Positions 1 to 62,210 of a DNA stretch of 62,210 nt are shown piece after piece. The position numbers and the translations under genes were made by a program. Origin of the DNA: Zunongwangia pacifica (GTDB taxonomy: Bacteria > Bacteroidota > Bacteroidia > Flavobacteriales > Flavobacteriaceae). Position 1 is the stretch's first letter. Each line of letters opens with the position of its first letter. The stretch lies in contig NZ_JAKHSK010000028.1 of assembly GCF_023499215.1 (NCBI RefSeq), forward strand, positions 1 to 62,210, given 5' to 3'. A model generated the notes under the pieces. That model saw only the letters and a list, made by a program, of their open reading frames with translations, was not told the DNA's origin and did no database searches.

Positions 1-1067
1 GTATTGCCAAAGAACATTACGGCAATCAGGTACAGAATTTTGTCTATGCCGTGGAGCAATCACTGGACAACTACAAATTCAACCTGCTTAAAAACAAACA
101 GACCTTCATTTCCCAAATGAAGAACAGCGAACTCAATGTCCGTACCATTGATGAAGGGGCTGTGGATGAAAAAAGCGGTATGAACTTCTCCGAATATATT
201 GCCATCCTTTCCGGGGATACCTCCCTTTTGGAAAAAAGCAAACTGGAAAAGAAAGTGGCGGTGATGGAAAGCCTGAAACATTCCCACTTTAGGGAACTCA
301 CCCGTCATAAATACCAGTTGGAAAAACTGCAAAACAATCATGCTTCTACTGAAAAAACACTCGGAAAGATCTCCGCCGATGCAGCCGTGTATAAAGACCG
401 TCTCCAGATGACCAAAGAAGGTACCAAAGCCAACCCCATTCAATTGGACGGAACAGCGAGTCGGGACAGTGAAGCTATAGGCAAACACATTATCCAGTTG
501 TATCAAAACTGGAAGCCACAAGCCGGGCAGCACGAAGAAAAAATTGGCAACCTGTACGGTTTTCAGTTATACATCCGCAGGCAACAGGAAGCCTACGAAG
601 AAAACGGATTGTTCGAATACCGGTATTCCAATAGCTTCTATGCACAAAGGGAAAGTGAGGGGATCAAATATACCTACAATAACGGTTTGCCCAATATGGA
701 TAATCCGAAGTTGGCAGCACGGCATTTTTTAAATGCCATTAATCGGGTGGAGCATCTTAAAGAGCGGTATAAGCGGAACCTTTCCGATCTGAAAACAGAA
801 CTTCCCAAGATTGAAAAACTCACTACCAAACCTTTTACCAAGGAGAACGAACTACGGGAGCTGAAAACAGAGCTCGCTAACCTGGAACGGCAGATTGCTA
901 TTAAAATTCAGGAAAACCAGTTAAAGCAACACCAACCCAATGAACCGGATCAAGAACAAACCCCGGTTATCAAACTCGGGGAACATCAAACAAACGGGCA
1001 TGCCGTCAAAGAATCTGTGGTAGCTGCTTCGGCATCGGAGCGTCCCCGTAGCAGGATGCGATTGTAA
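1..1067 (+). CDS. C-terminal part of conjugative-element DNA methylase/helicase-like protein (5' partial)
   Basis: The reading frame is open to the left edge (frame starting at base 3), so only about the last 355 residues are present. The GTG at 51 is internal and not a start. The visible part is lysine- and glutamate-rich with long predicted coiled coils (about residues 60-100 and 255-300 counted from the GTG). It contains the block SGMNFSEYIAILSGDTSLLE, which I know from the ends of the very large N6-adenine methylase/SNF2-helicase proteins of Bacteroidetes conjugative elements. The catalytic domains would lie upstream and are not seen. traF follows after 18 bases, which suggests co-transcription. 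Function in transfer is not established; host-restriction evasion or DNA processing is the usual inference. Confidence 0.75.
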   Translation, partial: IAKEHYGNQVQNFVYAVEQSLDNYKFNLLKNKQTFISQMKNSELNVRTIDEGAVDEKSGMNFSEYIAILSGDTSLLEKSKLEKKVAVMESLKHSHFRELTRHKYQLEKLQNNHASTEKTLGKISADAAVYKDRLQMTKEGTKANPIQLDGTASRDSEAIGKHIIQLYQNWKPQAGQHEEKIGNLYGFQLYIRRQQEAYEENGLFEYRYSNSFYAQRESEGIKYTYNNGLPNMDNPKLAARHFLNAINRVEHLKERYKRNLSDLKTELPKIEKLTTKPFTKENELRELKTELANLERQIAIKIQENQLKQHQPNEPDQEQTPVIKLGEHQTNGHAVKESVVAASASERPRSRMRL

Positions 1068-1085
1068 CATTAAAAAAAGAAACGT

Positions 1086-1400
1086 ATGGCAAATAGTGTA
1101 TATCAGGTCAATAAAGGAATTAACCGCAGTATTGAATTTAAGGGATTAAAAGCCCAGTATATCTGGTATTTGGGTGGCGGTGTGGTGGGATTGCTCATCG
1201 TATTTGCCATCATGTATATCATAGGGCTGCCCACACTAGTATGTATCGGTGTTATTCTCGGCTCAGGCACCTTGCTGGTGATGAAGATCTACCGCATGAG
1301 CCATCAATATGGGGAACACGGACTCATGAAAACCCTGGCACGAAAGCAGGTTCCCAAAGCAATCCATTCCAGAAGCCGCAGGGCTTTTTTAAAACGATAA
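1086..1400 (+). CDS. traF: Conjugative transposon protein TraF (DUF4133)
   Basis: A 104-residue protein with the opening typical of DUF4133/TraF (MANSVYQVNKGINRSIEFKG) and two adjacent hydrophobic segments at about residues 28-48 and 49-68. The C-terminus is basic and cytoplasmic. By size, topology and position just before the TraG ATPase it is the counterpart of VirB3, an inner-membrane component of the type IV secretion machine. The last codons contain a run of six T at 1385-1390 in the phase of a -1 slippery heptamer (see separate entry). After a slip, the frame runs straight into traG. Confidence 0.85.
   Translation: MANSVYQVNKGINRSIEFKGLKAQYIWYLGGGVVGLLIVFAIMYIIGLPTLVCIGVILGSGTLLVMKIYRMSHQYGEHGLMKTLARKQVPKAIHSRSRRAFLKR
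1374..1391 (+). other. Candidate -1 frameshift or RNA-polymerase slippage site joining traF to traG
   Basis: In the traF frame the codons read GCT TTT TTA AAA CGA TAA, so 1385-1391 is T TTT TTA, the X XXY YYZ arrangement of a -1 slippery heptamer. The -1 frame is exactly the traG frame and has no stop between the heptamer and the traG ATG at 1436. A small hairpin (AGCC-GCAG-GGCT, 1374-1385) ends at the T run, so the site also resembles a weak terminator or a transcription-slippage site. No stable structure is seen downstream, which weakens the ribosomal model. Confidence 0.35.
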
Positions 1401-1435
1401 TAAAATTAAATAATAACCCGGTAAATACTATAAGA

Positions 1436-3904
1436 ATGGAAAAAATGTTGGACGACCTATTACCGATTATGGATGTGGAACACGACTGCATCCTGAGCAA
1501 ACAAGGCGATGTCACCGTCGTGTTTAAAGCAGACCTGCCGGAGATTTTTACCCTTTCCGATCAGGAATATGAAGCTTTTCATCAGGCCTGGGTAAAAGCC
1601 ATTAAGGTATTGCCCAAATTCAGTGTACTGCATAAACAGGACTGGTTCTTACAAACCGGGCATCAGCCTGATTTTACCAAAGCGGATACCAGTTTTTTAA
1701 GCCGGGCAAGTGAGCGGTTTTTTAATGAACGCCCCTTTCTGGATCATAGCTGTTATATCCTACTGACCAAAAAACCGGATAACCGCAAAACGGCAACTTC
1801 TGCCTATTCCAGCCTGCTGCGCAGAAGCATCGTCCCGGAAGAAACCTTGAAGCCCTCCCTCTTACAGGATTTTCTGGACAGTACCGGTCAGTTTCAGCGT
1901 ATCATGGAAGATAGTGGTTTTGTAAAACTGACCCGGTTACGGGAAAAGGAACTGTGGAGTGGTAAACGCACAATGGGTATCATTGAAAAGTACTGCTACC
2001 TGTCCGAGCGTACTGATAGCTACCTTATGGGAGACATCAATTTTCAGGAAGGCTTACAGATAGGTTCAAAGCATTGCCAACTTTATACCTTGGGGGATGC
2101 TGCCGACCTTCCGGCACTTTGTGGCAGTCGTATCAATTACGATAAGTACAGTACAGACAAAACCAAATTCAGTATCGGCTTTGCCTCTACGCTGGGACAA
2201 TTACTGCCCTGTAATCACATTTACAATCAGTACCTCTTTATCGAGGATGCCCAGAAAACGATCACCAAACTAGAATCCAAAAGGTTACGGTTACAATCCC
2301 TGTCTGCTTACAGTAGGGAAAATATGATTGCCCGTGATGCGACCAATGATTTTTTAAATGAAGCCATCAGTCAGCAACGCCTTCCGGCAAAAGCCCATTT
2401 TAATGTACTGGTATGGACGGAAGATAAGGAAGAACTCAAAGACCTGAAAAACAAAGTATCCTCCGCACTGGCACAAATGGATGCAGTTGCCAAACAGGAA
2501 ACCATCGGAGCTCCCCAGATATTCTGGGCAGGCATTCCCGGCAATGCCGCTGATTTTCCGATGAACGATACCTTTGACACCTTTGCCGAGCAGGCAACCT
2601 GTTTTCTGAACCTGGAAACGGGTTACCGTACTTCCTTAAGTCCTGTAGGGATTCGTCTGGGAGATCGGATGACGGGCAAACCTGTACATGTGGACATTAG
2701 CGATGAACCTATGAACATGGGGATTTGTACCAACCGCAACAAGTTTATACTAGGCCCCTCCGGGAGTGGAAAATCCTTTTTTACCAATCACATGGTACGC
2801 AGCTATTACGAGCAGGGAACGCATATCGTACTGGTGGATGTAGGACATAGCTATAAAGGCTTGTGTGATATGGTAAACGGCTACTACTTTACCTATAGCG
2901 AAGAAAACCCCATCCGTTTCAACCCTTTCTTTATCGGGGAGGGTGACAACCTGGACACGGAAAAGAAAGAAAGTATCAAAACACTGCTGCTCGCCCTTTG
3001 GAAAAAGGATGATGAAGCCTTTAAACGCAGCGAGTATGTAGCGCTTTCCAATGCCATTACAGGATACTACCAGCACCTTGAACAGAATCCATCGGTGTTT
3101 CCTTGTTTCAATAGCTTTTATGAATTCCTGCGGGATGAGTATGTAGCGGTACTTCAACAGGATCGGGTAAAAGACCGGGATTTTGATATGGATAATTTCC
3201 TGTATGTACTCCGCCCGTATTACCAGGGCGGGGAATTCGATTACCTGCTCAATGCTACGGAAAACCTGAACCTCTTACAGGAGCGCTTTATCGTTTTTGA
3301 ACTGGACAATATTAAAGATCATCCCATCCTCTTCCCGGTAGTGACTATCATTATCATGGAAGTCTTCATCAACAAGATGCGCAAAATGAAAGGCATCCGT
3401 AAGATGATCTTAATTGAAGAAGCATGGAAAGCCCTGATGAAAGAAGGTTTTGCGGAATACATCAAATACCTCTTTAAAACGGTACGGAAATTCTTTGGGG
3501 AGGCTATCGTGGTGACCCAGGAAGTGGAGGATATTATTTCTTCCCCGGTGGTCAAGCAGGCGATTATTAATAATAGTGACTGTAAAATACTGCTCGATCA
3601 AAGCAAGTACCAAAACAAATTCGACCAGATACAGGAACTCTTAGGATTAACCGAAAAAGAAAAAGCCCTCGTATTATCGGTCAATAAAGCCAATGATCCC
3701 ACCCGAAAATACAAAGAGGTATTTATCAGTCTGGGTGGAATGCTCAGCAAGGTGTACCGCACCGAAGTGAGCGTGGAAGAATACCTGGCGTACACCACCG
3801 AGCAAACCGAAAAGGTAAAACTGATGGAATATGCGGAAAAATTTGGCGGGGATATCCGCAAGGGCATTGCCGCAATGGCGGAAGATCTAAAACCTAAAAA
3901 ATGA
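1436..3904 (+). CDS. traG: Conjugation system ATPase TraG (VirB4-like)
   Basis: VirB4-family ATPase that energises assembly and substrate transfer of the conjugative type IV secretion system at the inner membrane. From ATG 1436 it has 822 residues. Walker A is GPSGSGKS at about 440-447, and Walker B is KMILIEEAW at about 656-664. A VTQEVEDI motif follows, as in TraG/VirB4 proteins. The frame is open upstream to 1241 and overlaps traF, but that stretch (rich in Arg, His and Cys) reads like out-of-frame traF; 1436 is the first sensible ATG. A start by frameshift from traF is possible. The stop overlaps the next gene by four bases (ATGA at 3901-3904), so translation is probably coupled. Confidence 0.92.
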   Translation: MEKMLDDLLPIMDVEHDCILSKQGDVTVVFKADLPEIFTLSDQEYEAFHQAWVKAIKVLPKFSVLHKQDWFLQTGHQPDFTKADTSFLSRASERFFNERPFLDHSCYILLTKKPDNRKTATSAYSSLLRRSIVPEETLKPSLLQDFLDSTGQFQRIMEDSGFVKLTRLREKELWSGKRTMGIIEKYCYLSERTDSYLMGDINFQEGLQIGSKHCQLYTLGDAADLPALCGSRINYDKYSTDKTKFSIGFASTLGQLLPCNHIYNQYLFIEDAQKTITKLESKRLRLQSLSAYSRENMIARDATNDFLNEAISQQRLPAKAHFNVLVWTEDKEELKDLKNKVSSALAQMDAVAKQETIGAPQIFWAGIPGNAADFPMNDTFDTFAEQATCFLNLETGYRTSLSPVGIRLGDRMTGKPVHVDISDEPMNMGICTNRNKFILGPSGSGKSFFTNHMVRSYYEQGTHIVLVDVGHSYKGLCDMVNGYYFTYSEENPIRFNPFFIGEGDNLDTEKKESIKTLLLALWKKDDEAFKRSEYVALSNAITGYYQHLEQNPSVFPCFNSFYEFLRDEYVAVLQQDRVKDRDFDMDNFLYVLRPYYQGGEFDYLLNATENLNLLQERFIVFELDNIKDHPILFPVVTIIIMEVFINKMRKMKGIRKMILIEEAWKALMKEGFAEYIKYLFKTVRKFFGEAIVVTQEVEDIISSPVVKQAIINNSDCKILLDQSKYQNKFDQIQELLGLTEKEKALVLSVNKANDPTRKYKEVFISLGGMLSKVYRTEVSVEEYLAYTTEQTEKVKLMEYAEKFGGDIRKGIAAMAEDLKPKK

Positions 3905-4596
3905 TAACCATGAAAAAATATGCAAGAATGTTACTGCTTGCCCTTTGTATCTCCTTTACGGTACTACCGGTACAACAGGTGAATGCCACCCCGATAGCCA
4001 TTCTGGAAATCATCAAGGCAGGCATCAAAAAAGTAATCAAAGCCGTGGATTTAAAAATCCAGCGTCTACAGAACAAGACCATCTGGTTACAGAACGCCCA
4101 GAAGACCTTGGAAAACACGCTTTCCAAACTCAAACTGGATGAGATTTCCGAGTGGACTGAAAAACAAAAAGAGCAATATCGGGAGTATTACGAAGAGCTG
4201 GCTAAGGTAAAGGCGATTATTTCTTATTACCAGCGCATCCGGGATATTACCCAAAAACAGGTTCGGCTGGTCAATGAATACCAACATGCCTGGCAGCTTA
4301 TTCAGCAGGATGAACACTTTACCTCGGATGAGATTGAATATATGTCAGAGGTGTACTCCGGAATTCTGGAAGAAAGCCTGAACAACATCGACCAGATTAC
4401 CCTGATTGTCCAATCCTTTACTACCACGATGAGCGATGCCAAACGCCTGGAAATCATCAACAATGCTGCCGATCAGGTCGATGCCAATTATGATGACCTA
4501 ATGCGCTTTAATCAACAGAATGTATTGCTGAGCCTTTCCCGGGCAAAGACTTCCATTGAAGTGCAAACCGTGAAAAAATTATATGGAATTCCCTAA
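3901..4596 (+). CDS. Conjugal transfer protein, TraI-like (first of three)
   Basis: A 231-residue predicted periplasmic protein with an N-terminal signal sequence (hydrophobic core at about residues 10-23, from the second ATG at 3910) and a mostly helical, glutamine- and lysine-rich body. It resembles the TraI (DUF4141) family of Bacteroidetes conjugative transposons, small secreted proteins of the mating apparatus without a known enzymatic role. It is not the TraI relaxase of plasmid F. It overlaps traG by four bases. The two following genes are paralogues sharing an (Y/F)-(S/D/T)-x-(L/I)-LEE/LED pattern around residue 155-160 and a basic C-terminus. This copy is the most divergent. Start 3901 or 3910 is undecided; 3910 gives the better signal peptide. 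Confidence 0.7.
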   Translation: MITMKKYARMLLLALCISFTVLPVQQVNATPIAILEIIKAGIKKVIKAVDLKIQRLQNKTIWLQNAQKTLENTLSKLKLDEISEWTEKQKEQYREYYEELAKVKAIISYYQRIRDITQKQVRLVNEYQHAWQLIQQDEHFTSDEIEYMSEVYSGILEESLNNIDQITLIVQSFTTTMSDAKRLEIINNAADQVDANYDDLMRFNQQNVLLSLSRAKTSIEVQTVKKLYGIP

Positions 4597-4603
4597 AAGC
4601 CCA

Positions 4604-4616
4604 GCCCATAATGGGC
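4604..4616 (+). repeat. Small intergenic hairpin GCCC-ATAAT-GGGC, first of two in the tra operon
   Basis: Lies eight bases after the stop of the first traI-like gene and is followed by ATTT. A sister hairpin with a compensatory base change (GTCC-ATAAT-GGAC) follows traK at 7834-7846. No T run follows, so it is unlikely to be a strong terminator. Confidence 0.5.
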
Positions 4617-4673
4617 ATTTCCATAACTGGCGATCTAACTAAAGGGTATCTATGATTTTAAAATTTTATAAAA

Positions 4674-5330
4674 ATGAGAAAGATAATTTTAATAGGATTC
4701 ATGCTGTTTCTGGCAGCAGGAACCGTTCAGGCACAGACCTTTTCAGAGTGGTTCCGCCAGAAAAAGACACAGAAGAAATACCTGCTTCAGCAGATAGCCG
4801 CTTTACAGGTATATATCGGATATGCTCAAAAAGGCTACCGTATTGCCAAAGAAGGTTTGACGACCATCGGTGGTTTTACCAAAGGGGAATTTGATCTGCA
4901 CAGTGATTTTATAAACTCCTTGAGTACAGTCAACCCTGAAATCAGAAACTATGCAAAGGTAGCAGACATCATTGCCCTTGAAATACGCATCGTTCAAGAT
5001 TACGGGCAAACCTACGGACAACTTCACAATAGCGATGCTTTTACCGAAGCGGAACTCAGCTATATTGGGCGGGTTTTTACCCGGCTCTTGGAGGATTGTG
5101 AACAGGCACTGGATGAACTTATTGCAATAACTACGGATGCCGAGTTGCAAATGGAAGATAATGAGCGCATGAGGCGTATCGACAAGCTCTACTTGCGGAT
5201 GCAGGACAATTACACCTTCTCGCAAAGTTTCGGCAATGAAGCCAAGGTCATGGCAGCCGCTCGGATCAGGGAATACCATGAAGTACAATACGGCAAAACA
5301 CTCAGGAACCTTCAAAACGAAAACCCATGA
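4674..5330 (+). CDS. Conjugal transfer protein, TraI-like (second of three)
   Basis: A 218-residue secreted protein with a clear signal peptide (MRKIILIGFMLFLAAGTVQA) and a helical body. Aligned by eye with the next gene it shares the pattern Y-x-I/K-GEFDLH/GNFSLH, the segment LSYIGRV/LAYLGRV, LED/FEE, DELI/DELL and a MQD motif near residue 180. This makes the two close tandem paralogues. I place it in the TraI/DUF4141-like group of Bacteroidetes conjugative elements; the exact role is unknown. Its end overlaps the next start by four bases (5327-5330). The 77-base gap before it carries the small hairpin listed separately. Confidence 0.7.
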   Translation: MRKIILIGFMLFLAAGTVQAQTFSEWFRQKKTQKKYLLQQIAALQVYIGYAQKGYRIAKEGLTTIGGFTKGEFDLHSDFINSLSTVNPEIRNYAKVADIIALEIRIVQDYGQTYGQLHNSDAFTEAELSYIGRVFTRLLEDCEQALDELIAITTDAELQMEDNERMRRIDKLYLRMQDNYTFSQSFGNEAKVMAAARIREYHEVQYGKTLRNLQNENP

Positions 5331-5965
5331 AAAAGACCAAAATACTTATAGGACTTGTGATCGGCGGGCTCTTCTGCTCGTTCAGGGTATCAGCGCAATC
5401 CGCAGAGATACAACAGCTCTTGCTCAATGTAGAAAAACTGACCCAGTTCAAACAGATATTGAGCGACATGAAAAAAGGCTATCAGATATTGGAAGGGGGT
5501 TACAATACCATCAAGGATATATCGGAAGGAAACTTTAGCCTGCACAAAGCTTTTTTGGACGGACTAATGGAAGTAAGCCCCACCGTTCGCAATTACAAAC
5601 GTGTGGGCGATATTGTAAACTACCAGATAATACTGGTCAGGGAATACCGGGATGCGTATGACCGGTTTCAAAGTGACGGGAATTTCAATCCGCAGGAACT
5701 GGCGTATCTAGGACGGGTGTATGACAACCTCTTTGAGGAAAGCCTGCGTAACCTCGATGAATTACTGGTCATCATTACGGCAGGGAAAGCCCGTATGAGT
5801 GATGATGAGCGCTTACAGGCTATTGACCGGATCTATGCCGATATGCAGGACAAACTAATGTTCCTCAGACAGTTTAATAATAATACGACCATTCTTGCGG
5901 TGCAAAGGGCGAAAGAAAGAAATGATGCCCGCACCATCCGCAATATATATGGGATAAACAATTAA
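5327..5965 (+). CDS. Conjugal transfer protein TraI-like (third of three)
   Basis: A 212-residue protein with signal peptide (about residues 1-23, ending near VSAQSA) and a helical body, paralogous to the preceding gene. It ends RTIRNIYGINN, similar to the VKKLYGIP end of the first copy, so all three appear to share a C-terminal motif. The typical traI position just before traJ suggests this copy is the orthologue of TraI of other elements and that the two upstream genes are duplicates. It is translated from an ATGA overlap with its neighbour and traJ begins 11 bases later. Confidence 0.75.
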   Translation: MKKTKILIGLVIGGLFCSFRVSAQSAEIQQLLLNVEKLTQFKQILSDMKKGYQILEGGYNTIKDISEGNFSLHKAFLDGLMEVSPTVRNYKRVGDIVNYQIILVREYRDAYDRFQSDGNFNPQELAYLGRVYDNLFEESLRNLDELLVIITAGKARMSDDERLQAIDRIYADMQDKLMFLRQFNNNTTILAVQRAKERNDARTIRNIYGINN

Positions 5966-5976
5966 AAATCAAAATT

Positions 5977-7191
5977 ATGGCAACATATAGAAAAACTGCA
6001 TGGCTGGCGGTTATAGGACTCCTATTGCCTTTTATGGGCAGTGCACAGGGAATTGCCGGTGAGATGAACGGCTTGCATAGCGTATTGGAACAACTTTATG
6101 ATGAAATGATGCCACTGTGCAGTCAGCTTATTGGTGTGGGACAGGCACTGGCGGGATTTGCCGCCATGTGGTATATCGCCTCCAGGGTCTGGGGACATTT
6201 GTCAAGAGCGGAACCTATCGACTTTTATCCGCTTTTCCGTCCGTTTGTCATCGGGTTTTGTGTGCTGGTATTCCCTTCCGTTCTGGGACTAATCAACGGG
6301 ATCATGAAACCGACGGTGACCGCTACCGCTTCGATGGTGGAAGGCTCCGACAGGGCAATTGCGGTGCTTTTGGAAAAGAAAGAAGAAGCCATCAAAAAAA
6401 CGGATGTGTGGCAGATGTATGTAGGTGAAAGCGGTGACGGTGACCGGGACCGATGGTATAAATACACCCATGATAATGCCAGCCCTTCCGATGAAGGCTT
6501 TTTTGAAGGGATTGGCAACGACATCAAGTTTGCCATGTCCAAAGCCTCCTATAATTTCCGCAATTCGGTCAAGGAATGGATGAGTGAAGTACTTCGGGTA
6601 CTCTTTGAAGCCGCCGCCTTATGTATCGATACGCTACGCACCTTTCAGTTAGTAGTGCTTGCCATCCTGGGGCCGCTGGTATTTGGGATTGCCGTCTTTG
6701 ACGGGTTCCAGCATACCCTGACCGTTTGGATTGCCCGCTATATCAATATTTTTCTCTGGCTTCCGGTAGCCAATATTTTCGGGAGCATTATCGGAAAAAT
6801 CCAGGAGAAAATGCTGGAAATGGACATTGCCCAGGTACAGGATTACGGGGATACTTTTTTCAGCCGGACGGATATGGCCTATCTGGTATTTATGATCATT
6901 GGCATTGTGGGATACTTTACCGTGCCTTCGGTAGCCAATTACATTGTCCATGCGGGAGGTGGCGGTGCTTTGGGACAGAAAGTCACCAGTATTTTTAGCA
7001 GTTCCTCCGGAGCGGTTATGGGCGCAGCCACAGGCGGAGCCACTATGGCGGCGGATGCAATGGGCAATGCTGCCAGCCGTATTTCCCAGAGCATGGCCAG
7101 CAATGGCACAACCAATCCTTATTTCAAGGATGGTAATTCGGATGGCGGTGGCTCCGGCTATATGAATGATAAACTCAAAGGCAATTCTTAA
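5977..7191 (+). CDS. traJ: Conjugative transposon protein TraJ (polytopic membrane channel component)
   Basis: A 404-residue membrane protein with an N-terminal signal-like segment and several further hydrophobic stretches at about residues 50-70, 85-105, 215-250 and 305-325, in the arrangement of TraJ of Bacteroidetes conjugative transposons (VirB6/TrbL-like inner-membrane channel). The C-terminal 80 residues are low-complexity, rich in Gly, Ala and Ser, as is common in this family. It starts 11 bases after the third traI-like gene and ends 19 bases before the traK ATG. Confidence 0.85.
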   Translation: MATYRKTAWLAVIGLLLPFMGSAQGIAGEMNGLHSVLEQLYDEMMPLCSQLIGVGQALAGFAAMWYIASRVWGHLSRAEPIDFYPLFRPFVIGFCVLVFPSVLGLINGIMKPTVTATASMVEGSDRAIAVLLEKKEEAIKKTDVWQMYVGESGDGDRDRWYKYTHDNASPSDEGFFEGIGNDIKFAMSKASYNFRNSVKEWMSEVLRVLFEAAALCIDTLRTFQLVVLAILGPLVFGIAVFDGFQHTLTVWIARYINIFLWLPVANIFGSIIGKIQEKMLEMDIAQVQDYGDTFFSRTDMAYLVFMIIGIVGYFTVPSVANYIVHAGGGGALGQKVTSIFSSSSGAVMGAATGGATMAADAMGNAASRISQSMASNGTTNPYFKDGNSDGGGSGYMNDKLKGNS

Positions 7192-7210
7192 CCGCAAAAA
7201 AGAAGGAATC

Positions 7211-7834
7211 ATGTTTAAAAAAGTGAAAAATATCGATACCGCTTTTCGGCATATCCGGGGATTTACCATGCTCATTATTGCAGGCTCGATACTACTATCC
7301 TGTTTTGCACTTTATAAGAGTTTCAGTCTGGTATCCCAGATGCAGGATAGGATTTACATTCTCGCCAATGGCAAGGCACTGGAAGCCTATTCCGCCGGGC
7401 GTAAGGACAATATCCCGGTGGAAGCACGGGATCATGTGAAAACCTTCCACCAATTGTTCTTTACCCTTGACCCGGATGATAAAGTGATAGCAACAAATAT
7501 CACCAAAGCTTTATACTTGGCGGATGGCAGTGCCAAACGGATCTATGATGACCTGAAGGAGAACGGGTATTATGCCGGGCTTATTTCCGGAAATGTTAAC
7601 CAAACCATCCATGTGGATAGCGTGGCGGTGGACATCAATGAATACCCCTATAAATTCCGGTGCTACGCTACCCAGCGCATAATCCGTCCCACCAGTATCA
7701 CTACCCGAAGCCTGATTACCGAAGGGGCGTTGCGTAATGTATCCCGAAGTGATAACAACCCGCATGGTTTTCTGATAGAACGCTGGGCAACCATCGCCAA
7801 TAAGGATCTGAAAACGACCGCCAGGCGGTATTAG
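7211..7834 (+). CDS. traK: Conjugative transposon protein TraK
   Basis: A 207-residue bitopic protein with a short cytoplasmic N-terminus, one membrane segment at about residues 19-40 and a periplasmic domain. The opening FKKVKNIDTAFRHIRGFTM is characteristic of TraK, the VirB8-like assembly factor of these elements. A longer frame begins at 7166 inside traJ, but ATG 7211 is preceded by AGAAGGA, one of the few Shine-Dalgarno-like sites here, and gives the normal family N-terminus. A small hairpin begins at the last base of the stop codon. Confidence 0.88.
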   Translation: MFKKVKNIDTAFRHIRGFTMLIIAGSILLSCFALYKSFSLVSQMQDRIYILANGKALEAYSAGRKDNIPVEARDHVKTFHQLFFTLDPDDKVIATNITKALYLADGSAKRIYDDLKENGYYAGLISGNVNQTIHVDSVAVDINEYPYKFRCYATQRIIRPTSITTRSLITEGALRNVSRSDNNPHGFLIERWATIANKDLKTTARRY

Positions 7835-7846
7835 TCCATAATGGAC
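7834..7846 (+). repeat. Small intergenic hairpin GTCC-ATAAT-GGAC, second of two in the tra operon
   Basis: Starts on the G of the traK TAG stop and is followed by ATTT, like the hairpin at 4604-4616. The second stem pair is T-A here and C-G there, a compensatory change that keeps the stem. Confidence 0.5.
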
Positions 7847-7904
7847 ATTTATTCAAAATTGATACAAACAAAGTCAATTGAGTGGCTTATAAAATTTTGT
7901 ACAG

Positions 7905-8384
7905 ATGAAAAGAAACGTAAAACAGAAAGAAGAGGCTCCTAAAAACGGACTCTTAATCCTGGGATTACTTGCCTTATACAAATGGCTGCAAAAGGCATGG
8001 GCACAATGGATATCGAACAAGACAAAGCGTATTTCAAAGCGGGCAGTAACCATAGCGCTGGTTGTTTTTGTAAACCTCACAAGCGGATACTGTATCTATC
8101 TTGGGGTACACGCCATCACGGGAAAAAGTAAGGGCAATGCCTTTACGGTAACCCCGATCAAACGTCCCCAGCATCTTACGGAATCCGGAACAATAGCATC
8201 ACCGCTCCCTCCGGTATCCAAACAGGATTACAGGCGCATCCAAAATTTCCGGTGGTATATGGATAGCCTTGCCCGAAGCCCAACGGGCAGAAAACTATAT
8301 GACAGTATTATAGCAACCCGTCCGGGATTGATGGATTCGGTTCGCTATATCGAAAAAAAATATCAAAACTTTAAAAATCATTGA
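7905..8384 (+). CDS. Hypothetical membrane protein at the TraL position
   Basis: A 159-residue protein with a very basic N-terminus, one convincing membrane segment at about residues 48-68 (ALVVFVNLTSGYCIYLGVHA) and a C-terminal soluble part rich in basic and aromatic residues. It lies between traK and traM, where CTnDOT-type elements carry traL, but I do not recognise enough similarity to assign that name. Its stop is two bases before the traM ATG. Most likely an accessory component of the mating channel. Confidence 0.7.
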   Translation: MKRNVKQKEEAPKNGLLILGLLALYKWLQKAWAQWISNKTKRISKRAVTIALVVFVNLTSGYCIYLGVHAITGKSKGNAFTVTPIKRPQHLTESGTIASPLPPVSKQDYRRIQNFRWYMDSLARSPTGRKLYDSIIATRPGLMDSVRYIEKKYQNFKNH

Positions 8385-8386
8385 CC

Positions 8387-9691
8387 ATGGAAAAACAGGT
8401 AATAACACCAAAAATGAAAAGACAGCGCAAGTTCCTATTGGTATTGCCTCTGCTCGTACTTCCTTTCACAACCCTAATCTTTTGGGTATTGGGAGGCGGA
8501 CAGGTGCAGGAACTACAGGCACAGGAAACTCCACAGAACGGGTTTAACCTTCATCTGCCGGAAGCAAAACTGACCGATGATAAGCAAATGGATAAGATGA
8601 GCTATTACAACCGGGCAGAACAGGATTCGGCAAAATTCAGGGAACTCCGTAAAAATGACCCGAATTATAAGAACAGTGTGATTTCCGATACGGATAATGT
8701 GTTAACCACCCAGCAGGAAGTAAAACCGGGTCAGGTATCTTCCGGTGGACTGAAAACTTCCCTCTACGGAAGTGGTCAGGGCAACGATCCGAATACGGAT
8801 AAAATTTATAAAAAGCTGGAAGCCTTAAACAGGGAATTGAACAAACCGGTGGAACGAACCCAACTTTCTGAAGATTCCCCTAAACAGGAAACAAAAACCA
8901 ATTATGGAAATACCTCCGTAAGTTCCAGTGATGTGGACAGGCTGGAAGAAATGATGCATACCATGACCCAGCCGGAAGCACCTGACCAGGAACTGGAACA
9001 GCTTAATAGCATGCTGGAAAAGATTCTGGATGTACAGCATCCCGAGCGGGTTCAGGAGAAACTAAAACAACTATCGGAGGCTCGCAGGGAACAACTGTAC
9101 GAAGTATCCACTGCACAGAAAGATGATAGTATTTCCCTGATGCATACCGGACACTTCGTTACTCCTACGGCAAATGGATTTTATTCCCTGGACGATGACC
9201 AAATTGCTGAACAACCGGAAAATGCCATACAGGCGGTTATTCACGAATCACAGACCGTAGTGAACGGATCTACCGTAAAGCTTCGCCTGGTCAATGATGT
9301 ATTCATTAATGGGCTGCATATTCCCAAAGACAACTTTGTGTTTGGTATCGCTTCCCTTAGCGGAGAAAGGCTGCATATCAAAATCAACAGCATTAGAAAT
9401 GGTAATTCCCTCTTCCCGGTAGAGCTCTCCGTGTATGATATGGATGGACTGGACGGAATTTATATTCCCGGTGCCATTACCCGGGATGTCGCAAAACAAT
9501 CGGCTGACCGCTCCATGCAAAATATTGGATTGACTTCCCTAGATCCTTCCTGGCAGGCACAGGCCGCAGGTGCCGGTATAGAAACGGCTAAATCACTCTT
9601 TAGCAAAAAAGTAAAACTGATAAAAGTAACCCTGAAAGCAGGCTATCAGGTATTGCTCCGTGATGAAAAACAAAAACAGATCAATAAGTAA
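8387..9691 (+). CDS. traM: Conjugative transposon protein TraM
   Basis: From ATG 8387 the protein has 434 residues: a basic cytoplasmic N-terminus, one membrane anchor at about residues 17-36, a long low-complexity periplasmic linker rich in Gln, Glu and Ser (about 40-220), and a conserved C-terminal beta-rich domain (about 250-400). This is the architecture of TraM, the VirB10-like protein that spans the periplasm. A TTG at 8381 in the same frame overlaps the previous stop and is a less likely start. Confidence 0.88.
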   Translation: MEKQVITPKMKRQRKFLLVLPLLVLPFTTLIFWVLGGGQVQELQAQETPQNGFNLHLPEAKLTDDKQMDKMSYYNRAEQDSAKFRELRKNDPNYKNSVISDTDNVLTTQQEVKPGQVSSGGLKTSLYGSGQGNDPNTDKIYKKLEALNRELNKPVERTQLSEDSPKQETKTNYGNTSVSSSDVDRLEEMMHTMTQPEAPDQELEQLNSMLEKILDVQHPERVQEKLKQLSEARREQLYEVSTAQKDDSISLMHTGHFVTPTANGFYSLDDDQIAEQPENAIQAVIHESQTVVNGSTVKLRLVNDVFINGLHIPKDNFVFGIASLSGERLHIKINSIRNGNSLFPVELSVYDMDGLDGIYIPGAITRDVAKQSADRSMQNIGLTSLDPSWQAQAAGAGIETAKSLFSKKVKLIKVTLKAGYQVLLRDEKQKQINK

Positions 9692-9714
9692 TAACCATTT
9701 AAAATTCCATAAAG

Positions 9715-10590
9715 ATGAAAAAAATAAATGCACGTATGGTAATGGGATTTTTCCTGTTCCTTTTCGGATTGAATGTAAATGCTCAAAGCAGGACTAAGCT
9801 TGAGCCCAAATCCATCGCTCCCTATCCTTTGGAAATTACCTATTTTAAAACAACCAATATTATATTTCCAAGTGCTATTGTAGGTGTGGACAGAGGCAGT
9901 AAAGATGTATTGGCGCAAAAAGCCAAAGGAGCTGCCAATATACTACAACTCAAAGCGGCAAGGGATAGTTTCCCGGAGACCAATCTGACGGTAATTACCG
10001 CAGATGGGAAATTGAATTCCTTTGTGATTAACTATACCCCAAAGCCGTCCGTGTTGAATGTTTCCATGAAGGAAAGGAATAACAAAAACAGTATTTTCCT
10101 TTCACCCGGATCGGTTAATGAGGCTGAAGTCACTACTTATGCTACACATGCCTTGTATTCCAAATATAAGGGGCGTAAGGTAAAGCACCGTAATTATGGT
10201 ATCCGCTTCGGATTAAACGGGATATTCATTCGGGACAATTTAATGTACCTGCGGTTAACGATTACCAACACATCCAATATCAGCTATGATATTGACCAAT
10301 TACGCTTTTTTATCTGTGACCAGAAAAAGGCTAAACGTACGGCTTCTCAGGAAATAGAAATTGCCCCGGTACACCTCCAAAATGAGGTGACAAAAATTGA
10401 CGGTCAGTCTACACAGACTTTGGTAATTGCTGTTCCTAAGTTTACCATTCCCGATAAGAAATACCTCGCCATACAATTGTTTGAAGCAAACGGCGGAAGG
10501 CATATTGAGCTCAGTGTAAAAAACAGGACGATCATTAAAGCGGCAGTACTTCCCACATTGCTAATCAACAGGAAATACACCTATCAATAA
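9715..10590 (+). CDS. traN: Conjugative transposon protein TraN (DUF4138)
   Basis: A 291-residue exported protein with signal peptide (hydrophobic core about residues 8-20, ending VNAQ) and the TraN/DUF4138 body, including the segment TTNIIFPSAIVGVDRGSKDV and a beta-rich C-terminal half. TraN is the VirB9-like partner of TraM in the outer part of the channel. It starts 23 bases after traM and is probably in the same transcript. Confidence 0.88.
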   Translation: MKKINARMVMGFFLFLFGLNVNAQSRTKLEPKSIAPYPLEITYFKTTNIIFPSAIVGVDRGSKDVLAQKAKGAANILQLKAARDSFPETNLTVITADGKLNSFVINYTPKPSVLNVSMKERNNKNSIFLSPGSVNEAEVTTYATHALYSKYKGRKVKHRNYGIRFGLNGIFIRDNLMYLRLTITNTSNISYDIDQLRFFICDQKKAKRTASQEIEIAPVHLQNEVTKIDGQSTQTLVIAVPKFTIPDKKYLAIQLFEANGGRHIELSVKNRTIIKAAVLPTLLINRKYTYQ

Positions 10591-10608
10591 CTTTTAAATC
10601 AAAATATC

Positions 10609-11409
10609 ATGAATCAGAAGAATTTAGAATACCTGAAAGACCAGATTAAATATACCGGTTTCGGGGAAGGTTTTGAAGCCCCCTTAAAACGAATGATGGA
10701 AATAGAAAAGCCAGCCTTTAAGCTGGTACATGAAACGCAATTCGGTACTGATAAGGTGGAAGCCCGAATGAATTTTAGCAAATCCAAGCAAACGGATATG
10801 TATTTCTTTAACTCCTATCAGATGAGTGTACAAAAGGAAAATAATCCCGATGAAACGATGAAACAGACCTTCTATATCAACAAAGGCAATAACATTACCC
10901 TGAAAGAAGCCTACAACCTGATGGAAGGCCGATCGGTCAATAAGGATTTGACCAACAAGGAGGGGCAACTGTACAATGCATGGTTACAGATGGATTTTAA
11001 ACAAAGTGATGACAATGGAAATTTCAAAATACAGCAGTACCATCAAAACTATGGGTACGATCTGGAAGCAACACTTTCTAAACATCCCATTAAAGAACTG
11101 GAGAATGAAACCTATAAATCCAATCTGATGGATTCCCTGAAAAAAGGAAACCTGCAATCGGCGACTTTTCAAATGGAAGGTTCGGAGCAGAAACAGTACA
11201 TCGAAGCCAATCCACGGTTTAAGACCATCAATATCTATGACAGTAATATGCAACGGGTTGATAACCGCCAGTCCAAGAGGGAAAAACAATCGGAAGCACA
11301 AAGCCGCTCTGCTAAACAGGAGCATAAAGGCCAGGAGCAGCCGATTGCCGACGAGGCTCCGGACATACCGAAGGCTAAGAAGAAAAGAAAGAGACCCACC
11401 ATAACTTAA
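10609..11409 (+). CDS. Conjugative-element protein of unknown function
   Basis: A 266-residue soluble protein, no signal peptide, highly charged, with a lysine- and arginine-rich C-terminal tail (ending KKKRKRPTIT). The core (KYTGFGEGFEAPL, TDMYFFNSY, FYINKGNNITLKEAYNLMEGR, VNKDLTNKEGQLYNAW) is a conserved block I recognise from elements of this class, where it occurs alone or at the start of larger proteins, but no function is known to me. The basic tail would suit nucleic-acid binding. It lies 18 bases after traN and five bases before the next gene. Confidence 0.7.
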   Translation: MNQKNLEYLKDQIKYTGFGEGFEAPLKRMMEIEKPAFKLVHETQFGTDKVEARMNFSKSKQTDMYFFNSYQMSVQKENNPDETMKQTFYINKGNNITLKEAYNLMEGRSVNKDLTNKEGQLYNAWLQMDFKQSDDNGNFKIQQYHQNYGYDLEATLSKHPIKELENETYKSNLMDSLKKGNLQSATFQMEGSEQKQYIEANPRFKTINIYDSNMQRVDNRQSKREKQSEAQSRSAKQEHKGQEQPIADEAPDIPKAKKKRKRPTIT

Positions 11410-11414
11410 ATGAT

Positions 11415-11708
11415 ATGGAAGAGTTAAAGCCTTTATCTAACTTTTTTACGGCTATTGAGCAGGATGGCCGTATCAGCATTACACATATAGGGATTTATGC
11501 TGCCCTGTTGAAGTACCGGGCGCAGATGGGCAATAGCAATCCGATAGTGGCATTTAGTTATGACATTATGAAGATTGCAAAAATATCATCTGCCATGACG
11601 TATCATAAATGTGTAAAGGATCTTAATGCCTACGGGTATATACGGTATGAACCCTCATTTAATAAAAACAGGGGGAGTAAAATTTACTTTCCCGAAAGCG
11701 ATGGGTAG
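11415..11708 (+). CDS. Small winged-helix-like protein of a conjugative element
   Basis: A 97-residue protein. Residues about 20-85 (ITHIGIYAALLKYR, YDIMKIAKISSAMTYHKCVKDLNAYGYIRY) have the helix pattern of a small winged-helix DNA-binding domain followed by a basic wing (NKNRGSKIYF). This suggests a regulator or replication-initiator-like role, but it is inference from the pattern. It is the last gene before the UUCG-loop terminator and so ends the tra transcript. Confidence 0.65.
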   Translation: MEELKPLSNFFTAIEQDGRISITHIGIYAALLKYRAQMGNSNPIVAFSYDIMKIAKISSAMTYHKCVKDLNAYGYIRYEPSFNKNRGSKIYFPESDG

Positions 11709-11729
11709 CATGAATTAATTTTTCGGTAC

Positions 11730-11748
11730 AAAGCCCTTCGGGGCTTTT
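11730..11748 (+). terminator. Rho-independent terminator of the tra operon
   Basis: AAAGCCC-TTCG-GGGCTTT: a perfect seven-base-pair stem with a UUCG tetraloop, followed by T-rich sequence, 21 bases after the last tra-region stop. Confidence 0.85.
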
Positions 11749-11773
11749 GCTGTTTTAAAGCGGAGATGAAAAG

Positions 11774-11932
11774 ATGGAAAATGAAGTAAAGAGAATTCCG
11801 CCGGAAAAAGCAATAGCACTATTGAAAGAAGACGGTATAGAAGTAACAGCGGAACAGGTGAAAGTCATCCTGGACTTTATGTATGAGATCGCGGATATTG
11901 TTGTAGATCAGTATCTGGCAAAACCTGCCTGA
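11774..11932 (+). CDS. Small acidic protein preceding the recombinase
   Basis: A 52-residue reading frame (MENEVKRIPPEKAIALLKED ... QYLAKPA). It is predicted to be helical, and the segment EKAIALLKEDGIEVTAEQVK reads like a small helix-turn-helix-like fold. It sits between the tra terminator and the recombinase, a place where similar small proteins are found in Bacteroidetes elements. It might regulate or assist the recombinase, but this rests on position only. Its stop lies inside an inverted repeat at 11928-11960. Confidence 0.6.
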   Translation: MENEVKRIPPEKAIALLKEDGIEVTAEQVKVILDFMYEIADIVVDQYLAKPA

Positions 11933-11960
11933 ATTTCGTATATTTATAAACGGAATCAGG
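11928..11960. repeat. Inverted repeat upstream of the recombinase gene
   Basis: CCTGA-A-TTTCG ... CGGAA-TCAGG, arms of ten to eleven bases around a 12-base A/T-only loop with one G-T pair and one bulge. It overlaps the stop of the 52-residue gene and lies 35 bases before the recombinase ATG. It could be an operator, a weak terminator or an accessory recombination site; no T run follows. Confidence 0.45.
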
Positions 11961-11994
11961 CTGTTAGATTAAACAACCTTAATATTTTGGAACG

Positions 11995-13554
11995 ATGAAA
12001 ATTGCAGATTTATACATACGGGTAAGCACGGATGAACAGGCCGACAAGGGATACTCACAACGGGATCAGGAAGAGCGTTTGCGCAAGTATTGTGAAATCA
12101 ATCATATTCAGGTACGGAAAGTGATTTATGAGGATCATTCGGCAAAAACCTTTAAACGTCCTTCCTGGACAAAACTGCTAGGTATCCTACGTAAATCCAG
12201 AGGACAGTCTGATTTCATATTGTTTACCAAATGGGACAGGTTCAGCCGGAATGCAGGGGATGCTTATCAGATGATCGGTACATTGAGACGATTGGGAGTA
12301 GAACCGCAGGCAGTAGAACAACCACTCGATTTATCCATTCCTGAAAATAAAATGATGCTCGCCTTTTATCTGGCTGCTCCTGAAGTGGAAAATGACAGAA
12401 GAGCTCTAAATACCTTTCATGGGATGCGAAGGGCTAAAAAAGAAGGACGCTGGATGGGCCTTGCTCCAATCGGTTATAAAAACAAAATTGATGAGAGTGG
12501 TAGAAAATATATTGCGCCAAGGAAAGTCCAGAGTGACATAATGAAATGGGTATTCAAAGAATTGGCAAAAAACACTTTTAGCACCGAACAAATATGGAAA
12601 ACAGCTAGAGAAAAAGGGCTTAAATGCAGTAAAAATAATTTCTGGACAGCTATCCGTAATCCTATGTATTGCGGTAAAATATTTATTCCTAAATACAAAG
12701 ATGAAGAAAGTCAACTGGTGATGGGGCAACACGACCCCTTAATATCTGAAGCTTTGTTCTATGATGTTCAGGATGTGCTCGACGGTCGTAAGAAAATAAT
12801 GCGTACCAAAATAAAAGTAGATGACCGCTATCCCTTACGCGGTTTTGTCGTTTGTCCAGACTGCGGGCGTATGTTAACTAGTAGTAAATCCAAAGGGCGT
12901 TCCAAATATTATTATTATTACCATTGTTCCGGTGGCTGTAAATTCAGACAAAAAGCGGAGTATATGAACGATAAGATGGTTTCTGAAATCGGGAAATATG
13001 TGTATTCCATCCCTAGGCTCAACCTATTTAAAGAAGTCATTACTTCCGTATATAAATCAAAAACCAGAGACAGGATCGGAAATATACAGCAGTTAAAAAT
13101 TCGTTTACAGGATGAAAACAATAAACTAAGTAAAGCCAGGGAACTGCTTTTATGCGATGATATTGAAGCGGACGATTACCGAATGATGAAAGCGGATGCC
13201 GATAAAAAAATAAACAGGCTGGAAGCCAAACTCACAAGTTCGATTACAGACACGCAAAACGTGGAACCCCTGTGGGATAAGGCAATCAGCAATCTTTCAC
13301 AATTGGGCTATTTGTATGAAACCGGGACGATTACACAAAAAAGAAAGATCATTGGTTCGATCTTTCCTGAAAATCTGACTTTTGACGGATTTGAATATCG
13401 AACCACCCGGGTGAATGAAGCAATCAAGTATATCACACTGATAAACAAAGATTTAAATGGAAATAAAAATGGGACAAACTCATCATTTTTGAATTTGTCC
13501 CATCAAGTGACCCCGGCAGGATTCAAACCTGCAACCCTCAGAGCCGAAATCTGA
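11995..13554 (+). CDS. Large serine site-specific recombinase
   Basis: A 519-residue serine integrase expected to excise and integrate the element. The N-terminal resolvase domain has the motif YIRVSTDEQADKGYSQRDQEE with the probable nucleophile Ser11 and downstream KWDRFSRNAGD. A recombinase domain follows at about 160-270, then a zinc ribbon (CPDCGRML near residue 290, HCSGGCKF near 316) and a coiled-coil C-terminal part. The last 15 codons or so are the antisense of tRNA-Arg and about ten more lie in the tRNA's terminator. The true family C-terminus probably ends near residue 485-490, and the present tail depends on the integration site. Base composition is more A/T-rich than the tra genes. 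Confidence 0.9.
   Translation: MKIADLYIRVSTDEQADKGYSQRDQEERLRKYCEINHIQVRKVIYEDHSAKTFKRPSWTKLLGILRKSRGQSDFILFTKWDRFSRNAGDAYQMIGTLRRLGVEPQAVEQPLDLSIPENKMMLAFYLAAPEVENDRRALNTFHGMRRAKKEGRWMGLAPIGYKNKIDESGRKYIAPRKVQSDIMKWVFKELAKNTFSTEQIWKTAREKGLKCSKNNFWTAIRNPMYCGKIFIPKYKDEESQLVMGQHDPLISEALFYDVQDVLDGRKKIMRTKIKVDDRYPLRGFVVCPDCGRMLTSSKSKGRSKYYYYYHCSGGCKFRQKAEYMNDKMVSEIGKYVYSIPRLNLFKEVITSVYKSKTRDRIGNIQQLKIRLQDENNKLSKARELLLCDDIEADDYRMMKADADKKINRLEAKLTSSITDTQNVEPLWDKAISNLSQLGYLYETGTITQKRKIIGSIFPENLTFDGFEYRTTRVNEAIKYITLINKDLNGNKNGTNSSFLNLSHQVTPAGFKPATLRAEI
13469..13503 (-). terminator. Terminator of tRNA-Arg, embedded in the recombinase reading frame
   Basis: On the minus strand ATGGGACAAA and TTTGTCCCAT form a ten-base-pair stem starting five bases after the tRNA 3' end, followed by TTTTTATTT. 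It is read in sense by the recombinase frame on the plus strand. Confidence 0.75.
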
Positions 13555-13581
13555 TATTCTATTCAGTTGAACTACGGGGCC
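13508..13581 (-). tRNA. tRNA-Arg (anticodon UCG)
   Basis: A complete 74-base cloverleaf without encoded CCA. Acceptor GGCCCCG pairs with CGGGGUC; D stem GUUC/GAAU; anticodon stem UCAGA/UCUGA with loop UUUCGGC giving anticodon UCG; T stem GCAGG/CCUGC. Two oddities: D-loop position 19 is A and T-loop position 56 is U, so the usual G19-C56 tertiary pair is replaced by A19-U56; the Levitt pair is A15-U48. The gene begins four bases after the stop of the GIY-YIG gene on the same strand and its 3' end is the border of the conjugative element. It probably relies on transcription from upstream through the GIY-YIG gene. Confidence 0.92.
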
Positions 13582-13585
13582 AATT

Positions 13586-13822
13586 TTACAATATTTCTTT
13601 TAAAAATTCTCTACCTGAACCAGACTTTAAATATTTCTCATATTTTCTGGCTTCAGCTCTAGATTTAAACTTTTCGGTAAAAACTAACTCCCAGGGAATA
13701 AAACCCTTGGTCGATCTATTTTCACCCTGATTATGTTGCTTTAATCTCTTTTCAACATCCTGCGTCATCCCTTTGTAAAGACGTCCATCTTTTAAACTCC
13801 GCAGAACGTAAACATAATACAT
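13586..13822 (-). CDS. GIY-YIG nuclease family protein (UPF0213-like)
   Basis: A 78-residue single-domain GIY-YIG protein: YYVYVL at residues 2-7, LYKGMT at about 17-22, conserved Arg in KRLKQHNQG, and E-KYLK near the end. Such stand-alone domains are common in Bacteroidota; their biological role is unsettled, with nuclease activity inferred from the fold. The frame is open upstream to a GTG at 13900, but those 26 residues translate a tRNA fragment and a palindromic repeat (LPAGRQV), so ATG 13822 is the true start. It lies between a broken tRNA-Arg 5' half and an intact tRNA-Arg that starts four bases after its stop. Confidence 0.88.
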   Translation of the reverse strand: MYYVYVLRSLKDGRLYKGMTQDVEKRLKQHNQGENRSTKGFIPWELVFTEKFKSRAEARKYEKYLKSGSGREFLKEIL

Positions 13823-13847
13823 TTTATTTACAACCCTATTATTCTTT

Positions 13848-13906
13848 GCCGAAACCTGCCTGCCGGCAGGCAGGTCTGATGCGCTATTCAGTTGCGCCAC
13901 GGGGCC
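13848..13906 (-). pseudogene. tRNA-Arg 5' half, interrupted by a 20-bp palindrome
   Basis: On the minus strand 13906-13875 reads as tRNA-Arg positions 1-31 and 13854-13848 as positions 32-38 (TTTCGGC), with a 20-base palindrome inserted exactly between them. After position 38 the sequence diverges completely. The D stem is GCGC/GCGC against GUUC/GAAU in the intact gene, and both are fully paired, so this is a different tRNA lineage and not a simple copy. A19 is shared. Not functional as it stands. Confidence 0.8.
13855..13874. repeat. 20-bp perfect palindrome CCTGCCTGCCGGCAGGCAGG
   Basis: A member of a dispersed palindrome family seen in related form at 54857-54877, 55397-55413 and 61783-61803. 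When read in frame it gives LPAGRQ. Here it interrupts a tRNA fragment. Confidence 0.85.
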
Positions 13907-13937
13907 ATAATTCCCATAAAATGGAAATTTATATATC

Positions 13938-14387
13938 TTAATTAGATAATTTCTTTTTTACAATTACAGAAATGGTCTTACCATCGGCTTTACCGGCAAG
14001 TTCTTGAGAAGCAACTCCCATTACCTTACCCATATCTTTCATTCCGTTAGCACCGGTTTTAGCAATAATTTCTTCAACCTTTGCCTCAATTTCTGCTTCG
14101 CTTAACTGTTCCGGTAAAAACTGAGATATTACTTCTACTTGTTTTTCTTCCGGTTCTGCTAAATCTTCACGATTTTGCTCTCTATAAAGTTGAGCACTAT
14201 CCTTACGCTGCTTCACTAACTTCTGTACAAGTTTAACTTCCTCTTCTTCAGTTAATTCTTGCTGACCGTTATCTGTTTTAGCTAAAAGTATAGCTCCTTT
14301 TACCGCTCTTAAAGCCTCTAAAGCTACCGAATCTTTTGCTTTCATCGCAGCTTTCATCTGAGTCATTACGTCTTTTTCTAAGCTCAT
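13938..14387 (-). CDS. GatB/YqeY domain-containing protein
   Basis: A 149-residue soluble protein, the usual length for the YqeY family, with the N-terminal helical part (about 1-90, highly charged) and the C-terminal tail domain related to the end of GatB (FLPEQLSEAEIEAKVEEII, GANGMKDMGKVMG, ISVIVKKKL). The GatB tail domain binds tRNA in the amidotransferase; a stand-alone YqeY has no proven function, though a link to tRNA or amino-acid metabolism is often inferred. It lies upstream of the tRNA-Arg/GIY-YIG unit on the same strand, 31 bases from the tRNA fragment, so these may share a transcript. Confidence 0.9.
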   Translation of the reverse strand: MSLEKDVMTQMKAAMKAKDSVALEALRAVKGAILLAKTDNGQQELTEEEEVKLVQKLVKQRKDSAQLYREQNREDLAEPEEKQVEVISQFLPEQLSEAEIEAKVEEIIAKTGANGMKDMGKVMGVASQELAGKADGKTISVIVKKKLSN

Positions 14388-14491
14388 CGTAATAAATTTG
14401 AGTGCGAATATAAAATTTTAAAATCAAAAAAACCACTTAAAATTCTTTCAAAAATGGCTAATTTCAAACTCAAAAAAATTATCCCTCAATT

Positions 14492-15400
14492 ATGCATATA
14501 AATATAAAAAGAATCCTTTTTAGCGCAATAGTGTTTTTAAGCCTGCAAGTTTCTGCACAACAACATTTTACAGACAGTCTCTACAAGGTAAAAACACGAG
14601 AAACTCTAAATTATGCCGAAAAAGACGGACAAAGCCTTTATTTGGATATTTATGAGCCTGAAAATTCATTTAAAGATCGACCTGTTTTTATTTTTATGCA
14701 TGGTGGGGGCTTTGGTTATGGTACGCCACGTAATGAAGACGAGGTAAAATTGGCTAAAATCGCTGCCAGTTATGGTTATGTCGCAGTACAAATTTCTTAC
14801 CGCCTAACCCGAAAAGATCAGTCTTTTGGTTGTGATTTTGATGCTGAAGGAAAGATAGAAACCTTTAAACTTGCTGCTGAAGATTTTCTGGATGCGGTAA
14901 ATTTTATGATCAACAAGAAAGATCAGTTTAATATTGATCCTGAAAAAATCATAATCGGCGGAAGCAGCGCCGGTGCTGAAGCAGTTTTAAGTGCCGCTTT
15001 TAATCAAGATCTGTTATTTAAGGATGCCGCTAAATATGAGCATATTAAATTTCAGGGAATCTTATCCCTGGCAGGAGCAATTGTCGATAAACGCTATATC
15101 AATAAAGATAATACGGTGCCTACCATATTCTTTCACGGCACTGCGGACAATCTGGTACCTTATGCTACTGCACCCCATCATTTCTGCGAAAAAAATGAAC
15201 CCGGATATCTAATTTTAGATGGTTCCAGAAGTTTAGCCAGTAAACTGAAAGAACTTAACACCTCTTATATGCTAAATACTTTTCCTGAAGCAGGTCACGA
15301 AATCTCAGGAATTCCTTTTAAATATTTAAAGATGGTTTTTCAATATTTTGATGAGGTCTTTTTAAATGGCGAAAATCAACAAATTGAGAATACTTTTTAA
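14492..15400 (+). CDS. Secreted alpha/beta-hydrolase esterase
   Basis: A 302-residue alpha/beta-hydrolase of the carboxylesterase / BD-FAE type. Signal peptide about 1-22 (ending VSAQQ); oxyanion motif HGGG at 70-73; nucleophile elbow G-S-S-A-G with probable Ser159; candidate acid Asp219 (HGTADNLVP) and His269 (EAGHE). It would hydrolyse ester groups, perhaps acyl decorations on glycans or small esters, in the periplasm. It stands alone on the plus strand, convergent with the polysaccharide locus, with a terminator 160 bases after it. Substrate cannot be told. Confidence 0.85.
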   Translation: MHINIKRILFSAIVFLSLQVSAQQHFTDSLYKVKTRETLNYAEKDGQSLYLDIYEPENSFKDRPVFIFMHGGGFGYGTPRNEDEVKLAKIAASYGYVAVQISYRLTRKDQSFGCDFDAEGKIETFKLAAEDFLDAVNFMINKKDQFNIDPEKIIIGGSSAGAEAVLSAAFNQDLLFKDAAKYEHIKFQGILSLAGAIVDKRYINKDNTVPTIFFHGTADNLVPYATAPHHFCEKNEPGYLILDGSRSLASKLKELNTSYMLNTFPEAGHEISGIPFKYLKMVFQYFDEVFLNGENQQIENTF

Positions 15401-15421
15401 ACCTAAATTCGATTAATGTAT

Positions 15422-15481
15422 ACATTTTGGTTCATTGAGTGAATTTTCAAAGAAAGTCTGTATCAAAATTCAACCAAAATA
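15422..15481. repeat. Dispersed repeat, copy A
   Basis: Begins ACATTTTGGTTCATTGAGTG and continues with GTATCAAAA about 30 bases later. A second diverged copy is at 37869-37930. Each copy sits in an intergenic space directly after a plus-strand glycan-related enzyme gene and close to a strong hairpin. Confidence 0.6.
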
Positions 15482-15560
15482 GAAGCTTCGATACAACATC
15501 TTTTGCAATGATTTCGCTCAGCCTCCGGTGTGTTATGAAATAGAAATACTTTAAAACAAA

Positions 15561-15587
15561 AAAACCGATGACAAAATCATCGGTTTT
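15561..15587. terminator. Bidirectional terminator between esterase and GH3 gene
   Basis: AAAACCGATGA-CAAAA-TCATCGGTTTT, an 11-base-pair perfect stem followed by CTTTTT. It lies in the 343-base convergent gap 15401-15743. The rest of the gap holds the repeat at 15422 and an imperfect inverted repeat (AACCTTTTTATGG near 15648, CCATAAAAGGTT near 15701); no gene is seen there. Confidence 0.85.
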
Positions 15588-15743
15588 CTTTTTGGAAATT
15601 ATAATCAAAGATCTCGGGAAATCCCAAGCGGTTAGTATAAACCGGAAAACCTTTTTATGGTTTAGACACTATCCTTAACTTATTATAACTTTAGCAGTGC
15701 CCATAAAAGGTTAGAATCGATTATATTTTCATTTACACTCAGT

Positions 15744-18047
15744 TTATTCAACAAGGGTAAATGTATTTTCAAATTCAGCATCCGAGCTTCCTGCAATAAA
15801 GAATTCAAATTCCCCTGGCTCCGCTACATAGTCTAAACTGCTGTTATAAAATTTCAAATCTTCCGCACTAATTTCAAAAGTTACGGTTTTAGATTCGCCT
15901 TTTTTCAGCATAAATTTTTCAAAGCCTATCAATTGCTTCATAGGTGGGGTAATACTTCTCACTTTATCATGAATATACAATTGAACCACTTCTTCCCCAT
16001 CATAATCACCCGTATTGGTAATTGTTGCGCTTAAAGTGATATTCCCGTCCATTTTTAATTCATCTGCACTGGCTTTTACATCGCTATATTCAAAATTCGT
16101 ATAACTTAACCCGTAACCAAAAGGATATAGAGGTGAATTTGGTAAATCCAGGTATTCTGATTTAAACTTCTCAAAACCTTCTGTTTCCCCTGGTCTACCG
16201 GTTCTTTTCATTGAATAGTAAACCGGCACCTGCCCGACATTTCTTGGCCATGATGCAGTGATTTTTCCTGAAGGGTTATAATCTCCAAAAATAACATCGG
16301 CAATAGCATTTCCAGCTTCTACACCAGGATGCCAAACCTGAAGAATATCGATATTCATATCAGATTCTTCTGAAATATTTAAAGGACGACCACTCATTAA
16401 AACCAATGCCATTGGCTTACCGGTTTTAGCTAATTCGCGGATCAGTTTTTTCTGACTTTCAGGAATCAATAAATTTGTTCTACTGGCGGCTTCACCACTC
16501 ATCTCTGTCGCTTCTCCTACAACGGCAACGATTACATCAGATTTTTTAGCAACTTTCAAGGCTTCTTCCAACATTTTTTCAGGAGAAGTTTTACTAATTT
16601 CAGCTCGTGGACCAAAAACATTAATATTTTCAGCTAATTGTGCGTCATCTGTAATATTTGCTCCCTGTGCATAGCTAACTTTTGCTTTTGGTGCTACATT
16701 TTTAATCCCTTCTAAAACCGGAACAGAAAGTTGTGGATCACCTGTTGGCGCCCAGGTTCCTAACATATTATTTTTGTTATTCGCCAAAGGACCGATAAGG
16801 GCAATTTTAGCGTTTTTCTTAAGAGGAAAAACTCCGGCATCTTTTTTTAGCAGTACAAAAGAATGCGCAGCCACTTTTCTTGAAAAAGCCCTATTTTCTT
16901 CGGAAAGGATATCTTTTTCAGGTCGGTTTTCATCTAAATATTTATAAGGATCTTCAAAAAGACCAAGCTTATACTTCGCCTCCAGGATTCGGCGTGCAGC
17001 AGTCGTAATTTCTTCTTCGGTTACTTTGCCTTCGTCTAAAGATTTTTTCAGTGTTTTTAAGAAACCTTCACCAACCATATCCATATCTAAACCGGCTTTT
17101 AAAGCCAAAGCTGAAACAGCCTGAAGATCTCCCATACCGTGAGCGATCATTTCGTTTAAAGAGGTATAATCTGAAGTTACAAAACCTTTAAATCCCCAGC
17201 GATCACGAAGTAAATCGGTTAATAACCATTTATTTCCTGTTGCCGGCACACCATCTATGTCGTTAAAAGAACTCATCACACTTCCAGCTCCGGCATCGAT
17301 AGCCGCTTTGTAAGGTGGTAGATATTCATTAAACATTTTCACCCTACTCATATCTGTAGTGTTATAGTCACGACCAGCTTCTGAAGCTCCGTACAGTGCA
17401 AAATGCTTTACGGTAGCGATCATGGTATTTTCTTTGGTAAGATCATCACCCTGGTAACCTTGTACCATAGCCTTTGCGATTTGTGAACCTAAATAAGGAT
17501 CTTCACCGGCACCTTCAGCAATTCTTCCCCATCTTGGATCGCGAGCGATATCTACCATGGGTGAAAAGTTCCAGTTTATACCGTCTGCAGTAGCTTCCTG
17601 GGCCGCAATTTCAGCAGATCTTTTAATCATTTCCATATCCCAGCTCGCTGCGGTTCCCAGTGGAATCGGGAAAGTAGTTTTATACCCGTGAATAACGTCT
17701 GACCCGATAAGTAACGGAATTCCTAACCGTGTATCATTAACGGCATAATCCTGCGCTATTTTAATTTTTTCGGGACCGGCAACACCAAAAAGCCCGCCTA
17801 CTTCGCCATCTTTAATTTTCTGCTGCACATTATCACTCACCACCGCACCGGTAGCTACACCTCCACCTGGATTAAGCAGGTTAAGCTGGCCAATTTTTTC
17901 TTCGATAGTCATTTTGGCTAAAATCTCTTCGACTTTAGCGTCCATTTCAGATTCACTTGTTTGCGCCTGTAAGCTTTTTGTCGGGGTAAAAAAGCATCCT
18001 GTTATTAGCGAAAATGTGATTAAACTTTTCTTTATCATGTAATTCAA
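15744..18047 (-). CDS. bglX: Glycoside hydrolase family 3 beta-glucosidase (BglX-type)
   Basis: A 767-residue exported GH3 enzyme. Signal peptide about residues 4-29; (alpha/beta)8 domain about 35-360 with KH at 214-215 and the nucleophile Asp293 in GFVTSDYTS; a second alpha/beta sandwich about 390-630; and a C-terminal fibronectin-III-like domain from about 660. GH3 enzymes of this type release glucose from the non-reducing end of beta-glucosides. As last gene of the locus it probably finishes the oligosaccharides made by the GH144-like enzyme, which points to beta-1,2-linked glucose (sophorose type). ATG 18038 (MIKKSL) is an alternative start. It follows the sulfatase gene by 19 bases. Confidence 0.93.
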   Translation of the reverse strand: MNYMIKKSLITFSLITGCFFTPTKSLQAQTSESEMDAKVEEILAKMTIEEKIGQLNLLNPGGGVATGAVVSDNVQQKIKDGEVGGLFGVAGPEKIKIAQDYAVNDTRLGIPLLIGSDVIHGYKTTFPIPLGTAASWDMEMIKRSAEIAAQEATADGINWNFSPMVDIARDPRWGRIAEGAGEDPYLGSQIAKAMVQGYQGDDLTKENTMIATVKHFALYGASEAGRDYNTTDMSRVKMFNEYLPPYKAAIDAGAGSVMSSFNDIDGVPATGNKWLLTDLLRDRWGFKGFVTSDYTSLNEMIAHGMGDLQAVSALALKAGLDMDMVGEGFLKTLKKSLDEGKVTEEEITTAARRILEAKYKLGLFEDPYKYLDENRPEKDILSEENRAFSRKVAAHSFVLLKKDAGVFPLKKNAKIALIGPLANNKNNMLGTWAPTGDPQLSVPVLEGIKNVAPKAKVSYAQGANITDDAQLAENINVFGPRAEISKTSPEKMLEEALKVAKKSDVIVAVVGEATEMSGEAASRTNLLIPESQKKLIRELAKTGKPMALVLMSGRPLNISEESDMNIDILQVWHPGVEAGNAIADVIFGDYNPSGKITASWPRNVGQVPVYYSMKRTGRPGETEGFEKFKSEYLDLPNSPLYPFGYGLSYTNFEYSDVKASADELKMDGNITLSATITNTGDYDGEEVVQLYIHDKVRSITPPMKQLIGFEKFMLKKGESKTVTFEISAEDLKFYNSSLDYVAEPGEFEFFIAGSSDAEFENTFTLVE

Positions 18048-18066
18048 TTTAGGGTTGTACTAACTC

Positions 18067-19701
18067 TTATTCTATAGGTTTGCCACGCATTCTCTCGAAA
18101 TTCTTATAGGCATTTTCTATACTATTTTCTGAAGCTTTTTCAAATTCTTTTTCGGTAACATTATAATGTTGCTGAACAGAATCGAGTTTTTGCTTCATTA
18201 TTTTAATTTCTTCCTGATAGTCTGGATTATTGATCAGGTTATTTTTTTCTTTTGGATCTTCCTGAAGGTCATAAAACTCCCATGCATCGTTATCATCGTA
18301 AAAATGCATAATCTTATAACGATCGGTTTTAATGCCGTAATGACGTTTTACCATATGGAAAGCCGGCCAATCGTAATAATGATAGTAAATGGCATCACGA
18401 TCCAGTTTTTCTTTATCACCGTAAACCACGTCTTTAAAAGAAATTCCCTGCATATCTTGGGGAATTTCAATCCCGGCCACATCTAAAAATGTAGGTGCAA
18501 AATCAAGATTTTGAGTCATGGCATTTACTTCAGATTGCTGCGGAATTTTCCCTGGAAGCTGCATTAGTAAAGGCATTCTAAATGAAGGCTCGTACATAAA
18601 TCGTTTATCAAACCACCCATTTTCGCCTAAATAAAAGCCTTGATCTGAAGTATACACTACCAGTGTATTTTCATCTAATCCCTGGGCTTCCAGATAATCC
18701 AAAATTCTACCCACACCTTCATCTATTGAAGCTATCGTTGCCATATAATCTTTTAAATATCGCTGACCTTTATATCTGGCCAAGGCTTCACCGTGTAAAT
18801 CCTGCTCCCAAAACGCATCATTTTTTGGGCGGTAGGCTGCATTCCATTGTTTACGTTGCTCAGCAGTCATACGATCAAAATCGTCTGTCCAAGGATTACT
18901 TGCTAACTCATCTGTACCCTTGGCCTTACTCATCTTAAGATCATGGCCTTCGTACATATCTTCGTAAATCGTCATTAGCTGTTCTTCCGCAGCTTCCTGA
19001 TTTTCAAAATCCGGGAAATACGAATCTGGTAAAGGAAATTCAACCGAATCATATTTATTTACATGGCGTAGAGCTGGCATCCAGTTACGGTGTGGTGCTT
19101 TATGCTGTACCATTAAGAAAAAGGGCTTCGACGTATCCCGCTGTTTTAACCAATCCAAAGAATAATCGGTTATTAAATCTGTGGCGTAACCTTCAACTCT
19201 GGCGGTATCATTTTCAGTAATAAAATCTGGATTATAATATTTACCCTGATCTTCTAAAATTCTCCAGTAATCGAATCCGGTAGGTTTTCCCGACAAATGC
19301 CATTTCCCGATAACCGCGGTTTGATATCCATTGTTTCTGAAAATCTTAGGCATGGTTTGTTGTGCATTATCAAACTGCTCTCCGTTCATCCTAAATCCGT
19401 TTTCGTGGCTATGCTTCCCGGTTAAGATAACCGCTCTACTTGGCCCGCAAAGAGAATTGGTATTATAGTTTTGGCGGAAAATCACTCCGTTTTTAGCCAA
19501 TCTGTCGATATTAGGTGTTGGCGCCAGTTTACCTATTTCGCTACCATAAGCACTAATCGCTTTAACGGCATGATCATCGGCCATGATAAAAACGATATTG
19601 GGCTTTTTAGCAGCCGAATTTTCTTCAGCAGTAGTTTTCTTTTCTTCTTTACAGGAAAAAAAGCTGATCAGAATAACAAAATATAAGCATTTGAATTTCA
19701 T
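18067..19701 (-). CDS. Sulfatase lipoprotein (type I, formylglycine-dependent)
   Basis: A 544-residue arylsulfatase-superfamily protein. A lipoprotein signal with probable lipidated Cys17 (LISFFSCKEE) puts it at the cell envelope. Metal-binding DD at 42-43, the maturation motif CGPSR with the formylglycine precursor Cys85, GKWHL downstream, and the conserved C-terminal HYYDWP block are visible. It looks most like sulfatases annotated as mucin-desulfating or GlcNAc-6-sulfatase (S1_11-like), but specificity cannot be assigned. It needs a maturase that is not in this window. The start overlaps the stop of the esterase gene by one base (TAATG), implying translational coupling. Its presence in a beta-glucan-type locus is unexpected. 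Confidence 0.9.
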   Translation of the reverse strand: MKFKCLYFVILISFFSCKEEKKTTAEENSAAKKPNIVFIMADDHAVKAISAYGSEIGKLAPTPNIDRLAKNGVIFRQNYNTNSLCGPSRAVILTGKHSHENGFRMNGEQFDNAQQTMPKIFRNNGYQTAVIGKWHLSGKPTGFDYWRILEDQGKYYNPDFITENDTARVEGYATDLITDYSLDWLKQRDTSKPFFLMVQHKAPHRNWMPALRHVNKYDSVEFPLPDSYFPDFENQEAAEEQLMTIYEDMYEGHDLKMSKAKGTDELASNPWTDDFDRMTAEQRKQWNAAYRPKNDAFWEQDLHGEALARYKGQRYLKDYMATIASIDEGVGRILDYLEAQGLDENTLVVYTSDQGFYLGENGWFDKRFMYEPSFRMPLLMQLPGKIPQQSEVNAMTQNLDFAPTFLDVAGIEIPQDMQGISFKDVVYGDKEKLDRDAIYYHYYDWPAFHMVKRHYGIKTDRYKIMHFYDDNDAWEFYDLQEDPKEKNNLINNPDYQEEIKIMKQKLDSVQQHYNVTEKEFEKASENSIENAYKNFERMRGKPIE

Positions 19702-20432
19702 TATTTCTGTTTTTTCTGACTTAGTAACCAGGTATACAATTCAGGATTATTATAGGTTTCTGTCCAGCTATTATGATTTGCAAAAGGATAAATAGTGAAT
19801 TTCACTTCTTCGTTTCCTGTTTGCCTTAACGCCATCACCATTTTATTGCTGTTCTCTGGTAAGACTACATCATCCATCGCACCATGAAATACCCAAATAG
19901 GCATGTTTTTAAGATGCTGTGCATTGCGATAAATTGGCCTGTAAATCGCACCACATACAGGGGCCATCGCTGCAAACAATTCTGGATGCTTACCACCGGT
20001 TGCCCAGGTACCGTAGCCGCCCATGCTTAAACCGGTTAGATATACACGGTTTGGATCGATTCGTTCTTCTTTGATAATTTTCTTTACCAATGCCGCAACT
20101 TCATCGGGTTGCCAGTAGGTTTCAGCGGGACATTGCGGTGCTAAAATCACAGCATCAATCTGGTTACCATCTTCTAAATACTGAAACGGCCCGTTTACTT
20201 TTACCTTTTGGAGATCTGTACCGCGCTCACCAGCGCCATGAAGAAATACGATTAAAGGATAATCTTCCTTCGATTTTTTATAGGCTTCAGGTTTGTAAAG
20301 CAGATATCCCATATCTACAGGAATCTCTATTTTTTCTTTAAACTTATTTTCTGAAATATCTGCAGTTTGTGATTCCGCCGCAATTCCGAAAAACAGAAAA
20401 AATCCTGCCAATACAATATTCGATATTTTCAT
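19701..20432 (-). CDS. Secreted esterase, alpha/beta-hydrolase (dienelactone hydrolase/CE1-like)
   Basis: 243 residues from ATG 20432, which gives a normal signal peptide (MKISNIVLAGFFLFFGIAAE). A longer start at 20474 forms a TAATG overlap with the upstream stop and adds 14 residues; both are possible. The body has HGAGERG (oxyanion region), the nucleophile motif GLSMGGYG (Ser136 from the short start), a candidate Asp in HGAMDD and His in FANHNSW. It is similar to the phospholipase/carboxylesterase and feruloyl-esterase-like proteins found in polysaccharide loci. It probably removes acyl groups from the glycan before or during hydrolysis. Confidence 0.87.
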   Translation of the reverse strand: MKISNIVLAGFFLFFGIAAESQTADISENKFKEKIEIPVDMGYLLYKPEAYKKSKEDYPLIVFLHGAGERGTDLQKVKVNGPFQYLEDGNQIDAVILAPQCPAETYWQPDEVAALVKKIIKEERIDPNRVYLTGLSMGGYGTWATGGKHPELFAAMAPVCGAIYRPIYRNAQHLKNMPIWVFHGAMDDVVLPENSNKMVMALRQTGNEEVKFTIYPFANHNSWTETYNNPELYTWLLSQKKQK

Positions 20433-20473
20433 ATTCAATTTTTTAAAGTTTCTATAATCGGATTGGGATTCCA

Positions 20474-21856
20474 TTATCTATTGAAATCTAGTTTTTCCAG
20501 TCCTTTTTGAACTTCAGGAGCACTCATAAACAAGTCCCAGATAAGTCCACTTCGATAATTTTCGATCATCACCACAATAGGCCCCTGATCGATCGCTAAA
20601 TATCTTTCGGCTACCCAATCTCCATCATCTAAACTAAAAGCATCATAAAACCCGGCAGGTCCCCAAAGCATATCGTGCTGATCTTCGTAAAAATATCTAA
20701 TCGCTCTTAAGGATTCTTCTGGCGTATAGGGAATAGAACTTACGGCTGCGGTTGGAGAAACCACCCCACGATCGTCATCTGGTGAATGTGCGGCATACCC
20801 CACGCTTCCGTCTTCATTTTTGGTATAACTAGCTGTTAATCCCCAGCTATTTCCACTATAGGTTTTAGAATGATTAGGATTTTCCTGTGCATATTCATAA
20901 TTGATCTTGCTATGGTTTACGTTTAAATCCCAATAGTTGGCATAGCGGTCACTAAGTCCTTTAGGATTTAATCCTAAATACGAATAATGTGCCCAAAATA
21001 ATGGCCCGGCTTTATCGCCAACTGTGTTATATTTTAAAATTAGCGGAATTCCGTATGCTTTTTTATCTGTTGTAATATTACCACCTCTGGCCCATCCCTG
21101 GTGATATACTTCAGGTTTAATGGCATGTTGCGGTGAACTGGCGGCCATGATATAAGTAATAAGGCATTCGTTGTAGCCTTCGATCATAAAATTCTTTTCG
21201 AATTTATAATCTGGCGACCAGTGCCAAAAGATTCCGTTTTTGTTATTGGTGTACCAATCCCACTCAATATTCTGCCATAGTTTATCGAATTTGGCAGCTA
21301 CGGCTTTTTCTTCTTCATTACCATCTTGCAAATATTGGCGGACAACAATAAACCCTTGGGCTAAAAATGAAGTTTCTACAATGTCGCCTCCATTATCTTT
21401 AATGTCTGAGCCAAATTCTTGTGTACCGGCAGTCCTACCATTTATCCAGTGCGGGAAAGCACCATGATATTTTGGTGTTTTTTCTAAAAATGTAGCTATT
21501 TTATCTAAGCGTTTTACGGCTTCATCTCGAGGAATAAAACCTCTTTCTATTCCGGCGATAATAGCCATTAAGCCAAAACCAGATCCTCCTGTAGTCACGA
21601 TGTCTGGATCGTTGTTTGGATAATCCCCGTTTGGATGATAGCGTTCTCTGGCCATTCCGCTATTAGGTTCAGCGAAATCCCAAAAATATTTTAAGGTTTG
21701 CTTCTGGACGGTGTCCAGTAAGGCTTCTTCAGATAAAGAAGTTGAATCTTGAGAGGTTTGGTTTTGTGGTGGGTCTTCTTCGTATTTATTCTTCTCTGAG
21801 TTATTACAGGAATATAAAGTAAGAAGAAAAACAATAACTGAAATTCGGATTTTCAT
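20474..21856 (-). CDS. GH144-like endo-beta-1,2-glucanase (annotated elsewhere as glucoamylase family protein)
   Basis: A 460-residue lipoprotein (lipidation Cys17 in TLYSCNN) with a low-complexity linker to about residue 45 and one large domain of the Pfam Glycoamylase family, recognisable by TLKYFWDFAEPNSGMARER, TGGSGFGLMAIIAGIERG, the block around GIFWHWSPDY, and FDAFS/DQGPIVVMIENYRSGL-like segments near the end. Proteins of this type in Bacteroidota were shown to be endo-beta-1,2-glucanases (GH144, for example from Chitinophaga pinensis). It would cut beta-1,2-glucan at the cell surface or in the periplasm. It follows susD after a terminator and is coupled to the esterase gene. Confidence 0.85.
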   Translation of the reverse strand: MKIRISVIVFLLTLYSCNNSEKNKYEEDPPQNQTSQDSTSLSEEALLDTVQKQTLKYFWDFAEPNSGMARERYHPNGDYPNNDPDIVTTGGSGFGLMAIIAGIERGFIPRDEAVKRLDKIATFLEKTPKYHGAFPHWINGRTAGTQEFGSDIKDNGGDIVETSFLAQGFIVVRQYLQDGNEEEKAVAAKFDKLWQNIEWDWYTNNKNGIFWHWSPDYKFEKNFMIEGYNECLITYIMAASSPQHAIKPEVYHQGWARGGNITTDKKAYGIPLILKYNTVGDKAGPLFWAHYSYLGLNPKGLSDRYANYWDLNVNHSKINYEYAQENPNHSKTYSGNSWGLTASYTKNEDGSVGYAAHSPDDDRGVVSPTAAVSSIPYTPEESLRAIRYFYEDQHDMLWGPAGFYDAFSLDDGDWVAERYLAIDQGPIVVMIENYRSGLIWDLFMSAPEVQKGLEKLDFNR

Positions 21857-21956
21857 TATTAATTGGTCTTTAATATAAACAGATTGATAGCATGGTTTCT
21901 TATCATTTTTTTATAAAAACTTTTAAGAAATAGCAATAAGAAACTTCAAATTATTT

Positions 21957-21985
21957 AAAAAGTCCCGATTTCATCGGGACTTTTT
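21957..21985 (-). terminator. Strong hairpin terminator between susD and the enzyme genes
   Basis: AAAAAGTCCCGAT-TTC-ATCGGGACTTTTT: a 13-base-pair stem with a three-base loop and T run in either direction, 15 bases after the susD stop. It should reduce read-through from susCD into the four downstream genes. Confidence 0.88.
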
Positions 21986-22000
21986 AAACTCTTAAATAGA

Positions 22001-23581
22001 TTAGTTTAAATCCCTTAATGCATTATTCATTTCGGTATTTTTGTCTACAGGAGTAGCTTCTAACGGTAGCGCATCTACCTGAGCTTGTGGATATGGCAAA
22101 TATTCGTCTGCCGCAGTAAATGTTCTTCCGTCATAGCTCAATTCGGCATAATTATCTGTTCTGATCATATCATAATAACGGATTCCCCATTCCATAGCTA
22201 ATTCAGCATATTTTTCATCCAAAATTTGTTTTTGGGTTACTCCTGATATATCTGAAAGACCAGCTCTTTCACGAACAATATTTACAGCCTCATCTGCACT
22301 CATCCCTTCTCCGCTGGCTCCTTGGCTTAAGGCTTCGGCATACATTAATAAAACCTCAGAATATCGAATAACAATTATATTCTTACCTGCGCCATAATCA
22401 TTTCTAAGCTCTGTAAGCTGTACTGATGGTAAATAATGTTTCCCACTAGAAAAATTAGCTCGAGCGAAGTTATTGATAACATCCCCATCCCTGGTTGTTT
22501 TACTTACATAAGATGGTAGATTTGTATAACCATCTGCTTTAAGCAAATCAATTCCGTTATCGGTAAATAACACACTTGTTTCTAAACGCACAGTCTCTCC
22601 TCTATCTAACATGAACTCGATAAACTTTAAACTTGGTTCAAAAAATCCCCATCCACTACTTGCATTTTCTCTAGCCGGAGTCCAGTTTTGTGGACCAAAC
22701 GGTGCTAATAAATGATAGAATTTTGCTCCTGTTGATTGTCCATAATCAGAATATTGCATTTCCAACAAACTCTCATTACTTAATTCTCCAGGCTTTTTAA
22801 ATAATTCGTAAAAATCTGAGTATAGCGAGAATTTACCAGAATTGATTATTACGCCTGCAGCATCTGCAACTCCCTGATAATTTTTCATTTCTAGATTTGC
22901 AATGGCTTTCATTGCATAAGCAGTGTACTTAGTAACACCACCAGGAATATCTGTTCTTTCATTAGGTCGAGCATCTACAAGATTAGGTATCGCCTCATCC
23001 ATTTGATCTGAAATCCAATGCATCATTTCATCCTTTGAAACTACACCTGCTTCAATTTCTTCTTCTGGCTGATTACTTGTTATGATAAAAACCTTTTCCC
23101 ATGTACGTGCCAAATTCAAATGAAACCAAGCTCTTAAAACTTTAATTTCAGCAATATACTGATCTGCCAATTCCTGGTTTTCATCATCGGCATATTCTTT
23201 AAATTTCTCTATTTGCTGAATAGCGGTATTCATTGCTACAATATCGCTATACTGCAAATTCCATAGAGAATTGTACATCCAATATCCTTTAGAATAATTG
23301 AAATTATCTGTATCTGTATATGGCTGCTGATCACCTTTACCTCCTGCGTTAACATCATCTCCTCTAACGCTCAACAACAAAGGCTCTTCCCAACCTCTGG
23401 TATAAAATTCGTAATAAGCACCTATCACAGGAGAAATCATTTCTTCTGTATTGGTATAGTCTAGATCTCCTGTATTTAACTGTCCTTCCCTGGAATCCAG
23501 CTTATCTGTGCAGGAAATTGTAATAGTTGCTATAACTACCGCAAATACGCTTCTCAAAAATATATTCTTATTTTTTTTCAT
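22001..23581 (-). CDS. SusD/RagB-family glycan-binding lipoprotein
   Basis: A 526-residue outer-membrane lipoprotein (lipidation Cys24 in TITISCTDK) of the SusD/RagB family. An N-terminal TPR-like part (about 60-230, with SLWNLQYSDIVAMNTAI and EIKVLRAWFHLNLARTW) and the C-terminal RagB/SusD domain (IVIRYSEVLLMYAEAL, AVNIVRERAGL, ELAMEWGIRYYDMIRTD) are easily recognised. It caps the SusC barrel and captures oligosaccharides. It begins 11 bases after the susC stop, as in nearly all such pairs. A strong terminator follows. Confidence 0.96.
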   Translation of the reverse strand: MKKNKNIFLRSVFAVVIATITISCTDKLDSREGQLNTGDLDYTNTEEMISPVIGAYYEFYTRGWEEPLLLSVRGDDVNAGGKGDQQPYTDTDNFNYSKGYWMYNSLWNLQYSDIVAMNTAIQQIEKFKEYADDENQELADQYIAEIKVLRAWFHLNLARTWEKVFIITSNQPEEEIEAGVVSKDEMMHWISDQMDEAIPNLVDARPNERTDIPGGVTKYTAYAMKAIANLEMKNYQGVADAAGVIINSGKFSLYSDFYELFKKPGELSNESLLEMQYSDYGQSTGAKFYHLLAPFGPQNWTPARENASSGWGFFEPSLKFIEFMLDRGETVRLETSVLFTDNGIDLLKADGYTNLPSYVSKTTRDGDVINNFARANFSSGKHYLPSVQLTELRNDYGAGKNIIVIRYSEVLLMYAEALSQGASGEGMSADEAVNIVRERAGLSDISGVTQKQILDEKYAELAMEWGIRYYDMIRTDNYAELSYDGRTFTAADEYLPYPQAQVDALPLEATPVDKNTEMNNALRDLN

Positions 23582-23592
23582 TATGCGATTTT

Positions 23593-26592
23593 TTAAAATT
23601 TAATATTCATTCCTACTGTGTATACTGAAGGAATAGGATAAGTCTGTCTATCTACACCATTCGGAACCTCTGGATTAAATCCATTATATTTGAAAACGGT
23701 AAGAGGTCTATCCGCAGTAATATATATCCTCGTTTGAGGGATTACATCAGACTTTATATTATAACCCAATTGTATATTTTGGATTCTAAAGAAATCTCCA
23801 TCTTCAACCCAAAAATCACTTAATTTTTGATTCCATTGCTTTCTTAATCCAGCCGAAGAAGGATAAGAATTACTGGTACCCTCACCATGCCATCTATTAG
23901 TAGCTAGATCTGCATCCATATTAGTATCCTGAGTAAAGATTATTTCCCCTCGCTTACGATTTAAAATTTTATTCCCTATTTGCCCATAAAAATTCATTGA
24001 GAAATCAAAAGCCTTGTAATTAAAGCCTATACTTCCTCCATAAGTATATTTAGGTAAAAATGAGCCTAAAATCACCCTATCAGCATCATCGATAATACCG
24101 TCTCCATTTTGATCTTTAAAAATTAAATCGCCAGGAGCTAAATTATTTGCAACCGCAATAGGATCATTATCGATTTGCGCTTGATTTTGATAAACTCCCA
24201 ATCTTTCGTAACCATAAAAAGCAAAAAGAGGATCTCCAACCTGAGTACGCTGACGGAATTCTGCTGAACCAGAGTCTATATATCCTTTACTATCTTCTAT
24301 AGATACAGCTTCGTTCTTTAAGGTAGTGAAATTTGCTCCAATAGAGAAACTGAAATCGTCATTGACTTGCTGGTTCCAGTTGGCGTTTAGTTCTAAACCT
24401 TGATTACGAATTGTACCTGAATTTCTATTAATACTTGTGTTAATAATAGGAATAAAAACAGGAAGTATCGCATCTTTAGTATCTCTAATATAATAATCTG
24501 CCTTCACAGATAAACGACTATCAAAAACCTCTAAATCTACACCAAAATTCTTTTCTTCAATAACTTCCCAAGTATTGTCTGAATAAACACTTGTTGAAGT
24601 TGTACCTGTATACTGGGTATCTCCAAAAGGCACAGTTATCACATTTATGGTATTAGACCCGGCACTAGCGGCTACATTATCATTACCTAATTTACCCCAG
24701 CTGGTACGTAGTTTTAAAAAGTCTATAAAATTGTTGTCTTTTAGGAAATCTTCGTCAGAAACTACCCAACCTAAACCAACTGATGGGAAGTACCCCCAAG
24801 GATCTTTACTAAATTTAGAAGAACCATCTGCACGAAAAGTTCCATAAAGTAAATATTTATCTTTAAAGCTATAAGATACCCTTCCAAAGTAAGATATTCC
24901 GTAATAACGCTTACCTATTTCAGAAACATTATTATTAAAAGATTCTGGATCTGCATAATCTAAATACCAGCTAGATTGCAATTGAATTCCTTTAATATTT
25001 TGTCCGGTAGCAGAAAATGTATTCGATGCTTCATCTCTATAAGACGTACCTGCCATTACGGTAAGATCATGGTCTCCAAAGTGATCTTTATAAGTAAGAA
25101 TATTATCCCAATATTGATTAGAATAAGTTTCATCGGCTCTTTTTATCGAGGAAAGTTGTTGGTAATTATTCCCCAATTGATAAGGAAGAGATACATTTCT
25201 TTGCTCTAATGAAGTTAAATTATGACTATAAGTTGTTTTAATATCTAACTTGTTGGGTATAATTTCATATTGAAAGTACATACTAGCCAAAAACTTCCTG
25301 ATTTTTTGGCGATTATTAGAATAATCCATCACAGGAAATGGGTTTTGAGTTCCTCTGTACCCAAGCAATTGCGCATTTGAATATGAAACAGGACTAGCAT
25401 CAGTGTTTAAAGGATCTATAACAGGCATAATTGGTACGGCAAAATACGCATTGAACCATGCTGCATCTTCTGGAAGGTACTTTGTTGCATTACTAAATAC
25501 AGTGTTTACCCCGGTTTTAAAACGATCTGAAATATTCACATCTACTTTAGAGCGAATATTGAATCTTTCATATTCGTTTTTCATATCTAAAATTCCTTCC
25601 TGAGAGAAGTAGTTAGTTCCTACAGAATACGACACCTTTTCTGCACCTCCACTTACACTTATGCTGTGATTCTGAATCATTGCATCTCTCATCACTTCAT
25701 CATACCAATCTGTATCTACATTTGGTACATCTGGATTACTACTAGCTCCATAACGATCTATAGCATTTCTAACAAACTGGGCATCTGCATCAGATCCAGA
25801 CTCATAAGCCATAGTAGAAAACTGTTCTGCATTTGCCATGTCTACCACATTTTGCGCAGTTTGAACACCTATATATCCATCATATTCAAATTGTGGTTTT
25901 TGATTTCTTTTTCCAGATTTCGTTTCGATAATTACAACTCCGTTTGCAGCTCTAACTCCATAAATAGCAGAAGACGATGCATCTTTCAAAACGTTGATAG
26001 ACTTAATATCTTTTGAGTTTAAAAAGTCTATATTATCATATAAAACACCATCTACTACATACAACACGTTTGTCGCATCCTGAAATGTTCCCAATCCACG
26101 AACTCTAACTGTAGGAGAGTTTCCAGGCGCACCCGCACTTACAATCTGAACTCCAGATACTTTACCCTGCAATGATTGCATAACGTTAGAGGCTGGAGTT
26201 TTTTGAATTTCCTCTGCATCAATAGTAGCAATAGAACCTGTTAAATCTCTTTTCTTTTGAGTTCCATATCCTACCACAACTACTTCATCTAATTCGGCAG
26301 AATCTTCTTCCAAACTTACGCTATATTGATTCTCAGCAGTTATGGTTACTTCTGCTGTTTTAAAACCCAAGAAAGTAACACGAAATATATCACCCTCTTG
26401 AACACCCTCTAAAGAGAAATTACCATCAAAATCGGTCACTGAAAAAATCTCTTTTCCTATAATTTTAACCTGGGCTCCTGGTAGGGGAACATTGCTGTTA
26501 TCCGCTACAGTACCGCTAATAGTTTTGGTTTCTTGTGCCATACCTATATAAGATATGAGCATGACAAAAACAGTAATTAATTTTAATTTCAT
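23593..26592 (-). CDS. SusC/RagA-family TonB-dependent outer-membrane transporter
   Basis: A 999-residue TonB-dependent receptor. Signal peptide 1-19 (ISYIGMAQ), a carboxypeptidase-regulatory-like domain at about 22-95, TonB-box and plug (DEVVVVGYGTQKKRDLTGSI at about 102-121, then VSGVQIVSAGAPGNSPTVRV), and a 22-strand barrel to the C-terminal Phe of GMNIKF. It imports oligosaccharides with the SusD partner. It is preceded by a good Bacteroidetes promoter and by the regulator gene on the same strand, 223 bases upstream, so it probably starts its own transcript. Confidence 0.96.
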   Translation of the reverse strand: MKLKLITVFVMLISYIGMAQETKTISGTVADNSNVPLPGAQVKIIGKEIFSVTDFDGNFSLEGVQEGDIFRVTFLGFKTAEVTITAENQYSVSLEEDSAELDEVVVVGYGTQKKRDLTGSIATIDAEEIQKTPASNVMQSLQGKVSGVQIVSAGAPGNSPTVRVRGLGTFQDATNVLYVVDGVLYDNIDFLNSKDIKSINVLKDASSSAIYGVRAANGVVIIETKSGKRNQKPQFEYDGYIGVQTAQNVVDMANAEQFSTMAYESGSDADAQFVRNAIDRYGASSNPDVPNVDTDWYDEVMRDAMIQNHSISVSGGAEKVSYSVGTNYFSQEGILDMKNEYERFNIRSKVDVNISDRFKTGVNTVFSNATKYLPEDAAWFNAYFAVPIMPVIDPLNTDASPVSYSNAQLLGYRGTQNPFPVMDYSNNRQKIRKFLASMYFQYEIIPNKLDIKTTYSHNLTSLEQRNVSLPYQLGNNYQQLSSIKRADETYSNQYWDNILTYKDHFGDHDLTVMAGTSYRDEASNTFSATGQNIKGIQLQSSWYLDYADPESFNNNVSEIGKRYYGISYFGRVSYSFKDKYLLYGTFRADGSSKFSKDPWGYFPSVGLGWVVSDEDFLKDNNFIDFLKLRTSWGKLGNDNVAASAGSNTINVITVPFGDTQYTGTTSTSVYSDNTWEVIEEKNFGVDLEVFDSRLSVKADYYIRDTKDAILPVFIPIINTSINRNSGTIRNQGLELNANWNQQVNDDFSFSIGANFTTLKNEAVSIEDSKGYIDSGSAEFRQRTQVGDPLFAFYGYERLGVYQNQAQIDNDPIAVANNLAPGDLIFKDQNGDGIIDDADRVILGSFLPKYTYGGSIGFNYKAFDFSMNFYGQIGNKILNRKRGEIIFTQDTNMDADLATNRWHGEGTSNSYPSSAGLRKQWNQKLSDFWVEDGDFFRIQNIQLGYNIKSDVIPQTRIYITADRPLTVFKYNGFNPEVPNGVDRQTYPIPSVYTVGMNIKF

Positions 26593-26619
26593 ACGGTTTA
26601 GTATTTACTTAATTTTAGC

Positions 26620-26652
26620 GAAATATACAGGTAGATAGCATTTTAACGCAAA
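26620..26652 (-). promoter_or_regulatory. Predicted promoter of susC
   Basis: On the minus strand TTTG (26652-26649), a 21-base spacer, then TATATTTC (26627-26620), one mismatch from the Bacteroidetes -7 consensus TAnnTTTG. This predicts a short leader of about 20 bases before the ATG at 26592. Confidence 0.55.
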
Positions 26653-26815
26653 CGATATAGTACACATCCTATACATCAATTAAAATTTATTTATAAAAAA
26701 CTGATTTATAAGGTTTTAAAATAATTTTGAAGTAAATTAAAATGTAACTAAAATCACTGTGATGTAGTAATGATGTAGTATTAAATTCTAAATATTGAAG
26801 GATGTTTTTAAAATT

Positions 26816-29584
26816 TTAGAATTTTTTAATAAGAAAATTTGTCAGATTCTCGTTTTTATCTAAATCCATTTTTTTACGAAGGCGATATCGATGAACTTCA
26901 ACCCCCCGAACCGAAATTCCCATTAGCGGTGCTATTTCTTTTGAAGTAAGATTCATTTTAAGATACGAGCAAAGTTTTAAATCCTTACTTGTTAAACTAG
27001 GATAGGCTTCTAAAAGATCCTTGAAAAAATCTTCATGAATTTCATTAAAATTAGTTTCGAATACCTGCCATTCATCCTTGCTTTTAACGGCTCCATTAAT
27101 CTTATTTATAATATGCTTTAGGCGATATTCGTTAATTCTTGCCTTATCTTTATTGAGTTCCCCCTGAATTTCCATTAACACTTCATTCTTCTTTGCAGCC
27201 ATCATGGTGGTATTTGCAAGCTCCTTCCGTTTCATATCAATTTCATCCATTAAGCGTTCCCGCTCTAGGCGATCTATGCGTTCTTTATGTTCTTTTTCAA
27301 ACTTTTGCTCAATAAGTAACTGGTGCTTTCTAAGTCTCCTGCGATTGTACCACAATATCAATCCTATTCCACTAAGCGCCATTAAGGCATAAACCCCTTT
27401 CATCCATAAAGACAAATACCAGGGAGGTAACACGGTAAATTCAAATGTTTTAAAATCTTTACCGTTTGTACCAACAGGATATATTTGGAGGCTATAATCG
27501 CCATAATTTAAGTTTTGAAAAATCAATTCTCCATTTTCTACAATACCGGTAACACTATCATTACCAACCAAACGATAGGCAATATCCCTTGAGTCTGAAA
27601 ATGGAAGACCTAGATCTAAAGTGACCAATCCTGCATATTTGTAAGGCACATCTGGTTTTTCCTTCAGGCTATACTTCTTATTTGCATCTTTAAAGCCAGC
27701 AATAAAAGGTTCTGAAATAAATAAATGATGCTGTTCCTTCATTAATGCGGCAAGATCTACCCGGGCAAAACCATCTTTAAGACATATATAATATATAGAA
27801 TCTGAAACCGCAGTCATATTCTCATACCCTTTAACAAGACGATTTTCAAGACGCCAGGCCGGTAAAGTAAACTGTTCAGTCTTTAAGTTTGTAAAATATA
27901 AATCATCATTTGCGGTATTGATAAACCAATAATTATTATCATGCTGTTCCAGAAGTTTAAAGCCATTCAAATCTTTAAGCTCTTCAAAAACCTCTAAACT
28001 ATCCGAAAATGCATTATAGCGATACCAGTTTTGATTCGAATAAACCGCGATTTGATTGTTAATATTATAAATCTGAGAATTAAAATGTTTCAGGCTATCG
28101 AGGCTTGGAATATCCTGTACGCTAACCGCCCTATCCAGTTTTTCAGAAAGCTGAATTCTATAAATGCCTTCGTAAGGATGCGCTGCCCAAAGAACATTAT
28201 CATTCTCAAAAACCATTTTCTTAACAGGAAAGCCTATACTGTCGATTTTATAGAAAAAAGTATCCTTTAATACCCCAATCCCGGTATATGTACCTATCAG
28301 AATTTGATTTTTTGGAGACAATCTGGTATGAAAACTTCCAGTAGAATTGTCTAAAATCTTAATCTTATTGTTTATAATCTGAAAAGTGGAAGAATTACTA
28401 TTACTTATAACTTTATCCCCAATCTTAGATAAATTCCAGGAATGCCCCTCTCCTCCTTCTATTAAATGTAATCCCGAATCGTCTAAAAGATAAACCCCTG
28501 TATTACTGGCCAAAAATAATTGATTTGGCTCTTTAATTAAATCGTAAACGGCTCCTAGTTCTCCTGTGGTATTTGTATAAAAATTAATAGGAGAATCTGT
28601 AGTCATTCTATCTATTCCATTGTCTAAACCAAGCCATAGCTGACCTTTAAAAATATCCAGAGAAAGAACCGTATTATTCTGCAAACCATTAGAGCGGTTA
28701 AATACCTGAATTTTATCATTACGATTATTCCATTTTATAAAGCCGTCCTTGAGTGTCCCGATGATAATTTCATCATTATTAATAGCCAAAATTTTATTTA
28801 ATTCAGACTTTGCTATCGCATCATTAAGTTTGCCAGACATTAACTTAAATTCATTACTTTTTTCGTCTAAAGTATAAAGCTTCTCTCTGGTGCCCACAAT
28901 TAATTGATCGGTATAGGCCTCGATATCCGCTACCGTACTCCCAATTAATTTAGAGGAAGGTGCAAAGAATTGCAGTTCATCATTATTGTCTACAACAAAG
29001 ATTCCATCCCGACCTTTAGCTACCAAAAGTTTGTTTTGAAAGACCTCCATATCGGTAAAAACACCGTTCGCAATTTTGGCTATACGATCATCCTCGTATT
29101 TATAAAGGGCTCCAAAAGATCTAAAATAAACAGCATTCTTATAGGCCATAATTCCCCAAAACTCCTCGTCACCTAGTTTAATATCATTAAACAAAGAATT
29201 TAAGGAGGTATAAGAATAGTCGCCCATATCATTCCGTTTCCAATAACCGAATTCCCGATAGGAGCCTGTAAAAATCTTGTCGTCGTAAGCATAGACTGAA
29301 CGAATAATGGCACCAGAATTTAAACTGAATAATTTCCAGGTTTGTCCATTAAAAATTAACAGTCCACGATTATTTGCAACATAAATAACGCCTGTTTCAT
29401 CTATAGAAATATCCCAATTTTGACTGGCAGCGTCATACTCCGTAGACGAATAGTTTTGTATAGGTGGATTTAGTTGTTGAGCAGTAGTAAAATAAGTTAC
29501 AAAAACACTAATTATCAGAATAATAAAAGATAAAATATTTCGAATATTAGAAACCTCTGTGCAGGTATTTTTTTTTACTTCCAT
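26816..29584 (-). CDS. Membrane-bound sensor-regulator with beta-propeller, Y_Y_Y domain and LuxR-type DNA-binding domain
   Basis: A 922-residue protein: N-terminal membrane anchor or signal (about 17-37), a large periplasmic two-component-regulator-type propeller (about 45-640), a triple-tyrosine (Y_Y_Y) domain at about 655-715, one membrane helix at about 720-745, a charged coiled coil (about 750-830) and a LuxR/GerE-type helix-turn-helix at about 856-915 (SKDLKLCSYLKMNLTSKEIA, VEVHRYRLRKK). There is no histidine kinase. Such proteins in Flavobacteriia are thought to sense oligosaccharide in the periplasm and act directly on the promoter of the adjacent susCD. The position immediately upstream supports this. 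Confidence 0.9.
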   Translation of the reverse strand: MEVKKNTCTEVSNIRNILSFIILIISVFVTYFTTAQQLNPPIQNYSSTEYDAASQNWDISIDETGVIYVANNRGLLIFNGQTWKLFSLNSGAIIRSVYAYDDKIFTGSYREFGYWKRNDMGDYSYTSLNSLFNDIKLGDEEFWGIMAYKNAVYFRSFGALYKYEDDRIAKIANGVFTDMEVFQNKLLVAKGRDGIFVVDNNDELQFFAPSSKLIGSTVADIEAYTDQLIVGTREKLYTLDEKSNEFKLMSGKLNDAIAKSELNKILAINNDEIIIGTLKDGFIKWNNRNDKIQVFNRSNGLQNNTVLSLDIFKGQLWLGLDNGIDRMTTDSPINFYTNTTGELGAVYDLIKEPNQLFLASNTGVYLLDDSGLHLIEGGEGHSWNLSKIGDKVISNSNSSTFQIINNKIKILDNSTGSFHTRLSPKNQILIGTYTGIGVLKDTFFYKIDSIGFPVKKMVFENDNVLWAAHPYEGIYRIQLSEKLDRAVSVQDIPSLDSLKHFNSQIYNINNQIAVYSNQNWYRYNAFSDSLEVFEELKDLNGFKLLEQHDNNYWFINTANDDLYFTNLKTEQFTLPAWRLENRLVKGYENMTAVSDSIYYICLKDGFARVDLAALMKEQHHLFISEPFIAGFKDANKKYSLKEKPDVPYKYAGLVTLDLGLPFSDSRDIAYRLVGNDSVTGIVENGELIFQNLNYGDYSLQIYPVGTNGKDFKTFEFTVLPPWYLSLWMKGVYALMALSGIGLILWYNRRRLRKHQLLIEQKFEKEHKERIDRLERERLMDEIDMKRKELANTTMMAAKKNEVLMEIQGELNKDKARINEYRLKHIINKINGAVKSKDEWQVFETNFNEIHEDFFKDLLEAYPSLTSKDLKLCSYLKMNLTSKEIAPLMGISVRGVEVHRYRLRKKMDLDKNENLTNFLIKKF

Positions 29585-29679
29585 ACTTCAAAAATACGCT
29601 TTTTTATTACTACTAAAAATCTAAAATAGAAAAATAAAAGATTAATATTGGATATTATCCATTTAATAGGATTTTTTCC

Positions 29680-29687
29680 TATTTTTG
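29680..29687 (+). promoter_or_regulatory. Predicted -7 box of the radical SAM gene
   Basis: TATTTTTG matches TAnnTTTG exactly, 17 bases before ATG 29705. No convincing -33 element at the usual distance was found. Confidence 0.4.
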
Positions 29688-29704
29688 AAAAAACCCAAAT
29701 ATGA

Positions 29705-30976
29705 ATGAACTACGATAGAATTAAGAAAAAATTAGAGATCCTTGCAGATGCGGCAAAATATGATGTATCCTGTTCGAGTAGCGGCAGTAATCGTAAAAAT
29801 AAGAATAAAGGTCTGGGGGATGCTTCTGGAATGGGGATTTGTCATAGCTATAGCGAAGATGGACGTTGTATTTCGCTTTTAAAAATATTATTAACTAATC
29901 ACTGCATTTATGATTGCGCTTATTGCGTTACGAGGAGGACTAATGACATAAAACGAGCTGCTTTTAAGGTACAGGAAGTTGTAGACCTTACCATAAATTT
30001 TTATCGTAGAAATTACATTGAAGGACTTTTTTTAAGCTCGGGCATTTTTAAAAATGCCGATTATACCATGGAACGACTAATTAGAGTAGCTAAAAAACTT
30101 CGGGAGGAAGAAAACTTCAATGGTTACATTCATTTAAAATCTATTCCCGGGGCCAGCGATGAATTAATGAGAGAAGCTGGATTATATGCAGATCGCTTAA
30201 GTGTTAACATTGAAGTTCCAACCGTATCAGGGTTAAAACTTCTGGCGCCAGAAAAAAAACATGAGGATTTCACAAAACCAATGGAAAAGGTCAAAAATGA
30301 AATTATTCAGTTTAAAAATGAAAAAAAGCTTCTTAAAAGTACACCCAAATATGCCCCGGCAGGGCAAAGTACACAAATGATCGTTGGTGCAACTGGAGAG
30401 AGTGATCGTGATATTATGTACTCTGCTAATTACTATTACAAGCAATATCAAATGAAACGGGTTTATTACTCGGGTTACGTTCCCGTTTCTACAGATCCAA
30501 GACTTCCTTCCATAACGTCTCAGGTCCCAATGCTTAGAGAGAATAGATTGTATCAAACCGACTGGTTACTAAGATTTTATGGTTTTGATATTCGGGAATT
30601 GCTTAATAATCACCATCCCAATCTGGACTTAGATATCGATCCTAAATTAAGTTGGGCACTTAGAAATCAACATTTATTTCCAATAAATATTAATTCAGCA
30701 GATAAAACCATGCTGGCAAGAGTTCCCGGGCTAGGAATGCGATCTGTTTATAAAATTATCCAGGCAAGGAAATACCGGAATTTAAACTGGGAACATTTAA
30801 AGGCAATAGGGGTCGCTTTAAATCGTGCTAAATTCTTTATCATATGCAATTCCAGGTTATGGGAAAGAAAAGACTGGACGGCAGATCAAATTAAATCCCA
30901 AATCCTAAAAACAAGCTCTGGTAAATTCAGGAAAGATTATTCTACGCAATTGAATTTGTTTGATCATGCAATCTAG
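29705..30976 (+). CDS. Radical SAM protein, putative DNA modification/repair (TIGR03916-type)
   Basis: A 423-residue radical SAM enzyme with the cluster-binding motif CIYDCAYC (Cys67, Cys71, Cys74). Other family features are SSGIFKNADYTMERL, GYIHLKSIPGAS and VNIEVPT. A helix-hairpin-helix at about residues 343-380 (INSADKTMLARVPGLGMRSV) suggests DNA binding. It matches the family named putative DNA modification/repair radical SAM protein, known for being linked to the DUF4130 protein encoded next and, in some genomes, to a uracil-DNA-glycosylase-like domain. The reaction is unknown. The downstream gene overlaps by 11 bases, so the two are co-translated. Confidence 0.88.
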   Translation: MNYDRIKKKLEILADAAKYDVSCSSSGSNRKNKNKGLGDASGMGICHSYSEDGRCISLLKILLTNHCIYDCAYCVTRRTNDIKRAAFKVQEVVDLTINFYRRNYIEGLFLSSGIFKNADYTMERLIRVAKKLREEENFNGYIHLKSIPGASDELMREAGLYADRLSVNIEVPTVSGLKLLAPEKKHEDFTKPMEKVKNEIIQFKNEKKLLKSTPKYAPAGQSTQMIVGATGESDRDIMYSANYYYKQYQMKRVYYSGYVPVSTDPRLPSITSQVPMLRENRLYQTDWLLRFYGFDIRELLNNHHPNLDLDIDPKLSWALRNQHLFPININSADKTMLARVPGLGMRSVYKIIQARKYRNLNWEHLKAIGVALNRAKFFIICNSRLWERKDWTADQIKSQILKTSSGKFRKDYSTQLNLFDHAI

Positions 30977-31733
30977 GATTTTAATATATGACGGTACTTT
31001 TCAGGGATTGCTCACCTGTATATTTCAGATTTATGAAGAAAAATTAACTAATTTCAGCATTCATCCCGAAGGTTATAACCAAACCGATTTTTTTGCCAAC
31101 CAAGAACTTGTTGTTACAGATCCAGAAAAATCGGCGCGCGTTTTAAAAAGCTTTCAAAATTACACCTCTAAAAAAGCAGTTCACCGTATTTATCGTGCAT
31201 TTTTATCTGAAATTCCAGGGGTAGAACTTCTAATTGTTGAATTTTTCAAACATATTTTTAGGCATAAATGTGATCTTTCAGATGATTTTTCGCAACCTGC
31301 AATTTTAAAAATCGCTCAAATAGATCGAAAAGTGGGTAGGGAAAAGCACCGAATGGAAGCTTTTATAAGATTTGAATTGCTAAAAGATGGCATTTTTTTC
31401 ACAAAAATTGCTCCAGATTTTAACGTTTTACCCCTAATTTTAAAACATTTTAAGAATAGATATGCCGACCAAAAGTGGATAATTTATGATGAAAAAAGGC
31501 AATTTGGACTATTCTACGATCTGAAAAAAGTAGTCCATATTAGTCTTAATTTTGATGAAAATTTAAAAAAAGACCCTAATAACCTCCACAATACCGAAAT
31601 AATCTTTCAAAAATTATGGAAATCATATTTCAACTCTGCCAACATAAAGTCGCGTAAAAACACCAAATTACACCTTCAACATGTCCCCAAGCGTTATTGG
31701 AAATATTTAACGGAAAAGACTATTATCATGTAA
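30966..31733 (+). CDS. TIGR03915 / DUF4130 family putative DNA metabolism protein
   Basis: 255 residues from ATG 30966 (a TTG six bases upstream is less likely). The N-terminal part begins RILIYDGTFQGLLTCIFQIY, the usual start of this family. The DUF4130 region (about 80-250) includes GREKHRMEAFIRF, FTKIAPDFNVLPLILKHFK, RYADQKWIIYDEKRQFGLFY and the terminal HVPKRYWKYLTEK. In other bacteria it is found beside, or fused to a glycosylase next to, the radical SAM partner. No catalytic activity has been shown to my knowledge. Overlap with the radical SAM gene makes a functional complex likely. Confidence 0.87.
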   Translation: MQSRILIYDGTFQGLLTCIFQIYEEKLTNFSIHPEGYNQTDFFANQELVVTDPEKSARVLKSFQNYTSKKAVHRIYRAFLSEIPGVELLIVEFFKHIFRHKCDLSDDFSQPAILKIAQIDRKVGREKHRMEAFIRFELLKDGIFFTKIAPDFNVLPLILKHFKNRYADQKWIIYDEKRQFGLFYDLKKVVHISLNFDENLKKDPNNLHNTEIIFQKLWKSYFNSANIKSRKNTKLHLQHVPKRYWKYLTEKTIIM

Positions 31734-31745
31734 TGAAAATTAGTT

Positions 31746-31753
31746 TACATTTG
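31746..31753 (+). promoter_or_regulatory. Predicted -7 box of the first small lipoprotein gene
   Basis: TACATTTG fits TAnnTTTG, 28 bases before ATG 31782. The -33 element is not clear. Confidence 0.4.
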
Positions 31754-31781
31754 TTTGTTCAACTAATTAAACATTATAACG

Positions 31782-32018
31782 ATGAAAAAATTATTCTTAT
31801 TATTTGCTGTAGCAACAATGACAATTTCTATGTACTCTTGTAGAGAAACTACTGAAGAAAGTGCAGAAGATACCATGGAAAAAATGGGTGAAGATGTAGA
31901 AAACAGTGTTGATAAAGCTGCTGAGAAAACTGAAGATGCAGTTGAAGAAGCTGGTGACGAAATCGAAGAAGCTGGTCAGGAAGTTGAAGACGAAGTAGAG
32001 AACAACGACGACATGTAA
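31782..32018 (+). CDS. Small acidic lipoprotein (first of a tandem pair)
   Basis: A 78-residue predicted lipoprotein: signal peptide with lipidated Cys20 (MYSCRETTEE), then a mature part of about 58 residues that is almost entirely Glu, Asp, Ala and Lys in an amphipathic helical pattern (KMGEDVENSVDKAAEKTEDA). It has no recognisable catalytic features. The next gene is a shorter paralogue. Abundant small envelope proteins with such sequences exist in many Flavobacteriaceae; a stress or spacing role is only a guess. It has its own promoter-like box and terminator. Confidence 0.8.
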   Translation: MKKLFLLFAVATMTISMYSCRETTEESAEDTMEKMGEDVENSVDKAAEKTEDAVEEAGDEIEEAGQEVEDEVENNDDM

Positions 32019-32044
32019 TTCTCTCTTTTTCGAGAAAAAAATTA

Positions 32045-32072
32045 AAAAGCCACTCGTCGTAGTGGCTTTTTT
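32045..32072 (+). terminator. Terminator after the first small lipoprotein
   Basis: AAAAGCCACT-CGTCGT-AGTGGCTTTTTT, an eight-base-pair core stem followed by six T. Confidence 0.88.
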
Positions 32073-32105
32073 AAGCTTAAAATAATAATCAAAAACTAAA
32101 TAATC

Positions 32106-32327
32106 ATGAAAAAATTAATTTTATCTGTACTTGTTGTAGCGTTCGCGTTTACTTTTCAGTCCTGTAGAGAATCTACCGGAGAAAAAACAGAAGAAGCTGT
32201 AAAAGCTATTGGTGAGGATATCGAAAATAATGTAGAAAAGGCTGGTGAGAAAATCGAAGAAGAGGTTGATGAAGAAATTCACGATACCGATGATATCAAT
32301 GGCGAAGAAGCTAACGACGATATATAA
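32106..32327 (+). CDS. Small acidic lipoprotein (second of a tandem pair)
   Basis: A 73-residue paralogue of the preceding gene: signal peptide with lipidated Cys20 (FQSCRESTGE), then an acidic helical part containing AIGEDIENNVEKAGEKIEEE, closely matching EDVENSVDKAAEKTEDA of its neighbour, and an acidic tail ending NDDI. Function unknown. It is separated from the first copy by a terminator, so the two can be expressed independently, although no clear promoter box is seen in the 34 bases between. Confidence 0.8.
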   Translation: MKKLILSVLVVAFAFTFQSCRESTGEKTEEAVKAIGEDIENNVEKAGEKIEEEVDEEIHDTDDINGEEANDDI

Positions 32328-32355
32328 TTAGCGATCCCAAACGGTAATACCCCTA

Positions 32356-32380
32356 AAAGGCTGCAAAATCTGTAGCCTTT
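32356..32380. terminator. Bidirectional terminator between lipoprotein gene and polyprenyl synthase
   Basis: AAAGGCTGCA-AAATC-TGTAGCCTTT, a ten-base-pair stem with one G-U pair. It overlaps the stop codon of the minus-strand gene by two bases. Confidence 0.8.
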
Positions 32381-33356
32381 ACTTTTTACGTTCAATTACG
32401 TAATTCACCATTAATTCTAACGAATCTTTATACTGAGATTGGGGATAATTTTCGAGTATTTTTAAAGCCTCATTTTGAAAAGCGATCATCTTTGAAGTAG
32501 CATATTCTAAACCACCTTTCTCTTTTACAAAAGCAATAACTTCTTTTACCCGTTTTTTATCTTTGTTGTGATTTTTAACAGAATTGATTACCCAGGCTTT
32601 CTCTTTTTTATCTGAATTATTGAGCGCATAAATTAAAGGCAAAGTCATTTTTTGCTCTTTGATATCAATCCCTGTTGGCTTTCCTATTTTCTCATCACCA
32701 TAATCAAAAAGATCGTCTTTTATCTGAAATGCCATCCCAATAAGCTCTCCAAAACGACGCATGCTTTCTATCTCCTCTGAATCTGGTTTTACCGATGCAG
32801 CCCCTAAACTACAGCAAGCGGCTATAAGCGTGGCGGTTTTTTGCCTAATAATATCATAATAAACTTCTTCAGTAATATCTAAACGGCGTGCCTTTTCTAT
32901 TTGCAGTAATTCCCCTTCGCTCATCTCTCTTACAGCGACAGAGATAATTTTCAATAAATCGAAATCATTATTATCGATAGACAGTAATAGGCCTTTAGAA
33001 AGCAAGTAATCGCCCACAAGTACCGCGATCTTATTTTTCCAAAGTGCATTAATACTAAAAAATCCTCTACGACGGTTACTATCATCTACAACATCGTCGT
33101 GAACCAGGGTGGCCGTATGAATGAGCTCGATTACTGAAGCCCCCCTATAGGTTCTCTCGTTTACTTTTCCTTCAGAAACCATTTTGGCTACCAAAAAAAC
33201 AAACATAGGCCGCATTTGCTTTCCTTTTCGATTTACAATGTAATGAGTAATTCGATTTAAAAGGGCGACTTTAGAAGACATGGATTGGAAGAACTTTTTT
33301 TCGAAAAGTTCCATTTCTCTTTCAACAGGAAGTTTTATTTGAGAGATTATCTTCAT
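32379..33356 (-). CDS. Polyprenyl diphosphate synthase
   Basis: A 325-residue trans-prenyltransferase. The first aspartate-rich motif is DDVVD at residues 87-91 within ELIHTATLVHDDVVDD, the second is DDLFDYGD at about 217-224, and GKQMRP near residue 45-50 binds the allylic diphosphate. It condenses isopentenyl units to a long-chain polyprenyl diphosphate, probably for menaquinone side chains (octaprenyl or similar). The chain length cannot be read with confidence. It follows rlmN on the same strand by 43 bases. Confidence 0.92.
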   Translation of the reverse strand: MKIISQIKLPVEREMELFEKKFFQSMSSKVALLNRITHYIVNRKGKQMRPMFVFLVAKMVSEGKVNERTYRGASVIELIHTATLVHDDVVDDSNRRRGFFSINALWKNKIAVLVGDYLLSKGLLLSIDNNDFDLLKIISVAVREMSEGELLQIEKARRLDITEEVYYDIIRQKTATLIAACCSLGAASVKPDSEEIESMRRFGELIGMAFQIKDDLFDYGDEKIGKPTGIDIKEQKMTLPLIYALNNSDKKEKAWVINSVKNHNKDKKRVKEVIAFVKEKGGLEYATSKMIAFQNEALKILENYPQSQYKDSLELMVNYVIERKK

Positions 33357-33399
33357 AAAGTCCGCAAAGATAGCTTAATTCAACTAAATTGAAGATAAA

Positions 33400-34446
33400 T
33401 TATGAAGCCGATTTATTGGCTAATTGCCCACAGGCGGCATCTATATCTTTTCCACGAGATCGTCTAACCGTTACCGTAATTCCATTTTGCTCCAATAAAT
33501 TTTGATACATATCTGTCGCCTGCGAAGATGCCTGCTGAAATTCACCGTCATCGATTGGATTATATTCAATAAGATTTACTTTACAAGGTACATATTTACA
33601 GAACCTTACTAACGCCATGGCATCCTTACGGGTGTCGTTTACATCTTTCCAAACGATATATTCGTAGGTAATTCGGCTTTTTGTTTTAGCGTACCAGTAT
33701 TCTAAAGCTTCTCTAAGATCTTCTAACGGAAAGGTCTCGTTAAAAGGCATAATCCTGGTACGAACTTCATCTGTAGCCGCATGTAAAGACACTGCTAATT
33801 TTATCTTAGCTTCATCATCTGCCAGTTTTTTGATCATTTTAGGCACTCCAGAGGTAGAAATGGTAATTCGCTTTGCAGACATCCCTAAACCTTCATCTGA
33901 AGTAATCTTTTCTACCGCCTTCATCACATTATTGTAATTCATAAGCGGTTCTCCCATTCCCATAAATACAATATTGCTTAAAGGCCGATCAAAATATAAG
34001 CGGCTTTCATTATCAATCGCCACTACTTGATCGTAAATTTCATCTGGATTAAGATTACGCATCCGTTTTAAACGTGCGGTAGCACAAAACTGGCAATCTA
34101 AACTACAACCTACCTGAGAAGAGACACAGGCGGTTGTTCTTTTAGGGGTAGGAATAAGAACAGATTCTACCGTAAGATTATCGTGTAACTTTACTGCATT
34201 TTTAATAGTTCCGTCACTACTACGCTGCATTTGGTCTACACGAATATGATTGATCACAAAATTCTCGGCTAGCATGGCACGTGTTTGTTTAGAAATGTTG
34301 GTCATTTCTTCAAAAGTATGTGCTCCTTTACTCCAAAGCCATTCATACACCTGCGATCCCCTAAAGGATTTATCACCATTTGCTACAAAAAACTCCTGAA
34401 GTTGCTTTTTGGTTAAAGCCCGTATATCTTTTTTCTTATTCTCCAC
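33400..34446 (-). CDS. rlmN: 23S rRNA (adenine(2503)-C(2))-methyltransferase RlmN
   Basis: A 348-residue radical SAM methyltransferase that methylates A2503 of 23S rRNA and A37 of some tRNAs. The cluster motif is CSLDCQFC (Cys114, Cys118, Cys121), followed by GMGEPLMNYNNV and a C-terminal catalytic cysteine in DAACGQL. The start is GTG at 34446 (GTGGAGAATAAG). A perfect -7 box TAATTTTG lies only five bases upstream (34458-34451), so the message would have almost no leader. A terminator separates it from queA. Confidence 0.95.
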   Translation of the reverse strand: MENKKKDIRALTKKQLQEFFVANGDKSFRGSQVYEWLWSKGAHTFEEMTNISKQTRAMLAENFVINHIRVDQMQRSSDGTIKNAVKLHDNLTVESVLIPTPKRTTACVSSQVGCSLDCQFCATARLKRMRNLNPDEIYDQVVAIDNESRLYFDRPLSNIVFMGMGEPLMNYNNVMKAVEKITSDEGLGMSAKRITISTSGVPKMIKKLADDEAKIKLAVSLHAATDEVRTRIMPFNETFPLEDLREALEYWYAKTKSRITYEYIVWKDVNDTRKDAMALVRFCKYVPCKVNLIEYNPIDDGEFQQASSQATDMYQNLLEQNGITVTVRRSRGKDIDAACGQLANKSAS

Positions 34447-34495
34447 AGCGCAAAATTACAAAGATTTATAGGATAAATTTATACCCTTAAAATGC

Positions 34496-34530
34496 AAAAA
34501 AGCCACAACTTTAATCGATTGTGGCCTTTT
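34496..34530 (-). terminator. Terminator of queA
   Basis: On the minus strand AAAAGGCCACAA-TCGATTAAAG-TTGTGGCTTTTTTG: seven to ten base pairs with a T run, 18 bases after the queA stop. Confidence 0.82.
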
Positions 34531-34548
34531 AACTTTTGTTCTAATTGC

Positions 34549-35604
34549 TTACAAGATCAGCATCGCATCACCATAAGTATAGAATCTATATTTTTCTTTT
34601 ACCGCCTCTTCATAAGCTCTCATCATAAAATCATGACCAGCAAAAGCAGAGATCATCATTAATAATGTCGATTTAGGCGTATGGAAGTTGGTCACCATAC
34701 AATTTGCTATACTAAAATCGTAGGGAGGGAAGATAAATTTATTAGTCCATCCTCCAAACTCATTTAAAGTTTGATTTGAAGAAACCGAACTTTCTAAAAC
34801 TCTCATTACCGTAGTACCCACTGCACAAACTTTGCGTTTCTCAGATTTTGCTTTATTGATGGTATGTACAGCATCGGCTTTTACAAAAGCTTCTTCACTA
34901 TCCATTTTGTGCTTGCTAAGATCCTCAACCTCAACAGGGCTAAATGTTCCTAATCCTACGTGAAGGGTAACTTCAGCAAAATTAATTCCTTTAATCTCTA
35001 AACGCTTTAATAAATGCTTAGAAAAGTGAAGTCCTGCTGTAGGTGCAGCCACTGCTCCTTCTTCTTTCGCATAAATGGTTTGATAACGTTCCTGATCTTC
35101 AGGTTGTACGTCTCTTTTTATATATTTTGGCAGTGGAGTTTCTCCTAAATCCTTAAGTTTTTTTCTAAAATCTTCATAAGATCCATCATAAAGAAAACGT
35201 AGGGTTCTACCTCTAGAGGTTGTATTATCGATTACTTCAGCTACTAAACTTTCATCGTCACCAAAATACAGTTTATTTCCAATTCTAATTTTACGTGCAG
35301 GGTCTACCAAAACATCCCAAAGCTTGGTTTCGGCATTTAATTCTCTTAATAAGAATACTTCAATCCTTGCACCGGTTTTTTCTTTATTCCCATACAAACG
35401 AGCAGGAAAAACCTTGGTATTATTAAGAACCATTACATCTTCAGGATCAAAATAATTAATAAGATCTTTAAATTGTTTGTGCTCTATTGTTTGCTCTTTT
35501 CGGTTAAGAACCATTAGGCGCGCTTCATCTCTATTTTCCGCAGGATACTCGGCAAGTAATTCTGGCGGAAGTTCGAAATTGAAGTTTGAAAGTTTCATTC
35601 CCAT
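34549..35604 (-). CDS. queA: S-adenosylmethionine:tRNA ribosyltransferase-isomerase QueA
   Basis: A 351-residue QueA, the normal length, which transfers the ribosyl moiety of SAM to 7-aminomethyl-7-deazaguanine in tRNA during queuosine synthesis. Family blocks: [20 protein letters not shown] at the N-terminus, [37 protein letters not shown] and [22 protein letters not shown] 35604 (MGMKLSNF) is followed two codons later by a second ATG. A well-formed promoter precedes it. Confidence 0.96.
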
Positions 35605-35624
35605 ATTTGAAATTTTAAAGGTTG

Positions 35625-35656
35625 CAAATATACAACCTCAAAACAGGGGTTGTCAA
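35625..35656 (-). promoter_or_regulatory. Predicted promoter of queA
   Basis: Minus strand TTG (35656-35654), 21-base spacer, TATATTTG (35632-35625), an exact fit to the Bacteroidetes consensus. The -7 box sits inside the inverted repeat GGTTG-TATATTTG-CAACC (35637-35620), which could be an operator. Confidence 0.65.
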
Positions 35657-35803
35657 GTAATTATGTGATTATTTAGCTTCGCATTAAAATTTATTCATTT
35701 TTAAGTGGTAGATTTTTAGTCTAATCCCCCCTTTTAAAAGGCTGCTACGCTCTTTGCCCCCTTCAAATTTCTTATTTTTATACGCTCAAAAACACCTATA
35801 AAA

Positions 35804-37612
35804 ATGAAAAACCTCATTCTTAGCATGGTAGCTTTATGCTGCTTTTTAGCCAATTTAACCATGCATTCACAAACCACACCAAACGACCACAAATACAACA
35901 CCTATTGTAATCCTGTAGATATCGATTATACCTACATGTCGCATTATGCCTTTAGAGGCGTTTCTTACCGTTCTGGTGCAGATCCTGCAGTGATCAACTT
36001 TAAGAACAGATATTATATGTTTGTCACCCGTTCTCATGGATATTGGGTTTCAGACAATATGAGCATTTGGAAATTTATTAAACCACAAAGCTGGTATTTT
36101 AACGGAAGTAACGCTCCTGCGGCTGCGGTTAAGGACGGCGAAATAATTGTACTTGGTGACCCTTCTGGACATGGTGCTGTTATAAAAACCGATAATCCCG
36201 AACTTGGCGACTGGAAAACAACCTACAGCGTGATCCCTTTTGGGGTGCAGGATCCTGATCTTTTTGTTGATGACGACGGAAAAGTATATCTATATGAGGA
36301 ATCCTCTAATACATATCCCATTAGAGGAATTGAATTAGATGCTGAAAACCTTTATGTTCCTATAGGTGAGGAAAAAGATCTTTTTACGTTACATCCAGAC
36401 GAGCATGGCTGGGAACGCTTTGGGCAGGATCACAAATCTGACATTAAACCTTACCTTGAAGGTCCCTGGATGACCAAACATAACGGAACCTACTATTTAG
36501 AATACAGTGCACCTGGAACCCAATGGAATGTGTATGCCGATGGAGTGTATACCAGTAAAAATCCGCTTGGTCCTTTCGAATATGCTCCATACAATCCAAT
36601 TTCTTATAAACCGGGTGGCTTTTTAACTGGTGCCGGGCACGGGAGCACCGTAAAAGATAATCACGGTCATTTTTGGCATTTTGCCAGTATGCCAATCTCG
36701 GTAAATTATAAGTTCGAAAGACGAATAGGCATGTTCCCTGCTGGTTACGAAGAAAACGGACAAATGTATGTAAATACTGCGTATGGCGACTATCCGCATT
36801 ATTTACCGGATACCGAAGTTGAAGATCATAAAAATAGGTTTTCAGGATGGATGTTGCTTTCTTATAAAAAACCGGCCACTACAAATTCGGTGATAAAAGG
36901 AGTAAAAAGAAACGTTTTTGATGAAGCCGACTCTGGATATATGCTAGAGCAGGAAGCCCCGGATTATAGTGCTTCTAAACTTACCGACGAAAACATTAGA
37001 ACCTATTGGGTAGCACAAAACAGCAGCGATTCTTTGTATGCTGAAATAGATTTAAAAAAGAAAATGACGGTAAATGCCCTCCAGATTAATTTTCAGGATT
37101 TTAATTCTGAAATCTTTGGCAAACCAGACACATTAAAACATCAGTTTAAAATAAAAGCCTCTTTAAATGGCAAAGATTGGGAAACTATAGCCGATTATTC
37201 AGAAAATCAACGCGACCAGCCACATGCATATATAGAATTAAAAAATGCTGCTGAAGCTCGATATATCCGTTATGAGAATGTATATATTCCTCATAAATAT
37301 TTAGGAATTTCTGACATCCGCGTTTTTGGAAAAGGCCATGGAAAAGCCCCTAAAACTCCGGCTCAATTTTCAGTAAAAAGACAGGAAGACCGCCGAAATG
37401 CCGATTTAAGCTGGAACGCTTCTAAAAACTCCATTGGCTATGTTTTATATTGGGGCATTAGCGAAGATCAACTCAATAATTCGGTAATGATTTACGAAAA
37501 GAATTCTTATGAACTACGCGCACTTAATACCGATCAAAAATATTACTATCAGGTCGAGGCTTTTAATGAAAATGGCATCTCGAAGAAAAGTGAAATTCTA
37601 AAAACAGAGTAG
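35804..37612 (+). CDS. Glycoside hydrolase family 43 protein with F5/8-type and fibronectin-III domains
   Basis: A 602-residue secreted enzyme. Signal peptide about 1-22; five-bladed GH43 propeller at about 30-345 with the expected acids Asp60 (SGADPAV), Asp150 (GVQDPDLF) and Glu219 (YLEGPWM); a galactose-binding-like F5/8-type C domain at about 380-505; and a fibronectin-III-like domain at about 515-602. GH43 enzymes act on arabinose, xylose or galactose linkages; the subfamily cannot be fixed by eye. It is alone on the plus strand between queA and aroA, two genes otherwise in a minus-strand housekeeping run. Confidence 0.9.
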   Translation: MKNLILSMVALCCFLANLTMHSQTTPNDHKYNTYCNPVDIDYTYMSHYAFRGVSYRSGADPAVINFKNRYYMFVTRSHGYWVSDNMSIWKFIKPQSWYFNGSNAPAAAVKDGEIIVLGDPSGHGAVIKTDNPELGDWKTTYSVIPFGVQDPDLFVDDDGKVYLYEESSNTYPIRGIELDAENLYVPIGEEKDLFTLHPDEHGWERFGQDHKSDIKPYLEGPWMTKHNGTYYLEYSAPGTQWNVYADGVYTSKNPLGPFEYAPYNPISYKPGGFLTGAGHGSTVKDNHGHFWHFASMPISVNYKFERRIGMFPAGYEENGQMYVNTAYGDYPHYLPDTEVEDHKNRFSGWMLLSYKKPATTNSVIKGVKRNVFDEADSGYMLEQEAPDYSASKLTDENIRTYWVAQNSSDSLYAEIDLKKKMTVNALQINFQDFNSEIFGKPDTLKHQFKIKASLNGKDWETIADYSENQRDQPHAYIELKNAAEARYIRYENVYIPHKYLGISDIRVFGKGHGKAPKTPAQFSVKRQEDRRNADLSWNASKNSIGYVLYWGISEDQLNNSVMIYEKNSYELRALNTDQKYYYQVEAFNENGISKKSEILKTE

Positions 37613-37781
37613 CTTTTTTTGGATACTTAAAGCGGACGCTCCCATAGCATTTAATCTCGATTATCAAAGAAAATAACTTTAAATAAACAACCTCGGAGTA
37701 AGCCCAACAGGTATTCGATAAATTCCGAGCATCCCGATTGCTATTGGGACGGGGTATTAACCCTTTGACGTTGCCAATAAA

Positions 37782-37816
37782 AAGACCTCACAGGTTTTAA
37801 AAACCTGTGAGGTCTT
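37782..37816. terminator. Long perfect hairpin after the GH43 gene
   Basis: A 16-base-pair perfect stem (AAGACCTCACAGGTTT and its complement) with loop TAA, T-rich on either side. It lies in the 346-base convergent gap 37613-37958. The gap also holds a degenerate CCCGATTGCTATTGGGAC-type inverted repeat near 37733 and the dispersed repeat at 37869; no gene is seen. Confidence 0.85.
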
Positions 37817-37868
37817 AATTTATAGAATCTAAAATATAACCTGAGTTCCGAATAAAAGTTTATTTCAA

Positions 37869-37930
37869 ACATTTTGGATTATTGAGTGAATTTCAGGAAA
37901 ATTCGTATCAAAATGCCTCAAAATGAAATA
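37869..37930. repeat. Dispersed repeat, copy B
   Basis: ACATTTTGGATTATTGAGTG then GTATCAAAATGCC; matches copy A at 15422-15481 over about 60 bases with scattered differences. Confidence 0.6.
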
Positions 37931-37958
37931 CTAGTAAAAATCTACAATACCATCAATC

Positions 37959-39182
37959 TTAAACTTCTTCCACACTAAACTGTAGGCTCTTTAAATCGGT
38001 ATAAAAATCTGGATAACTCTTCGATACCACCATCGCATCTTTTATGATTACGGGAACCTTTAAGGCTATAGGAGCAAACGCCATAGCCATTCTATGATCG
38101 TTATAGGTTTCGATTGCAACATTTTCATTCAACATTGCCGATGGTTTTAACTCTAAATGATCATTAGAGATCACCACTTCTCCACCTAATTTTTCGATTT
38201 CATTCTTTAATGCCACCAATCGGTCAGTTTCTTTTATTTTTAAAGTATGTAATCCCGTTAATTTACAGGCTGTTCCCAAACCAAGACAAGTTACTGCAAT
38301 GGTTTGTGCGATATCCGGAGAATTTCTTAGGTCTTCAGTAATACTTGCCGGTTTAGAACATTTCGATTTTGTTAGCGTAATGCTGTTTTCTTCAAAACTT
38401 GTTTCTACACCAAACTGCTTATAGATGTTTGCGAGACAAGAATCTCCCTGTAAACTTTCTTCCCTGTAATTCGATAATTTGATCTCTGCTTCTTCAGCAA
38501 GTGCAGCTATACTATAAAAATAAGAAGCTGAACTCCAATCTGATTCCACCGGAATTGTTTTTGGAGACACCTCAGTGCATGCTTCAATGGTAATGATATT
38601 GCCCTCAAAACTTCCCTGAATACCAGAACGCTGCAACATTTCTAAGGTCATTAGGATATACGGCGTACTGGTTACCTGTCCTTCAAGATTGATAGTTAAT
38701 CCCTGAGGAAGCGAAGCCCCAATAAGCATTAATGCTGAAATATACTGGCTACTGATATTTGCCTGAAGACTTACCGAATTTGCCTGAAGTTTTTTACCCT
38801 GAATTCTTATCGGTGGATAACCTTCATTCTTTTCGTAAGAAATTTGTGCGCCCATAGATCGAAGCGCCTCTACCAGTAATTTAACAGGTCGCTCCTGCAT
38901 ACGCTGGCTACCCGTTAATACTGTTTCCCTTCCCTCCTGAACGGCAAAATAAGCAGTAAGAAAACGCATTGCAGTACCAGCATGATGAATATCTACTTCA
39001 ACTTCTTTAGAAGCTAAAGCCTTTTTCATTACCTGGGTATCATCACTATTAGAAAGGTTTGAAATTTCAAGGTTCTTAAAAAGTGATTCAATAATTAAAA
39101 GTCGGTTTGATTCACTTTTAGATCCTGTTATTTGTAGCGCTCCTTTCACAGTGTCCTGTGAATGCTTAAGTTTAAATTTCAT
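37959..39182 (-). CDS. aroA: 3-phosphoshikimate 1-carboxyvinyltransferase (EPSP synthase)
   Basis: A 407-residue AroA, slightly short for the family (about 425) but with its landmarks: GSKSESNRLLI near the N-terminus for substrate binding, GTAMRFLTAYFAV (normally GTAxRxL), SSQYISALMLIGASL, ESDWSSASYFYSIAALA, LKIKETDRLVALKNEI and NDHRMAMAFAPIAL. It joins PEP to shikimate-3-phosphate in the shikimate pathway. It is the last gene of the minus-strand run that begins with dtd/rsgA and DUF3857 genes, 20 bases after the small membrane protein gene. Confidence 0.94.
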   Translation of the reverse strand: MKFKLKHSQDTVKGALQITGSKSESNRLLIIESLFKNLEISNLSNSDDTQVMKKALASKEVEVDIHHAGTAMRFLTAYFAVQEGRETVLTGSQRMQERPVKLLVEALRSMGAQISYEKNEGYPPIRIQGKKLQANSVSLQANISSQYISALMLIGASLPQGLTINLEGQVTSTPYILMTLEMLQRSGIQGSFEGNIITIEACTEVSPKTIPVESDWSSASYFYSIAALAEEAEIKLSNYREESLQGDSCLANIYKQFGVETSFEENSITLTKSKCSKPASITEDLRNSPDIAQTIAVTCLGLGTACKLTGLHTLKIKETDRLVALKNEIEKLGGEVVISNDHLELKPSAMLNENVAIETYNDHRMAMAFAPIALKVPVIIKDAMVVSKSYPDFYTDLKSLQFSVEEV

Positions 39183-39202
39183 GGAAGAGAAAATTGGTAA
39201 TA

Positions 39203-39466
39203 TTATTTTTTTAGTTGCTCTTTATCTTTTCTTCGGAACTGCCCATACGATACAATCATACCATAAACGATCATTCCCAAGACCTGACCAACAACAAAAG
39301 TAATCATTTTCCCGTCTGCCATCTTATCCTGATAGTATTCTTTAAAAGCCAGACCGCCATAATCGATTACCATCATGACGATATTGTAAATAAAAACAAA
39401 TAAAAAGCCCAAAATAGCAACAGACTTCCAGTATTTTTTACTGGACATAATTTCTTTAAACTTCAT
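39203..39466 (-). CDS. Small two-helix membrane protein of unknown function
   Basis: An 87-residue protein with two predicted membrane helices (about 14-33 and 55-73) and a basic C-terminus (RRKDKEQLKK). I do not recognise a family with a known role. It starts one base after the MazG-like gene and ends 20 bases before aroA, so it is part of that transcript. Confidence 0.75.
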   Translation of the reverse strand: MKFKEIMSSKKYWKSVAILGFLFVFIYNIVMMVIDYGGLAFKEYYQDKMADGKMITFVVGQVLGMIVYGMIVSYGQFRRKDKEQLKK

Positions 39467-39467
39467 C

Positions 39468-39806
39468 TTATTTCAGTTTTTCGTTATTATGATGCCTGTC
39501 GTGATCTCTTTTAGTTTTAAGATCTAGTTTTTTATCGAAAGCTTCCTGTAAGTCTACACCGGTTTGGTTAGCAAGGCAAAGCACCACAAAAACAACATCA
39601 GCGAGTTCTTCGCCAAGATCTTTCGCCTTATCACTTTCTTTTTCGCTTTGCTCGCCATATCTGCGTGCAATAATACGCGCAACTTCACCAACTTCTTCGG
39701 TGAGTTGCGCCATATTTGTTAATTCATTAAAATATCTTACGCCGTGTTCTTTAATCCAATGATCAACGGCCTTCTGAGAGTTCTGTAGATTCATTCTTGT
39801 CTTCAA
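39468..39806 (-). CDS. MazG-like nucleotide pyrophosphohydrolase
   Basis: A 112-residue all-alpha NTP pyrophosphohydrolase of the MazG-like superfamily. Metal-binding acids appear in TEEVGEVARI (about 36-45) and GEELADVVFVVLCLAN (about 67-82), the E-x2-E ... E-x2-D arrangement. It would hydrolyse non-canonical or surplus nucleoside triphosphates, but the substrate is not known. The start overlaps the end of the upstream DUF3857 gene by about 40 bases; ATG 39794 (MNLQNSQK) is an alternative. Confidence 0.88.
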   Translation of the reverse strand: MKTRMNLQNSQKAVDHWIKEHGVRYFNELTNMAQLTEEVGEVARIIARRYGEQSEKESDKAKDLGEELADVVFVVLCLANQTGVDLQEAFDKKLDLKTKRDHDRHHNNEKLK

Positions 39807-41763
39807 TTTTAGACAAAACTATAGCTTCTGAATGTTTACTCACAATTTCATCGAAAAAGTTTTTTAAATATTCATAATCTGAAGCTGCATAAATAGCTTT
39901 ATTTAACTCTATGGATGACTCTATTCTCAAGAAATTTGCGCTTTGGGAAATGATGTATTTAAAATTTGCACCATCTTCATTCATATTTACCATAGTGCTC
40001 TCTGGCAATGATTCAACTTTATAGCCTTCAGGCACCATAATATTAACGGTACTACCATATTTTGCCGGATAATTTAAATAAATAGGGTATGTTCGTTCTT
40101 CTGCCTTAAAGGGGTTCTCATCTTCTGCCAGAAATAATAGCGGATTTATATATAATTTATCTCCAATGGCTTCGATCCCATTATTAATTTCAAATTGATA
40201 GACCTCTTTAATATCACTTCCTATTTGATGCTCATTCTCTTTGGTTAAATCTAAAATCAAAATATCCCCTTTTCCATCCTGAAGTATCTCTATATAGCTT
40301 TCTTCATTTATGCCCCGATACTTATCGCGATAATTCTTTGCCGCCAGTCTATTATAAACACCTGTACGCTTCCCCTTTATTTTAAGATCTTCGGTGATCT
40401 GAAAGTTGAGATATTCCAGCTTTGATGAATGGTAAGTTGGTAATAAATAAACCCAATCTGAGCTCCCGTCGTCCTTTATAATCCTACCCTGCCAGTTTCT
40501 CGCACGGTCTGGAAGTTCTCCCGGTGCTGCATTTTTATCTGTTGCATCCAAAAGAACGGTTTGCTCTCCTAATTGTACGCCCACGATCACATAATTAAAT
40601 CCAGAGCGTGTTGGAAAGACCGGCACTCCGTTACTTTTAGTACTTAACAAAACAGGATATGCCTGCAAACCAGCGTAACGGAGCATAGCCGTGAGCAATA
40701 AGTTTATATCACCCGTATTCCCCGTACCTTCTTTGTAGGCTTTTCTAATGCCGTTTTCGGCCGTATAACCAATATAGTCATTCCAGGCGATTTTACTTTT
40801 CACAAAATTGTAGATAAGAACCATCTTTTCTTCAGGATTCTGTGCTTCTGCTAATAAAGCATCGATATCATCCTGAAAGAAATTACTTTTTCTTAATTCG
40901 GTAGCATAACCTCCTTCATCATAAATAGATTTTGAAACATCATCCCAGCTATGACTAAAATAATCCATAGGCTGATTGGGGAACTTGGTGTACTGCAACT
41001 CCCATTTTATCCTTGCGGCATAATTATCCAGATAATCAACATACACTTCTTCTTTTAGTGCCGGAATATTTTCACTTTCAATAGAATATACCTTTTGCAA
41101 GTAATTGGTGTTCTGCGCATGCATATTAAAGGGTTCATTCTTTTGTTCTACTGGTACAAAAAGTGACGCTAACTGATTGTAATGTGATACAAAACCAAAA
41201 AATTCTGGGATTTCTACTTTAACTTCTATCTTTTTAATAGGAATGGTTGTTTGCAGTTCGGTATCATCCAAAGAGGTTAAAAATGGACTGCTTTTCTCGT
41301 ATTCATATTCAATGACGCTGCCTGCTTTAAGTGATGGCATCGTGAATTTAACTGCTTTGCGATATTTAGAAACCTCTTCATCGAAAATCTCGTCTTTTCT
41401 TAATTTCTCTTCAACAAGTTCGTCCCCCTCAAGGTTGTAAGTATAGCCTTTAATACCATAAATCTTCTCATCGTCACTACCACTTACATGTGCATTTAAA
41501 TTCACAGTTGCCCAATCGAATCCATCTTCATTATAAAGCTTAATTCTATAATGATATTTAGTGATCAGTGCAAAACCGGTACTTGAATTGTAGTCATAAA
41601 AAGTAGATTGCTTTTTATACAATATCGCGGCATCTGCTTCTTTGTTTGTAGGATGCTCTGTTTCCTGTACCTCTTCTTTAGAAACCTTGCCGAATTTGTA
41701 GTTTTGTGCCTGCACAGTCCCTGCTAAAAGGAGCAATGCAATGAGATGAAATTTTAAATGCAT
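39763..41763 (-). CDS. DUF3857 / transglutaminase-like protein with lost catalytic residues
   Basis: A 666-residue exported protein (signal peptide 1-20, GTVQAQ). The DUF3857 domain spans about 50-240 and the transglutaminase-like core about 300-415. Where active relatives have a Cys in G-D-C-K-D/G, this protein has GNTGD (Thr350), and where they have His it has FNYVIV (Tyr391); only Asp406 remains. It is therefore probably a non-enzymatic paralogue, perhaps a binding protein. It lies 13 bases after its paralogue. The role in Bacteroidota is unknown. Confidence 0.85.
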   Translation of the reverse strand: MHLKFHLIALLLLAGTVQAQNYKFGKVSKEEVQETEHPTNKEADAAILYKKQSTFYDYNSSTGFALITKYHYRIKLYNEDGFDWATVNLNAHVSGSDDEKIYGIKGYTYNLEGDELVEEKLRKDEIFDEEVSKYRKAVKFTMPSLKAGSVIEYEYEKSSPFLTSLDDTELQTTIPIKKIEVKVEIPEFFGFVSHYNQLASLFVPVEQKNEPFNMHAQNTNYLQKVYSIESENIPALKEEVYVDYLDNYAARIKWELQYTKFPNQPMDYFSHSWDDVSKSIYDEGGYATELRKSNFFQDDIDALLAEAQNPEEKMVLIYNFVKSKIAWNDYIGYTAENGIRKAYKEGTGNTGDINLLLTAMLRYAGLQAYPVLLSTKSNGVPVFPTRSGFNYVIVGVQLGEQTVLLDATDKNAAPGELPDRARNWQGRIIKDDGSSDWVYLLPTYHSSKLEYLNFQITEDLKIKGKRTGVYNRLAAKNYRDKYRGINEESYIEILQDGKGDILILDLTKENEHQIGSDIKEVYQFEINNGIEAIGDKLYINPLLFLAEDENPFKAEERTYPIYLNYPAKYGSTVNIMVPEGYKVESLPESTMVNMNEDGANFKYIISQSANFLRIESSIELNKAIYAASDYEYLKNFFDEIVSKHSEAIVLSKIEDKNESTELSEGR

Positions 41764-41776
41764 AGTAAATAGTTTT

Positions 41777-43687
41777 TTAGCCGTTTTTAACTAAAACAGC
41801 TTTTTGATTGCTCAACATGTTGATTTTGTTTAAAAACGCTCTGAAATCTTCAAATTTATCTGCCGGCCAATGTCCTTGGTTTACGCTTAAAGAGCGTTTA
41901 ACTACAAGGGTTCCCGGGTCTTCCTCAGATTCTTTAACAGAAAGTTTAAAACTTCCAAAATCGGTATCTATGCTAATTGCTTCGGGTAGGGCCTCCACCG
42001 CATAACCTTCAGGAATTTTAAAATTAAATTGATATTTATTAGTAAATCCACGTAAAATCTCAATAGGGTAAATTCTATTTTCGTTACGTGAAACCATATC
42101 TATTTCGGGCTCAATAAAATTAAGGGGCAGTAAGATCCTATTCCCTGCATTGGTATGGAATTTCTTACCACTAAAAACTAATTCTTCTGAAAAGCGAGCC
42201 TGCTCTTTATCATTTTCAAACTTTAGATCATCAAAATGAATCCCCTGTAAGTTTCCTAAAACTTCTTTATAATAAAGGTTTTTATCTTTGTCTTTTTGTT
42301 CTTGTATATGGTAATTATTGCCGTATGGAATTCCTTTACTTTCCTTTTTTATAGTGGCCGTAAAAGTATCTTCAGATAATACAATTTCACAAAGGGTTTC
42401 TTCGAGATTTATAGCGCACTCATAATTTGGGGTTTTTACAATTTCACCACCATCCTCTTTTATGAGTAAAACATGACGATTATCTGTAAAGTCCCCTAAA
42501 TAATTAAAAGGTAAGGACTGGCTTGTACACTCCAGCCATACATCGTTTTCTGCAATTCCCGGCACATTTAAGATCACATGGTTTCCCTGCATCGATGCAA
42601 ATTCAGGATCAATATCTTTTTGCTCGTCACCGGCATAAACCACCGCATAATTTGATTGAATACCCTGTGAGGCCAGCAAAGCTTTCATATAATTGGTTAA
42701 GCCTTTACAGTCTCCATATCCTACACGATCTACTTCAGTGGCCAAAATTGGCTCCCATCCACCAATACCCAATTGCACGCTTATATAGCGGGTCTTGCCC
42801 TGCATATACTCATAAATAAGTTTGGCCTTCTCGTAATCGCTCTCAACGCCTTTCACCAATTCTGAAATCTCGGCTTTTGTAGGGGCATATAATTCGTCTC
42901 TCCCTTTAATGAGATTTTCGTATTGCCACTTCCCAAATTCTTTCCAATTATTCGCACGACCTTCTACTCCCATCAAATTAAACCGATTAAGAGCTACTTT
43001 TACTTTGGGCGTCATTTCTGAAATCTGCGGACTATAAGGTTCGTATTTATAGGCGGGAATATTGCTTACTTCGTAGGATAATTCGAACTCGGTATTATTT
43101 TTTTTCAGCTGAATACTATCCAGATTCGTTTCTAAATAACGTAGTGGTATATGATTTGGATTTTTTAACTGGTATTTACCAGATTCCACGCTTACATAAT
43201 AGCCGTCAACGGGATGAAATGGCTGAATAAAAACAGTGCTGGAAGTTTGCACTTCACTCTCGTAAACCACCGTGTAAGGATAGCTCATAGGTGAATAATC
43301 CAGATAGCTCACCCTGTTATCGGAGTATAGATTAGAAGATCCCACCGCACTTTGATCTTTAAAATCACGCTGTTTATATTTCTTAATCTCATTACCCATT
43401 TTATCGTAAACATAGGCTAATTGAGACTTTATCTTTGCATCGCCATCATCATAAAAATCGTAGGCCCGTACATAACGATCCCCATATTTATTTAATACCG
43501 TAACCACTCGTTTTGTGGTCACGATCATTTTATCTACATCCTCAATTTCAATTAAAATGTTCTCATCCCTAAGTACCGCATTAGCATGTTCGGTAAGTTC
43601 TTTTTTAAGAATGATACTTTGGTAGGACTCCTGAGAAAAACAAAGGATTCCGCTTAAGAGCATAATGCTCAGTAAAAAAGATTTCAT
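41777..43687 (-). CDS. DUF3857 domain-containing transglutaminase-like protein
   Basis: A 636-residue exported protein (signal peptide 1-18, LCFSQ). DUF3857 domain about 50-235; transglutaminase-like core about 265-400 with Cys327 in GYGDCKG and His370 in QGNHVIL. The usual Asp is replaced by Glu386 (WLECTSQ). A beta-rich C-terminal domain follows. Proteins of this type have papain/transglutaminase folds and may be peptidases or cross-linkers in the envelope; nothing is proven. It precedes the second copy by 13 bases and follows dtd by 51 bases. Confidence 0.87.
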   Translation of the reverse strand: MKSFLLSIMLLSGILCFSQESYQSIILKKELTEHANAVLRDENILIEIEDVDKMIVTTKRVVTVLNKYGDRYVRAYDFYDDGDAKIKSQLAYVYDKMGNEIKKYKQRDFKDQSAVGSSNLYSDNRVSYLDYSPMSYPYTVVYESEVQTSSTVFIQPFHPVDGYYVSVESGKYQLKNPNHIPLRYLETNLDSIQLKKNNTEFELSYEVSNIPAYKYEPYSPQISEMTPKVKVALNRFNLMGVEGRANNWKEFGKWQYENLIKGRDELYAPTKAEISELVKGVESDYEKAKLIYEYMQGKTRYISVQLGIGGWEPILATEVDRVGYGDCKGLTNYMKALLASQGIQSNYAVVYAGDEQKDIDPEFASMQGNHVILNVPGIAENDVWLECTSQSLPFNYLGDFTDNRHVLLIKEDGGEIVKTPNYECAINLEETLCEIVLSEDTFTATIKKESKGIPYGNNYHIQEQKDKDKNLYYKEVLGNLQGIHFDDLKFENDKEQARFSEELVFSGKKFHTNAGNRILLPLNFIEPEIDMVSRNENRIYPIEILRGFTNKYQFNFKIPEGYAVEALPEAISIDTDFGSFKLSVKESEEDPGTLVVKRSLSVNQGHWPADKFEDFRAFLNKINMLSNQKAVLVKNG

Positions 43688-43738
43688 TGCAAAAACAGGT
43701 CATATTCGTTTTGCAATATATTAAAATTTTAAGAGTTT

Positions 43739-44191
43739 TTAACTTTTATTTTTAGAATCTATTAAGATTGTTACCGGGCCATCATTTAGCAGTTCCACCT
43801 TCATATCGGCACCAAATTTACCGGTGCCTACTTTTTTACCCAAATGCTTCTGAAAAGTCTCGATAAATTCTTCGTACAACGGAATCGCTATAGCTGGTTT
43901 GGCCGCTTTGATATAACTGGGACGATTGCCTTTTTTAGTACTCGCATGTAGCGTAAACTGACTCACAATAATGGCATCACCATTAACATCCATAAGTGAA
44001 TTATTCATTACTTCGTCTTCATCATTAAAGATGCGCATATTTACGATCTTGCGACATAGCCATTCTATATCTTCTGAAGTATCTTCGGCTTCTATTCCAA
44101 CTAATAGTAAAAGCCCTAAACCAATTTCAGCATTTACCTGATTTTCTATAGTTACCGAAGCTTTGGTTACCCGTTGCAATACTACTCTCAT
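43739..44191 (-). CDS. dtd: D-aminoacyl-tRNA deacylase
   Basis: A 150-residue Dtd, the normal length, which removes D-amino acids (and Gly) mischarged onto tRNA. Features: MRVVLQRVTKASVTIEN at the N-terminus, the SQFTLHASTKKGNRPSY block (family SQFTL) and the C-terminal GP-motif NDGPVTILID (normally NDGPVT). The start overlaps the rsgA stop by four bases, implying translational coupling. Confidence 0.95.
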   Translation of the reverse strand: MRVVLQRVTKASVTIENQVNAEIGLGLLLLVGIEAEDTSEDIEWLCRKIVNMRIFNDEDEVMNNSLMDVNGDAIIVSQFTLHASTKKGNRPSYIKAAKPAIAIPLYEEFIETFQKHLGKKVGTGKFGADMKVELLNDGPVTILIDSKNKS

Positions 44192-45135
44192 TTCTTGTAA
44201 TTATCAATTCGGTAAGGCTCGTCCTCACCTTCGATGATTTGCAAATAACTTTTATAACGTGACCACGGAATTTCACCTTCTTCCAATGCATCTTTTACCG
44301 CGCATTTTGGTTCATTAAGATGCAGGCAATTATGAAATTTACAATCTTGTTTTAATTCGAAGAATTCAGGAAAATAATTCCCCAACTCTTCTTTTTCGAT
44401 ATCTACCACTCCAAATCCCTTAATTCCGGGGGTATCTATAATTCTTGCATCAAAACTAAGGTCGAACATTTCAGCAAAAGTGGTGGTATGTTGTCCCTGC
44501 TTATGTTGCTCGGAAATTTCGAGGGTTTTTAAGTTTAAGGAAGGTTCTAAAGCATTGATAAGTGTTGATTTACCGGTACCGCTGTGTCCAGAAAACATCG
44601 AGGTTTTCCCTAACATCATTTCTTTAACTTTATCTACATTTTTACCACCCTTTGCCGAGATCCCTATACATTCATACCCAATATCACGATACAGTTTCGC
44701 AAGAAATTTTATTTCTAAAAGCTCGTCTTCATTATACGTATCGATTTTATTAAAAAGAAGGACTGCTTTTACATGATAAGCCTCTGCAGTAACTAAAAAA
44801 CGATCGATAAAGGTGGTAAAAGTAGGCGGATTATTTAAGGTCACCATTAGGAAAACCTGATCGATATTGGCAGCGATAATATGGGTTTGTTTAGACAGGT
44901 TTACCGAACGACGGATAATATAATTATCACGATCTTTAATCTTTTTGATCACCCCCTGAGTTTGTCCTGAAATTTCTTCAAGATCAATCTCTACCTTATC
45001 TCCCACCGCAACAGGATTGGTACTTTTAATCCCTTTTATTCGGAATTTCCCTTTGATACGGCAATCATAGAATTTACCATTCTCTGCCTTTACCTGATAC
45101 CAGCTGCCCGTAGATTTATAAACCGTTCCTTTCAT
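44188..45135 (-). CDS. rsgA: Ribosome small subunit-dependent GTPase RsgA
   Basis: A 315-residue circularly permuted GTPase that helps mature the 30S subunit. An OB-fold domain (about 1-70) precedes the GTPase domain, in which the NKID motif (G4) comes before G1 GHSGTGKST (about 182-190) and G3 DTPGIKGFG. A C-terminal zinc-binding part carries the Cys/His set in CKFHNCLHLNEPKC. It is the first gene after a terminator and is coupled to dtd. Confidence 0.95.
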   Translation of the reverse strand: MKGTVYKSTGSWYQVKAENGKFYDCRIKGKFRIKGIKSTNPVAVGDKVEIDLEEISGQTQGVIKKIKDRDNYIIRRSVNLSKQTHIIAANIDQVFLMVTLNNPPTFTTFIDRFLVTAEAYHVKAVLLFNKIDTYNEDELLEIKFLAKLYRDIGYECIGISAKGGKNVDKVKEMMLGKTSMFSGHSGTGKSTLINALEPSLNLKTLEISEQHKQGQHTTTFAEMFDLSFDARIIDTPGIKGFGVVDIEKEELGNYFPEFFELKQDCKFHNCLHLNEPKCAVKDALEEGEIPWSRYKSYLQIIEGEDEPYRIDNYKK

Positions 45136-45157
45136 TTACATGTTTCCCTCTAATTAA

Positions 45158-45191
45158 ATACCTCGCAAAATTACACAATTTCACGAGGTAT
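45158..45191 (-). terminator. Hairpin terminator ending the aromatic amino acid operon
   Basis: ATACCTCG and CGAGGTAT enclose an A/T-rich loop that itself can pair (AAATT/AATTT). On the minus strand it is followed by TTTAATT. It lies between the small hypothetical gene and rsgA. Confidence 0.7.
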
Positions 45192-45223
45192 CATCTTATT
45201 TATGGAAAATCAAGAACTGTTAT

Positions 45224-45559
45224 TTAACTATTCCAATCCAGAACTAGCTGCGGCATTTCGATTTCTGTATCTAAATCTATAGTCTGAAATTTAGCTACCT
45301 GCGCTCTAAACCAATTAGAAAAGTCTGAATGATCATTTTTAAAATTCAACATAAAATTTTCACTCTCTGCCTCGGTGTAAACGACCACTTCATAAGTATT
45401 ATTTCTCTGCTGCAAATACCAGCTTTCTTTATAAACACCTATTCTAGCATGCATCTGTGAAAATTCTTCACTTCTATTGTGTTTGATCTCTTTTACAAAA
45501 TTTAACCAATCCTCAACTTTTTCAGGATCGATAGGAAAAGAATATCCAAATTTCTGCAT
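45224..45559 (-). CDS. Hypothetical protein at the end of the Phe/Tyr operon
   Basis: A 111-residue soluble protein without signal or membrane segments, rich in aromatic residues, with an alternating helix/strand pattern (KVEDWLNFVKEI, ARIGVYKESWYLQ, TYEVVVYTEAES, FSNWFRAQVAKF) that could be a small ferredoxin-like or dimeric alpha/beta-barrel fold. I do not recognise the family. It starts four bases after the DAHP synthase gene and ends before a terminator, so it is cotranscribed with the aromatic amino acid genes; whether it takes part is unknown. Confidence 0.75.
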   Translation of the reverse strand: MQKFGYSFPIDPEKVEDWLNFVKEIKHNRSEEFSQMHARIGVYKESWYLQQRNNTYEVVVYTEAESENFMLNFKNDHSDFSNWFRAQVAKFQTIDLDTEIEMPQLVLDWNS

Positions 45560-45563
45560 AAGC

Positions 45564-46646
45564 TTAGCTATCTAAAATAGCCTGCTGATGATTAATAGAT
45601 TCCTGGTGAACTGCTTTAAATAATTTTAAAACAAACTCTTCACTAAGTCCGTGTTGTTCCCCTTCAAGCACCATTTTACCAAGGATTTCATTCCAACGTT
45701 TGGTTTGAAGAATCGCTACGTTTTGTGACTTCTTCACGTGACCAATATCTTCAGAAATTTTCATACGTTTCGCTAAAAGCTCGATTAATTGATTATCGGC
45801 GATATCTATTTTAGCCCTAAGGTTCTGTAATTTATTTTGGTAATCTTCGCTTTCAGAAACCTCTTTTCTAATCTTAAGATCTTTCATAATCTGTACTAAA
45901 GTTGCCGGTGTAATTTGCTGTTTAGCATCACTCCATGCATTATCAGGATCCCAGTGAGTTTCTACCATTAATCCGTCGAAGTTAAGATCTAGCGCAGTTT
46001 GGCAAAGATCAAAAATAATATCACGACGACCTGCAATGTGCGAAGGATCTAAAATTAAAGGAAGATCAGGGAATTTATTTTGTAACTCGATCGCAATTTG
46101 CCATTCCGGGTTATTACGGTATTTCGATTTTTCGTAGCTGGAAAATCCTCTGTGAATTACCCCAAGGTTTTTAATATCCGCAGTGTACATACGCTCTACT
46201 GCACCAAGCCATAGCGCTAAATCTGGGTTTACAGGATTTTTAATTAATACCGGCTTATCAGTTCCTTTAAGCGCATCTGCAATTTCCTGAATTATAAAAG
46301 GAGAGACCGTAGTTCTTGCTCCAATCCAAAGAATATCAATGTCGTGTTTTAAAGCTAACTCAACGTGATGCGGATTCGCAACCTCGGTAGTCGTTAACAT
46401 TCCGGTTTCCTCTTTGGCCTTTTGTAACCATTTTAAACCTAAAGCACCAACACCTTCAAAGTTTCCTGGTCTTGTTCTTGGTTTCCAAATTCCGGCACGT
46501 AAAACTGTAGCATCGGTATCTTTTAACTGATGAGCGATTTTTAACACCTGCTCTTCGGTCTCTGCACTACATGGTCCTGCGATTACCAACGGATGATCTA
46601 ATCCGAATGCGTCTAACCAGTTTCTTAATTCTTTCTTGTTTTCCAT
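45564..46646 (-). CDS. Bifunctional DAHP synthase / chorismate mutase
   Basis: A 360-residue fusion. Residues about 1-255 are a type I-beta DAHP synthase (VIAGPCSAETEEQ, RAGIWKPRTRPGNFEG, LIKNPVNPDLALW, HRGFSSYEKSKYRN, LILDPSHIAGRRD), which makes the first shikimate-pathway intermediate. Residues about 270-355 are an AroQ-type chorismate mutase (LRAKIDIADNQLIELLAKRM, ISEDIGHVKKS, ILQTKRW), which makes prephenate. The fusion joins the first common step to the branch step for Phe and Tyr, suiting its place after pheA, the aminotransferase and tyrA. Confidence 0.95.
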   Translation of the reverse strand: MENKKELRNWLDAFGLDHPLVIAGPCSAETEEQVLKIAHQLKDTDATVLRAGIWKPRTRPGNFEGVGALGLKWLQKAKEETGMLTTTEVANPHHVELALKHDIDILWIGARTTVSPFIIQEIADALKGTDKPVLIKNPVNPDLALWLGAVERMYTADIKNLGVIHRGFSSYEKSKYRNNPEWQIAIELQNKFPDLPLILDPSHIAGRRDIIFDLCQTALDLNFDGLMVETHWDPDNAWSDAKQQITPATLVQIMKDLKIRKEVSESEDYQNKLQNLRAKIDIADNQLIELLAKRMKISEDIGHVKKSQNVAILQTKRWNEILGKMVLEGEQHGLSEEFVLKLFKAVHQESINHQQAILDS

Positions 46647-46657
46647 AATTAAAAATT

Positions 46658-47506
46658 TTAGCTAATTCCGTTTAAAATTGATTTTATATGATTTGTACGT
46701 TCCATTTCGTTGTACACTTCACCAAACTCGTCGTTGGCGATTAAGTCTCTAAAAGAGCTTAAATTCTGAATATATTCATTTAATGTTTCTAGCACGTTTT
46801 CTTTATTCTGCTGAAAAATGGGCGACCACATCGCCGGCGAACTTTTTGCTAGCCGAACAGTTGAAGCAAATCCACTTCCCGCCAAATCGAAAATATCACG
46901 CTCGTTTTTCTCTTTTTCTAGCACTGTTTTTCCCAGCATAAAAGAGCTGATATGTGACAAATGCGATACATAAGCAATATGGCGATCGTGAGACTCAGGA
47001 TCCATATATCGAATACGCATGCCTATTCTTCTAAAGATCTCCATACCTCGTTCCTGAAGTTTAAAAGCTGTTTTCTCTACTTCACAAACGATATTGGTCT
47101 TTTGCTTATATAAATCTTTTACAGCCGCTGAAGGGCCAGAAAATTCGGTCCCGGCAATGGGATGTGCTGATAAATAATTTCTACGCTTTGGATGATCTTT
47201 TACTGCTTCACATAATTTGAATTTTGTAGAACCGGCATCGATTACCAAAGTATCATCCCCGGCATGATCTAAAGCCTCAGATAAGACTTTAATACTAATA
47301 TCTACAGGCACTGCCACAATCGCTACATCACTATCGGCCAGATCTTCCATCTTACCTGCTTTATCGATAGATCCAATCTTTAAGGCTTCCTTTACATGCC
47401 CTTCGTTCTTATCGATACCAAAAATGGTACTTTCAGGAAAAGATTCTTTAATTGCCAAAGCAAACGAACCACCAATAAGGCCTACTCCTATTACACTTAC
47501 TTTCAT
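46658..47506 (-). CDS. tyrA: Prephenate dehydrogenase
   Basis: A 282-residue NAD(P)-dependent TyrA-type enzyme. The Rossmann motif GVGLIGGSFALAIK is at about 7-20, DAGSTK at about 90-95 and the active-site region GTEFSGPSAA (normally HPIAGTE) at about 118-127. It oxidatively decarboxylates prephenate to 4-hydroxyphenylpyruvate for tyrosine. There is no C-terminal ACT domain. The start overlaps the aminotransferase stop by four bases. Confidence 0.94.
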   Translation of the reverse strand: MKVSVIGVGLIGGSFALAIKESFPESTIFGIDKNEGHVKEALKIGSIDKAGKMEDLADSDVAIVAVPVDISIKVLSEALDHAGDDTLVIDAGSTKFKLCEAVKDHPKRRNYLSAHPIAGTEFSGPSAAVKDLYKQKTNIVCEVEKTAFKLQERGMEIFRRIGMRIRYMDPESHDRHIAYVSHLSHISSFMLGKTVLEKEKNERDIFDLAGSGFASTVRLAKSSPAMWSPIFQQNKENVLETLNEYIQNLSSFRDLIANDEFGEVYNEMERTNHIKSILNGIS

Positions 47507-48648
47507 CCTTTTATTCGTTTAATGGCTTCATCTACGTTTTCCTCGTCTGTACACAGTGAAAAACGAATGTAGCCCTCTCCCATATCCCCAAAAATAAATC
47601 CGGGAGCCGTAAAGATGCTGTGTTCATGTAACAGACCATCTACAAACTCTTCAGAAGTTTTTCCTTCAGGTACTTTGCACCAAATAAACATCCCTGCCTG
47701 CTCTTTTCCCGGCGTACATTCTAAAGCTTCGGCTAATTCTAGAATTTTAGCCCTTCGGCTTTTATAAATCGCATTCATAGAATCGAACCAGTTTTTATCT
47801 AATTTCAATGCTTCAGTAGCGCCGGCCTGTACAGGGTAAAACATACCGCTATCCATATTGGTTTTTACCTTTAATACCGTATCGATATTTTTTGCGCTTC
47901 CGCTAAGCATCCCAACGCGCCATCCTGCCATATTAAAACTTTTGCTTAAACTATTCAGTTCCAGAGCCACTTCTTTAGCACCTTCCACCTTTAAAATACT
48001 TTTAGGATGGTCGTTTAGAATAAAACTATAGGGATTATCATTTACGATAAGAATCTGATGCTTTTTACCAAAAGCTACCAATTGCTCAAAGACCTCATCT
48101 GTAGCTGATGCTCCCGTAGGCATATGCGGATAATTAACCCACATAATTTTCACTTTACTTAAATCCTGCTGCTCTAATTCATCAAAATTCGGTAACCAGT
48201 TCCCTTCTTCATTTAGATCATAAAAAACCGCCTTTGCACCAACCAATTTTGAAACCGAGGTATAGGTAGGATAGCCAGGATTAGGAATTAACACCTCGTC
48301 GCCTTCATTAAGATAGGCCATAGAAATATGCAAGATCCCTTCTTTACTTCCCATTAACGGGATAGTCTCGGTCTCTGGATCCAAGTACACCTGATAATAC
48401 TTCTTATAGAACCCGGCAATCGCATTCCTAAATTCAGCAGTACCTTTATACGGCTGATATTGATGCGCGCCATTTTGAGTTAAACCTTCATTTAAGGCGG
48501 CAATCACCTGTGGCGGTGGGGGTAAATCTGGACTACCAATTCCTAAATTGATAATGGGTTTACCTGCGGCCTGCAAGGCACGAACTTCTCTTAATTTCGA
48601 AGAGAAATAGTACTCTTTTACATGTTCTAACCTATTGGCTGGTATCAT
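47503..48648 (-). CDS. Class I aminotransferase, probable prephenate/aromatic aminotransferase
   Basis: A 381-residue PLP-dependent aminotransferase. Family blocks are INLGIGSPDLPPP, NPGYPTYTS, VNYPHMPTGA, VNDNPYSFI and the PLP lysine in SLNSLSKSFNMAGWRVG (about residue 234). By position between pheA and tyrA it probably performs the last step to Phe and Tyr, or transaminates prephenate; specificity is inferred only from context. It begins two bases after pheA and overlaps tyrA by four bases. Confidence 0.92.
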   Translation of the reverse strand: MIPANRLEHVKEYYFSSKLREVRALQAAGKPIINLGIGSPDLPPPPQVIAALNEGLTQNGAHQYQPYKGTAEFRNAIAGFYKKYYQVYLDPETETIPLMGSKEGILHISMAYLNEGDEVLIPNPGYPTYTSVSKLVGAKAVFYDLNEEGNWLPNFDELEQQDLSKVKIMWVNYPHMPTGASATDEVFEQLVAFGKKHQILIVNDNPYSFILNDHPKSILKVEGAKEVALELNSLSKSFNMAGWRVGMLSGSAKNIDTVLKVKTNMDSGMFYPVQAGATEALKLDKNWFDSMNAIYKSRRAKILELAEALECTPGKEQAGMFIWCKVPEGKTSEEFVDGLLHEHSIFTAPGFIFGDMGEGYIRFSLCTDEENVDEAIKRIKG

Positions 48649-48650
48649 TA

Positions 48651-49475
48651 TTAAACGTTGTTTTTATATGTTCCAAAAATTCTTAATTGCTCGGTCATCA
48701 TTCTTAAAACTTCGATGGCTTTAGAAAATTGCTCGTAATTATCGAAAGTGACATCAATAAAAAAGCTGTATTTCCAAGGGGTTTCGATAATAGGCATACT
48801 CTGGATCTTGGTCATGTTAAGATCAAAATCGCGCATAATATTTAATACTGAAACTAAACTCCCCGTGCGGCTTTCTAACTCGAACTTCAATGAAGCCTTA
48901 TCGATCTTCTCGCCGTTAGGCTCTTTTTTGGTTTTACTGATGATTAAAAACCTGGTAGCATTACTCTTTTTTGTATGAATGCCTGAAGCCAGAATATCCA
49001 ATCCAAAAATTGAAGCTGCCGCAGTACTAGCTACCGCAGCTACATGCTTGGACTGTTTTTCTGCAATTCTTCTGGCAACCTCGGCAGTATCGGCATCTTC
49101 GATCAATTTAATATGAGGATATTTTTTGAAGAATTCTTTACACTGCAATAAAGCCATGGGATGAGAATATACTTTTTTAATATGTTCGATTTGCTGCCCT
49201 TTAAGCGCCATCATATTCATGGCGATTGGGATATAATGCTCGCCTATTACGTGTAGATTATTTTCATCGATCAACGCATAATTGGGAAGGATAGAGCCTG
49301 CTATAGAATTTTCTATCGCCATTACAGCTTCCTGAATTTCATCATTTACCAGGCTTTGCACCAGCTCCTGAAAAGACATACATTCTTTAACCTGTACATC
49401 TTCACCATAATATTGCTGGGCCACCAAATGATGAAAGGACCCCTGAATTCCCTGTATTCCTATGACTTTTTTCAT
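48651..49475 (-). CDS. pheA: Prephenate dehydratase
   Basis: A 274-residue PheA. Catalytic domain at about 1-180 (GIQGIQGSFHHLVAQQYYG, ENSIAGSILPNYAL, SHPMALLQCKEF, and the NATRFL motif at about 175-180). A regulatory ACT domain follows at about 190-270 with the ESRTGSL motif at about 198-204 that in this family binds Phe for feedback inhibition. It makes phenylpyruvate from prephenate. First structural gene of the operon; a leader peptide with eight consecutive Phe/Tyr codons and a terminator/antiterminator lie upstream. Confidence 0.95.
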   Translation of the reverse strand: MKKVIGIQGIQGSFHHLVAQQYYGEDVQVKECMSFQELVQSLVNDEIQEAVMAIENSIAGSILPNYALIDENNLHVIGEHYIPIAMNMMALKGQQIEHIKKVYSHPMALLQCKEFFKKYPHIKLIEDADTAEVARRIAEKQSKHVAAVASTAAASIFGLDILASGIHTKKSNATRFLIISKTKKEPNGEKIDKASLKFELESRTGSLVSVLNIMRDFDLNMTKIQSMPIIETPWKYSFFIDVTFDNYEQFSKAIEVLRMMTEQLRIFGTYKNNV

Positions 49476-49489
49476 TCAAAAATTGATGT

Positions 49490-49567
49490 AAAAAAAAAGT
49501 CCCGATTTTTAGATCGAGACTTTTATATAATATTGTTTGCTTAATTACATACCATTCCCGATCTCTA
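49490..49567 (-). promoter_or_regulatory. Transcription attenuator of the pheA operon
   Basis: Minus strand. Terminator: GTCTCGAT (49520-49513) pairs with ATCGGGAC (49506-49499), six-base loop, then nine T (49498-49490). Competing antiterminator: AGATCGGGA (49564-49556), directly after the leader-peptide stop, pairs over nine bases (one G-U) with TCTCGATCT (49519-49511), which contains most of the terminator's left arm. A ribosome stalled at the Phe/Tyr codons would leave the first segment free and allow read-through; one that finishes at the stop would cover it and let the terminator form. Confidence 0.85.
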
Positions 49568-49624
49568 ATCCTTAAAAAAGAAATAAAAATAAAAGAATGC
49601 GTTCCAAGTAATTAAGTTCTTCAT
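49565..49624 (-). CDS. pheL: Phe/Tyr-rich leader peptide of the pheA operon
   Basis: A 19-residue frame, MKNLITWNAFFYFYFFFKD, followed by TAG. Residues 10-17 are eight consecutive aromatic residues (six Phe, two Tyr), with a Trp at 7. It is placed 90 bases before pheA and its stop is next to the antiterminator arm, the standard geometry of ribosome-mediated attenuation. No Shine-Dalgarno site is seen, as usual in this phylum. A weak -7 box TACTTTAG lies at 49651-49644. The symbol pheL is given by analogy with enteric bacteria and not by homology. Confidence 0.85.
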   Translation of the reverse strand: MKNLITWNAFFYFYFFFKD

Positions 49625-49871
49625 CTGTTCGTTATTACGTCGACTAAAGTATAATTATATTTTAATATGAAAAACCATTTTTTAATATTTTTTAAGATAA
49701 ATGTACTTTTTACGAATCTTTTTACATTTCAGTTCTTTGAGAATAAATTTTGCAGCGAAACTATTTCCCACAGGGCTGTTTTTAAATAATTAATAACCTA
49801 CAGAAAAGCATGTCCTCTATAAACACTGAAAAAAGTAAAATTTCAGGGCTTTAAAGCGACAAATTTATGCG

Positions 49872-49879
49872 TACTTTTG
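49872..49879 (+). promoter_or_regulatory. Predicted -7 box of gldA
   Basis: TACTTTTG fits TAnnTTTG exactly, 16 bases before ATG 49896. A weak TTTA lies 18 bases further upstream. Confidence 0.45.
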
Positions 49880-49895
49880 ATCTAAAGCTTCAAAT

Positions 49896-50819
49896 ATGTC
49901 GATTTCAGTAGAAAAAATATCAAAATTTTATGGAGAACAAAAAGCCCTGAACCAGGTTTCATTTTCTGTTGAAAAAGGAGAAATTGTGGGTTTTCTTGGC
50001 CCAAACGGTGCCGGAAAATCTACGCTCATGAAAATTCTGACTGGCTATCTTAAACCTTCTGAAGGTACAGCCAGCGTCAATGGTTTTGAAATCAAGCATC
50101 AATTACACGATTTACAAAAAAGTATTGGTTACCTGCCAGAACACAATCCTTTATATACTGAAATGTATGTACGGGAATATTTAGCATTTAATGCCAACAT
50201 CTACGGAATCAAAAAAGATCGTATAGAAGAAGTAATTAAATTAACCAATCTCACTCCTGAAGCCAATAAAAAAATCGATCAGCTTTCTAAAGGGTATCGC
50301 CAGCGTGTTGGTTTGGCCGCAGCATTATTACATGATCCACAGGTATTAATCTTAGATGAACCTACTACGGGACTGGATCCCAATCAACTGGTAGAAATTC
50401 GGAGCCTTATTAAGAATATCGCCAAAAACAAGACAATTTTTCTTTCTACCCACATTATGCAGGAAGTGGAAGCACTTTGTGATCGCGTTATTATTATTAA
50501 TCATGGAGAAATTATCACCAATCAAAAACTTGCCGATCTTCGGAAAGGCCAGGAACAAATTATTGAGGTTGAATTTGATTATCGCATCGAAATTGTTGCC
50601 CTTCAACAGCTACCTCATTTAAAAGAAATAAAAAATCCTGCTGGTTTTGCGTATGAACTCACCTTCAATACTACGGAAGATATGCGCCCCACTGTTTTTG
50701 ATTTCGCGCATGATAACGGACTAAAAACCCTTCAACTGAATCAAAAAACAAAAAACCTGGAAAGTTTGTTTACTGAATTAACTAATATCCCCCCAAGCCC
50801 CCGAAGGGGAGTTTTATAG
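49896..50819 (+). CDS. gldA: Gliding motility-associated ABC transporter ATPase GldA
   Basis: A 307-residue ABC ATPase. Walker A GPNGAGKST at 35-43, signature LSKGYRQRVGLA at about 130-141, Walker B VLILDEPT at about 150-157, and the switch histidine in LSTHIMQEVEALCD. Length and C-terminal domain fit GldA, which with the GldF and GldG membrane proteins forms a transporter needed for gliding in Flavobacteriia; the partner genes are not here. The last ten residues (NIPPSPRRGVL) are encoded by a dispersed repeat that has run into the gene's end, so the original C-terminus was probably near residue 296. Confidence 0.9.
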   Translation: MSISVEKISKFYGEQKALNQVSFSVEKGEIVGFLGPNGAGKSTLMKILTGYLKPSEGTASVNGFEIKHQLHDLQKSIGYLPEHNPLYTEMYVREYLAFNANIYGIKKDRIEEVIKLTNLTPEANKKIDQLSKGYRQRVGLAAALLHDPQVLILDEPTTGLDPNQLVEIRSLIKNIAKNKTIFLSTHIMQEVEALCDRVIIINHGEIITNQKLADLRKGQEQIIEVEFDYRIEIVALQQLPHLKEIKNPAGFAYELTFNTTEDMRPTVFDFAHDNGLKTLQLNQKTKNLESLFTELTNIPPSPRRGVL

Positions 50820-50880
50820 AGCGTAACTAAAATCGCTAGCGATTTATTTTTAAATTCCCCCTTCGGGGGTTAGGGGGATT
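50785..50880. repeat. Inverted pair of CCCCGAAGGGG-type repeats around a palindrome
   Basis: Left copy at 50785-50814 (ATCCCCCCAAGCCCCCGAAG then GGGAG) and right copy at 50853-50880 in reverse (CCCCCTTCGGGGGTTAGGGG). Between them AAATCGCTAGCGATTT (50830-50845) is a perfect palindrome followed by ATTTTT. The left copy encodes the end of GldA and the right copy reaches the stop of the metX-thrA gene. The whole probably ends both convergent transcripts. Confidence 0.75.
50829..50850 (+). terminator. Terminator between gldA and metX-thrA
   Basis: AAATCGC-TA-GCGATTT stem followed by ATTTTT, nine bases after the gldA stop. Confidence 0.6.
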
Positions 50881-53800
50881 CTATTTCTTTTCAGACAACT
50901 TTAAAATATCACCAAAAACACCACGAGCCGTTACCGCAGCACCGGCGCCGGCGCCCTGAATCACAATTGGGCGATCACCGTAAGATTCGGTATAGATTTC
51001 AAAAATCGAATCGGCTCCTTTTACCTGTCCCAGACTACTATCGTCGGGAACAGAAACCAAAGCAACTTCCAATTCACCTTTGTCCTGCTGTAAATCGCCA
51101 GATAAATCACCGATATATCGCAATACGTGATTTGGCTCTTGCTGCTCTTTTATTTTTTGATAAGTGGCATCTAATTCTTCTAATCTGGACACAAAAGTTT
51201 TTGCATCTCCGCCTCGCAAATCTTCAGGAACAAGATTCTTAATTTTAACGTCGCCAAATTCATTTTGAAGGTCCAATTCTCTTGCAAGAATCAATAATTT
51301 TCGACCTACATCATTTCCGTTTAAATCTTCACGGGGATCGGGCTCGGTAAATCCTTTGTCAATCGCCTCTTTTAAAACACTGCTAAATGTACGATCTTCC
51401 GCAGAAAAAGTATTGAATAAATAACTTAAAGTACCTGAAAACACCCCACGAATTCGGGTAATATTCTCTCCGGAAAGGTGTAAGATCCGAATCGTATCGA
51501 TTAACGGTAATCCTGCACCTACATTGGTTTCATATAAATATTGTTTCTGATTTTTCTCTAAATTATCCCGCAATTCCTTATAAAAATCGAAACTTAAGGT
51601 ATTTGCAATCTTATTGGAAGACACCAAATCGAAGCCATGCTCTACCAATGTATTATAATGCTGAACAAAAGCTTCGCTCGCCGTATTATCTACCGCGATC
51701 AGGTTTTCTAAATGGAATAATTTCGCGTATTTGATCACCTCATCGATCGAGGCTTCCTGTTGTGCTTCTTCTAACTGCGTTTTCCATTCTGAGCCAATGC
51801 CGGTAGCATGAAGCAATAATTTTCTGGAATTAGAAACCGCAAAAATATTCAGTTTTACTTTTTTACGCTCTTCAATGGTAGCAGCCGAATCCAAGATCTG
51901 ATTGATCAAAGTTCCGCCAACCGTTCCGTGGCCAAAAATAGCGATATTAATCTTTTTACAAATCTCGAAGATCTCTCCGTGAATTACATTCAGCGCTTTG
52001 TTTAGCTGTGATTTTTTCACTACCAAACTCACGTTTTTCCCGGTTACCGTGTTATTAAAAAGCAACGGTACGATTTGGTTTCTAATCAGCGCATCGTACG
52101 GTTTATGGAACGTGCTTAGATCCTGCCCAACGATCGAGATTACTGAAACATCATCGACTACCGATATTTTATTTACATCTTTAGAATAAAAATCACTCTC
52201 AAACTCTCGTTCTAAAGCTTTTACCGCGCGAACGGCATTTTCAGCATCTACCACCAAACCAATTCCACGTTCCGAAGAGCCCTGCGAAATAATACTTACA
52301 CTTATCTGGGCATCACCAAGCGCTCGGAAAATCCTGGCATCTACACCAGATTTTCCAAGTAAACCACGACCTTCTAAATTCAGCAAAGCCGTATGTTCTA
52401 AAACCGAAAGGGATTTCATTCCTTCTTTGTTCGGTTTTGCCGTGATCAAAGTTCCCTGATTGTCGTTATTAAAAGTATTCAGGATTCGAAGCGGAATATT
52501 CTTTTCAATTAACGGAATAATAGTTTTGGCGTGTAAAATCGTGGCTCCAAAATTTGCAAGCTCATTCGCTTCGTTATAAGAAAGCTGATCGATTCGTTGT
52601 GCACTCGGTACCAAATCTGGATTCGCCGTGTAAATTCCGTCGACGTGCGTATAATTTTGCAATTCTTCGGCATCCAGGTAATTCGCAATTAAGGAAGCGG
52701 TGTAATTACTTCCATTCCTACCTAAAGTAGTCGTTTCATTTTTAGCATTTGATCCAATAAAACCAGTGATAATATTCACCGTTTTTCCATTGAATTCTTC
52801 AAAATGTTTAACCACATTTTCTTTAGAAAGTGCATCTAAAGGCTGTGCATTGCCAAAAATATCATCGGTTTTAATTAACTGACGGGTATCGGTAAAATTG
52901 GCTTTATAACCGCGCTTTTTCAGGATTTGAGCAATCAATTTAGCCGACATTAATTCGCCCTGAGAAAGTAACTGATCTTTGATCTTCGCGCTGTAATCGC
53001 CCAGCAAACGAACACCTTCAAGTAGTTTTTCGATATTTTTAAATTCTTCGGAAAAATCTACAAAATCATATTCTGAGATCTGGTAGGCTTTAAACTTCTC
53101 GAAGGCCGAAGCAAAATCTTCATTTTCTGATGCTTTTTCCAATAAATTTTCAAGCTGATCTGTGGTTTTTCCTCGTGCTGAAACCACTACCGCAATACGT
53201 TCTTCATTTTTGATCTTTTCTTCAATAATTTCTAAAACCGTATTGATACCTTCTCCGTTGGCTAGAGATTTTCCGCCAAACTTTACTACTTTCATTTTAT
53301 TTGCTTTTTGAAAAATGCCTGCAATTATATTTTCCAGTTGTTTAAATTCGATTAAAAATGCATCGTGACCGTGTAGCGAATGGATTTCGCCATACGTCAC
53401 TTTATTGCTGCTTTGTGCCAGTTGTTTATAAGTCTCCCTGTTTTCTTCCGCAGTAAAAAAAAGATCTGAATCTACCCCGATAATGCAAATATTGGCATTA
53501 ATACTTTCTAAAACCTTATCCAGCTCTGGCCTGCCACGAGAAACGTCGATTGTTTTTAAAAGCTGATTCATTAATTTATAAGCGCCTACCTGAAATCGCT
53601 CCTGAAGTTTTGCACCGTGATGCAGCAACCAGCTTTCTACATTAAAAACCTGAAGTTCTTCGTTTGTAGTTCGCTTAAAACGGGATTTAAAAGACTCTGG
53701 CGTACGATAACACAACATAGCATGCATACGCGCGTCGTGCACCGGATGTTTAGAATTATTTAAAAATAGCTCCTGGATCTGGCAATTAGCGATTAGCCAG

Positions 53801-54267
53801 TCGGTCGATTTCCAGTCGGTTGCCACGGTGATTAAATTATCGGTAATTTCCGGACTTAAGGCTGCCATTTCCCAGGCAATCCCTCCTCCTAGCGAACCAC
53901 CAACCAATGCAAAAAGATGATCGATTTTTAACGAATTTAAGCCTAAAAGAAAGATCCTGGCGATATCTCTCGCGACAAAATCTTTATAGTTTTCGATTAA
54001 AATTCCGTCGTAACCATTCCCGGGGACATTAAAAGCAAGGATGGTATATTTATCGGTATCGATACATTTTTCTGGCCCTACAACATCTTTCCACCAACCG
54101 GTTTCTCCGGCAACTTCAGAATTTCCCGTAAGGGCGTGATTTATCATCACGATAGGCGCCGAATGTAATGGCTGACCAAACACATGATACGACAATGTGA
54201 TATCCTGTGTTGCACCACTTAATGTGGTAAAATCCTGAAGCTGTAATTGTAATAAATCTTGTTTCAA
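50881..54267 (-). CDS. thrA: Trifunctional fusion: MetX-like homoserine acyltransferase + aspartokinase + homoserine dehydrogenase
   Basis: An 1128-residue protein. Residues about 1-320 are a MetX-type alpha/beta-hydrolase acyltransferase (NHALTGNS at 43-50, nucleophile Ser125 in LVGGSLGGG, late His in GHDAFL). From Met325 (MKVVKFGGKSLANGEG) an aspartokinase follows, with two ACT domains at about 640-780 (LLNLEGRGLLGKSGVDARIF, ISVVDDVSVISIVGQ). The homoserine dehydrogenase occupies about 790-1125 (IAIFGHGTVGGTLINQI, LYETNVGAGLPLI, GVFSGTLSYLFN). One chain thus covers three steps leading to O-acyl-homoserine for methionine. An internal start at Met325 could give the bifunctional form. A SAM-I riboswitch lies upstream. 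Confidence 0.93.
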   Translation of the reverse strand: MKQDLLQLQLQDFTTLSGATQDITLSYHVFGQPLHSAPIVMINHALTGNSEVAGETGWWKDVVGPEKCIDTDKYTILAFNVPGNGYDGILIENYKDFVARDIARIFLLGLNSLKIDHLFALVGGSLGGGIAWEMAALSPEITDNLITVATDWKSTDWLIANCQIQELFLNNSKHPVHDARMHAMLCYRTPESFKSRFKRTTNEELQVFNVESWLLHHGAKLQERFQVGAYKLMNQLLKTIDVSRGRPELDKVLESINANICIIGVDSDLFFTAEENRETYKQLAQSSNKVTYGEIHSLHGHDAFLIEFKQLENIIAGIFQKANKMKVVKFGGKSLANGEGINTVLEIIEEKIKNEERIAVVVSARGKTTDQLENLLEKASENEDFASAFEKFKAYQISEYDFVDFSEEFKNIEKLLEGVRLLGDYSAKIKDQLLSQGELMSAKLIAQILKKRGYKANFTDTRQLIKTDDIFGNAQPLDALSKENVVKHFEEFNGKTVNIITGFIGSNAKNETTTLGRNGSNYTASLIANYLDAEELQNYTHVDGIYTANPDLVPSAQRIDQLSYNEANELANFGATILHAKTIIPLIEKNIPLRILNTFNNDNQGTLITAKPNKEGMKSLSVLEHTALLNLEGRGLLGKSGVDARIFRALGDAQISVSIISQGSSERGIGLVVDAENAVRAVKALEREFESDFYSKDVNKISVVDDVSVISIVGQDLSTFHKPYDALIRNQIVPLLFNNTVTGKNVSLVVKKSQLNKALNVIHGEIFEICKKINIAIFGHGTVGGTLINQILDSAATIEERKKVKLNIFAVSNSRKLLLHATGIGSEWKTQLEEAQQEASIDEVIKYAKLFHLENLIAVDNTASEAFVQHYNTLVEHGFDLVSSNKIANTLSFDFYKELRDNLEKNQKQYLYETNVGAGLPLIDTIRILHLSGENITRIRGVFSGTLSYLFNTFSAEDRTFSSVLKEAIDKGFTEPDPREDLNGNDVGRKLLILARELDLQNEFGDVKIKNLVPEDLRGGDAKTFVSRLEELDATYQKIKEQQEPNHVLRYIGDLSGDLQQDKGELEVALVSVPDDSSLGQVKGADSIFEIYTESYGDRPIVIQGAGAGAAVTARGVFGDILKLSEKK

Positions 54268-54390
54268 CTTTTCTCTTTTTAAACTTTTGAAAGCTTAAAA
54301 CCGACTGAAATAGGCTAAAACCCTTTGATGGGTGCGCGCTTTGTTATGATCAAGAAAAGTTTGTGAGAATAATTCGATGAAGAATCTATC

Positions 54391-54490
54391 TGTTATCTAT
54401 CCGGAAATCGGTAGAACGTAGCACCTTCTTTGTTGGCAAAGGGTTGCTAAGGCTTCAGCGGGTCTATTCCCTCGGCCTTTCTTGATAACA
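54391..54490 (-). promoter_or_regulatory. SAM-I (S-box) riboswitch of metX-thrA
   Basis: On the minus strand TGTTATC (54490-54484) closes with GATAACA (54397-54391). Inside are the S-box signatures AAGAAAGGCCGAGGGAATAG, ACCCGCTGAAGCC and TTAGCAACC, then a CCTTTG/CAAAG-AAGG arm and GGTGCTA. About 120 bases separate it from the ATG. A short ACCC/GGGT hairpin with TTTT near 54316-54333 may be the expression platform, but it is weak. SAM binding would lower expression of the methionine-branch fusion. Confidence 0.92.
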
Positions 54491-54727
54491 ATCAGTAAGT
54501 TTCTGAACTTTGTGACCACAAATTACGGTAATAATTTGCGATCGACCAACATTTTTTTATAAATAGTAGTTAATAGTGAGAATTGAGTAATTAGATTTTT
54601 GCCTTTTGGCTCATATTTAATTTGAAATGAGCATGAGATGCTGAAACAAGTTCAGCATGACTTCAAATATTAAAATCAATTTTAGAGCAAATCTATTCTC
54701 TATATTCTTTTTTTCTCTACACTTTTC

Positions 54728-54936
54728 AATTCAAAATTCAGCATTTAAAATAATTAAGTTTTGATTCTTGATTCTCCAAAGCTAACAGCGAAGCGGTCTA
54801 AAGTCTAGGTTCTGGCAACACCTACTGATTTATTCTAATAATGGTGTCATTTCGAGCCTGCCTTGCCGGCAGGCAGGCGCAACGAAGTGAAGTCGAGAAA
54901 TCTCTGGTTCAAACGAAAATAAAGATTTCTCCATTC
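54728..54936. repeat. 210-base direct repeat, copy 1
   Basis: Begins ATTCAAAATTCAGCA and ends AAGATTTCTCCATT. The inner 120 bases (from TTCTGGCAACACCTACTGAT on) are identical to copy 2 except for an extra four bases (AGGC) in the CCTTGCCGGCAGGCAGGC palindrome. Confidence 0.9.
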
Positions 54937-55260
54937 CACTACGCGTCACTTGCCTGTTAGCGAAATTCAAGACAAATAAATATTCAGACTAATAAGAATT
55001 TAATCTACTTTCTTTTTATCATTGCCATAAAAAGAAACAAAAAGGTCTAGTCTTATTTTTGATATCTTGAAAAACTGCTGAAAAATTACACATGCGTTCT
55101 GCAACCGCTCCGCTAGGCAGAACTCCTCTGCCAGCCGCGCAATTCTTCATTGTTTTTACTACGATAACAAAAAGTAGGACGATATTAGATTAATTGTAAC
55201 TTTTGGATAATAGTGATTCTTAGTTTCTTTCTTTTTGATTGCTTTGAAAAAGCTATTTTC

Positions 55261-55472
55261 AATTCAAAATTCAGCATTCAAAATTCAAAATAATTAAGTC
55301 CTGACTCTTGATTCTTAAAATCTAACAGCGAAACGGTTTAAAGTCCATGTTCTGGCAACACCTACTGATTTATTCTAATAATGGTGTCATTTCGAGCCTG
55401 CCTTGCCGGCAGGCGCAACGAAGTGAAGTCGAGAAATCTCTGGTTCAAACGAAAATAAAGATTTCTCCATTG
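55261..55472. repeat. 210-base direct repeat, copy 2
   Basis: Same orientation as copy 1, about 530 bases away. The left 80 bases differ at scattered places; the right 120 are identical apart from the four-base deletion in the palindrome. It continues into the TTCAGTCGAAATGACAAACG end typical of a Flavobacteriaceae dispersed repeat. Confidence 0.9.
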
Positions 55473-55620
55473 CGCTGCGCTTCAGTCGAAATGACAAACG
55501 ATAAAAAGCTTTGAATCTTCATTCAAAATAATTAAGTCCTGACTCTTGATTCTTGATTCTTAAAATCTCAAAGCGCAGCGATCTAAATTCTAACTACTAA
55601 CAGCTTTAGCGGTCTAACTA

Positions 55621-56577
55621 CTAAAACACCGCTTTAGCGATCTGCTTGATATTTGAACTTTTTCCCATCGAATAAAAATGCAATACCGGTACGCCGGCGG
55701 CTTTTAATTCTTTGGTTTGCTCGATTGCCCATTCGATTCCTACCTGGCGCACTTCCTTATTGTTTTTACAGGCTTCAACACTATCAATCAATGCCTGCGG
55801 AAGATCGATACTAAATACATGCGGTAATAATTGTAAATGCTTTTTCACTGCAATGGGTTTGATTCCCGGAATTATAGGCACATTAATCCCCATTTCTTTT
55901 GCTTTCTCTACAAACTCAAAATATGCCTGGTTATTAAAGAACATCTGGGTTACCACGTAATCGGCTCCGGCATCTACCTTTGCTTTTAGTTTTTTAAGAT
56001 CGGTTTCTAAAGAAGGTGATTCTAAATGCTTTTCTGGATAACCTGCCACACCAATACAGAAATCAGGATGATTTTCAGAATCGATAACCTCATTCAGATA
56101 TTTTCCTTTTGAAAGATCACGAATCTGGCCTACCAAATCATTCGCATAGCAATGCCCTCCTTTGGTGGGTTCAAAATAACGTTGATGTTTCATCGCGTCA
56201 CCACGCAAGGCCATTACATTTTCGATGCCCAAATAATGGCAATCGACCAAAACATACTCGGTTTCCTCTTTGGTAAACCCGCCACACAACACATGCGGAA
56301 TGGTATCGACATCATATTTTTGTTTAATTGCCGCACAAATTCCAACCGTTCCCGGGCGCATTCTGGTAATTTTACGTTCTAATAATCCATCTTCGCGTTT
56401 TATATAAATATGCTCTTCTCGCGAGGTGGTTACATCTATAAACGGCGGATTAAATTCCATTAAAGGATCGATATTATCGTATAATTCCTGAATATTTTTT
56501 CCCTTTTGTGGTGGAACGATTTCAAATGAAAAAAGCGTTTTCCCTTTTGCTCTTTCTATATGCTCGGTTACTTTCAT
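55621..56577 (-). CDS. metF: Methylenetetrahydrofolate reductase
   Basis: A 318-residue MetF of normal domain size. TIM-barrel landmarks: SFEIVPPQKGKNI near the N-terminus with the catalytic Glu, DVTTSREEH, HVLCGGFTKEETEYVLVD, ENVMALRGDA, DAGADYVVTQMFFNNQAYF and VPIIPGIKPI. It reduces methylene-THF to methyl-THF, the methyl donor for MetH encoded upstream on the same strand. It is separated from metH by 172 bases holding repeats, and no riboswitch lies directly before it. Confidence 0.96.
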   Translation of the reverse strand: MKVTEHIERAKGKTLFSFEIVPPQKGKNIQELYDNIDPLMEFNPPFIDVTTSREEHIYIKREDGLLERKITRMRPGTVGICAAIKQKYDVDTIPHVLCGGFTKEETEYVLVDCHYLGIENVMALRGDAMKHQRYFEPTKGGHCYANDLVGQIRDLSKGKYLNEVIDSENHPDFCIGVAGYPEKHLESPSLETDLKKLKAKVDAGADYVVTQMFFNNQAYFEFVEKAKEMGINVPIIPGIKPIAVKKHLQLLPHVFSIDLPQALIDSVEACKNNKEVRQVGIEWAIEQTKELKAAGVPVLHFYSMGKSSNIKQIAKAVF

Positions 56578-56619
56578 TGTCTTAAGCTATTAGCTGTTAG
56601 CTAGTATCATTTTTAAGTT

Positions 56620-56722
56620 ATTTCCGTCACACTGAACTTGTTTCAGGGTCTCATCAAATTTAACTTAACAGATGAGATTCCGGATCAAGCCCGCCTCGCC
56701 GGCTGGCAGGTCCGGAATGACA
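56620..56722. repeat. Imperfect palindromic dispersed repeat between metF and metH
   Basis: TTCCGTCACACTGAACTTG-type sequence running to CCGGAATGACAG, with GATGAGATTCCGGATC in the middle and a CGCCTCGCCGGCTGGCAGG core. Related copies are near 61005-61095 and 61763-61818. Confidence 0.7.
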
Positions 56723-56749
56723 GTATTTTTCAGCAGATAATTCCAACTA

Positions 56750-59470
56750 TTAATCTGCAATATTAGGATTCAGCCATTTTTCGGCTTTTTTATATTCTAT
56801 TCCTTTGCGCTGGGCAAAATCTTTTACCTGATCTTCTTTTATCTTTCCTAGTCCGAAATACCTTGCTTCAGGATTGGCAAAATAATAGCCACTTACACTG
56901 GCTGCCGGCCACATGGCTAAACTTTCGGTAAGTTTTACACCTATGCGCTCTTCAACCTTCAGCAACTCCCAAATCGTAAGTTTTTCTAAATGATCGGGAC
57001 AGGCCGGATATCCCGGTGCAGGACGAATTCCTTTATAATTTTCTTTAATCAGTTCTTCGTTACTTAAATTTTCTTCGGAAGCATATCCCCAATCTTCTTT
57101 TCTAATTTTTTCATGAAGATATTCAGCAAAAGCCTCCGCAAAACGATCGGCCAGGGCTTTGATCATAATTGAATTATAATCGTCGTGATTTTTCTCGAAT
57201 TCTGTTGCTAATTCCTGCGTTCCAAATCCTGTAGTTACGCAAAAACAGCCCATATAATCTTTAATACCGCTATCTTTTGGCGCGATAAAATCAGATAAGG
57301 CGAAATTAGGCTTTCCGCCATGCTTTTTTAATTGCTGGCGCAGGGTTCTGAAAATAATCCTTTTTTCTTCGCAATCTTCTTCAAATTTCACCTCGATATC
57401 ATCATCGTTGATGGTATTGGCTTCAAAAAGACCAAAAATCGCCTTCGCTTTTAATAGTTTTTCCTCTAAAATTCGCTTAAGCAATACCTGAGCATCGGCA
57501 AATAAAGATTTTGCCTGTTCGCCCACTACTTCATCTTCTAAAATCTTAGGATAACGACCATGAAGATCCCAACTTCTAAAAAACGGACTCCAATCGATAT
57601 AATCTAAGAGTTTATCTAACTCGAAATCTTCTAAAACCTGAATCCCAAGCTTATTGGGCTTACTGATATTGGTTAAATTCCAGTCGATTTTGAAATTATT
57701 TTCCCGCGCTTCTTCAATAGAAAGAAAGCTCTTTACTTTGCTTCGCTTCCCAAAATTATTTCTAAAAACTTCATATTCAGATTTGAGGTTTTCGATATAT
57801 GTTTTTCGGGTACGCTCATTCAATAAATCCCCAACAACCGTAACGGCTCGAGAGGCATCATTAACATGCGCTACGGCATGCATATATTGCGGATCGATCT
57901 TAACTGCAGTGTGTGCTTTAGACGTTGTTGCCCCACCAATTAATAAGGGTACCGAAAAGTTTTGCCGTTGCATTTCTTTAGCTAAAAAAACCATTTCATC
58001 TAAAGAAGGGGTGATTAATCCGCTTAATCCAATCGCATCTACATTTTCAGCTTTAGCAGTTTCAATAATTTTCTCGGGTGGCACCATTACGCCAAGATCT
58101 ACGATCTCGTAATTATTACATCCTAAAACAACACTTACGATATTTTTACCAATATCGTGAACATCACCTTTTACAGTGGCCATCAACACTTTTCCGGCAG
58201 ATTCCCGTTTACTGGATTTATCCTCTTCAATATATGGCAATAAATAAGCTACGGCTTTCTTCATCACCCGTGCCGATTTTACCACCTGCGGAAGAAACAT
58301 TTTTCCGCTTCCAAAAAGATCTCCAACCACATTCATTCCCGTCATTAAATGCCCTTCAATCACATCGATAGGTTTTTCTGAAGTGATTCGTGCTTGCTCA
58401 ACATCTTCAACTACATACGCATCAATACCTTTTACAAGCGCATGTGTAATACGACTTTGTAGTGATTCTTCCCGCCAGCTTAAATCAACTTTACTGGTTT
58501 TAGCCGATCCTTTTACGGTTTCCGCAAAATCCAATAAACGCTCGGTTGCATCGTCACGACGATCTAAAATTACATCTTCTACATGCTCTAAAAGATCCTT
58601 AGGAATTTCATCGTAAACCTCTAATAGAGCCGGATTCACAATTCCCATATTCATTCCGGCCTTAATGGCATAATACAGAAAAACCGAATGCATGGCTTCA
58701 CGCACCGGATTATTCCCGCGGAAAGAAAAAGATACATTACTAACCCCGCCACTTACACTACAATGTGGTAAGTTTTCTTTTACCCAACGTGTAGCTTCGA
58801 TAAAATCGATGGCATTTCTACGATGTTCGTCCATCCCGGTTCCTACCGGAAAAATATTTAAATCGAAAATGATATCTTCCGGTGAGAATTTTACTTTATC
58901 GACCAGGATATCGTAAGAGCGCTTCGCTATTTCGATTCGGCGTTTGTAATTATCGGCCTGCCCAACTTCATCAAAAGCCATTACGATTACAGCGGCACCA
59001 TAACGCTTTATCTTTTTGGCGTGATCAATAAACTGCTCTTCGCCTTCTTTAAGCGAAATTGAGTTTACTACGCATTTCCCCTGCACTACCTGTAGACCAG
59101 CTTCGATAATTTCCCATTTAGAACTATCGATCATGATGGGAACACGGGCAATATCGGGTTCTGCAACAATAAGATTCAGGAATCTTACCATGGCTTCTTT
59201 ACCATCGATTAACCCGTCATCCATATTGATATCGATAATCTGCGCACCTCCATCTACCTGATCGCGGGCAATATCGAGTGCTTCATCAAACTTTTCTTCT
59301 TTTACCAATCGAAGAAACTTTCGAGAACCTGCCACGTTGGTACGCTCTCCCACATTTACAAAATTACTTTCTGGAGTAATGATAAGCGGCTCCAGACCAG
59401 ATAATTGTAAAGGGCGATACTCTTTTTTAGGTGAAGTATTATTTGCTAAATTACTGTCTAATCCTTCCAT
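56750..59470 (-). CDS. metH: Methionine synthase, C-terminal subunit (pterin, cobalamin and activation domains)
   Basis: A 906-residue protein carrying the MetH domains that follow the homocysteine-binding part. The methyl-THF-binding domain is at about 25-300 ([32 protein letters not shown]). The cobalamin cap and binding domains are at about 325-560, with the axial histidine in DVHDIGKNI at about 434-442 and [12 protein letters not shown]. The SAM-dependent reactivation domain is at about 570-900 ([32 protein letters not shown]). Homocysteine methyltransferase is encoded separately just upstream with a one-base gap. Together they form a split MetH, known in Bacteroidota. Confidence 0.96.
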
Positions 59471-59471
59471 C

Positions 59472-60491
59472 TTAGGCCGAAGCTTTTTTATGTTGAAGAC
59501 TTTTTATCGGTCGTGGTTTATATTCTTTTGCAATATCTGCAATTGCTTTGATGTGAGCTGGTGTCGTACCACAACATCCCCCGAGAATGTTCACCAGACT
59601 TTTATCCAAATATTCACGGGTTTGCTTTGCCATTTCCTCTGGGGATTCGTCATACTCTCCAAAGGCGTTTGGCAGCCCCGCGTTAGGATAGGCTGACACT
59701 CCGTATTGCGTTTTATAACTCAGCACTTCCAAATGTGGTGTTAACTGCTTTGCTCCTAGCGCACAATTAAATCCAATACTCATAAGTGGAATATGTGATA
59801 CTGAAATTAAAAAAGCCTCCGCTGTTTGCCCGGATAAAGTTCTGCCTGAAGCATCTGTAATGGTACCGCTTACCATCACCGGAATATCCAGATCTAATTC
59901 TTCTTTAAGTTCGTCGATAGCGAAAAGTGCTGCTTTTGCATTTAAGGTATCAAAAACAGTTTCTACCAGAAGAATATCTACTCCGCCTTTAATCAAAGCT
60001 CTTGCTTGTTGTTTATACGCGATTCGAAGTTCATCAAACGAAATGGCCCGAAATCCCGGATCATTTACATCTGGAGACATACTCGCGGTTTTATTGGTAG
60101 GCCCCATCGCCCCGGCAACAAATTTAGGTTGATCGGGATTTGCTTCGGTTAATTCAGTAGCTACTTGTTTAGCGATTCTGGCTGATTCGTAATTTAATTC
60201 CTCAACCAGTTCTTCCATTTGATAATCTGCCATAGCTATGGTAGTACCAGAAAAAGTGTTGGTTTCTACAATATCGGCTCCTGCCTGAAAGTATTTCTTA
60301 TGAATTGTGGCAATCGCCTCTGGTTGGGTAATTGAAAGCAGGTCGTTATTTCCTTTTACAGAAACTGGCCAGTCTTTAAAACGATCTCCACGGAAATCTT
60401 CTTCAGAAAATTTATATTCCTGAAGCATGGTTCCCATCGCCCCATCAAGTATTAATATTTTTTCAGCTAATAATTCTTCTAATTTCGACAT
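59472..60491 (-). CDS. metH: Methionine synthase, N-terminal homocysteine S-methyltransferase subunit
   Basis: A 339-residue homocysteine-binding module. The N-terminus has [20 protein letters not shown]; the zinc-binding cysteines are in GFNCALG (about residue 239) and [11 protein letters not shown] (about 305-306). It accepts the methyl group via cobalamin held by the partner protein encoded immediately downstream. The stop and the next ATG are one base apart, so stoichiometric translation is likely. A SAM-I riboswitch precedes it by 51 bases. Confidence 0.95.
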
Positions 60492-60542
60492 GTTATGCTA
60501 TTCTATTGGCTATCAAAAAAAGAAGATAAGGAAAGTCTGTTT

Positions 60543-60657
60543 GTTATCTATCTACGTAAAATACGCAGTAGAAGGTAGCACCTTCTCCCAATATCGTTTA
60601 GATAAGGAGGGTTGCTAAGGCTTCACAGGGTCTAATCCCTCAACCTTTCTTGATAAC
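60543..60657 (-). promoter_or_regulatory. SAM-I (S-box) riboswitch of metH
   Basis: On the minus strand GTTATC (60657-60652) closes with GATAAC (60548-60543). Conserved segments: AAGAAAGGTTGAGGGATTAG, ACCCTGTGAAGCC, TTAGCAACC and GGTGCTACC. A TACTGCGTATTTTACGTAG hairpin forms the last arm. The third arm is longer than in the other riboswitch. There is no obvious terminator in the remaining 51 bases, so control may be on translation. Confidence 0.93.
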
Positions 60658-61133
60658 GCTAATAAATTTATGAACTGAGGCCGCTAATATACGGCGATCT
60701 ATTATAATGACAAGAGAATGAGTAAAAATCTTAGTTTACTTCTTCTTTATTACTGAAAAAAAATTAATCAATTATTTCCTTAAAATAATTCTGTTCATTT
60801 TTTCCATTGATGAAAAAACGAACCAAAAAAATCTAGGCTTACGAATCTTGCTTGAAATTGTATGTTCGGAAGCTAAATTTTAGAAACTCGCTTCGCTCAA
60901 ACAGCCTAAAATTTTTCACGCTTCGCTCACTTTCAATTTTACAAGCAATTTTCGATAGGCCACAAAAAAGATTCAAAATAAGAAATCGATTTTTAATTCA
61001 GTATAAGTCATCCTGAACTCGATTCAGGATCTCATCACATTTTCTGCTTTATGAGATTCCGTACCTCCCGATAGTTAGTTATCGGAACGGAATGACTGTA
61101 GTTGTTTAATTTCAATAAAAGGAAAATCAAGTT
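60658..61133. other. Intergenic region with dispersed repeats, no gene
   Basis: Contains a Bacteroidota-type repeat starting near 60795 (TTTTTTCCATTGATGAAAAA, then CGAACCAAAAAAATCTAGGC), a CTCGCTTCGCTCAAACAGCC segment near 60888, the 22-base block at 60937 shared with 61912, and from 61005 a GTCATCCTGAACTCGATTC repeat ending GGAATGAC with a CCCGATAGTTAGTTATCGG inverted repeat inside. Confidence 0.65.
60937..60958. repeat. 22-base repeat, copy 1
   Basis: TTTTACAAGCAATTTTCGAT plus AG, identical to 61912-61933, about 975 bases away on the same strand, in both cases at the end of a longer dispersed repeat. Confidence 0.75.
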
Positions 61134-61556
61134 TTACTTTACCGGTTCTCCGTTTACGTTTACTTCGTAGGATATTTCCGCTGCTTTTTCTAACATTTTT
61201 GCGACAGAACAGTATTTGTCCATAGAAAGTTCTACTGCTCTTAATGCTTTTTGAGGAGCCAGATCGCCCTTCAGCATAAAGTTTAAATGGATTTTCTTAA
61301 AAACATTGGGGACAGCACCCTCTTCTCTAAAACCATCAACTTCTACCTGAAGATCTTCTAATTCTATTTTCTGTTTTTTTAAGATCATCACTACATCGAT
61401 ACTGCTACAACCTGCAATTCCACGCAGTAAAAGATCCATAGGACTACCTCCTTGCGGATTTTCTTCAGATTTATTATCTAAATGAACAATATCTCCACGT
61501 TCATTTTTGGTCTCAAAGTGATAGGCATCATTAAGCCTTTTTAGAAAGATTTTCAT
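61134..61556 (-). CDS. OsmC family protein
   Basis: A 140-residue OsmC/Ohr-like protein, the normal length. The first reactive-cysteine region is GIAGCSSIDVVMILKKQ (Cys50 or so) and the second is DKYCSVAKML (about Cys114), the two positions used by peroxide-reducing members. The N-terminal strand and NPQGGSPMDLLL also fit. It probably reduces organic hydroperoxides or acts in redox stress, but OsmC subfamilies differ and YhfA-like roles are possible. It is separated from metH by repeats and has its own promoter box. Confidence 0.88.
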   Translation of the reverse strand: MKIFLKRLNDAYHFETKNERGDIVHLDNKSEENPQGGSPMDLLLRGIAGCSSIDVVMILKKQKIELEDLQVEVDGFREEGAVPNVFKKIHLNFMLKGDLAPQKALRAVELSMDKYCSVAKMLEKAAEISYEVNVNGEPVK

Positions 61557-61573
61557 CTATTTTAATTTTGATT

Positions 61574-61581
61574 CAAATATA
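61574..61581 (-). promoter_or_regulatory. Predicted -7 box of the OsmC-like gene
   Basis: Minus strand TATATTTG, exact consensus, 17 bases before ATG 61556. No clear -33 element. Confidence 0.45.
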
Positions 61582-61632
61582 CGAAACGTGAAATGATTCT
61601 TTTGTAACCTTTGCTACTTTGAAAGTATTTAT

Positions 61633-61670
61633 AAAAAACGTCATTCCTGATTTATGAAATGACGTTTTTT
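61633..61670. terminator. Strong hairpin upstream of the OsmC-like gene
   Basis: AAAAAACGTCATT and AATGACGTTTTTT form a 13-base-pair stem with a 12-base loop and T run, so it can end transcription from either direction. Confidence 0.8.
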
Positions 61671-62154
61671 ATAATATAGGATTTAGATTTCTCCGCTACG
61701 CTACGCTTCGGTCGAAATGACATTAATATCACATTAACACCCTAACTTAGCATAAGACCATAAGAATGATGAGATCCTGAAACGATCCCGCCTGCCGGAC
61801 GGGCAGGTTCAGCATGACGAAAAAATATTTAAAAATCAGTATTCAAAAAACACATCCTTTTTTCATCTCTTTTACGCTTGTCTCATTTCCAACCTGCCAG
61901 CCGCAGGCAAGTTTTACAAGCAATTTTCGATAGATCGGATTTTCAATCTACAATGATCAAAAAGAAATTATAAATTTTTAGCACTTATAAAAATTCAGTT
62001 GAAAAAAGCACATTTTCAAATTAACACATCATCAAATTGATTAAAGCTTTCAGATAAAAATCATTCAATATTCAAAATTTTAGATCTTGATGAACATCCC
62101 TAATTAGTGTTGACCGTTTTTAAATTTACATTTCATTATTAAAAATAGTGATTG
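61671..62154. other. Intergenic region with repeats, no gene seen
   Basis: Contains a TTTCTCCGCTACGCTACGCT repeat running to GGTCGAAATGAC (near 61689), a GATGAGATCCTGAAACGATC ... TTCAGCATGACG repeat with a CCCGCCTGCCGGACGGGCAGG core (near 61769-61818), the 22-base block at 61912, and A/T-rich sequence after that. Confidence 0.6.
61912..61933. repeat. 22-base repeat, copy 2
   Basis: Identical to 60937-60958, here preceded by a CCTGCCAGCCGCAGGC palindrome-like segment. Confidence 0.75.
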
Positions 62155-62186
62155 ATTGATTCTGAAAAGTACTTTTCAGAATCAAT
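62155..62186. repeat. 32-base perfect palindrome near the window end
   Basis: ATTGATTCTGAAAAGT and its exact complement, centred on GT|AC at 62170/62171, followed by TTCTTTT. It may be a terminator for a gene beyond the right edge or a regulator site. Confidence 0.8.
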
Positions 62187-62210
62187 TTCTTTTCATAGGC
62201 TATCGGACTA

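Follow-up and report, generated by a model that had tools for sequence, protein, structure and literature searches.

Why does a small gene for a GIY-YIG nuclease lie between a truncated and a complete copy of the same tRNA gene? The question is raised by a locus in a stretch of 62,210 nucleotides of Zunongwangia pacifica (contig NZ_JAKHSK010000028.1, hereafter the window). Mobile DNA has long been known to settle in tRNA genes, but most such elements are large and rebuild the 3' end of the tRNA. On the minus strand of the window, a yqeY-like gene is followed by a 5' piece of tRNA-Arg, a GIY-YIG gene of 78 codons, four bases and an intact tRNA-Arg(UCG) (Table 1). The unit measures 325 bp, the GIY-YIG gene is the sole gene inside it, and the duplicated part of the tRNA is its 5' part. 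This order, including the 25 bases ahead of the gene, had been given correctly in the preliminary description, and the completeness of the downstream tRNA was borne out by ARAGORN and Rfam (60 bits). However, the 5' piece, previously taken for an uninterrupted half covering positions 1-38, consists of nucleotides 1-32, a palindrome of 20 bp that had been overlooked, and nucleotides 33-39. The difference noted earlier between the two D stems is real: the 5' pieces show 6 mismatches over 39 aligned bases, with D stems GCGC/GCGC and GTTC/GAAT, and from their sequences they look like different alleles. The longest mechanical open reading frame at the GIY-YIG locus begins within the tRNA piece. Caution is needed in annotation, as the reading frame of such GIY-YIG genes is easily extended by mistake across the tRNA piece.

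Table 1. Features of the GIY-YIG/tRNA-Arg unit and its neighbours in the window.
Feature	Position	Strand	Evidence or remark
Large serine recombinase, neighbour outside the unit	11995..13554	+	Pfam Resolvase, Recombinase, Zn_ribbon_recom
Intact tRNA-Arg(UCG), GUUC/GAAU D stem	13507..13581	-	ARAGORN; Rfam RF00005, 60 bits
AATT, from GIY-YIG stop codon to tRNA	13582..13585	-	Sequence
GIY-YIG nuclease gene, 78 codons + stop, catalytic domain only	13586..13822	-	Pfam PF01541, 61.8 bits
25-base spacer ahead of the GIY-YIG start codon	13823..13847	-	Sequence
Broken tRNA copy resumed, nt 33-39 (TTTCGGC)	13848..13854	-	Sequence
20-bp perfect palindrome CCTGCCTGCCGGCAGGCAGG, at anticodon-stem/loop boundary of broken copy	13855..13874	.	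Also in G002, G004, G280, same position
Broken tRNA-Arg copy, nt 1-32, GCGC/GCGC D stem	13875..13906	-	Sequence; alignment to intact tRNA
yqeY-like gene, outside the unit; flank for finding the locus in relatives	13938..14387	-	Pfam PF09424

The serine recombinase gene, on the plus strand, reaches into the intact tRNA-Arg from the tRNA 3' side; it is part of a separate element and not of the unit. This element, on the other side of the tRNA, might have brought the unit in, and recombinase DNA does follow the tRNA in G000, G002, G004, L048 and a Salegentibacter locus (L051). However, six of the eight loci tested (L049, L050, L052, L054, L060 and L081), all with GIY-YIG units, gave no recombinase match. 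Carriage by a serine-recombinase element was therefore rejected as a general cause, and we give it almost no credence. Identity of the unit as a group I intron was also rejected, since no group I intron was matched in the window at the Rfam gathering threshold and a whole tRNA lies downstream.

Judging by its sequence, the GIY-YIG product is probably a DNA-cutting enzyme. The protein scored 157 bits against a profile that includes the protein itself, and Y5, Y16, R26 and E62, which we take to be catalytic-type residues, are each kept in 117 of 118 sequences. The Pfam GIY-YIG domain spans residues 1-68 of the 77 scanned, the sole other match being an overlapping T5orf172, and the Pfam scan detected no DNA-binding region beyond the catalytic domain in this 78-residue protein. 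Profile relatives were 1zg2 (E 4.6e-9), 1ywl (2.2e-7) and SLX1 chains (1.5e-3 and 2.3e-3). Six comparisons with the window's gene gave dN/dS values of 0.055-0.080, several of the pairs having dS near or beyond saturation. By these comparisons, the gene is under purifying selection.

The proximity of the nuclease gene to a tRNA was found to be general. Among 79 loci, mostly in Bacteroidota, matched by a profile built from 8 proteins, 74 had a complete tRNA on the same strand within 600 nt, often at a gap of 0-20 nt. For the best-scoring loci fetched from 299 genomes of the family, one per genome, the figure was 29 of 30. In 40 lower-scoring loci picked by hand, a tRNA was present within 150 nt in 26, within 450 nt in 6 more, and absent in 8; none of the four weak paralogs in the window's own genome has a tRNA neighbour. 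A broken copy of the adjoining tRNA was present in 91 of 111 loci, a set in which a few species appear twice, six pairs of loci each represent a single copy, and rows are related by descent. The 20 loci lacking a broken copy or a tRNA include two of the three CPR loci (L091, L117) and a viral contig (L130). Of the five loci on viral contigs, L130 has an adjacent tRNA (ARAGORN) and L129 has a palindrome with tRNA pieces on both sides. Single cases outside Bacteroidota came from Chlorobiota (L068) and CPR (L114). Such recurrence at tRNA genes of many bacteria points to very small mobile elements, a family that has drawn little attention and that spares the tRNA genes on which it lives.

How was the tRNA broken in two? 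The preliminary description had proposed that a cassette, made of the GIY-YIG gene and a replacement 5' half, entered the resident tRNA after base 38 and rebuilt it. The unequal D stems of the window favour this proposal, as does the occurrence of GCGC in the outgroup L014 and in three of the five further members of the genus. Within this one genus, the yqeY-tRNA locus holds an empty tRNA, a single unit or four tandem units, the GIY-YIG gene being present in three of six members. The single intact tRNA-Arg of G001 and G003, with a GCGC D stem and no GIY-YIG gene at the locus, implies that the gene entered a tRNA locus and that an intact tRNA was retained. To this extent the proposal held, but its remaining particulars did not. 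G005 has the GUUC/GAAU D stem and no GIY-YIG gene at the locus, so that this allele was present in the genus without the cassette, a state that the preliminary description had itself named as contrary to its model. G002 and Mesonia have a common GIY-YIG gene, yet each carries its own D-stem allele in both tRNA copies. On the genus tree, both readings of the resident D-stem allele cost three changes (parsimony by hand), and the whole tRNA beside a unit may equal that of an empty locus (G004 versus G001).

The wider set of loci pointed the same way. The end point of the aligned broken 5' copies varies between nt 21 and nt 74, with many falling between 28 and 39, and one copy is near full length (L084), which leaves no fixed junction after base 38. 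Restoration of the 5' end is not the sole form either: the tRNA lies ahead of the gene in 19 of 104 tRNA-linked loci, and 16 of these 19 have a broken 3' piece behind the gene, a mirror form of the arrangement. Nor is a 5' half usually imported from a foreign source, since of the 73 type A rows 69 have 5' pieces that differ by only 0-3 bases; the four exceptions are the window's own locus, counted twice (6), L084 (5 of 74) and L146 (4 of 41). We consider the cassette proposal improbable. The leader bases common to both tRNA copies average 2.2, against 0.85 in shuffles; in most loci, with tRNA copies nearly identical and leader bases in common, local duplication fits as well as import.

The history of the gene was followed on a GIY-YIG tree, where the tRNA/type label changed 35 times, against a mean of 73.6 after shuffling, with no value as low in 200 shuffles. 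By this measure each GIY-YIG lineage tends to stay with a single tRNA. The GIY-YIG DNA of G002 is 97.5 and 98.3% identical to that of two Mesonia oceanica copies; for yqeY the value is 80.4%. Movement of the gene between genera is indicated by these identities. The leaders of G002 and Mesonia are also alike (32 of 36).

We then consider the palindrome. That of the window (13874-13855) occurs there as a single copy, and in none of 100 shuffles. An identical palindrome lies at the same point of tRNA-Arg, beside a GIY-YIG gene, in four further genomes of the 299 of the family, and the congeners G002 and G004 also have it at this point. Because it recurs in this way, the arrangement is not due to chance. 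Hairpin inserts (at least 14 nt, MFE of -4 or lower) interrupt 88 of the 91 broken tRNA copies, L051 being scored as without hairpin although a palindrome is visible in its sequence. Shuffled inserts matched the real ones in stability in 40 of 1560 cases. The insertion point coincides exactly with a helix boundary for 59 of the 75 distinct inserts, with 18.1 expected, a count that takes in misaligned inserts (L049, L096, L097 and L100, judged by eye); the true exceptions are inserts at nt 14 in Leu and nt 22 in Lys.

In some genomes the palindromes are dispersed. Among the 299 family genomes, 46 had both a palindrome and a strong GIY-YIG match (E 1e-15), 13 the palindrome only, 45 the GIY-YIG match only and 195 neither (Fisher 1.8e-17); these genomes are not independent, and the association is partly circular because the units themselves contain the palindrome. 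When at least three palindromes were demanded, the same table read 16, 2, 75 and 206 (Fisher 1.7e-7). The exact pattern of the D-loop-type palindrome gave only two matches in 345 genomes of the phylum, one in a GIY-YIG/tRNA-Arg unit and one with neither. Among 30 palindrome loci (L164-L193), 28 were free of any GIY-YIG match within about 1.5 kb, and hairpin-interrupted tRNA 5' pieces were found without a GIY-YIG match upstream of tRNA-Asn, Ile and Trp. Both observations would suit a process without any active mechanism, in which unequal recombination duplicates the tRNA, the GIY-YIG gene hitchhikes and palindromes settle in the tolerant, redundant copy. However, such a process does not readily account for the tight same-strand adjacency of gene and tRNA, the clustering of tRNA labels on the GIY-YIG tree, the near-constant hairpins of the broken copies, the purifying selection on the nuclease or the transfer between genera, and it appears unlikely to us.

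The motif TAnnTTTG was present in the 45 nt ahead of the broken copy in 26 of 68 cases; ahead of the whole tRNA the figure was 2 of 68, and in shuffled sequence 3.3%. Promoter-like motifs precede the broken copy and almost never the whole tRNA. Probable read-through transcription into the tRNA, together with the strong selection on the gene, might suggest that the nuclease serves the host, in tRNA-linked defence or in the control of tRNA dosage, and is kept through the tRNA operon. In phage T6, amplification of a tRNA by SegB counters a tRNA-cutting defence (PMC13096335). A host function is nevertheless hard to reconcile with the patchy presence in the genus, with the use of different tRNAs by different hosts, with recurrent tandem copies and with decayed copies such as L036 and L046; we assign it little probability.

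The best explanation, to which we give somewhat better than even weight, is that of a minimal, SegB-like mobile GIY-YIG unit, one of a widespread family, living on tRNA genes and spread by recombination. In it a free-standing nuclease gene is flanked by direct copies of a single tRNA, one kept whole and the other truncated and interrupted by GC-rich hairpins. Sequence comparison has established its anatomy, recurrence at many tRNAs and in many hosts, tandem arrays, sign of transfer, purifying selection and promoter-like motifs. The nuclease would break the DNA of a tRNA gene, and repair by recombination between the tRNA segment of the unit and the resident tRNA would install the unit between two tRNA copies. 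As one copy would always be intact, an essential tRNA would never be lost, and further rounds would produce tandem arrays, as in phage SegB. The promoter of the tRNA itself would drive the GIY-YIG gene, and the whole tRNA would be reached only by read-through of the gene, so that the host would depend on this transcript. Decay of the redundant copy would follow, and REP-like mobile hairpins would enter it at stem edges, either aided by the structure-sensitive nuclease or favoured as blocks to re-cutting and to loss by repeat recombination.

Several points weigh against this explanation. In a protein lacking a DNA-binding extension, specificity for tRNA genes is left without explanation, and an empty tRNA should offer no better target than the whole tRNA beside the gene. 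The hairpin step is the weakest: recombination alone fails to explain near-universal hairpins in spare copies, and the palindromes occur elsewhere too, as at the 28 loci above. A further reading, tentative and rather doubtful, is that the target is the folded tRNA gene: a bare SLX1-like GIY-YIG domain might read the cloverleaf of single-stranded tRNA-gene DNA or of the transcript and cut at edges between single and double strand, these cuts both installing the gene and receiving the CCYGCC...GGCRGG hairpins. If so, this would be a structure-guided mobile element, and a GIY-YIG enzyme would move its partner repeats, which would form a REP-like class of a new kind.

Across Bacteroidota, many different tRNA genes thus appear to be inhabited by a unit of some 300 bp whose sole gene encodes a nuclease of 78 codons. 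It makes testable how a nuclease devoid of a recognition domain chooses one tRNA, whether tRNA amplification of the SegB type takes place in the chromosomes of bacteria too, and by what agent the GC-rich palindromes of these genomes are moved.

Integrative elements with a tyrosine or serine integrase use a tRNA gene as their site and leave it functional. The present unit differs in having neither an integrase nor an att repeat by which the 3' end of the tRNA is restored, and in that the duplicated part may be the 5' or the 3' end. Group I introns place foreign DNA at the anticodon-loop position of tRNAs; the unit shares this site, but a whole tRNA follows and no intron is present. The small GIY-YIG proteins of the UPF0213 group (PDB 1zg2, 1ywl) and SLX1 are sequence relatives of the nuclease by profile; to our knowledge, neither is associated with a tRNA-nested arrangement. 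No description of tRNA-nested GIY-YIG genes in bacterial chromosomes was found among the titles and abstract openings listed by literature searches.

Rickettsia palindromic elements, and those linked to RAYT, the REP-associated Y1 transposase, are short palindromes that enter genes and repeats. REP-like palindromes are likewise short and dispersed and enter genes and repeats (PMC3733652). Unlike all of these, the palindromes of the unit have a different sequence, adjoin a GIY-YIG gene and sit at the edges of tRNA helices.

Seg-type homing endonucleases possess a DNA-binding region beyond the catalytic domain, which the protein of the unit lacks. It resembles them in its GIY-YIG catalytic domain with conserved residues retained, and in the position of its gene, outside any intron or intein, between conserved genes and absent from some yqeY-tRNA alleles. 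Seg-type enzymes cut empty alleles and are copied into them, the occupied allele being resistant. The closest parallel is SegB, a GIY-YIG homing endonuclease whose free-standing gene adjoins tRNAs; in phage T6 it amplifies the tRNA-segB segment into tandem repeats (PMC13096335). In T4, segB sits between tRNA-Arg and tRNA-Ile, and its amplification by breakage and recombination has been shown in T-even phages (PMC13096335; PMC2988022). SegB is phage-borne, whereas the bacterial unit is chromosomal, encodes a putative nuclease reduced to a bare catalytic domain and usually lies by a broken, hairpin-bearing tRNA copy; the two have in common a GIY-YIG gene adjoining tRNA genes and tandem repeats of tRNA and nuclease.

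The window spans one entire contig of a draft genome, and its minus strand carries a GIY-YIG gene between two copies of tRNA-Arg, one broken and one complete. The preliminary description had recognised these flanks but overlooked an interruption in the 5' piece, which is split after nt 32 by a 20-bp perfect palindrome, CCTGCCTGCCGGCAGGCAGG, inserted at the exact anticodon-stem/loop boundary of the ARAGORN structure. The D-stem difference that it reported between the two 5' pieces was confirmed: 6 of 39 aligned positions are mismatched, every one in the D stem. The longest mechanical ORF (window 13586-13900) begins within the broken tRNA copy and crosses the palindrome in frame; such a start is a likely cause of wrong annotated N-termini.

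Features of the GIY-YIG unit and other elements in the window
Feature	Position	Strand	Remarks
yqeY-like gene		minus	upstream of tRNA-Arg 5' piece
tRNA-Arg 5' piece	13906-13848	minus	broken copy
Spacer		minus	25 bases, between tRNA-Arg 5' piece and GIY-YIG gene
GIY-YIG gene	13822-13586	minus	78 codons
Short gap		minus	four bases, between GIY-YIG gene and whole tRNA
tRNA-Arg(UCG)	13581-13507	minus	complete
Serine-recombinase element	11995-13554 and leftwards		abuts the same tRNA-Arg on its 3' side
SAM riboswitch	60541-60659	minus	Rfam RF00162
SAM riboswitch	54390-54491	minus	Rfam RF00162

The same locus was compared in relatives. Downstream of yqeY, a single plain tRNA-Arg was found in three congeners, with the GCGC D stem in G001 and G003 and the GUUC D stem in G005. 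Congener G002 has one unit resembling that of the window, and in congener G004 a tandem row of four 316-bp units (one pair identical, the others 12 and 14 bases away from it) precedes one whole tRNA, an array also present in a Z. atlantica contig (L048). The more distant relative G023 has two units whose hairpin is a different one and occupies the D loop; behind its tRNA lies a third gene, now decayed. The layout is mirrored in genomes G104, G147 and G067, the gene being followed by a broken 3' piece that bears the palindrome in the identical position; the front tRNA is whole in G067 and G147, and no complete tRNA was found in the stretch examined of G104. Because the palindrome recurs with units at the same locus in relatives, it is part of the arrangement and no chance insertion in one strain. 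The earlier proposal of an imported foreign 5' half was not retained as a general model: its support comes from this window, and the genus comparison gives the change of D-stem allele no direction. The serine-recombinase element also adjoins this tRNA in G002 (G002:C1, about 3738983-3775953), where another tRNA 3' end, 37 kb off, is followed by DNA resembling the start of a second such element, and two of them may be stacked in tandem there.

A search profile (A1) built from eight such GIY-YIG proteins identified 462 relatives in genome contigs, the best 80 of which were retained, giving 79 loci. Among these best-scoring relatives, a complete tRNA lay within 600 nt in 74 of the 79 loci, always on the same strand, a linkage that holds for this clade and carries no message on GIY-YIG genes at large, as the survey was seeded with tRNA-linked proteins. 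Common spacings were 0-20 nt for a tRNA behind the gene and about 45-55 nt for one in front. The tRNAs occupied included those for Arg (four anticodons), Leu, Met, Asn, Lys, Phe and Glu, and tandem arrays of units recurred. The hosts were mostly Bacteroidota, with one Chlorobiota locus and three CPR loci, where a broken copy was found in WWE3 (L114) only. Within the family, 211 of 299 genomes gave a profile match at E 1e-5; 29 of the 30 best loci fetched, one per genome, had an adjacent tRNA, adding Ala to the list. Linkage drops with distance from the profile proteins. In 40 hand-picked weaker matches (E about 2e-25 to 2e-17) a same-strand tRNA was present within 150 nt in 26, within 450 nt in 6 more, and absent in 8; no tRNA was found near four weak single-domain GIY-YIG paralogs of the window's genome. 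Related genes next to tRNAs were also seen on two IMG/VR contigs with a viral classification: L129 has the palindrome and tRNA pieces on both sides, and in L130 the gene ends at the first base of tRNA-Arg(ACG), with no broken copy found.

We compiled 111 loci, including six pairs that are the same copy twice: 85 of type A (whole tRNA behind the gene), 19 of the mirrored type B and 7 without nearby tRNA. The broken copy was aligned in 75 type A and 16 type B loci; 73 of the former and 15 of the latter contained a hairpin insert (at least 14 nt, MFE no higher than -4). Shuffled inserts matched the real ones in stability in 40 of 1560 cases. Fifteen loci had inserts at two or more positions, a raw count that includes one alignment artefact (L049). 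Insert sequences vary, with ends CCYGCC...GGCRGG in 46 of 75 distinct inserts. Of the 75 distinct inserts, 59 sit at an exact tRNA helix boundary, where position alone predicts 18.1, kinship of loci being ignored; most lie after nt 22 (D-loop/D-stem), after nt 9 (before the D stem) or after nt 32 (anticodon-stem/loop edge). The whole tRNA is free of inserts partly by definition, because ARAGORN recognition was required.

Palindromes also occur alone, 28 of 30 palindrome loci elsewhere having no GIY-YIG match, and some solitary ones appeared by eye to be nested in other inverted repeats. The palindrome-bearing 5' pieces that precede tRNA-Asn, Ile and Trp, again without GIY-YIG match, are perhaps solo remnants or leaders. 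In loci L171, L192, L181 and L170, a tRNA 5' piece with the palindrome around nt 9 is followed by a GCTCAG..CTGAGC-like hairpin, ahead of these tRNAs. In the window's genome, the palindrome was also seen by eye within an apparent IS3-type transposase gene (L038 1500, L042 1500). The weak paralogs without tRNA (L001, L002, L003, L005) each seemed, by eye, ringed by other inverted-symmetry repeat families, as if separate GIY-YIG lineages had separate partner repeats.

The nuclease gene is under purifying selection, with dN/dS against the window's gene of 0.055-0.080 in six comparisons (dS near or above 1 in several) and undefined in a seventh. Catalytic-type residues are retained in 117 of 118 proteins. 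On a tree of these 118 (few columns), tRNA/type labels changed 35 times against a shuffled mean of 73.6, near-copies contributing to the clustering. Since labels cluster so strongly, GIY-YIG lineages tend to keep to one tRNA across families. The GIY-YIG gene of G002 is 97.5 and 98.3% identical in DNA to two copies in Mesonia oceanica, whereas yqeY reaches 80.4% and downstream DNA 39% (forced alignment), a sign of gene transfer. A short leader is also common to both hosts (32/36); within each host, the two tRNA copies carry the D-stem allele particular to that host. The motif TAnnTTTG, the -7 element of Bacteroidota promoters, was looked for in the 45 nt preceding each tRNA copy of 68 type A loci: 26 have it ahead of the broken copy and 2 ahead of the whole tRNA, with a rate of 3.3% in shuffles. 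Because it precedes the broken copy far more often than the whole tRNA, the latter is probably transcribed via read-through of the GIY-YIG gene.

The simplest account covering mirror forms, arrays and transfer is a free-standing GIY-YIG element, which would come to sit between two copies of its tRNA, one of them then being free to decay. The sequences establish how the unit is built, where it occurs, that its gene is under selection and that there are hints of transfer; cutting, homing and what the hairpins do are inferred. Plain local duplication of the tRNA also fits, as the two copies mostly agree and share more leader bases than expected by chance (mean 2.2 against 0.85 in shuffles). Against the free-standing element, the whole tRNA adjoins the nuclease yet is uninterrupted, so that avoidance of self-cutting is not accounted for. 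In its boldest form, the element reading has a structure-guided nuclease, which is possible because hairpins sit at stem edges and the protein has profile similarity to SLX1 and UPF0213 proteins.

A literature search, with thin coverage of subscription papers and preprints, found no account of such units in bacterial chromosomes among the papers listed. Phage SegB adjoins tRNAs (PMC13096335; PMC2988022) and, through breaks and recombination, multiplies a tRNA-Tyr/segB segment in tandem, the 5' end of the tRNA sharing microhomology with the 3' end of segB (PMC13096335). As described there, SegB provides a phage precedent for a tRNA-adjacent GIY-YIG gene with tandem copies, whereas the units found here are bacterial and chromosomal, and would cut and home by analogy.
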